Below, one piece after another: positions 1 through 33,727 of a stretch of 33,727 bases of DNA. The translations under genes and the position numbers were made by a program. The notes beneath the pieces were generated by a model, which did not search any database, had not been told where the DNA came from, and saw nothing but the letters and a program-made list of their open reading frames with translations. Source of the DNA: Podaxis mareebaensis (Eukaryota > Basidiomycota > Agaricomycetes > Agaricales > Agaricaceae); the NCBI GenBank assembly GCA_018524725.1, contig JAEUWP010000347.1, positions 1-33,727 on the forward strand, given 5' to 3'. The stretch's first letter is position 1. Each line of letters starts with the position of its first letter.

Positions 1-6
1 TCTGAT

Positions 7-2400
7 ATGCACAAAATGATGTCAGAGTTTCTTAAGGTCTCCAAGTCAATAACATCTTTTGGATGTTTTGCTGATGCCACCTGGCGCACTCCCACCCGAA
101 ATCCTCCCACCCAGTCTTCCCCTCTTCCTCCTCTCGCCTGCTCTTCCCCTCTCCCTCCTCTCACCCGTAACAATGCAGATCATAGGGACATAATTCCTTC
201 CAGCTGGCTGGCCACCTGGCATACTCCCACCCACTCTCCTCCCACCCACTTTCCTCTTACCCGCTCTCCTCCCACCCGCTCCTACCCTCTCCCTCCTGCC
301 CCTCCTCCCATCCACCTCCCCAGCCCCAGCCATAAAGAGAGTGTTCATCCCTCTCCCGACGACAGTGGCTACATCGCTGAATCCGAGGTAGACACTGCCG
401 ACCCTCCCAGCCCCGACTCTCCTCCCCCTTTCTCCATCTGCCTCCCCGCCCTTCAACCCTTCTCTTATCCCGGCCCTCCCAGTCCTTCGTCTCTTGTTCC
501 CATCCCTCCCTCTACACTATTTCCTGTCGATGAATGTGATCATGATTCTCCCACTGACAGTGGCTATGCTGCCGGATTTGAATCTGAAGAAAACACGGCC
601 AAGCCCACAGGACTTCCGGTCTGCCAGAAAACTCGTTCGCTGAGACCCGCGTCAATGGTGATAGATGGCTCAATTGAACATGTTCCTCCTCAGCTATTTG
701 ATTACCACGTTGAGGGTCCCAGAGCGTTCACCAATCAAACTGATCAAAAACCTCTTCCGCCAGTTCCCGTCTCCGGTCGATTACAGGGTCCCCCTGGTAT
801 GCACTATATGCACCTTGTCATGCTGAGTGTACTCCTTTAATTGACGATCCGAAGAGCGGGTATCTGCCAGGGACTGGGATTCGCCCTCCGAAGAGGTTAT
901 CGTCAATCTCTTACAAACAAAAGTTCTGGGTTCCAAGCTGAATTACAAAGCCCTGTTGGAGATGAAAGGGACGAGTGCCCAGAGAATCCTTGATATCTTC
1001 CAAAAGGTAGTGAGAAGCTATAACAACAGGAAGGCAGTAGGCTCATTTTGCATATCAGCTGTTGGATTCCCCTAATATGGTTGATCATATGGCTCGGCGA
1101 TCAATTTTGATGGCGCTCCTGCGCTTAGCCGCTGCATGTGGACACTATCCTCAACAATTGAAACTCGACAATATTCAGCGTGAACCTTCACCCGTAACAG
1201 CTGGTCAATTTGGGGAAGTATATAAAGGGCGATATAAAGGTCAACAAGTCTGCCTTAAGATTTTCAAGTTGTATCAACGATCGCAAATCGATCACTTGAA
1301 CAAGGTACGCGCGAGATTTTCCCGGTGTATATCGGTAATTTATTCATAAGTTACAGTGCTTTTCGCGTGAGGCTATCGTTTGGAGCCAACTGGATCATCC
1401 GAATGTGTTACCATTCTATGGGATCTATCATGTACTCGACCCTCATCCTCGAATTGGACTCGTGTCTCCTTGGATGTCGAACGGGAATCTACCTGAGTAC
1501 CTGGCTGCACATCCAGATATGCCACGGTTGCCGTTTGTTGGTACCATCGATTATCCTGAGTGAGACGCCAACTGACAAGTTTAAAAAGGTTCATGACGTT
1601 CTGGCTGGCCTGCGATATTTACACCAAAACCAAATTGTACATGGCGATTTAAAAGGGGTAAGCTCGATAATCTGTTCTTGATTCCGTTCAGAATTGAAAC
1701 AACTCAAGGTCAATATCTTGGTCTCCGAAGACTGGTCTGCGTGCCTCACAGATTTTGGTTTGTCTTTTGTGATGGACGCCGACATTCTCAGATGGACTTC
1801 ATTGGAGGCGATGACACGAGCTGGAGGTACAGTGCGTTGGACTGCTCCAGAAATGATCGAGGGTACAGAGGAAGGTGCTCCATTAAGGCCAACCTTTGCG
1901 AGTGACATTTATTCCCTGGCTTCCGTCATGATCGAGGCAAGTCAACACTAATACTATGCTTGGGCTCCTCTGCAATAATCAATATGGATCCTTCGTGCAG
2001 ATATTCACCGGTCAAGTACCATACTATGAATTTCCTCGAGATCTCACTGTCTTATCAAAGGTGAACCGTGGAATCCGGCCGACGAGGCCAGGACATGAGA
2101 CAGCACCAGAGCTCACGGACCATATTTGGGCAATTATGCAAAATTGCTGGAGTGAGGCGCCGAGTGACAGACCGACGGTGGACGAAGTTGTAGAGAGACT
2201 TCTGGGGGCTGCCTCACTTTTGATGTGGCTGCAGACAGTGCCGGCGGGACCCAGGAATAGTATCTCTGCTCTACGCAATAGCAAGCTTTCTGTGTCGGAT
2301 ATAAGATTCCTGTCGGATGTGGTGAGTGACTCGCAAAGATTCTCTGCACCTGGGATCTCATAAAGCTCTATGTTCGCAGTTTAACCTTGGCCTTGCTTGA
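7..2400 (+). CDS. TKL-type protein kinase with Pro-rich N-terminus (copy 1)
   Basis: Predicted Ser/Thr or dual-specificity kinase of the tyrosine-kinase-like group expanded in Agaricomycetes. Exons: 7-796, 855-1006, 1059-1304, 1357-1536, 1589-1657, 1709-1936, 2001-2321, 2380-2400, about 668 aa. Residues 1 to about 250 are Pro/Ser/Thr-rich with repeated TW-TPT-PPT units and two DSGY motifs. Residues 270-350 form a helical stretch shared with the fusion gene at 4720. The kinase domain shows the Gly loop AGQFGEVYKG (about 362-371), VCLK Lys (about 381), catalytic loop HGDLKG (about 474), DFG (about 494) and TAPEM, so it looks catalytically competent. Like many TKLs it has HGD instead of HRD. The intron after residue Glu of VMIE uses a GC donor (gag|gcaagt at 1937). 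The last exon encodes FNLGLA then stop, matching the other copies. The start is uncertain: ATG at 7 lies at the window edge and the gene could begin upstream. Confidence 0.8.
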
Positions 2401-3379
2401 TGTACCTCAATTTATCACCGTCCCTTCTGCCTTACCCCATTTGTAACAGCACCTAACCCATAGGATTCTCATGTAACAATATCGGTTTGCCGGGTTTTGA
2501 CCCATAACCCATAGGTCCGTGAAGATGAAAAGCCAGTGCAAGGGCCCATAGATGGGAAACATTCCTGTTCATGGAGTAATAGGCTGTCGCATACTCTGTA
2601 TCAAACTCACACAGTGTGGATAGTCTATGATGTTCAGAAAGGATACGTTAAAACACTTTGCCCACTATCACATCTGGGATCTCACTTGTTCAGAGTTTAG
2701 AGAAAGCTCATGTTCTTGATTACTGAAACCAACCAAGGAACACCCGTTCGCAAACCAGATTGTCGCATGCCAGCAGATCCGCGAAACGGAAGAGCATTGA
2801 TTGGATTGGAAACAAGGCCAGCCTTGTTGTATGTAGGGACGACGGTTCGTTTACACCTGAATAGCGCCTCTCACTAATGATTCGGGACCCGATGAAGGAA
2901 GAACGATGAAGGAAGCAAAGCGAGTCAGAGCAAAGAAAACAAGGTAAGATACGAAGAGCGTGAAAACTCGGGTACAAAACAAGACTAATACAAATTTCAT
3001 GCAAATTTAACATGGTAGAATGTAAAATTAAAAAGGGCATCAGTGAATTGGGCATGTCGAAGCGTTGAGGAAAATGAAATCTTCCGAAAGAGGTACTCGG
3101 TGACGGATCTAAGTAATATATGGGCGCTTCGTATATGTTGTGGACACAGTTGACGACTTCATAGTGTGAATACGCCCTCCTTTGTAGCGTTCGGACAAGT
3201 AATCTTACCCTCCTTTTTTTATCATTCAACAACTTGTAGCGCGGTATTCGGTTGCAGTCCGCGACTCTAGCAGTAATACCAGTGCAGTCTATAGGATAAC
3301 AGGTGCAAGGCGTGATGTAATGTAAGGGTAATATGATAAAACACAACCGAAGGCAAAGGGGGGCGAGCGTTCTGAACGT
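2401..3379. other. Intergenic region; 3' flank shared with the fusion gene
   Basis: About the first 160 bases after the kinase stop are recognisably similar to the bases following the fusion gene (7287 to about 7420), including the shared word cccatag-attctcatgtaacag. The duplication therefore includes 3' flanking DNA. From about 2560 to 3380 I recognise no gene. A 311-codon reverse-strand frame (2720-3655) overlaps the kinase relic and resembles no family I know. Confidence 0.5.
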
Positions 3380-4200
3380 CCCAAAAGGCACATGACGCTC
3401 CGGCTGACCTGCATTGTCCACACCAAAACCAACTCGTACACGGTGACCCAAAGGGGGTAAGTTTGGTGCTCTGTTTTTGATTCCATACGAGTTGAAAGGA
3501 CCCAAGGTCGATATCCTAGTCTCCGAAAATGGGTCTGCATGCCTCGCGGATTTCGGGTTATCATCCATGATGGACGCCGACGACGTTCCTAGATGGACAT
3601 CGTTAGAGACGATGACGCGAGTTGGAGGTACAGTGCGTTGGACCGCTCCAGACATGCTTGGTGATGGTGAGGATGGCGAATCGTTGCGACCAAGCCTCGC
3701 CAGTGATGTTTATTCCCTCGCCGCTGTTATGATCGAGGTAAGTGTGTCACTAACTAACAGTGGTATGCCATCGCCAGCGTTGATGACTTGAATCATGCTA
3801 GATATTCACGGGTCGGATACCACATTACGAGTTCCCTCGAGATGTTACTGTATTGTCAAAGGTGATCCGGGGCATCAGGCCGACAAGACCAAGACACGAG
3901 GCAGCGCCAGAGCTCACAGATCACATTTGGGAGATTATGTTGGATTGTTGGAGTAATGACCCACGCGATCGACCTACGGTCAGTCGAGTTGTAGAGAGGT
4001 TTTCTGAGAAGGGACCGGCTCCTCCACGATTCCAGCAAGCGAAGCGCAAGAATAATATCTCTGCTCAGCGGAATTGCAAGCTTTCTGAACTGGAAATAGG
4101 GTTTTTGTTGGGAGTGGTGAGTGATTTGTAAAGACCTCTGCGTCCAGAGGCTTATAAAATTGGGTGTTTGCAGTTTGATCTTGATGAAAATATGTCATAG
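3380..4200 (+). pseudogene. 5'-truncated TKL kinase relic (copy 2)
   Basis: Homology to copies 1 and 3 begins abruptly at about 3380, inside what is an intron of the full genes, so the N-lobe (Gly loop, Lys) is missing. What remains is the catalytic-loop exon (about 3391-3456, reading HGDPKG where the others read HGDLKG), then intron 3457-3506 (gtaagt...cccaag), an exon with VDILVSENG, ADFGLS and TAPDM, intron 3739-3802 and an exon with IFTGRIPHYEF and DRPTV. A final intron leads to an exon encoding FDLDENMS and stop at 4198-4200. Splice sites downstream of the break are intact and the C-lobe frames are open. No N-lobe lies upstream in 2400-3380. Most likely a dead duplicate; a transcribed C-lobe-only protein cannot be excluded. 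Confidence 0.75.
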
Positions 4201-4640
4201 TCGGTAATATACCCACATCTTTGTTCATCGCACAACGTCACAGTTGGGGAAGGAGAAAATTAATATACGCAGGTATCAACTAACACGGGAATCGAGGTCT
4301 TAAGAAGAACAGTAGGCGAGGACCCCAGTTGGGCGCCCCCCCTGCCCGACAGCGTGAAACTGGAGTCGAGTGGGCCGCGATTGGGTGGGTGGGTCCACCT
4401 GTGAGCATCAGGCCACTCGGAAACGTTCACGGGTACTGCACAGGCATTTTGGTGCAGTCATCGGGTGCGGTGGGTGGGAGAGCTGACGAGGCCAACGTGC
4501 CGCACCTCGAGTCGGTCGAGGTGGTGGAGGAAAGAGAGGCTACTTAGAGTGTGGCTTACGTTTGCTCACAAAGACTACACTCTGCACGCTTTCCTCGTGC
4601 CTCACCCACTCTGCAGATCACCAATATATGGACCTTCCAG
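4201..4640. other. Intergenic, no gene seen
   Basis: GC-rich sequence between the kinase relic and the ATG13-like promoter duplication. Two short open frames (72 and 61 codons, 4329-4650) show no recognisable motif and no splice-supported extension. Similarity to the region upstream of full-length ATG13 starts at about 4641. Confidence 0.4.
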
Positions 4641-4649
4641 GATCAAGTA

Positions 4650-4665
4650 GATAAGATAAGATGAG
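4650..4665 (+). promoter_or_regulatory. Overlapping GATA motifs upstream of the ATG13-kinase fusion
   Basis: Two overlapping GATAAG words (4650-4655 and 4655-4660) followed by GATGAG lie about 60 bases before the ATG at 4720. The same arrangement occurs 60 bases before ATG13. GATA factors of the AreA/Gln3 class bind HGATAR and control nitrogen-starvation genes in fungi. That they act here is inference; the motif could also lie in the 5' UTR. Confidence 0.4.
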
Positions 4666-4719
4666 ACCTTAACCCCAGCAGTTCCGTATAGAGACGTTAG
4701 TGGGTTGCAATATGCTACG

Positions 4720-7286
4720 ATGATGGAGGAGCAGCAACAGAGGACGGACCTAGTCGCCTACCATTTCTACACAAAGCTCTTCTCTGTCGTGCACGACGCT
4801 CGCGTCACAAACAACTCAGACGATTCAGACCACCTCAAGCCTGACAAATGGGTCAGTTCTTTGCCTCTCACACTGCGCTATAGCTTCTGACTCGACGCAG
4901 TTCAACCTCGAGTCGCCGGGCCCTCACCTCTTCTCCGAGGATGTCCGCGATTTCTACAAGTCTATCACGCGCAACACACCGCCGTCTCTTGAGCTAGAAG
5001 TCACCCTGACCATCCCCGAACTTGCACCAAACCAGGCCCTTGTCTACTTCTCCGATTCGAGTCCGGTACGCGTTGAGCCAACGCCAAAGGCCATTCTGCT
5101 GGAAGTGTGGACAGTCACACTCTCTGGCTCACAGAACCAAGGGGTAACACCGCCCTCGGTGTACAAGCATGGCATCGCGCTTTTCCGGAGCATTTACACC
5201 CTCCTTCGCACCCTTCCCGCATGGGCTCTCTGCAAGCGCATTCGCAGACATACCAGTGGTCTTGCTCGCACAGGTGCTTTCTCCATCTCACTTCGTCCTC
5301 GCCCTCCGAACGCACACACACACGACACCGTCCTCGCCTTTGATCAACAACGCTTCCAGTCTGTCCCCCTCATCCCAACTCTAACCCAAAACTTTCCCCC
5401 CATTCAACTCCCCCCTGGCAGTCTCGAGTTCTCAGTCACCTACCTCGCCACGCCGTATTTCCAAATCAACACGCTCGGGTCACTTTTATCAAGCAGATTC
5501 ATTTCCGCCTTTAATATCAGTGAAGGCTTCCTCCCGACACCCGAAAATTCCACGTCGAGACACGAGGAGAGGTTGACGCTTCCTTCGAAGATAGGTGAGT
5601 TGCCCAGGAGTTCACCTCGTGATCCATTGGCGAGGCTGAGAAAGGAGAGTGTGAGTATAGTAAATATTGCCTTACCGTGACCTGCGGACTCACCTCAACG
5701 CAAGCAGTCGTTGAATTCGAATCCGTTGGATGCGAGCCCGATTGTAAGCCAAGGATCCGAAGAGGAGATATCGGTAGATTTACCATTCGAAGAGGCCATC
5801 ATAAACCTCCTGCAAACGCAAGTTCTTGGCTCCAAGCTGAACTATAAAACCCTGTTGGAGATGAAGGGGACTAGTGCGCAGAGGATCCTTAATATATTTC
5901 AAAAGGTAGTGAAAAACATTGATTACGGAAAGATAACAAGCTTAGTTTTCACCCCAGTTGTTGGATTCTCCTGATATGGTCGATGATCTGGCTCGACGGT
6001 CGATTCTGATGGCCCTCCTACGACTATCTGCAGCATGTGGACTCTATCCCCAGCAATTGAAACTTGACGACATTCAGCGCGAACCTTCGCCTGTGACAGC
6101 CGGTCAATTTGGGGAAGTATATAAAGGGCAATATAAAGGGCAACAAGTTTGTGTCAAAATCTTCAAGTTGTATCAACGGTCGCACATCGATCACTTGAAC
6201 AAAGTACGCTTGAACTCTTCTTGTATCTATCAACAATTCGCTTATATGTTGTAGCACTTTTCGCGCGAGGCTATTGTTTGGGGTCAACTGAGTCATCCCA
6301 ATGTATTACCGTTCTATGGAATCTACCACATCCTCGACCCTTATCCTCGGATTGGACTCGTGTCCCCCTGGATGTCGAACGGGAACCTGCCAGAATACTT
6401 GGCCGCACATCCGGATAAGCCGCGGTTGCCATTCGTTAGTATTACTGATTTTCCTACGTGAGGCGCCAACTTATAAACTTGGAAGGTTCATGACGTTCTT
6501 GCCGGCTTGCAATATTTACACCAGAACCAAACCGTACATGGCGACCTGAAAGGGGTAAGCTTGATATTCTGTTTTTGACTCTATACATGGTTGAAACGAC
6601 TCAAGCTCAACATCTTGGTCTCTGAAGACGGGTCTGCGTGCCTCGCAGATTTCGGGTTGTCCTCAGTGATGGACGCCGACATTCTTAGATGGTCTTCGCT
6701 GGAGACAATGATACGAGCTGGAGGTACAGTGCGTTGGACCGCCCCGGAAATGATCGAAGGTACAGAGGAAGGTGGCCCGTTGAGACCAACTTTCGCGAGC
6801 GACGTTTATTCCCTGGCTTCTGTCATGATCGAGGTAAGTCTAATACTAATGCCACTGAAATCGTCAATATGGATCTCTTCACGCAGATATTCACTGGTCA
6901 AATACCGTACTATGAATATCCTCGAGATCTCACTGTCTTGTCGAAGGTGAACCGCGGAATCCGGCCGACGAGGCCAGGACACGAGACAGCACCCGAGCTT
7001 ACAGACCACATTTGGGCAATTATGCAAGATTGCTGGAGAGATGTGCCGAGTGACCGACCGACGGTGGACGAGGTTCTTGAGAGACTTCCGGAGGATGGGC
7101 TATCTCTACCGCGGCTACGGGCGGCGCAGGCAGAACTCAGGAATAATATCTCTGCTCAGCGTAATAGCAAGCTTTCTGTGTCGGATATAGGATTCTTGTC
7201 GGATACGGTGAGTGGCTTGCAGAGATTCTCGGCCTCTGGAATCTCATAACGTTCCGTGTTTGCAGTTTAAGCTTGGTCTTGCTTGA
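4720..7286 (+). CDS. Chimeric ATG13 HORMA - TKL kinase fusion gene (copy 3 of the kinase)
   Basis: Predicted 715-aa protein. Exons: 4720-4851, 4901-5650, 5705-5905, 5958-6203, 6255-6434, 6486-6554, 6606-6833, 6887-7207, 7266-7286. Residues 1 to about 310 match the N-terminal HORMA half of ATG13 encoded at 8971 (YHFYTKLFSVVHDARVT, LTIPELAPNQALVY, VYKHGIALFRSIYTLLRTLP, LEFSVTYLATPYFQ). Residues from about 320 match kinase copy 1: FEEAIINLLQTQVLGSKLNY, Gly loop AGQFGEVYKG (about 410), Lys about 428, HGDLKG (about 521), DFG (541-543), TAPEM, terminal FKLGLA. All kinase signature residues are present. A TGA at 5678-5680 would stop translation after the HORMA part, but it lies in a 54-nt in-frame segment bounded by GTGAGT and CAAG; removing that segment keeps the frame. 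Without splicing the product is a 319-aa HORMA-only protein. HORMA domains of ATG13 bind ATG9 and scaffold the ATG1 complex; whether this chimera does so is inference. A low-expressed or recently dead chimera is the alternative. Confidence 0.72.
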
Positions 7287-7600
7287 TGTACCTGCATTTA
7301 TTACTGGTCCCCTCTACTGTAACGCATACCTGTGATAGCCCATAACCCATAGAATTCTCATGTAACAGCGTCGGTTCGCGGGAACTTTTGACTTACGATT
7401 CATGAGATGAAAAACAGTGGTGCCGACGAAATTAAGGTGGAGGCAACTAGTAGTACCTTTGGTGTGTCGATAACTGTCTCGCAGACCAACGTATTTTCTC
7501 GCGAGGGAAGGCCAGATACTCGTACCATACTCCATGTCCCATAGGCTAGCCACGTCACCAAGTGCTATGGGTCATGAGGGAGATGACTCGTAGGATGAAA

Positions 7601-7661
7601 TGCACCTTCCATTAGTGGAGATGATACTGGATTTGTTAAAATCGGAGGTGGGAGCGGTGAC
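7601..7661. repeat. 61-bp perfect direct repeat, copy A
   Basis: Identical over 61 bases to 8828-8888 (begins tgcaccttccattag, ends gggagcggtgac). A few more flanking bases (gatgaaa and gagatgact) also match imperfectly on the left side. The copies are 1.23 kb apart. Confidence 0.9.
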
Positions 7662-8827
7662 AACCGTGGTATATTATGTAACAAGTTCAATAAAGGGTGT
7701 GGATAGTTTATTGGAGGTGAGGGTCCGTCAAAGGGGGCATGAGTGGCACGCCTAGTGAGGGACGAGCGAGGTGTAATTTCTCGTCTAAATGCCACGACAC
7801 AGCCCATAGCTAAGTAACTGCCGCACGCTACACCTGTTCACTGTCTATCTACCTATACATTGAATTCTCGCGTCGCTGCATCATCTCTCCGTTTCCATTC
7901 ATCTTTATAAACCCACCCACCCATTTCCCGTTTGACCATGGACCTCGGCACAGGCGATCTGACATGCGCCTCGGGGCGACCTGACCGCGTTCTTCCTCGA
8001 CAAATCCTTCCTGCGGACTCGTGAAATAGCTCTCAATATGGGTATCTTTCAGTCTGGCTACCTAGCCTAAATCAGCACGATGATTAAATGAGAAGCACAG
8101 CTGTTCTGTCTGGAGGGAGGCTGAATGATTGTTGTTGCAAGATATTGCATGAATGTTGTAGAGGCTTGAAGAACATTTTCAGCAATGGGTAGAGGGACTG
8201 CAGTGGCACTGAGACATTGACTTTATCGGGGATCTCACTGTTCTTCTTGTGAATCCGTCCCGGTGTTTCTTCAATTTTGCAATTATGTGGATTTCTTCAA
8301 CGAGGTTGACCGGTACACTTTTGCCTGAGAGACCTACTCGCCTCTTGATTATTTCTTGTATTTTGATCGATTTTTCCACGGAGTTATGGACCTCGGTGAC
8401 GGTCCATACTCTGTCATAAACCCACAGCTCGGAGATGCGACGAGGTGCTATGAGTTAAGGCAGAGAAGAGTGTAGTGGCCTTGGCGGATTGATACCTTGT
8501 GGACTAACGTATTTTCTCGTCCGGGGAGGCCAGATACTGATCTGCAGATTGCGTTCGGAGTTATGATGGCGCTAAGAGTGAAGAATCTATAGTGGTATTA
8601 CGCACTTCTTCAAGGGAATGTTCGAGCTATTTAACGGCAGATGAGAATGTATCTTCCAGTCGTGGAGAGTGCATTCCATTTATTGGGTGCCGGAGTTATT
8701 GATTCTGGGGCGATGTCGTACTACATGAAGAGTTGAAATCTGACGTAGGAGAGGGGGGCGGAGTGATGCATGCACACCTCCGAGCCAGAAATACTGCCTT
8801 GAGGAGATGACTAGTCACGATGAAAAA

Positions 8828-8888
8828 TGCACCTTCCATTAGTGGAGATGATACTGGATTTGTTAAAATCGGAGGTGGGAGCGGTGAC
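8828..8888. repeat. 61-bp perfect direct repeat, copy B
   Basis: Second copy of the repeat at 7601-7661. It ends only a few bases before the point (about 8893) where similarity between the ATG13 upstream region and the upstream region of the fusion gene (about 4641) begins, so it sits at a duplication breakpoint. Confidence 0.9.
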
Positions 8889-8901
8889 GGCGGATCAGGT
8901 A

Positions 8902-8917
8902 GATAAGATAAGATGAG
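8902..8917 (+). promoter_or_regulatory. Overlapping GATA motifs upstream of ATG13
   Basis: GATAAG at 8902-8907 and 8907-8912 plus GATGAG at 8912-8917, about 60 bases before the first ATG of ATG13. The same words are kept in the duplicated promoter at 4650. They are consistent with control by a nitrogen-responsive GATA factor, which would fit an autophagy gene; binding is not shown by sequence alone. Confidence 0.45.
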
Positions 8918-8970
8918 ACCTTAACCCCGGTGAGTTTCCGTATATAGGTGTTGGTGGGTTGCAGTATGCT

Positions 8971-11900
8971 ATGATGATGGAGGAGCAGCAACAGAAGACG
9001 GACCAGATCGCCTACCATTTCTACACAAAGCTCTTCTCTCTCGTACACGACGCTCGCGTCACAAACGACTCGAACCACCTCAAGCCTGACAAATGGGTCA
9101 GTTTCCTCTCTCTTCTACGCTCTCCGCACACCTCCTGACTCGACCCAGTTCAACCTCGAGTCGCCAGACTCTGACCTCTTCACCAAGGATGCCCGCGACC
9201 TCTACAAGTCCATCACGCGCAACACGCCCCCGCCATTCGAGCTAGAAGTCATCTTGACGATCCCCGAACTCGCGCCGAACCAAGCTGTTGTGTACCTCCC
9301 CCCCGACTCGAGTCGGGCACGTGTTGAGCCTACGCCAGAGGCTATCGTGCTGGAAGTGTGGACGGTCACTCTCTCTGGCTCGCAGAATGCAGGCGTAACA
9401 CCGCCTCCGATATACAAGCATGGGATGGCACTGTTCCGGAGCATTTACACCCTCCTCCGCACCCTCCCAGCATGGACTCTCTACAAACGCATCCGCAGAC
9501 GCACTGGTGGCCTCGCCCGCACAGGTGCCCTCTCCATCTCTCTCCGTCTCCGTCCCTCGCACACACACGACACCGTCCTCGCCTTTCATCAACAGCCCTC
9601 TCCGTCCCTCCCACCCATCCCAACCCTAACCCAAAGCTTCCCTCCCGTCCAACTCCCTCCAGGCACCCTCGAGTTTTCCGTCACCTATCTCGCCACTCCG
9701 TATTTCCAGATTGACGAGCTAGAATCGGTGTTGTCAAGCAGGTTCATCTCCGCCGACCTTAATGCAGGTGAAGGCTTTGTTCCGACACTCAACAAGTCCA
9801 CCTCGAGACCGTCACATTCACCTCCGTCCATATCCACGCGCAGTCCAGCGAACAGGTCTCCAATGGCGATTCAGAAGGAACCGAACGAGAGTATCGCGGA
9901 GAGGTTTATCTTGCCTTCAAAGATGAGTGGGTTACCTGGGAGTTCGCCCCGTGATCCGTTGGCGAGGTTGAGAAAGGAGAGTGTGAGTGTTAATACCACC
10001 TCACCGTCACCTACGGGGTCGCCACGTCAGCGCAAGCAGTCACTAAACTCCAATTCATCCCCTACGAGCTCGGTCGTAAGCCAAGGCCCATTCTTGTCGA
10101 ACAGCACAGCTGTCGGGTTCCCTACTACAACCACTACACCCGCCCAAGGCACAACGAGCACAACCAGTCCATTACCCATCCGCAGACCAAACCTAAACCC
10201 ATTCAAGAGCAACACAATCTCATCCCCATCCAATTCCTCACCTTCCATATCCCTACGTTCAAATGTCAACATCCCACCCTCAGCCAATTCACCACTATCA
10301 ACTACAAACCCACAACCCCCCGTTCCACTTCCACTTGCCGGTCAACAACCATCATCCGTATCCAGCACACACTCGATTCACACACACCTCCGCCATACCT
10401 CTGTCAGTGGAACGGGGACACCCACACGCGCACCGCCGTCTCCGATTATCCCGTCTGGTGCGCATCCGTTTGTGGAGAGGGAGAGGAGGGCGAGTACGTT
10501 GTCGACTATGAGTATGGGTGATCGGGAGCGGGCTCTCTCGAACGCTGGTGCTGTTGCTGGTGGAGGTGAAGGGGCTGTGACAGGGACTGGGACGAGTCCG
10601 GTGCCTATGCCGACGAGGAAGAGGTATTCGAGTTCGTTTGGGCATAGATATACGGGGAGCGTGGGTTCGAACCAGGGTGGGGCTGCTGGTGCTGGAGCTG
10701 GAGGAGGAGGAACTGGAACTGGAGGTACGAGTGCTGGGGCTGGGAGTGGACCGGGGAGTGCGGCTGGGAGTGCTGGGACGGGTGGTGGTGTTGGTGTTGG
10801 TGGAGGAGGGAGACCTGCGACGCCGGATGTAGGTCCAGGCGGGGCTAAACCTGTGAGTACCAACGTTCAACCTTCCTTTGAATCCCTCGGTCGAGTGATC
10901 GGGGCCGTTGACCGGGCGATGATCGTGCGCGGGAACCATTCCAGCCATCACACTTGACAGTCAACTTCTATCAACTTCCTCCCCTAAACCGTTCCATTCA
11001 CTAACTCGATTTTCTCCATACACAGTCGTACCTATCCACAAACCCAGACGAAGACGACATATCCATATTCGTACAAGAAATCGACGCACGTAAGCCCCTC
11101 ATCGGACGCGCAAGGGAATACATATCCACACACCCAGACCCACACTCGCCGCATTCACCACTCTCACCCTCACGACCGTACTCCAGAACACATTCCCGTT
11201 CAAGATCTCGTTCGCGTACGCGCACTCAACATAGCGTCTCCAACCCTCCCGCTGTTCCTAGCGCTGCAGGCGGTGCTGGTGATAGCGGTAGCCCACCGAA
11301 TCCAGTCATCTACGGCCCGAGGGAACGAGAACCGTTGGGGAGGTTACCTGGCATAGGGCTCGGATTGGCTGGGATCAGTAATTGGGCGACGTACGGACCT
11401 GAGCCTGAGGGTGACCATGAGAGGGAGGGAGATGAGGAAGATGAACGTGAACGGTCGAGGTTTGCTGGGCGGTATGCTACCACTTCAGAGGCAAGGTCTC
11501 CGTTGTCGCCGGTACCGACGTCGAGCTCGCCTGCGGCGTCGCCTACGTTGTTGCAGTTTAGGTATCATCAGCAGCGGGAGAGGCAGAGGAGGGAGGTTTC
11601 GCCGCCTGCTACTACTGGGGGAGGTGGGAGGAGGACGTCGAGGGATGCTGGGGGGTTGAAGACGACGCCTGTTGTTGGTGCTGCTGGCCAGCCTACGACT
11701 ACGACTACAACGGCCTCTTCCCCTCCTTCGACAACCACGACGACTACGACTACGACTTCGACTTCGACTCCGAGTCGTCCAACCACGTCTACGGTGACAA
11801 GAGACGCACACGAGTTATCCGTATCCCCAACTTCGCCCGCACGCGGGCCGATGCTGACGAGTCAGGAAGAGGTGGGGGAGAGATTGAGGAGGATGAATGA

Positions 11901-13495
11901 GGTGTTTTTGAAGAGTCTTGAGGGGATAAGTAGTGGGAATGGGGAGAGGGAGAGGAGAAGAAGGATGATGAGGGAGAGGGAGAGAGAGTTGGAGAGGGAG
12001 CGGGAACGTGAGAGGGAGAGGCATCGGCAGGAAGAGGGGGAAGATGAAGAAAGGAGGGCGGGGAAACAGAGGGAGGTGGGTAGTGTTGAAGTGGAGGAGG
12101 AGGGGGATGGGGATGGAGATGGGGCGAGGAGGAGGAATTGGGAGGTTGAGAGGGAGAGGGAACGGAGGTATTTTTATGGGTATGATGATCGGGCTGGGTT
12201 GGGACTTGGGTTTGCCTCGGGTGGTGCTAGTGCTAATGCTGGTGGTAGTGGTGGTGCGGGTACGGCTGGTGGTCAACCCTCGGATCCGCCGCAGTCGCCT
12301 TCGCCGTTGTCGTTAACGGGTGCTGCTCCCGTCACTGTAGACACTACTGGCACTACAAATCCTACGAACCCGGCGCTGCATCCCTTTCGGACCTTGCATT
12401 CACGATCGGGCAACGCAAGCGGGAGCAGCTCGACTTCTATCTCCGCATCCAACTCCAACTCGGCCTCAGGATCCGGTTCTGGCTCCGGCTCTGGCTCTGG
12501 ATCATCAGGTATCAGAAGAGGGGGACGAGGGGTATACGGACCAACCCCGATCGGGGACGACAGCACCACCACCACCACCAGTAACGACGCAGTCGGAGGA
12601 GACCCCGAAATTGGGATCGGACTCGGTCTTGGACTCGGACTGGGGCTTGGACTCGGACTTGGTGGCGGAGGGAGCAGCACGACGAGTATGTACAGTCAGG
12701 GGTCGGAGGAGGTTATTGGGAGGATGGAGTTTGAGATGTCGGGTGGGGGGTCGTTGTATGATAGAGAGAGGGAGAGGGAGAGGCAGCATGGGATTGGGAG
12801 TAGTCGGTTTCGGAGGTTTTGAGGAGGACAGGGAAGAGGGGGAAGAGGGGGAGCGAGAGTGGGTGGAGGGGAGTGAGAGTGTTGTGTTTGGACGGGTTGG
12901 GGAGATGGGAGTGGTTGAGGAGGAACGAGAGGAGGAGGAGGAAATTACTCCTGTTATGCGTGTTTTGGATGAGTTGGGGAGTAGTATTGAGTTTAGTGGT
13001 GGGAGTACGATTGGTGCTGGGTCTGTTGGGTTCGACGAGGGTGTTGGTCAAGTGGATATCGCAGGAGGAGGGGATTCGGTTACGCTCGCGGAATCTGGCG
13101 CGCAACAGAGGAAGGTGTCCTCTACTCATTTCAATGGTCCTTCACCTTCCCATTCCCGATCACACCCGCCCCCAAGCTCGCATACACAACCCCGGACATA
13201 TTCGCCAGCACACTCCGAGTTACTCAGGATCCACCAACGCCATTCATCGTCCCATTCCTCTCGTGCACACTCGGTCACGTCGTCTCCAACATCTTCGCCT
13301 AAAACTCGGTTGAAACAGATAGAGAGCAAGAGAGATAGTCGCAGGAAGGAAGAGACGGCCGAGTTGAAGCGGAGGACAAGGGTAATGAGTGGTGCTGTTG
13401 GCGCGCTCGTGCTTGCTGTTGCGGGATGGAGGATTTTTGGAGGTGGTGCTGGTGGTGGTGTTGATGGTGCTGCTGGAGGCAGAGGCGATCTTTGA
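8971..13495 (+). CDS. ATG13: Autophagy-related protein 13 (ATG1 kinase complex subunit)
   Basis: Regulatory scaffold of the ATG1 complex that starts autophagosome formation; TORC1 controls it by phosphorylation in yeast. Exons: 8971-9096, 9149-10852, 11026 to about 12685, about 12804-13495, about 1390 aa. The HORMA domain covers residues 1 to about 245 with typical fungal ATG13 blocks: VHDARVT, ILTIPELAPNQAVVYL, PEAIVLEVWTV, KHGMALFRSIYTLLRTLPAW, LEFSVTYLATPYFQ. The rest is disordered and Ser/Pro/Gly/Thr-rich, with the conserved acidic block DEDDISIFVQEIDARKPL just after the second intron (about residue 618). Arg/Glu-rich (11941-12030) and Gly-Leu (12614-12663) repeats follow. The frame closes at 12822, but the +2-shifted frame to 13495 has matching composition and ends in a hydrophobic tail, so I infer a last intron near 12686-12803 with a GTATGT donor; otherwise the protein ends at 12822 with about 1208 aa. 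The protein is far longer than yeast Atg13 (738 aa). The start has three consecutive ATGs at 8971, 8974 and 8977. Confidence 0.88.
12614..12663 (+). repeat. Gly-Leu coding microrepeat in ATG13
   Basis: Tandem hexamer-like units of the form ggactcgg/gggctt encode alternating Gly-Leu followed by polyGly. It is a low-complexity, slippage-prone tract within the disordered C-terminal half of ATG13 and lies just before the inferred last intron. Confidence 0.8.
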
Positions 13496-15883
13496 TTTGC
13501 GTGGTCTTTGCTCCTGATGATGGTTGACTCTCATGGCATCCCTTGTTCTCGTTTCTTGTTCTGTTTCTTGGTTCTCGGAGCCCACCAGGGCTTTCTCTGT
13601 TCTTCCTGTTTCCCTAATCTCCGGTCATTGATACCAACCCGGACCCCACCCCTCTCTCCATCCCAATTTCCTTGACAATGACACCGCTTTTCTTCCACAT
13701 TTCTTGCTGGTGATGACACACGTCTCGGTATTATGCAGTTTATTATATGATACTCCCATGGCTGCCCCCTTTTTTGGTGCATTATGATATTATGCAATGT
13801 CTTTTTGTTTTGTGAGACATTACCCTTTTTTTACTATGTTAATAACAATGCATGCACGTAGTGATTAACGACGCCATAGTTACTTATGGACTTGGTTGTA
13901 CTTTGGTTTTATGTATGATAGACAACCTTAGTGTTTTTTTTTTATTGATGTGGATATGTTGTTGTGCGAGGGCGAACTGAGATCGAAGACTCTATATCAA
14001 CCTTATCCGGGTATGAGTTGCCATTCCGGGGCTTTGCGGTTTGCCTAGAGAGAGATGATCGGTGGTGAGTGCGGGCGGACTTGGGCATCTGGACAATGCA
14101 CGAACTCACGATAGGGGCGCGGATTGAACAGAGTCGGGCGCTTGAGAGAGTGAGGGGAACGTGAAACCCCGTTGGGGCCACACGCTCTTGATGGGGACAC
14201 GGACCGGAAGAAGTTCGGGGACTAGTAGCGTCATGGATCTCGTCTGGTAGACACGCTTGGGGGCAGATTCCGAAGAATTGTAATGGCCGTGCTTGCGTTG
14301 TATTTCGCGTTTCCGTTACCCATGATAACATTTTAGTGCATGTTAGCCTATTCTAGCACAAGGCGACGAGATGGGTCCTGCTTGAGACAGACATTCTAGG
14401 CTCTTCTGATGTCTCGTACGCACGACGGTTCCTCAAATAGAGCATAGAATACTCACTTGATTACTTAAGTTGATCGCCTTCATTGCTAGATTCTGCGGGA
14501 CATCTGGCCTAGCGTACCTACATACCCAATCCAAAGTCCAAGGCATAGGGAAGCGTTAAGCAGAGCAAGCCCTCCCCGAAGAAGCTCAATTAGCTGAAGC
14601 CGCCATGAGGACGTTAGGTTGTACCTGTAAACGAACACTATCAGATTCAAAGCGGACAATGTGCCCATACGAACCGGATTTGTCCTGGCCTCCAGCAATT
14701 GTCAACAAGACCTCGGTTATTCTAGGAGCGAACAGTCTCAAAAGAACTTGAACTAGAACATGTGAGGCAGGCTACATTCTGGCTCTATCATCCGGTTACG
14801 GACTAGCGAAGAAACGCATTCCCCGGCAAAAAATAACCCCTGTTCGAGGGCTGAATGTTTCAGGGCTCTTTCGGTGTACTCGGGACATGCACCAGTCTAC
14901 CGTATACAGACCATATAGAAGCTGGGATGCTGGAGTTCCGTCGCAGTTAGTAAGTCCAGGTTCCTTGAAGGCAACGTGCCTTCGTACATTTCAACGTGGC
15001 AACGACACGAACAAAGGAGCCCAAGCTGGATTAGGCTATCTGGGACTAACGACTGAGAGCAGGGGATAACAAGAGCCCTATTCTCAGACCAGATCCGGAG
15101 TCGTTCATGGTCGATAGGATTTCGACCAGCAGGCCCTTTATCAGGAAGCCTGATAAGTAACAAGGAAGTCTCAACTCCGGGTGCGACAAGCTTTACCATC
15201 CGCATCAAACCGGGTGCCAGGTTTAGTGGCTGTCACTCTTGGCTATCGCGATAAGTAGAACCTAGTCAGACAAAAAGCACCTCCCCCTCATCTGACCCAT
15301 AGTCGAACACTTCGAAAAAGCCCGTGATGCCACGAGGAAACGCGGCTCAGCGCTTGGGGTACAGTTTATGACCCACAGTCACACATAACGTAATACAATG
15401 TTGATAAGAGAGTCTAACGTAGCCACAAACTCGACAAGGTCTTGCTCTCACCCTCCGGGAAACGCGCTTTGCCCCACCCACAGCTATCCAGGAGCGATCC
15501 ACTCGACAACGCCTTGCAAAAATGACACATTAAAGTTCTAACGGATGCTTCGGGTCAGCAAACACGTTTTTCCCGCATTTTGGAACATCAAAACATAGCG
15601 TTCCCCTTGATTCCAGAAGATGTAGGCCCCCAGATGCATCATCAACAGGTTCACGTGGACAACCCCCTTTGTTCTTGCATCTCGTTGAACGAGCTAATGT
15701 CCTTACTTGCTTGTCTTTATAATCGGTTTATAAAGCCTCTGCGCTTCAATCACAATGTTCCCATATCTTTCATCCAGGCCTAATTTCTTCAAACATACCA
15801 CATCCCTCATAAGCACGCCATTGCTTCCTGTGCTTTTACTCACAGGGTGATATTCCAATTTACTCAGGAGTCCGATCAAGCGG
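13496..15883. other. Long gene-poor stretch
   Basis: About 2.4 kb after ATG13 without a recognised gene. The first 400 bases are T-rich and probably hold the ATG13 3' UTR. Reverse-strand frames of 129 (13942-14331), 70 and 103 codons have no motif, no splice-supported extension and unremarkable composition. I see no terminal repeats, transposase or reverse transcriptase motif. Confidence 0.45.
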
Positions 15884-17067
15884 ATGCTACCAGAGGTGCT
15901 CGGGCATCTGTTGTGAATTACCATCACCAGCTTCAACACGTACATACCTTCCAGGTTTTATGCTCGACATGCCAACCTTTCTCTTTTGCGTAGAATCTGT
16001 CGGTTATGGGATCAAGTCGCTACCACCACCCCTCAGCTATGGGTCCGAATCTGCATTGATGCATCCGTACACACATCTCGTTATATCCTCCGCCCGAAGT
16101 TATCGACATTTTGCTACAAAGGACGGGAACGAGGCTCCCCTTAACTATTCTAATCCCTATGCCCAGCGACGGTGGTTCAAGTCGCTTCCATTACACTCAA
16201 AGCATTTTTGGCATGTTGTCGCGTCATATACACCGATGGCAGGAGCTCTGGTTTCACAGCGACGTCGGTGTCTCTGGGTTTCCGATGAACCTAACTGCAG
16301 CTCGAGATCTGACAACATTGTCAATCGACGCGGGCCCTCTTGGTGATCAAGCTGCTGATCTGATCGGACCGGCATTTAACAAGTTTCGTGTTCGGCTTCG
16401 GGAACTCAACCTCGAAGGTGCCCCCTACGACTGGATCATGCATTGGACTAGGATCTATGGTGTCCGCCTGGACCGTTTGGAGATTCTAAAACTAGAATAC
16501 GAGGGGTGGATGCAAGGTGTACTGAACGTATTGTCAGGCGCTCCCCGTTTGGTTTGGATAAGTGTTGATGCAGACGGACATTGGTCCCACTCCCCCGAAC
16601 ACCGAGTCTTTGACGGTACTCGAAGAGCCTCACTCCCCCGACTGCGCTATCTCCATCTCCATCTTCAAGACTCCAGCTTAGAGTGGTTCAGGCGGCTGGA
16701 GACGAAATCTCTTCAAGTCCTCGATCTCACCATTACATGGTCCAGCTTACCCTTCAATGCACAGGATCCAACGCCGCTCCTGACCTTCATTGAAGATTCT
16801 GAACACTCACTTCAGGACTGTAGAATCTCGATTCCGGGGCTTTCATCCAGCTGGATAGCTGTATTCTTCCGCAGTCCTCGGCTTATCGCGATACCTGTGT
16901 ATAAGATTCGCAACATCTTGGTTGATAACGTTATAATGCCTGACATCAATGCCCCCATCCCGCCTGCAGTCATGGAACGGCTGACATTTACACGCGAAGA
17001 AATAATCGGTTACTGTACTGTCGGGTGGGCTGTCAGGGGTCTCTTCGACAGCCACCGAAATCACTAG
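15884..17067 (+). pseudogene. Broken F-box/LRR protein gene
   Basis: An F-box-like start, MLPEVLGHLL, lies in frame at 15884. It is followed by a TGA (15914-15916) and then by LLRRICRLWDQVATTTPQLW, the F-box-helix pattern common in Agaricomycete F-box proteins. About 16070-16110 the frame changes, and the LRR-like part runs open from about 16090 to the stop at 17065-17067 (for example LRELNLEGAP, LEILKLEYEGW, LRYLHLHLQD, LQVLDLTITW). Intact relatives start with a continuous F-box. I found no convincing intron that removes both the stop and the frame change, so I call it a pseudogene. A spliced gene with unusual introns is the alternative. Confidence 0.62.
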
Positions 17068-17822
17068 CGTCACTACCCCGAAGCCGACTTCCACATGCTC
17101 CCCAAGCCTTTCCACTCAGCGCCCTGGGTCTCTCAGTTTATGGTCCAAACTCTTCCCTACTGGCATACCTTGCCATAGAGGCGAGGCCTCGCCGTCATGC
17201 CGTCACCTGTAAGTCGAGATATCCCAGTGCCTGGAAATAACCACGGGCCGTCAATGTGAACCTTGGGTCCTTTCTTCGACCCGGTTCCTCGACTCGACTT
17301 TTCCCTCACTAATCTTACGGTCCTCATCTCCTCTTTGCCTTTTTATCGTTTATACATGTATTCCGATCAGACTTTTTACAATGGAATTTGTGACCACCCG
17401 CTCCAAGCAATGCAAATCGTGACTTTGCTTATCGTCTTTTCGACTCTGGTGCCCAGGGCGTGGCCATCTGTCATTATGTCATTACCAATCAGCATCTCCA
17501 TGCGTTACCCCATGTTATCAGTATCGTGAAATCTGTCACAGAAGGCCGATGGGCACCGTATTATCTGGTAACAGGCCCCTCTAACTCCAATCGTTTCGAG
17601 GTCCTTTCTAAGATGTCGAACATGACCCCCTGATCCAGATGGAGGCGACAGCCAAAGCAATCACCATTGAACCGCAAACGTTAAACACTGGTATTTCCGA
17701 GGCGCACACTACTAAATATAGTACAAAGGAACAAACAAAGAAAATGAGTAATCAGGTAACAAGCCCATATTGGTACAATAACTTCAGATCCAACGAAGCG
17801 AGTAGAGTCACAAGAAAACCAA
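17068..17822. other. Intergenic, no gene seen
   Basis: Frames of 71-88 codons on the + strand lack motifs. This lies between an F-box pseudogene on + and an intact F-box gene on the - strand (convergent), so it probably holds their 3' ends. Confidence 0.4.
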
Positions 17823-19208
17823 TCAGGTCTGAATCTTCAATCCCTCCGCCTCTAGTTCCTGGAGAATCTTTCTGCCTTGAGTAATTTCCGGATCCTCCGC
17901 TGCCGACGGCTCGCATATCCCAATCCAAGACAGCTTAGGATCAATAAGCTTGATCACCCTTAAACTCCTCTCGCCGTCTCCTTCTGCGCTTTCCCTCCAC
18001 AACACCTGGATCACCTTGACGACCTGCAACCCATTGTAAACCGCCAACTCCATGCTCTCCAGCAACGGGCATATCCTCGTCAACAATATTGCCTCTAGGA
18101 CCCCAATGACATTCGTATGATGCCCTCTCGGGAGGCAGACGCTTCGTAAACTTGGGAGCAGCGAGAGGATGCTAATGAGCTCCTGGGAGTTGATGCTGGT
18201 GCTTACACCAGTCCCCGGTCCGGGCGTGCGTTCAAAGTGTAGATGCTGGACATTGGGCGAGCGAAGGAAAAATGATTTAAGAGCAGCGCACGCCTCGTTG
18301 AAAGCAAGGCCGTCTTTGGAAGACAAATCGAGGGATACCAGGGATGGGAGCGAGAGGAAGTCGAGAATACCGACTTGTGTCTTCCATCCAGAGTCTCTGA
18401 AGTGTATAGAAAGCGCCTTCAAGTGTGGTAACTCCAGGAGGGGAAGATCAGGATCTGTAGTCGGCTCTAGGGCGATAGAACACGTCTCCAGTGACATTCG
18501 ACAAGCATCAAGGATCGTGTGAATCCAAGAGATGGGAAAGAAGAAGCGTGCCTGGATGATGGTGAGGCGTAAGACTCTCAGGTTAGCCCATGAGATGCCT
18601 AAGCCTCGTACGTGGACTGGGGGCCCCAGAATTAGTGTGAACTCTTCGAGCGGAGAGTCATGAAACAAGGGCTCTACGCTGAGAATAGAAGGCTGCTGGA
18701 AATCGGCGCATAGTGCCCAGAAATCCAATAAATGCGGAAAGGCAGCGGCTGGTAGGTGCGTGAATAACCCTTCAAGGGCCTCGTAAGTGAGGTAAAGGTG
18801 TAGCCCGAATAAGCGGTTGCAGTACGGGAAGACGAATTCTTCCAGTGCGCGCAACGAGAACCTGCTCTCTTCCCTGTTCTCAATTGAGATAGGAAGAGAG
18901 CTGCCCTTCTCATCCGTCCGGCTCAGCCACTCCTTGAAAAGGGATCTGTGTTGACCGAGCTTGGTGCTGGTAATGGAGAATCTGGTCCAAAATATAGGGG
19001 CGGTGTGTATGAGCCAACGAAGTTGGCGGCAGATCTGACCAAGAATGAGGTGTTGACTCTTCGGCGTCGGCGGAACTTCAACAGCCTCATTTACGGGTAG
19101 GCAATACTGTAGAATTGTAAGCAGGATATCGTGGTTGAGTCTCAGCACTTTTGCGGTCTGCGTCGTGTGTGCGTCGCCAGGTGACACGGTCGAGTTAGTC
19201 GGATTCAT
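17823..19208 (-). CDS. F-box / leucine-rich-repeat protein
   Basis: Intact single-exon frame of 461 aa from ATG at 19208. The N-terminus has a degenerate F-box (about residues 22-75: LNHDILLTILQYCLPV, then ILGQICRQLRWLIHTAPIFW). The remainder has irregular leucine-rich repeats (LEEFTLILGPP, LRVLRLTIIQ, LKALSIHFRD, LVSLDLSS, VQHLHFER, LESMELAVY). F-box proteins are substrate receptors of SCF ubiquitin ligases through SKP1 binding, but the large Agaricomycete family is mostly uncharacterised and the target is unknown. It lacks the frame lesions of the + strand relative at 15884. No intron is needed. Confidence is high for a real gene, moderate for the F-box label. Confidence 0.8.
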   Translation of the reverse strand: MNPTNSTVSPGDAHTTQTAKVLRLNHDILLTILQYCLPVNEAVEVPPTPKSQHLILGQICRQLRWLIHTAPIFWTRFSITSTKLGQHRSLFKEWLSRTDEKGSSLPISIENREESRFSLRALEEFVFPYCNRLFGLHLYLTYEALEGLFTHLPAAAFPHLLDFWALCADFQQPSILSVEPLFHDSPLEEFTLILGPPVHVRGLGISWANLRVLRLTIIQARFFFPISWIHTILDACRMSLETCSIALEPTTDPDLPLLELPHLKALSIHFRDSGWKTQVGILDFLSLPSLVSLDLSSKDGLAFNEACAALKSFFLRSPNVQHLHFERTPGPGTGVSTSINSQELISILSLLPSLRSVCLPRGHHTNVIGVLEAILLTRICPLLESMELAVYNGLQVVKVIQVLWRESAEGDGERSLRVIKLIDPKLSWIGICEPSAAEDPEITQGRKILQELEAEGLKIQT

Positions 19209-19883
19209 GGCAGAAAGTGATGCTTAAGTGTTAAAATGTGCTCGCTGATGCCGCAACGGTGACGGTAATGAATCGGGGAGAGAAGGATGTCCGTGCCCAG
19301 CGACTTATTGTATAACTCATGTTATACAGTAGCCAAAGACTCGGAGGAAAGGTTAGAATCATCATGATAACGCAAGGAGTCGTGGGTGCTTATCGGCGAA
19401 TCGCGGGGAACCTTTCCTGAAAGAGAAGAGTGGCCGAGAAAGATGCACCTAAGACAGGGTTGGGGTGTGCGAAGACGATCAACGGATCCAAGGATTCTAA
19501 GTGATATCCGTGGAATTATCTTGTACGTGGAAAATGGGTTCGGGGAGTGCTCAGCAGAATTTGCCTTGATACATGAACTGATTTGATATATAACTCGCAT
19601 GTTAGGAGAGTAACTCCCGCCTCAAGTTTGGGGGGCCGAGAAAGCATGTTTCAAGCACGTTCATAATTAACAATAGAGAGTTGGAGTTACAGGCTTACCC
19701 AAACACACAGAAGCCACTGCCTCATGTCTGAAAAAAAGGTGCTGCGGTCAACTTGTTGTTACCACTTAAAAACCATTCTATCCACGTGATGAAATGTTGT
19801 CACAGTTACCGACGTACGCAAGGATGGCGTTTGTAGAGAATCATCAGAGGCCGATAGGCCCTTGACTGTATCTGACATTGAAT
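19209..19883. other. Intergenic, no gene seen
   Basis: Lies between the 5' end of the F-box gene and the 3' end of the FAD oxidase, both on the - strand. Only short overlapping frames (66 and 92 codons around 19322-19600) with no motif. Probably the F-box promoter and the oxidase 3' UTR. Confidence 0.4.
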
Positions 19884-21785
19884 CTAATTCACTCTGTTAA
19901 TACACAGGTTAATTATAGCCTTCGAACCACAAACTTGCCTTGTAGGATCGTACTTGCGATATACGCGCCTGAGAAACTCGTAATCCCCATAAGTCGCATA
20001 GACGTTTTGCGTGGCGTCGCTTTCATTCATATCGAGTGGTGCTCCGGGGACAGGTGGATTTCTTGACGTAAGGTATTGGTAAGATAATGTGCCAAACCTA
20101 AAAAAACAACTATTCACTCACTGTCTCATTAACCATTGCAACCCCAACTCGACTTTGGGTGGAATTTGTTCTTCACCGGCGGGTAACACGGTATGCCAAT
20201 GAGCAGATATATAGGGCTTCAGCGCGGGGTCTAGCGCGTTCCCGCCCCTACTCCTCGCGACTTGAATTTGGTGCAAGGGAATCGGAGTTAAGGCGAGCAC
20301 AGTTGAATTGACCAAGCGAGTCGACTCCAACGCGAACCTCCGGAAATCCTTATAGGCCTTCAAGCAACCCTCAGGCCCATCCGCGAAGGATGTCCCCGAG
20401 AAACGTTCTCCACTTTCACGATAGTCCCCGGAGCCGAAGATATTGGCGGCTTCCACATAACTAACGGGGGCGAAATTCTGGAAGTCCGAAGGTATATCCA
20501 AGAAGTCGCCAAAAACGTCTCTTGGAAGAGCCGAGCCTCTGTAGAAGTACGCCACAGTGTGACTGGGGATTGGCCTTCCATTCTGCATGATATATCCTAG
20601 AATAACAAGGATCGCTGGAGTTGATCGAACCAAAATTAGGATCAAAAATCCGACGCGATGAATGGATAATTTCACCTGCCCTAGGATCCGTATTTGTTTC
20701 CACGAATTTATGGGTTGCCCGAATTAGCGCCTCTACGGATGACTCGGAGTACTGTATGAAAATAAAAAGAACCAGTTAGAAAGTGGCGTCGACGCCATGA
20801 GCGCTGATTGAAGCTCTTGCTCGTGAAGCATGATGGACTAACTGACAAGTGCGACGCCTCCGTACCAGTTTTTATCGGTACTTCGTCCAACGCGGATTGG
20901 CTCCACCTCGAAACGCGTGACAATACCGAACCGGCTTCCCCCTCCTTTCAAAGCGCGAAATAGGTCGGAGTATTGATTAGTTGCTGTGGCAGTAACCTGC
21001 TGCCCATTCACCAGCACAACGTCCATTTCGGTAATCGCGTCCGTGGACCAGCCATTTTCGGGAGCTAGGTAGCTAATCCCTCCCCCCAGGAGCAACCCCG
21101 TTCCAATGTTCCTGAGGAACAGACCGTTGCAAAGGTTTCATAACAACCACTAATCTTAGGAGTGCTCACCCTAGCCGCCCACCCATCGGAGCAACGCCAT
21201 ACGGCTCCAGCCTCTCTAAAGCCTCTCCCCATCTCACACCAGGTTGGATTACGGCTCGATTCCGCTCCGCGTCATAGGTTACGTTGTTCATATTCACGAA
21301 GAAAATGAGAACCCCATCTTGAACACTCCAACCTGTCAATAAGCAACGCGTATAAATGAAAGGAAACAAGGGAAAACATACGTATTCCAGCCAGTCATTG
21401 CTGCGTGTCCGCCCGACATAACTGCATAATGCACTCTATCACGGTATACCGCCGCCATGGCCTTTTGCACATGCACATCCTCTCGAGGGGCCACGACACA
21501 CGCAGGTCGATAAAAGGAATTGAAAAGACTGTTTGGGTTTTGGATGGCCTCAACGTACACCCCTTCGCCGTACACCTGTACGACATCCGATCCGAGCTCA
21601 TCGCGGAGTCGGGCACACGTCTGAGCGGCCTTCACAGCTGGTGGTGTCGAGGTGGTATTTGCAGCACCACCGAGGGAAAGATTCCACTGTGTGCTGGCAA
21701 GCGCATTGAGCAACAGTAGTTTGACAGCTGATACGGCGGCCAACGCCCACAGGAGAAACATGCCTAGTCGGATAAGGATCGGCAT
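19884..21785 (-). CDS. Secreted FAD-linked oxidase, BBE-like (PCMH-type FAD-binding fold)
   Basis: Predicted flavoprotein oxidase of the berberine-bridge-enzyme / 6-hydroxy-D-nicotine-oxidase type, about 523 aa. Exons: 21785-21382, 21325-21170, 21111-20847, 20751-20676, 20614-20122, 20061-19884. A hydrophobic N-terminus (LGMFLLWALAAVSAVKLLLL) suggests secretion or membrane anchoring. FAD-domain signatures are VVAPREDVHVQKAM, MSGGHAAMTGWN (the SGGH His is the usual covalent flavin site), IQPGVRWGEALERL, GNIGTGLLLGGGISYL and ALKGGGSRFGIVTRF. The C-terminal BBE domain ends with YEFLRRVYRKYDPTR in the last exon, recovered only by splicing over 20121-20062. The second flavin-linking Cys of bicovalent family members is absent in GRLGNIGTG, so single covalent attachment is expected. 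A possible extra 45-nt GC-AG intron (ag|gcaagt) near the end would trim the tail without changing frame. The substrate is unknown and no biosynthetic cluster is adjacent. Confidence 0.85.
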
Positions 21786-23445
21786 GGGACGTAAGGAGAG
21801 GTTGTTGGATCGCGCCAGCTATCGGATGAGGCCTTCTTATATATTTATAAGTCATCTATATTCGCCACACGCACCATTGCGATGGGGGACGCGAGCAATG
21901 GGCCGGAAGTGCCACGCCAAATTGATTGGTGAGGTCACGTCTACTCATGATCTCCGTTGGCGCTCGAATCCTTTGTCACAGTTTTCATACTGGCGTTTCA
22001 TCTGTTTGTTCTCGGGCCTTCCAATGTTTCCTTCCTTGTAGGGTGTCCTCCTGAAGAGTTAATATATACGGAATAGGTCTGAAATGCAAACTCGCCTGAT
22101 TTCTCCCATTGACATTGACTTGTGTCTTGTTTGTCATTAAAAGCATAGCTGATATGTTTACTGGATATATCCAGCTCAGTCCCAGGAATAAGGCTTGGCA
22201 GACCTGATGGAGGTAGGCATCTCAAGAAGCGCTTAGCATCGTCAGCAGATACTTATGCACAAGACGTCACAGAACCAGGCAAGACCCCTGAGGTAGGTAA
22301 CTATAGCGAAGGGCAATATCAAGGCGGAAAGCAAACGTGTATGCACACATACAACAGCACACACCGGCAAAAATATGAACAGCCTACTCCTTTGAGGGCC
22401 GAGACTGGGGATCGGGGTCACGAATCCAGTGATCCGGCTGAAAAGGATAAGCGGCATTGACACAATTCTTGGACTAACGGATGTTATAAAGTACGAAATG
22501 AACTTTGTTAGTCACCCATTAAAACGCTCAGAACCCACACACATGTGTCAACGCCGGTGGCTTCCATAGTTCTCAGTGTCTCCTTCCCTTTCCTCGTGGA
22601 TGATGTTATGGCTATCAGAGTCCAAAGCCGCGGTCTGTCCCTGAACGCCTGATACACCGCCAACTCTGTTATATACTTCTAGATTGCAACGTGGAGAGGA
22701 GTTGCGAAGATCGATTCTTCACGGCAACACAACAACAGCAACGGAGATACAAGGACTCAATTTCATCGACTACGGCCGGGTTCATATGAATGCAATAACA
22801 CGAGGTTCATTCTAAAGTATGAGCATCATCCTGTTACGCGTCGACGAGCTCCAAAGGTTTCAGGTTAGCGGCGAACAGCATCTGGGCTGCAAATTTCCCT
22901 ATGCACGAGCGGAGATTGACAAGTCTAGTTAGGTTATTGACAGAGAATGTCCATAATATGTCCATAATGCGCCATCGAATTGACCATGTTAGTGCAATTG
23001 CAAGGCCTCGTGGTGCATTGTGTCGCCTGGGGCCAAGGACATGTGTATGCGCCATGAGACAAAATTGGAAACACCTGTGGGACTGCTGCGCCACCTGACC
23101 CGTCAACCTGTCCGTACAAAGCTTAAAGCGGAGAGTACCATCATGAAGAAAACCCCTTAAGACCAAGTCCTCTCCGCTCCATCCCCAATTCCACCCAACA
23201 TAGTCTGATTTTCCTCCATAGTGATGACCCAAACCTGACACAATCCTCGTACTCAAGCCATCCACACGGATACACCACGTAATAAAACATGCGCAGTACA
23301 ATAAGCACCTCCATCCCAAACTTCATCCGGCATCGCGCAATCCCAACTCATTCTCATACACCATGCCACGACCCACGGGCTCGATTCATCAGCACAAAAT
23401 TAAACCATTACGAATACTTTTAAGTTCTACACCCAATCAAAGAGA
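21786..23445. other. Gene-poor stretch
   Basis: 1.66 kb between the oxidase promoter and the 3' end of the NDC1-like gene. A reverse-strand frame of 161 codons (22834-23319) has no recognisable domain. A weak carbohydrate-binding-like pattern in an overlapping frame was rejected. No RNA gene recognised. Confidence 0.4.
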
Positions 23446-25879
23446 TCAGCAATAGTCCAGGAATCCCTGCAGCTTCTGTGCGGTTCGTGGTGGGAATTTG
23501 AATGCAAGCAGCTTATCCCCAAACGTTCGCACAATGCGTGCAACCCCTTCCTTCAAACCTGAAACGAGGTGATGGAACGTTCATTAGTTGATAACCCACG
23601 ATCATATTAGGATGTAATGAGCGTACCATCGGCCATTGCGCCGAGCACTTCGCCGGCTTTCTCGACTTCATAACGCAGCGTTTCACGTTGTCGCACCTCC
23701 TTCGGTGTCAAAATTTCGCCCGGCTTAGGGGCGACATAGAGTGAGTTGACTTTGATCTGGTATTCCTCTATGGCGGACAGAAAAGAGAGGAAGGCTTCGA
23801 GGATACGAGGGATGTCTCTCTGGACAACGCCATATCGATCTTCGGTGAGAGATGCACAAGTAAGGCGAGAGATTACTGTGGGTCGAAGTTGAGTTGTATA
23901 GCCCCCAGCAACCGTCGGAACCTATTAGACCCACCTTCAATAACGACAATATCAAGCTCCCGCGAAGGCAAGCATTTCTCGACAATCTTGTTCGTCCGAT
24001 CATCTTTCCACCAGCTTAGCCAACCCTCCAAATACTCGGTCACAACAGGTGGAGCGTATTTCTTGTAAGCCCCGCAGACAAACTCGTGAATCTTCCGCTT
24101 CGTCGTTTCCATGGCATTTTTCGCATTTTCTACTCCTTTTTGGACCTCATCTTTAGTAGCCTGAGGGATTACTTTGGCCTCCGCCGATCTGAAGATCTCG
24201 GGTAGCTCTACAGCGTTGACACTGGCGTCCACCGCTCGGGAGACCGGACCGTCGGATGCTAAGACGTCTAATGTCGTGTCCAAAGCGCCTTCCGCTTCAC
24301 TCTTGAAGATCCTTCTCCGTAGCAGAGGAACCGTATTAGACATAACTGAGGTGGAGGGGGGAGTCGTCGTTGGATGTGTTGTTATCGGAGCGGGTGGTTC
24401 CGGCCGGCCGCGACGAAGGAAGAGTTGATAATCTTTACCCAGCAGGAGTAAACTCTCCCGAAGAAGGCGTGCCCAAAGGGTGGGACTATACTTCTGGTCA
24501 CTGAAGAGGGCAATACGTTGGGAAATACCGATGGCAGAGTTGTCTTCCGCCAATGTGCACAGCTCCGAATAGGCGAAATATTTGAACGTGGGATCATTGG
24601 ACGATATGCCGGAAATCAATGTTTGGTTCGGATCTGCGGTAAGGTGTGCCACAGCAATTTGCTGCAATAGAACCGTCAGACCAAATCAGAGACGTCATGA
24701 ATCAACAAACCTTGGATACGTTGAGGTCGAAAAGCGTATCGGCGATTTCCCAAATGAACAATGTCATGAATCCCAAGTTAAAGGCTCGATAGACAAGGTC
24801 GATATGCCGGAGCGGTAGAAGGATGGTCCAAGAACCACGAAGGAAATGGGCGGTGAATGGCCTTAGAAGATAAGACAGAATGGGTAATTTGTAGAAAATT
24901 GGAAGCAAAAGTCGAGCCCAAGTGAAAATGATTGCCGTTACGGGCAAGGCCGATGCTGACAGTAGAATCGAGACAATGAATGCTCGGACAACGTCGACGA
25001 GAGTGATGTTAGTAGCGGCATCGTCTTTCTAGAATACAACACATGAAGCCATATGACAACAGAAAAGGTATACAGCACAGACCTGACTGGCAATCTTCCA
25101 TTTGAAAACAAAGCGATCGAGCATGACGTTCCTGATTCCGTAACCGATGGCGATGGCGAACTGAGAGAGGATGAGTGAAAGAACACGTCCATTTATATAG
25201 TATGGATGCTTTCTAGAAAGTGGTGTTCATTCAAGAGGGTTTGAGCGTACCAAAGTTATGACTTACTTGGACTTGGCAAAAAATCGGAGTTTGGGGTCAG
25301 GGGACTCTAAGGCGTAAGCCATGCACGAATGAACAAGGACGAGGACGAGTGCTGAGGTTGTGTAAGTGATGAATGCACGTTGCATGCCGGGCTTAGCCAA
25401 TGCCATGGAAAGGGAAGTAGCGGGGGATGTTGCCTGTGTCCGTATTGCTGTTGATTCAAAGACCAATTTTAGCTCACTGAAGGAGCGAGACAATGGACAT
25501 TCTCACATGTAAGAAGCAGCTTCCTGAGCACAATGACGGGCAGCGCTGTCAGAATCCAGATGGAAAACGAAGCCGTCAGCGTGAAAGGACGAAATGGCAT
25601 AACTAGAATTTGGCCAATGCTCATCGAAGCCACACTCTGGTGCCATAAAATCGTAGTAGTAACAGTGGCCCAGGTCAAGAGCCCTGACTGAAGAAAGATG
25701 TTATACACAAGTCGATGTCGTAGCACGGCCTTTACGAGGGGTTCGTAGGAGTCTGACGGTAGCGGAATTGTTGGAGCTGTTCTGATAGCGAGGCTGGAAG
25801 GAATTGCCCTGACAGGGATGGTACGGGATCCTGCTGGTGCTACTTGGGATGCCGTGGCTGGTGGAGAAGACAAAGACAT
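23446..25879 (-). CDS. NDC1: NDC1-type transmembrane nucleoporin
   Basis: Predicted pore-membrane protein of about 696 aa that anchors the nuclear pore complex and, in yeasts, the spindle pole body in the nuclear envelope. Exons: 25879-25507, 25447-25267, 25212-25083, 25028-24711, 24661-23935, 23875-23627, 23558-23446. The N-terminal half has about six hydrophobic segments (for example FSIWILTALPVIVL, TYTTSALVLVLVHSCMAYAL, VSILLSASALPVTAIIF, FNLGFMTLFIWEIADTLF). The C-terminal half is soluble and ends with the family-typical block ISRLTCASLTEDRYGVVQ, then RDIPRILEAFLSFL and a short exon LKEGVARIVRTFGDKLLAFK. The junction 23935/23875 (gaa g|gtgggt...cccacag) was chosen because reading through gives a stop, while splicing restores the conserved block. 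All junctions are GT-AG and in frame. It is divergently oriented from nothing nearby. Confidence 0.82.
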
Positions 25880-26388
25880 GGTATCGTCGCGGTGGTCGTC
25901 GACGTCGTCCGGTCGCCGGTGTTGTTGAGATCGCTCGTTCCAACGCGTTCGGTCACACTTCGTGCTGATGTAATTGATTGAGCACGTGCTCGAGGCGCTT
26001 ACTAAACATCCTATGCTCTGCCCGTCACCCCCGTCAGTCTTGTCTCATAAAACTGACTTTGGCTTTCATGAACTCTGTCAATTACCCCCAGGGAAATCAT
26101 CGCTCAATCTCCTTAAGACAGGTAAGTTCGGCAACATGACTCTCACTTTATAGATATACGACTTGGTCGGCAAACACACTAAGACAAAGTTAATAACCTA
26201 CATTGTCTCCGACAATGATCTCCGCATGACCTCTCCTTCCCCTTCAAATGAATCGCCTGATGGCATAGCCCAAGCGGCTTGGCGTCATTCTTGGTTCTTT
26301 TCCATCCCCTCAAATCCCCCCTTGTGCCTTTCATCTGCAAAGTGACAAGGGGATTGGCAAATGCTTGTATTATCGCTGGCCGCATAGG
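25880..26388. other. Intergenic, no gene seen
   Basis: Upstream region of the NDC1-like gene and 3' flank of the F-box gene. No frame above 60 codons carries a motif; probably promoter and 3' UTR. Confidence 0.4.
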
Positions 26389-27678
26389 CTACTGGTCATC
26401 GAAGGGGATCCCTGCACTTGACAATAGTCCACCGCCTTTCGTCCTATACTCTCTCATTGTACTCTCATCGATCCACCCAAGCATCCTGCTATTGCTGCTC
26501 CAAAACTGTGGATTCCTCTGCGCATAGAACATCTCTGCTGGACGGATCCCAATCTGCACCACAGGAACCGCCTTTATGTATTCGTTCGACAACATCTCCA
26601 CAGCATCCACGTACGGAGAATCTGGATCGTTGATTACTAGTATCCTTAGCGAACGGCCTTTATTCATGACGCTAGGCCAGACGAACTGATCGTCCGACGG
26701 GATCTCAGCGGGCGTTTCGTATATCGAAGCCTCCCGCCGAGTCTCGAGGCGGAATACCTCGATGTTCGGAGCCTCTACCTTCCTCAAGCTCCGATAAGTA
26801 TTCCTCCCACAAACGCTGAGACTTAGCGTTTGTAAATTGGGAGCGTGAACAGAAGGACCGTCGTATCCAACCTGCATCTTGGCTTTGATTCGCATGGTAA
26901 CTGCGGAGGTGCAAGCCTGAAGAAGCCAGAATACTTCTTCGGTCGAAATCGGATATGAGAGATTGAGGTGGAGAAGTTGATGCCAACGGATGACGGATAT
27001 GGCTCCTCGGATAGTCGAGCCACCTCCGAACCCGATCAGTGCCAATTTACGCAAAGCCACCAACTCACGCAAAGCGGAAAAGATACGATCGTCAACGTCC
27101 TGGCTGCATTGAGTGGCCACCTCCAATTCCTCTAGACGATTAGCCGTTGTGAAAGGTAATTGCGCGAACGCGCTCGCAGCGTCCGAGTCTGTGATGAAAA
27201 CTTTGAAACGCTGGCAACGATGGATGTGGGGCGAGAGAGATTTAAGAGAGTGGGATAGGTTGGGATAGCGAACGTCGGGGTTCACGTGGGGGCTAACGAA
27301 TGGATAACCTTCGCGCAGGTCACCAGCACCCCACAGGTCGACGTGGATAAGGGCCGGAGAGGATCGCTCTGCGACGAGGCGGAGAAGTGGCACAGGTGGG
27401 TAATCTTCAATGGCATCAAAAACGATGTTTACCCATAATCGAGGTATTGCTCGAATGACATCCCGCCAGCGCCGACACACAGATGACAGCAAAATTCTGT
27501 ATGAATAAGATGGCGTACGTCGAAAGTAGGTCTGGAGCCCGTCCACTGGTTCAACACAGAGGATGAAGATTTCCTCGAGAACGTCGTCTGGAAGTATATG
27601 GATTGGAGCGTCTGCCGGACACCTAGATATCGCTCAGAAGTTAACAACCGCGGTCAGAAGGTCCCATACGCACATCAT
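26389..27678 (-). CDS. F-box domain protein
   Basis: Predicted 412-aa protein from two exons, 27678-27674 and 27622-26389. The five-base first exon supplies ATG plus two bases, and intron 27673-27623 (gtgcgt...atctag) joins it to a textbook F-box: IHILPDDVLEEIFILCVEPV, then SYRILLSSVCRRWRDVIRAI and PRLWVNIVF (about residues 8-75). The rest is LRR-like (LEELEVATQ, LRKLALIGFGGG, LLHLNLSYP, LQTLSLSV). The large exon alone would start at an internal Met (27546) and lose the F-box helix 1, so the upstream extension is preferred; the exact first exon is less certain. It is likely an SCF substrate receptor; target unknown. Confidence 0.8.
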
Positions 27679-29195
27679 GCTCTAGGATATGGATTGGTCG
27701 TGAAAGAAAAAGGATAGTCGTGGCGACAGAGGGAAAATGTTGGGGTCACGGTAGGAACAAAAGGATCAACATCAGTAATAAACATATTCGTACTCCATTC
27801 CACCCTTTCACTCTCTTTCGATATCGTCCCGCGGTTCATCGTTCATAATATCCAACCCCCGCTCAGGATATTGGTTTTAAGGCTTGGAACATACCTCGGG
27901 ATGCCATGCCCCTCGTTTCCAGGTCAATTAAGGTTCGTAGCTTGAGTAGAACAAAAGTTAGTTTAGGAGCGTTGTCACGCTTCTCCAGGAAACTCCGGGT
28001 CGGAGTATGAATCATATCACGGCCCTTTTTCGTCCAACTGTATTTTGAATGAGCTGGTTGACACCCACGCCCTCCCACCGGCTGCCCTTCAGCTATGTCC
28101 ATCCAAATTTACTTTTTGCACTAAACCCCGTATGCTGCACTGTCTTCATGTCCTTCAAAGTCAGGCAAATTACACCACAACTGGACGATTATATTCCTTC
28201 AGGTTACCTTGCACCCCAACACCGCAAAGATGCTGCTATGTATTTTGGTTCACATATCGTTCTCTAACTCGGTTCAACCTGGCTGCCCACACAGCCAGTC
28301 TAATTTCTTAGTTTCGTCACCCATTGGCTAATCAGGCACAAGCTCACGGCGGCAGGCCTCGGCATTGTGACAACAGTGTGACTATCGAAACGTGGAGTTG
28401 TCGAAAAGGGCCGAGGGCGAGGCAAGCCATTATTCTTTTTTTGGAGCCCTATCGTCCGAAAACAATTTCAACCCTTCGAGACTACTATGTACTCGGCGCC
28501 ATCAAACTGCCGTTTACACTAGAAGGTATACGAATCGTAAATATCAAAAGTAATTGTTCCCACCTTGGTTTCCAGAATGGAGCAAATTCGTTTGGGCGCT
28601 AATTTTCTACTCCGACCGTCCACATGATCCTTTCTTGATGTTCTTTTGCCTCACTTCGGCCATACATCGATTCTTGCATCCTATTTTTGGCTCCTACAAG
28701 CGCTTCACCGACACTCATACAACAATCGCTCGATATAAGCCTTGGCCATTGTTCACACAGTGACCTATCAGGATCCTCAAGTGGTTGCCTACAAGTCATT
28801 CTTGGCCGGAATTTCGATTCATGTTACCAGATCGTGGACTTGATCTTACATGGGTCGCAGTCGCGGCCCCGTCGCGAAGCACCACATTACACCACATCAG
28901 GATACATTAACGACCTCGAGTCCAATCACATACAAGTTGCCACTCCACCATGTCAAGCGACGCTACACCCACCACACCAGTATTTCCCGGTTTTGGACTA
29001 CCATTGAATTTTGACCCATGACCCCTCTCGGTCTCAAGCAAGACGGGACCTGACCCACGGGGAGAAGGAGAAAAGCTGTTTCGTGCTGCTCCTCACCGAG
29101 GAATATCGCATTCGGAGTCCGTAAATAAAATCATTGACGGTGCAGGTCAAAGCGAAGCTGATTAATGTGCCATTGCTAGATTTCATCGGAAGCCC
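27679..29195. other. Gene-poor stretch
   Basis: 1.5 kb between the F-box gene promoter (-) and the DUF4246 pseudogene (+). Overlapping + frames of 72-106 codons (28045-29007) have no motif or family-like composition. The true N-terminus of the DUF4246 gene may once have lain at its right end but is not recognisable. Confidence 0.4.
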
Positions 29196-30989
29196 ATGCC
29201 GACGCTGAGAGAGATCGCGATGCTGGAATTCATGGACGAGGTTACGGACAAGGAGGACTAGGAGAAGAAGGTAAGTCTCTGTAACGTCCGATCGGGACAA
29301 GAACCAAGCGGTCTTACTCTGATTCAGGTCTTGGATCCACCCATTACTCAAAAGTGGAAAAACGAAATATTGGAACAGGATGCCGATTTCTCTGTCGCGA
29401 TGGCCGATTACTGTCTCGAGGAGCTCAAGTACAAAGCTGATGTGTTCAACAAGACCGGCTGCGTCAGTCTATACCACGGAGATGTCGTCAAATCGGACGT
29501 GGCTATCCCCAAGGATCTTCAAGAGGCTCTCAAGACCGCGGTAGCCCCTCTCGAAAACATCCCCGATCACATGAAAGATTGGCATCCCGACTCGAACGAG
29601 GTGGTACTCGGTCTTGTACATCCTTCTTTGTACCCTTTGATCTATGGACCGTCACGTATCGTCACCAGCCAGAAGTTGGACCTCCACACATGTTTGTCAA
29701 TGTCTGGCACTGAAAAAATCGTTCCAATTCCGAAGAAAGAGGAGGCAGGCATCGGATATATTCCAAAAATTCGAGGGACATTCGATAATGCGTTCAGTCA
29801 AAATTCCAGTGGCTACCCTACGAGGTCGATATTTCTAGTGCTATGCCGAAGTGAGTCCTTCGTTTCGTTCATCGCTAACAAACCTTACTCGTGTTCTTCG
29901 CAGGATTACTAGTTATATCAATAAATTACACCCGCAGAGACATGGCGAACTGTACAATGTACCTGAGCGCATAATCGAGAAGATCATCCCGTTATAGAAC
30001 ATGACATTGTCGCCCCTCCACCACTTTGAATTCTACCTACGCATCGTGATGAATGAAATAGATTACGGTGACTTCAAAGACTTCAAGGAGCAGGAGGGAC
30101 CTCAAGCAGAGGGGAGTGACGAGGACGAACTCTGGGATTGCGAACGGGAATGGGTGAGAGAAAACAAACCCAAGTTCCTAGTACATCCGGAACCTGACTC
30201 TTTCGTGCCACCAGCACCTCTAGGGAAACCTGTTGATTTGAAAGCGGACCACGGACACCGCGGTCTGCAAATCATCATCAAACTAGCGAATATTCATCTT
30301 ACTCCGGAAAAGTCAAAGTTATCAGGGAGGATCGTGGCACGTCGAAGGCAAACTGGTATGATTTGATTTCAAGTTGCCTAAACCATATCCAAATAACGCT
30401 TCGCAAGAACGAACGCATTTGCGCGTCTGCAATCTATTATTACGATAATGAAAACATCGCCCCGAGCTACCTCGATTCCCGTCAAGCCTCTGACATTCGC
30501 GAGGCGGAACAGCAGAGATACGAGCAAGGGGACACATTCTGGCTGGAGCAAGTTTATGAGATGGACAACTTCTCGGCGGCCGTGCAAGAAGTCGGGTCCG
30601 TGGAAACTCGTGAAGGACGAGTGATAACTTTTCCCAATGTTCTCCAGCATCGAGTTGAGTCGTTCAAGCTCAAAGACCCGACTAAGCCGGGGCACAGGAA
30701 AATTCTCGCTTTGATTCTGGTTGATCCTCATATCAAGGTAATTTCTACCGCTCATGTTCCTTGTCAGCAGAAAGAATGGCGGGCGGAGCCGATGCTTAAG
30801 GGTGATGGGCCGCTGGAAAGGCTACCCCCGGAGCTACGCGATGTAGTCCTAGATGATGTAAAGGACTTTCCGCTAACCCTGGATGAGGCGAAGAAGATAC
30901 GGGAGGAACTGATAGAGGAGAGGAAGATTTACGATATTATGTATAAGAAGAATTTTGACAGTGTTCGCATTTCACTCTGCGAACATTGA
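29196..30989 (+). pseudogene. DUF4246 family protein, inactivated
   Basis: Clear member of the fungal DUF4246 family with several lesions. Exon 1 (29196-29270) reads LREIAMLEFMDEVTDKED followed by TAG (29259-29261) where Trp is expected. After intron 29271-29327 comes VLDPPITQKWKNEILEQ and GLVHPSLYPLIYGPSRIV. The block FQWLPYEVDISSAMPK is in a different frame (frame change at about 29755-29810). After intron 29851-29903 come ITSYINKLHPQRHGELYNVP and a second TAG (29995-29997) in place of the Trp of PLWNMTL. GLQIIIKLANIHLTPEK is followed by a one-base frame change (about 30308-30322) before GGSWHVEGKL. Intron 30356-30407 leads to NERICASAIYYYDNENIA and the tail RVITFPNVLQHRVESFKL, ending at 30989. 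The HVE and distal QHR residues would suit a 2-oxoglutarate/Fe(II)-oxygenase-like fold, which is inference. Flanking splice sites are intact, so decay is recent. Confidence 0.8.
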
Positions 30990-31292
30990 AACGTATTCCA
31001 TGTCATTTGCTTTCACACTTCGGAAGTCAGCAAACGTGGCACAGGAGGCAGGCAACCAAAACGGAAATCCTTGTTCCATTTACAATAAGAACGCCATAAG
31101 AAGCTGTCGACCCATATAGACGCATACCTGAGGCATCTGATGGATTTGACCGACTGATCATTGTAACATTCCGCCAGTATCAAATACCTACCTGCACAGT
31201 CCTTCATGGAATGAGGTCAATTACGTAATCAGTACATACCGTCTTCCGTACCTGTCCTTCTGTACCCAGGACCACCATCTCGGTGAACGAGC
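30990..31292. other. Short intergenic region
   Basis: About 300 bases between the DUF4246 pseudogene and the carboxypeptidase-like gene on the same strand. It presumably carries the promoter of the latter. No motif stands out. Confidence 0.4.
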
Positions 31293-33221
31293 ATGGCTTC
31301 AGAATTCATTGTATTCCTTGCTCGAATATACACTGTCTTACTCGTTTCAACTCTTGCTCTTGCGAACAACCAAGTCATCTTCGGCGGAAAGACCGGCCAA
31401 GGGACGCGCACAACTGGTGTTCTCAGGCGCTTTGCGTTGGACGATAACCGACACAGGGAACAGATTCTGCGCTTGGCTTTCGTAAGTGCACCTAGTTTGG
31501 TGATCTCAAGCTCTGAGGTTAACTTTTGTCGTAGGAGAATGAACTGGATGTCTGGCAGTTCACCAATTCCCACATTGATATCTATACCCCCTCTTACGAC
31601 CTGAATCTCCCCGCTGAGCTTATTGACATCCCACATACTCTTTTCGCAATTGAAGAACCCACTGGTTCATTCAAGCCTTCCTCTCCTGGTGACTGGGGCC
31701 TAGATTCCCTCACAAACTCGACGTATCACCTGAGCTACCACCCATTGTACGAAATCGATGCATTCATACAGGAGCTTGCAGAGCTTCACCCAGACCTTAT
31801 CAAGCTGCACAACATCGGGCATAGCGCAGAAGGACGGGAGATGCTTGCTATGACCTTGTCTGCGCCTCCCGCCAATTCAACTTCCCATGGCATTCCTGGC
31901 CCTGGAAAGCTTGGTTTTGTGATCGTAGGGGCGCAGCACGCGCGCGAGGTACGTCGTCACCGTTCTTTCACTTTATACAATCTCCAGACTATAGCATTTA
32001 GTGGATTGCAACTGCGACATCAACCTATCTTGCCCACGCACTCGTCGCCAATTCCTCAGAACCCCATTCCATGCGCCACCTTCTCGACTCCTTCGTATGC
32101 TATATTCAACTTGCCACACGCTTCAAGCTCCTTATCCCCACACAGGATTTTCATATCGTCCCTGCTCCAAATCCAGATGGGTATTCGTACACTTGGGAAG
32201 CTGACCGTTACTGGTACTCCTGACTGTATTCTTTCATCATCCGAAGTCCTGACGTGATGCAGGTGCAAGAACCGCCAGATCATTGGGCCACACTTGAAGT
32301 GCGTTGGCATTGATATGAACAGGTACGCTTATCTTATGCGGAACCTTTTAAGCTTCTAACTAGCTCTTGGTACTTTGATAACTTGCCTCCGCCAATTAGG
32401 AACTGGGTACGTGGTTTTGATTAAACTTCTCACAGTCTCCTCCCGTTCCAGCTTATGCCGTTAATCTCCCCTAGGGGTACAAGTGGAAACCCACCGTAGG
32501 TGACGTTCCGATGATAGCAGGGTTGGGTAATATTCGCCCCAAACTGCCTGCTGATCCTTGCTCCCACTGGTACCCCGGTCATCGCCCCTTCGAAGCTCCA
32601 GAAGTGAACAATATCGCAAACTTCGTCACTACCTTGCCCAACCTCGTGGGGTTCTTGGATCTGCGGAGCTACGGTCAAATGCGTGCGTGTTTCGCCCCTC
32701 TTTTGGGTCACTTAACCAATACTTGTCGTTCAGTTTCTTCACCGTTCTCATATACGTGTAAGAAATGGCCGAAGGATGCGGAAGATCAGATCGAAGCTGC
32801 CACCGGCGCAACTCAGGCCTTAAAGTCGGTACATGGAACGCACTACGAGGTTAGATACCACTTACTTCTTTCTCCGAAGTGAATTGAGCTTGCATTCAGA
32901 CTGGCGGCCTTTGTGACCTCCTCTATCCCGCTCCAGGGAACATTGTCGATTGGATGTACAAAGCCGTCGGCATCAAGTTCTCTTACGTCGTCCACCTCAG
33001 GGATACTGGCACGGTCAGCTCGCTCATTCTTTCTTGAAACCTGTCAGTCAAACTGGTCGTCTTTATAGTACGGTTTCTCATTGCCTGCCCGGTGGATCAA
33101 ACCTGTGGGTGAAGAAACAGCCAAGATGGTCGAGTACCTATCAAAATTCATTTTAACTCGCACTAAACGTGAGAGATCCCTTTTCTGTTTTTCAGTTGAA
33201 TGTACTGATACTATATTATAG
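31293..33221 (+). CDS. ECM14: ECM14-like M14 metallocarboxypeptidase, predicted pseudoenzyme
   Basis: Predicted secreted or vacuolar protein of about 473 aa. Exons: 31293-31481, 31535-31948, 32002-32094, 32146-32213, 32263-32322, 32400-32406, 32475-32682, 32734-32849, 32900-33013, 33069-33221. A signal-peptide-like start (FLARIYTVLLVSTLALA) is followed by a propeptide region and the M14 domain. GAQHAREW (His198, Glu201) gives two zinc ligands, VPAPNPDGYSYTW and GIDMNRNWGYKW are conserved, and SHWYPGHRPFEAPEVN is diagnostic of this group. The third zinc ligand of active enzymes (IHSYSQ in carboxypeptidase A) is Arg341 in LDLRSYGQM, and the catalytic Glu of FELRDTG is His417 in VVHLRDTG. Yeast and fungal Ecm14 are known pseudo-carboxypeptidases with a role in cell wall biology. 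Exon 6 is only 7 bases and supplies Arg-Asn-Trp of MNRNW. One oddity is Cys in RYWCKNRQ where relatives usually have Tyr. All ten exons stay in frame, so the gene appears intact. Confidence 0.87.
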
Positions 33222-33727
33222 GGAAGGTTTGAGACCTCGTGGGTTTTGCTGTTTGAACGTCTTTTGCTTTCTCCCAATCGCTTTCGTTGTTGATTGCAGA
33301 GTATAGTTCCTCAGAATGTACAGTTGCTTTTGCCAACTTATACATACACGCTATTTGAACATTGTCCGCGGCGCTGTGGAGGCTGACGAAATCTGAAATC
33401 CCCTCGATTGCTACTGAATGAGGCACGACTTCTGCCAGAGCCGAGCCGCACCGATAATGAAAAATGTCCAACTACGTACAGGCTGTCTAAACTGACTCGA
33501 ACGTGTGGAAAATACGGGTTCAAAGCTAACACAAAGAGAGCATCCGGGACACTACCAGCTCCAGAACTACTTTTCTCTGACTGCTTTCGATCGGATGATG
33601 GTGGTGGGATTTCGTGGTCACGATTATGTGATGGGGAGGCAGCTCAAGCGGTGTCTTTTACATGGCCGGACCGGCGTGGTGGATGGAGGATGCCAAAAGG
33701 GACCTCTGCCATGTCACGACGTTGGTG
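33222..33727. other. Intergenic to window end, no gene seen
   Basis: 3' flank of the carboxypeptidase-like gene. Reverse-strand frames of 64-86 codons show no motif. A gene could begin beyond the window edge. Confidence 0.4.

What the first reader, a model, noticed from the sequence alone, without database searches (positions are those of the whole stretch)
4720..7286. In-frame chimera of an ATG13 HORMA region and a TKL kinase
The first about 310 codons are a diverged copy of the ATG13 gene located 4 kb downstream, and the remainder is a copy of the kinase gene at 1-2400. Both halves keep open frames, matching splice sites and all kinase signature residues, and the join (about 5755-5780) is in frame. 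ATG13 normally recruits and regulates the separate kinase ATG1, so a HORMA module carrying its own unrelated kinase would be a new arrangement in autophagy initiation, or a decoy. I know of no described ATG13-TKL fusion.
Basis: partly seen in the sequence, partly recalled or inferred. Interest (0 to 1): 0.88.

Follow-up and report, generated by a model that had tools for sequence, protein, structure and literature searches.

The report
ATG13–kinase fusion gene in a mushroom
In this mushroom genome, half of an autophagy regulator gene (ATG13) is joined in frame to a signalling kinase gene and selection has kept both halves, but a stop codon at the join must be spliced out for the fused protein to be made today, and its transcript has not been seen.

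Summary
Confirmed: 4720-7286 is a chimera of the downstream ATG13 gene (HORMA half) and the upstream TKL-type kinase gene K1 (kinase half). With one linker intron it encodes 714 aa with Pfam ATG13 (14-230) and PK_Tyr_Ser-Thr (406-668). Gene order and similar synonymous divergence of the halves (dS about 0.6; 0.5-0.67) fit one tandem duplication. Pairwise dN/dS is 0.19-0.20 (HORMA) and 0.12-0.18 (kinase). Kinase codons upstream of the first in-frame ATG are constrained, so translation began further upstream for most of its history. Weak points: an in-frame TGA (5678-5680) lies in the linker; only a 57-nt candidate intron, coding in ATG13 itself, removes it, with signals average for this genome but unproven. 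The HORMA half changes about five times faster than ATG13. None of 120 listed ATG13 relatives has a kinase domain and none of 120 listed kinase relatives has ATG13, but 18 of those kinases carry other domains: a new variant of a known habit, module capture by an expanded mushroom kinase family. Most likely role (inferred): a kinase steered to autophagy sites by HORMA. RNA-seq across 5620-5740 decides.

The parts
4640..4717 (+). copied ATG13 5' flank (promoter-proximal/5' UTR), matches 8892-8971
   Evidence: 87.5% over 80 columns; above the 58.5% identity at synonymous sites, binomial P 1.6e-8; a gene-conversion tract could also explain it
4720..4851 (+). exon 1, HORMA start (ATG at 4720 or 4723)
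4852..4900 (+). intron 1 (49 nt), same site as ATG13 intron 9097-9148
4901..5650 (+). exon 2, rest of the ATG13 HORMA domain
   Evidence: PF10033 E 2.3e-29; AlphaFold2 model of this exon best matches Atg13 HORMA 4j2g, E 8.8e-10
5651..5707 (+). candidate linker intron (57 nt) holding the in-frame TGA 5678-5680; coding sequence in ATG13 and in the orthologues read
   Evidence: splice score 15.98: 9 of 22 window introns score lower, 14 of 565 decoys score as high or higher; coding in orthologues
5708..5905 (+). exon 3 holding the join: ATG13-like to 5754, kinase-like from about 5754 (one shared base)
   Evidence: base-level joint is my reading of the alignments
5958..6203 (+). exon 4, kinase N-terminal extension and N-lobe (glycine loop, lysine)
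6255..6434 (+). exon 5, kinase (alpha-C glutamate)
6486..6554 (+). exon 6, HGDLKG catalytic loop
6606..6833 (+). exon 7, DFG and APE motifs
6887..7207 (+). exon 8, C-lobe
7266..7286 (+). exon 9 and stop codon
1..2400 (+). K1, the parent kinase gene (5' end cut by the contig edge); model introns 797-854, 1007-1058, 1305-1356, 1537-1588, 1658-1708, 1937-2000 (GC-AG), 2322-2379
8974..12822 (+). ATG13, the parent gene (HORMA exons 8974-9096 and 9149 onward; 3' end uncertain)

Best explanation
One tandem duplication between K1 (broken in its intron just upstream of the conserved kinase part) and ATG13 (broken in exon 2) made a third gene with the ATG13 promoter-proximal region and HORMA domain in front of a complete TKL-type kinase. 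It was in frame at birth and has been kept by selection as one protein. After birth a substitution made an in-frame TGA in the linker, and the 57-nt stretch around it (5651-5707, with GTGAGT donor, CTCAC branch-like site and CAG acceptor) is most likely now spliced out. The HORMA half most likely works as a targeting arm that brings the kinase to ATG101/ATG9-containing autophagy sites, independent of ATG1 because ATG13's tail was left behind. Shown: anatomy, origin pattern, constraint. Inferred: splicing today, catalysis, targeting and any effect on autophagy.
For: Anatomy. Origin: gene order and dS 0.60/0.59 (HORMA, counting/likelihood) against 0.67/0.50 (kinase). Constraint: pairwise dN/dS 0.187/0.203 and 0.117/0.183, likelihood ratio against 1 of 75 and 108; chimera branch of the kinase under an equal neutral clock 0.107-0.157, 2dlnL 37-94 with three outgroups; no stop outside the linker although 13-15 are expected under neutrality at 0.25-0.30 substitutions per site. 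Joint translation: first in-frame ATG after the TGA is at 5861, while the 28 codons before it show 12 synonymous and 6 nonsynonymous differences from K1 (sites 20.2 and 63.8), Fisher P 1e-5. Splice signals within the range of real introns. HORMA fold retained. ATG101, ATG9 and ATG17/11-type matches exist in the genome.
Against: No transcript evidence. The linker intron is not inherited, and ATG13 itself has nearly the same signals there (total about 14.1 against 15.98). HORMA evolves fast: 49 of 61 differences from ATG13 fell on the chimera side, and 9 of about 52 residues invariant in the orthologues are changed (17 of 60 as printed, see full report). The branch test without a clock is weak (2dlnL 1.55, 2.56, 4.45; 2.03). 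dS varies along the halves (0.41 to 1.03 by thirds). The intergenic parts of the two supposed tandem units align only at the gene-proximal ends, and the K2 fragment lies in only one of them.
Confidence: 0.55

Rival explanations
1. Recent loss: the chimera was a working gene for most of its life but the TGA now ends translation, leaving a 303-aa HORMA-only product (possibly a competitor of ATG13) and a dead kinase half.
For: In-frame TGA at 5678-5680, unspliced product 303 aa; 0 or 1 stops are compatible with neutral drift for up to about 0.05 substitutions per site (P(<=1) = 0.15); HORMA half evolving fast; ATG13 has similar cryptic splice signals that it does not appear to use.
Against: The stop sits inside a 57-nt, in-phase GT-AG stretch with a branch-like site; no second stop in either half; kinase half more conserved than its parent K1 (14 against 34 derived residues, 8 ambiguous).
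Confidence: 0.25
2. Promoter and N-terminus capture: the fused protein is made, but the HORMA half serves only expression or stability, with no autophagy role; the kinase does what the rest of its family does.
For: HORMA about five times faster than ATG13 while the kinase stays tight; 18 of 120 listed kinase relatives carry other non-kinase Pfam domains, so N-terminal partners seem often exchanged; copied 5' flank is conserved.
Against: HORMA half dN/dS still far below 1; 49 changes against 112-142 expected if neutral at 0.3 per site; about 43 of 52 ortholog-invariant residues kept (my subtraction).
Confidence: 0.2
3. Two separate genes side by side: a truncated ATG13 copy and a kinase with its own start.
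For: The TGA separates them unless spliced.
Against: No in-frame ATG between 5681 and 5860, and constrained codons in that stretch. A separate 5' exon for the kinase was not searched for.
Confidence: 0.07
4. Assembly misjoin of two unlinked diverged copies.
For: Draft assembly of 429 contigs; reads could not be checked.
Against: Junction unique in the assembly; similar dS in both halves; in-frame join; gene order predicted by one tandem duplication.
Confidence: 0.04

Closest known systems
ATG13 (Pfam PF10033), HORMA subunit of the ATG1/ULK1 complex
   Same: HORMA domain, start, first intron site and 5' flank; best fold match Atg13 HORMA 4j2g
   Different: lacks the whole tail downstream of the HORMA-proximal linker; carries a kinase; 49 of 61 differences are on its side
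Expanded TKL-type kinases of Agaricomycetes (named TKL/TKL-ccin in some database entries; Laccaria expansion, PMC2838846, passages read)
   Same: kinase domain, introns, N-terminal extension; clusters with K1 and K2
   Different: front half is ATG13 HORMA instead of K1's proline/serine-rich region; none of the 120 listed relatives has it
Other module-TKL chains of mushrooms, e.g. cyclophilin-TKL (P0041, P0043)
   Same: TKL kinase in one chain with an unrelated module
   Different: module is a cyclophilin, SH3, Ras, Kelch, RING and so on, not HORMA; those are database gene models that were not checked here
ATG1/ULK1 kinase bound by ATG13
   Same: HORMA protein brings a kinase to autophagy sites (what it may work like)
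   Different: kinase is TKL-type, covalently joined, and the chimera lacks ATG13's tail; membership in the ATG1 complex not shown

Membership tests
ATG13 | N-terminal HORMA domain | tested here: met
   PF10033 135.9 bits, cut-off 25; PDB sequence match 4yk8_B 1.4e-12; the ten Foldseek hits with E <= 0.001 are ATG13/ATG13-ATG101 HORMA entries
ATG13 | long disordered tail after HORMA (which, from general knowledge, holds the ATG1- and ATG17-binding parts) | tested here: not met
   homology to ATG13 stops at 5754/10086; kinase follows
ATG13 | binding to ATG101/ATG9 | not testable with these tools
   partner genes match in the genome; binding needs experiment
Agaricomycete TKL-type kinase | complete kinase domain with catalytic motifs | tested here: met
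   PF07714 146.8 bits; motifs; HGD instead of HRD
Agaricomycete TKL-type kinase | falls inside the family tree | tested here: met
   groups with K1 (ultrafast bootstrap 92), then K2 (90), in a tree with 8 fetched paralogues of the same genome
Agaricomycete TKL-type kinase | kinase activity | not testable with these tools
   no assay
functional fused gene | one open reading frame without rescue splicing of the linker | tested here: not met
   TGA at 5678-5680
functional fused gene | spliced transcript joining both halves | not testable with these tools
   no RNA-seq held; candidate intron scored only

The most novel reading that the evidence does not exclude
A fungus has a second autophagy-initiation kinase in which the HORMA adaptor and an unrelated TKL kinase are one polypeptide, so that a HORMA-steered kinase phosphorylates ATG9/ATG101 or their neighbours without ATG1; and the fusion was kept readable by turning 57 nt of old ATG13 coding sequence into an intron after a stop codon arose.
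Probability: 0.2. Interest if true: 0.85.

Novelty: new variant of a known kind. Interest (0 to 1): 0.57.

Why it matters
It would be a natural test of whether recruiting a kinase through the ATG13 HORMA domain is enough to act on autophagy initiation without ATG1's own kinase, and a clear case of how the expanded mushroom TKL kinases may gain targets by capturing neighbouring modules. It may also be an example of an intron made from coding sequence that rescues a fused gene.

Tried and rejected
Pseudogene since birth: rejected by dN/dS and by the near-absence of stops. Join through an acceptor near 5775 with the donor at 5651: rejected because the phases do not fit (worked out by eye). Independent kinase gene: no start codon where it would be needed. 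ATG13-kinase chains elsewhere, judged by precomputed Pfam domains: 0 of 15 and 0 of 120 listed of 223 hits (some of them the same proteins as); 0 of 120 listed of 2178 kinase hits carry PF10033. Hits outside the listed 120 were not seen, only the candidates sharing most words were scored, the length filter leaves out very long chains, and proteins in no database (this genome's own included) cannot appear. Dating by the HORMA tree failed: it puts the chimera outside ATG13 and all its closest relatives (support 75), probably long-branch attraction; a rough clock from ATG13 (9 derived changes in 289 since the duplication against 17% difference from Macrolepiota) points to a duplication after that split. 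The AlphaFold2 models of exon 2 (mean pLDDT 68.5) and of the ATG13 equivalent (66.9) are too uncertain for interface analysis; the second was not searched against structures. Literature: seven searches; two searches returned nothing, and among the rows listed by the other five no title or abstract start describes an ATG13-TKL fusion; rows not listed were not seen and subscription papers are largely not held. PMC2838846: passages read; PMC9931213: abstract and outline only.

Full report
What is there. The window is one 33.7-kb contig of a 36.95-Mb, 429-contig genome. Reading left to right on the + strand: kinase gene K1 (1-2400, cut by the contig edge), a kinase fragment K2 (3385-4183), the chimera (4720-7286), and ATG13 (from 8974). 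Self-comparison shows the chimera's front half to be a copy of ATG13 (80.5% and 74.9% identity in two pieces) and its back half a copy of K1 (80.6%).

Gene model. Nine exons and eight introns of 49-58 nt give 714 aa. Pfam finds ATG13 at 14-230 (135.9 bits) and PK_Tyr_Ser-Thr at 406-668 (146.8 bits). The front half matches solved Atg13 HORMA structures by sequence (4yk8_B, 1.4e-12), and an AlphaFold2 model of exon 2 alone (mean pLDDT 68.5) has Atg13 HORMA chains as its best structural matches (4j2g, E 8.8e-10). The kinase keeps glycine loop, lysine, alpha-C glutamate, catalytic aspartate (as HGD), DFG and APE.

The stop codon. Seven introns have a counterpart in a parent. The linker intron 5651-5707 does not: in ATG13 and in the orthologues read that stretch is coding. 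The chimera has an in-frame TGA there (5678-5680), so without splicing the product is a 303-aa HORMA protein. Scored against 22 introns of the window (fifteen in K1, the chimera and ATG13, seven in a gene at 31.3-33.2 kb that I take, from recall and without a call, to be a carboxypeptidase; intron list and branch-point rule are mine), the candidate gets 15.98; 9 of 22 real introns score lower, and 14 of 565 GT-AG pairs of 45-70 nt inside stretches that I took to be exons score as high or higher. The same place in ATG13 totals about 14.1 with the same donor but a poorer branch site. This makes splicing plausible, not shown. The stretch is 43 of 54 identical to ATG13, against 260 of 363 for the seven shared introns, so it shows no sign of having evolved as an intron for long.

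Origin. ATG13 homology ends at 5754/10086. BLAST homology to K1 begins at 5777/878, and the alignment carries it back to about 5754/846, inside what I model as K1 intron 797-854, with one base shared at the joint. A tandem duplication with its left end in that K1 intron and its right end in ATG13 exon 2 would give exactly the order K1 - chimera - ATG13. It also predicts equal ages of the halves: dS is 0.60 (counting) or 0.59 (likelihood) for HORMA and 0.67 or 0.50 for kinase. Against a clean story: dS by thirds runs 0.41, 0.62, 0.82 in HORMA and 1.03, 0.72, 0.42 in kinase, which suggests some gene conversion; the intergenic units align only next to the genes; and K2, which is older than the K1/chimera split, occurs in one unit only.

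Selection. Pairwise dN/dS is 0.187/0.203 for HORMA and 0.117/0.183 for kinase, both far from 1 (2dlnL 75 and 108). By lineage, 49 of 61 HORMA differences fall on the chimera, 9 on ATG13, 3 unclear, which corresponds to a chimera-side ratio near 0.3 at an assumed neutral divergence of 0.3 (simulation). Of 60 columns invariant in the orthologues (those with at least 10 residues), 17 were printed as changed in the chimera and 8 in ATG13; eight of the chimera's lie past the end of the compared stretch, and I take ATG13's eight to be the same, which leaves 9 of 52 against 0 of 52. In the kinase the tendency is opposite: 14 derived residues in the chimera, 34 in K1, 8 unclear. With equal neutral time for K1 and chimera the chimera branch has dN/dS 0.157, 0.107 and 0.131 with three outgroups and a value of 1 is rejected (2dlnL 79, 94 and 37). 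Without that assumption the branch test has little power (1.55, 2.56, 4.45; 2.03). Under neutrality 13-15 stops would be expected at 0.25-0.30 substitutions per site; one is present, in the linker. The two HORMA exons differ from ATG13's in length by 9 and 84 nt, multiples of three.

One protein or two. After the TGA the first in-frame ATG is at 5861. The 28 kinase codons before it have 12 synonymous and 6 nonsynonymous differences from K1 (Fisher P 1e-5), and 6 nonsynonymous changes are fewer than neutral drift in the chimera alone would give at 0.25 per site (P 0.004). So for most of its history this stretch was probably translated from a start further upstream, and the HORMA half is the open frame that leads into it; I did not search for another 5' exon or promoter. 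The copied 78 nt before the start codon are 87.5% identical to the ATG13 flank over 80 columns, more than synonymous sites (P 1.6e-8), which fits a retained promoter-proximal region, or a conversion tract.

Mechanism. The genome has ATG101 matches at one locus, ATG9 matches at one locus and ATG17/ATG11-type matches at two (one clearly over the cut-off, one at it). In the human complex the ATG13:ATG101 HORMA dimer binds the ATG9A tail (PMC9931213, abstract). If the chimeric HORMA keeps this binding, it would bring a TKL kinase to the same place without ATG1, because the ATG13 tail that carries the ATG1 and ATG17 contacts (general knowledge) is absent. This is inference. The faster HORMA evolution fits a changed partner, a weaker role or partial decay equally well.

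Known or new. TKL-type kinases are numerous in this genome (148 and 156 matches; they count exons, not genes, and only the best candidates were scored) and in Laccaria (PMC2838846, passages). Of the 120 kinase relatives listed (of 2178 hits), 18 carry non-kinase Pfam domains such as cyclophilin, SH3, Ras, Kelch or RING (my count by eye, leaving out PF06293, PF00069, PF03109, PF19974, PF14531, PF01163, PF01636, PF17667 and PF07387, which I take from recall to be kinase-like models; database gene models, not checked), none ATG13. Of the 120 ATG13 relatives listed (of 223 hits), none carries a kinase domain. The habit of module capture is therefore visible in databases; the ATG13 HORMA partner is new to these searches.

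Verdict. A real, old, selected chimera with a plausible but unproven rescue intron. Interest is above average; the decisive evidence is RNA.

Noticed in passing
window 1-77: The contig begins in a repeat with 21 further matches elsewhere in the genome at 81-100% identity (23 matches in all, two of them in this window); K1's first codons may read into it.
   Followed up: no
window 7579-7661 and 8803-8888: Recent local duplication just upstream of ATG13: 94% over 86 columns with 64 nt identical, far younger than the chimera; it abuts the start of the ATG13/chimera homology.
   Followed up: no
window 3385-4183: K2, a kinase fragment; only the part from the catalytic loop onward was found, with open frames in the two exons compared.
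   Followed up: partly
window 12780-12830: ATG13's reading frame stops at 12822, but orthologues P0001 and P0002 continue with sequence that here lies in another frame (12341-13495): an unseen intron, a base error or a shortened tail.
   Followed up: no
window 1709-2000 (K1): K1 has a GC-AG intron (1937-2000) and Thr instead of Ala before DFG, and more derived residues than the chimera's kinase.
   Followed up: partly
proteins P0041 and P0043: Cyclophilin-TKL chains in Leucocoprinus leucothites and in an unnamed short contig, an apparent further module capture by the same kinase family.
   Followed up: no
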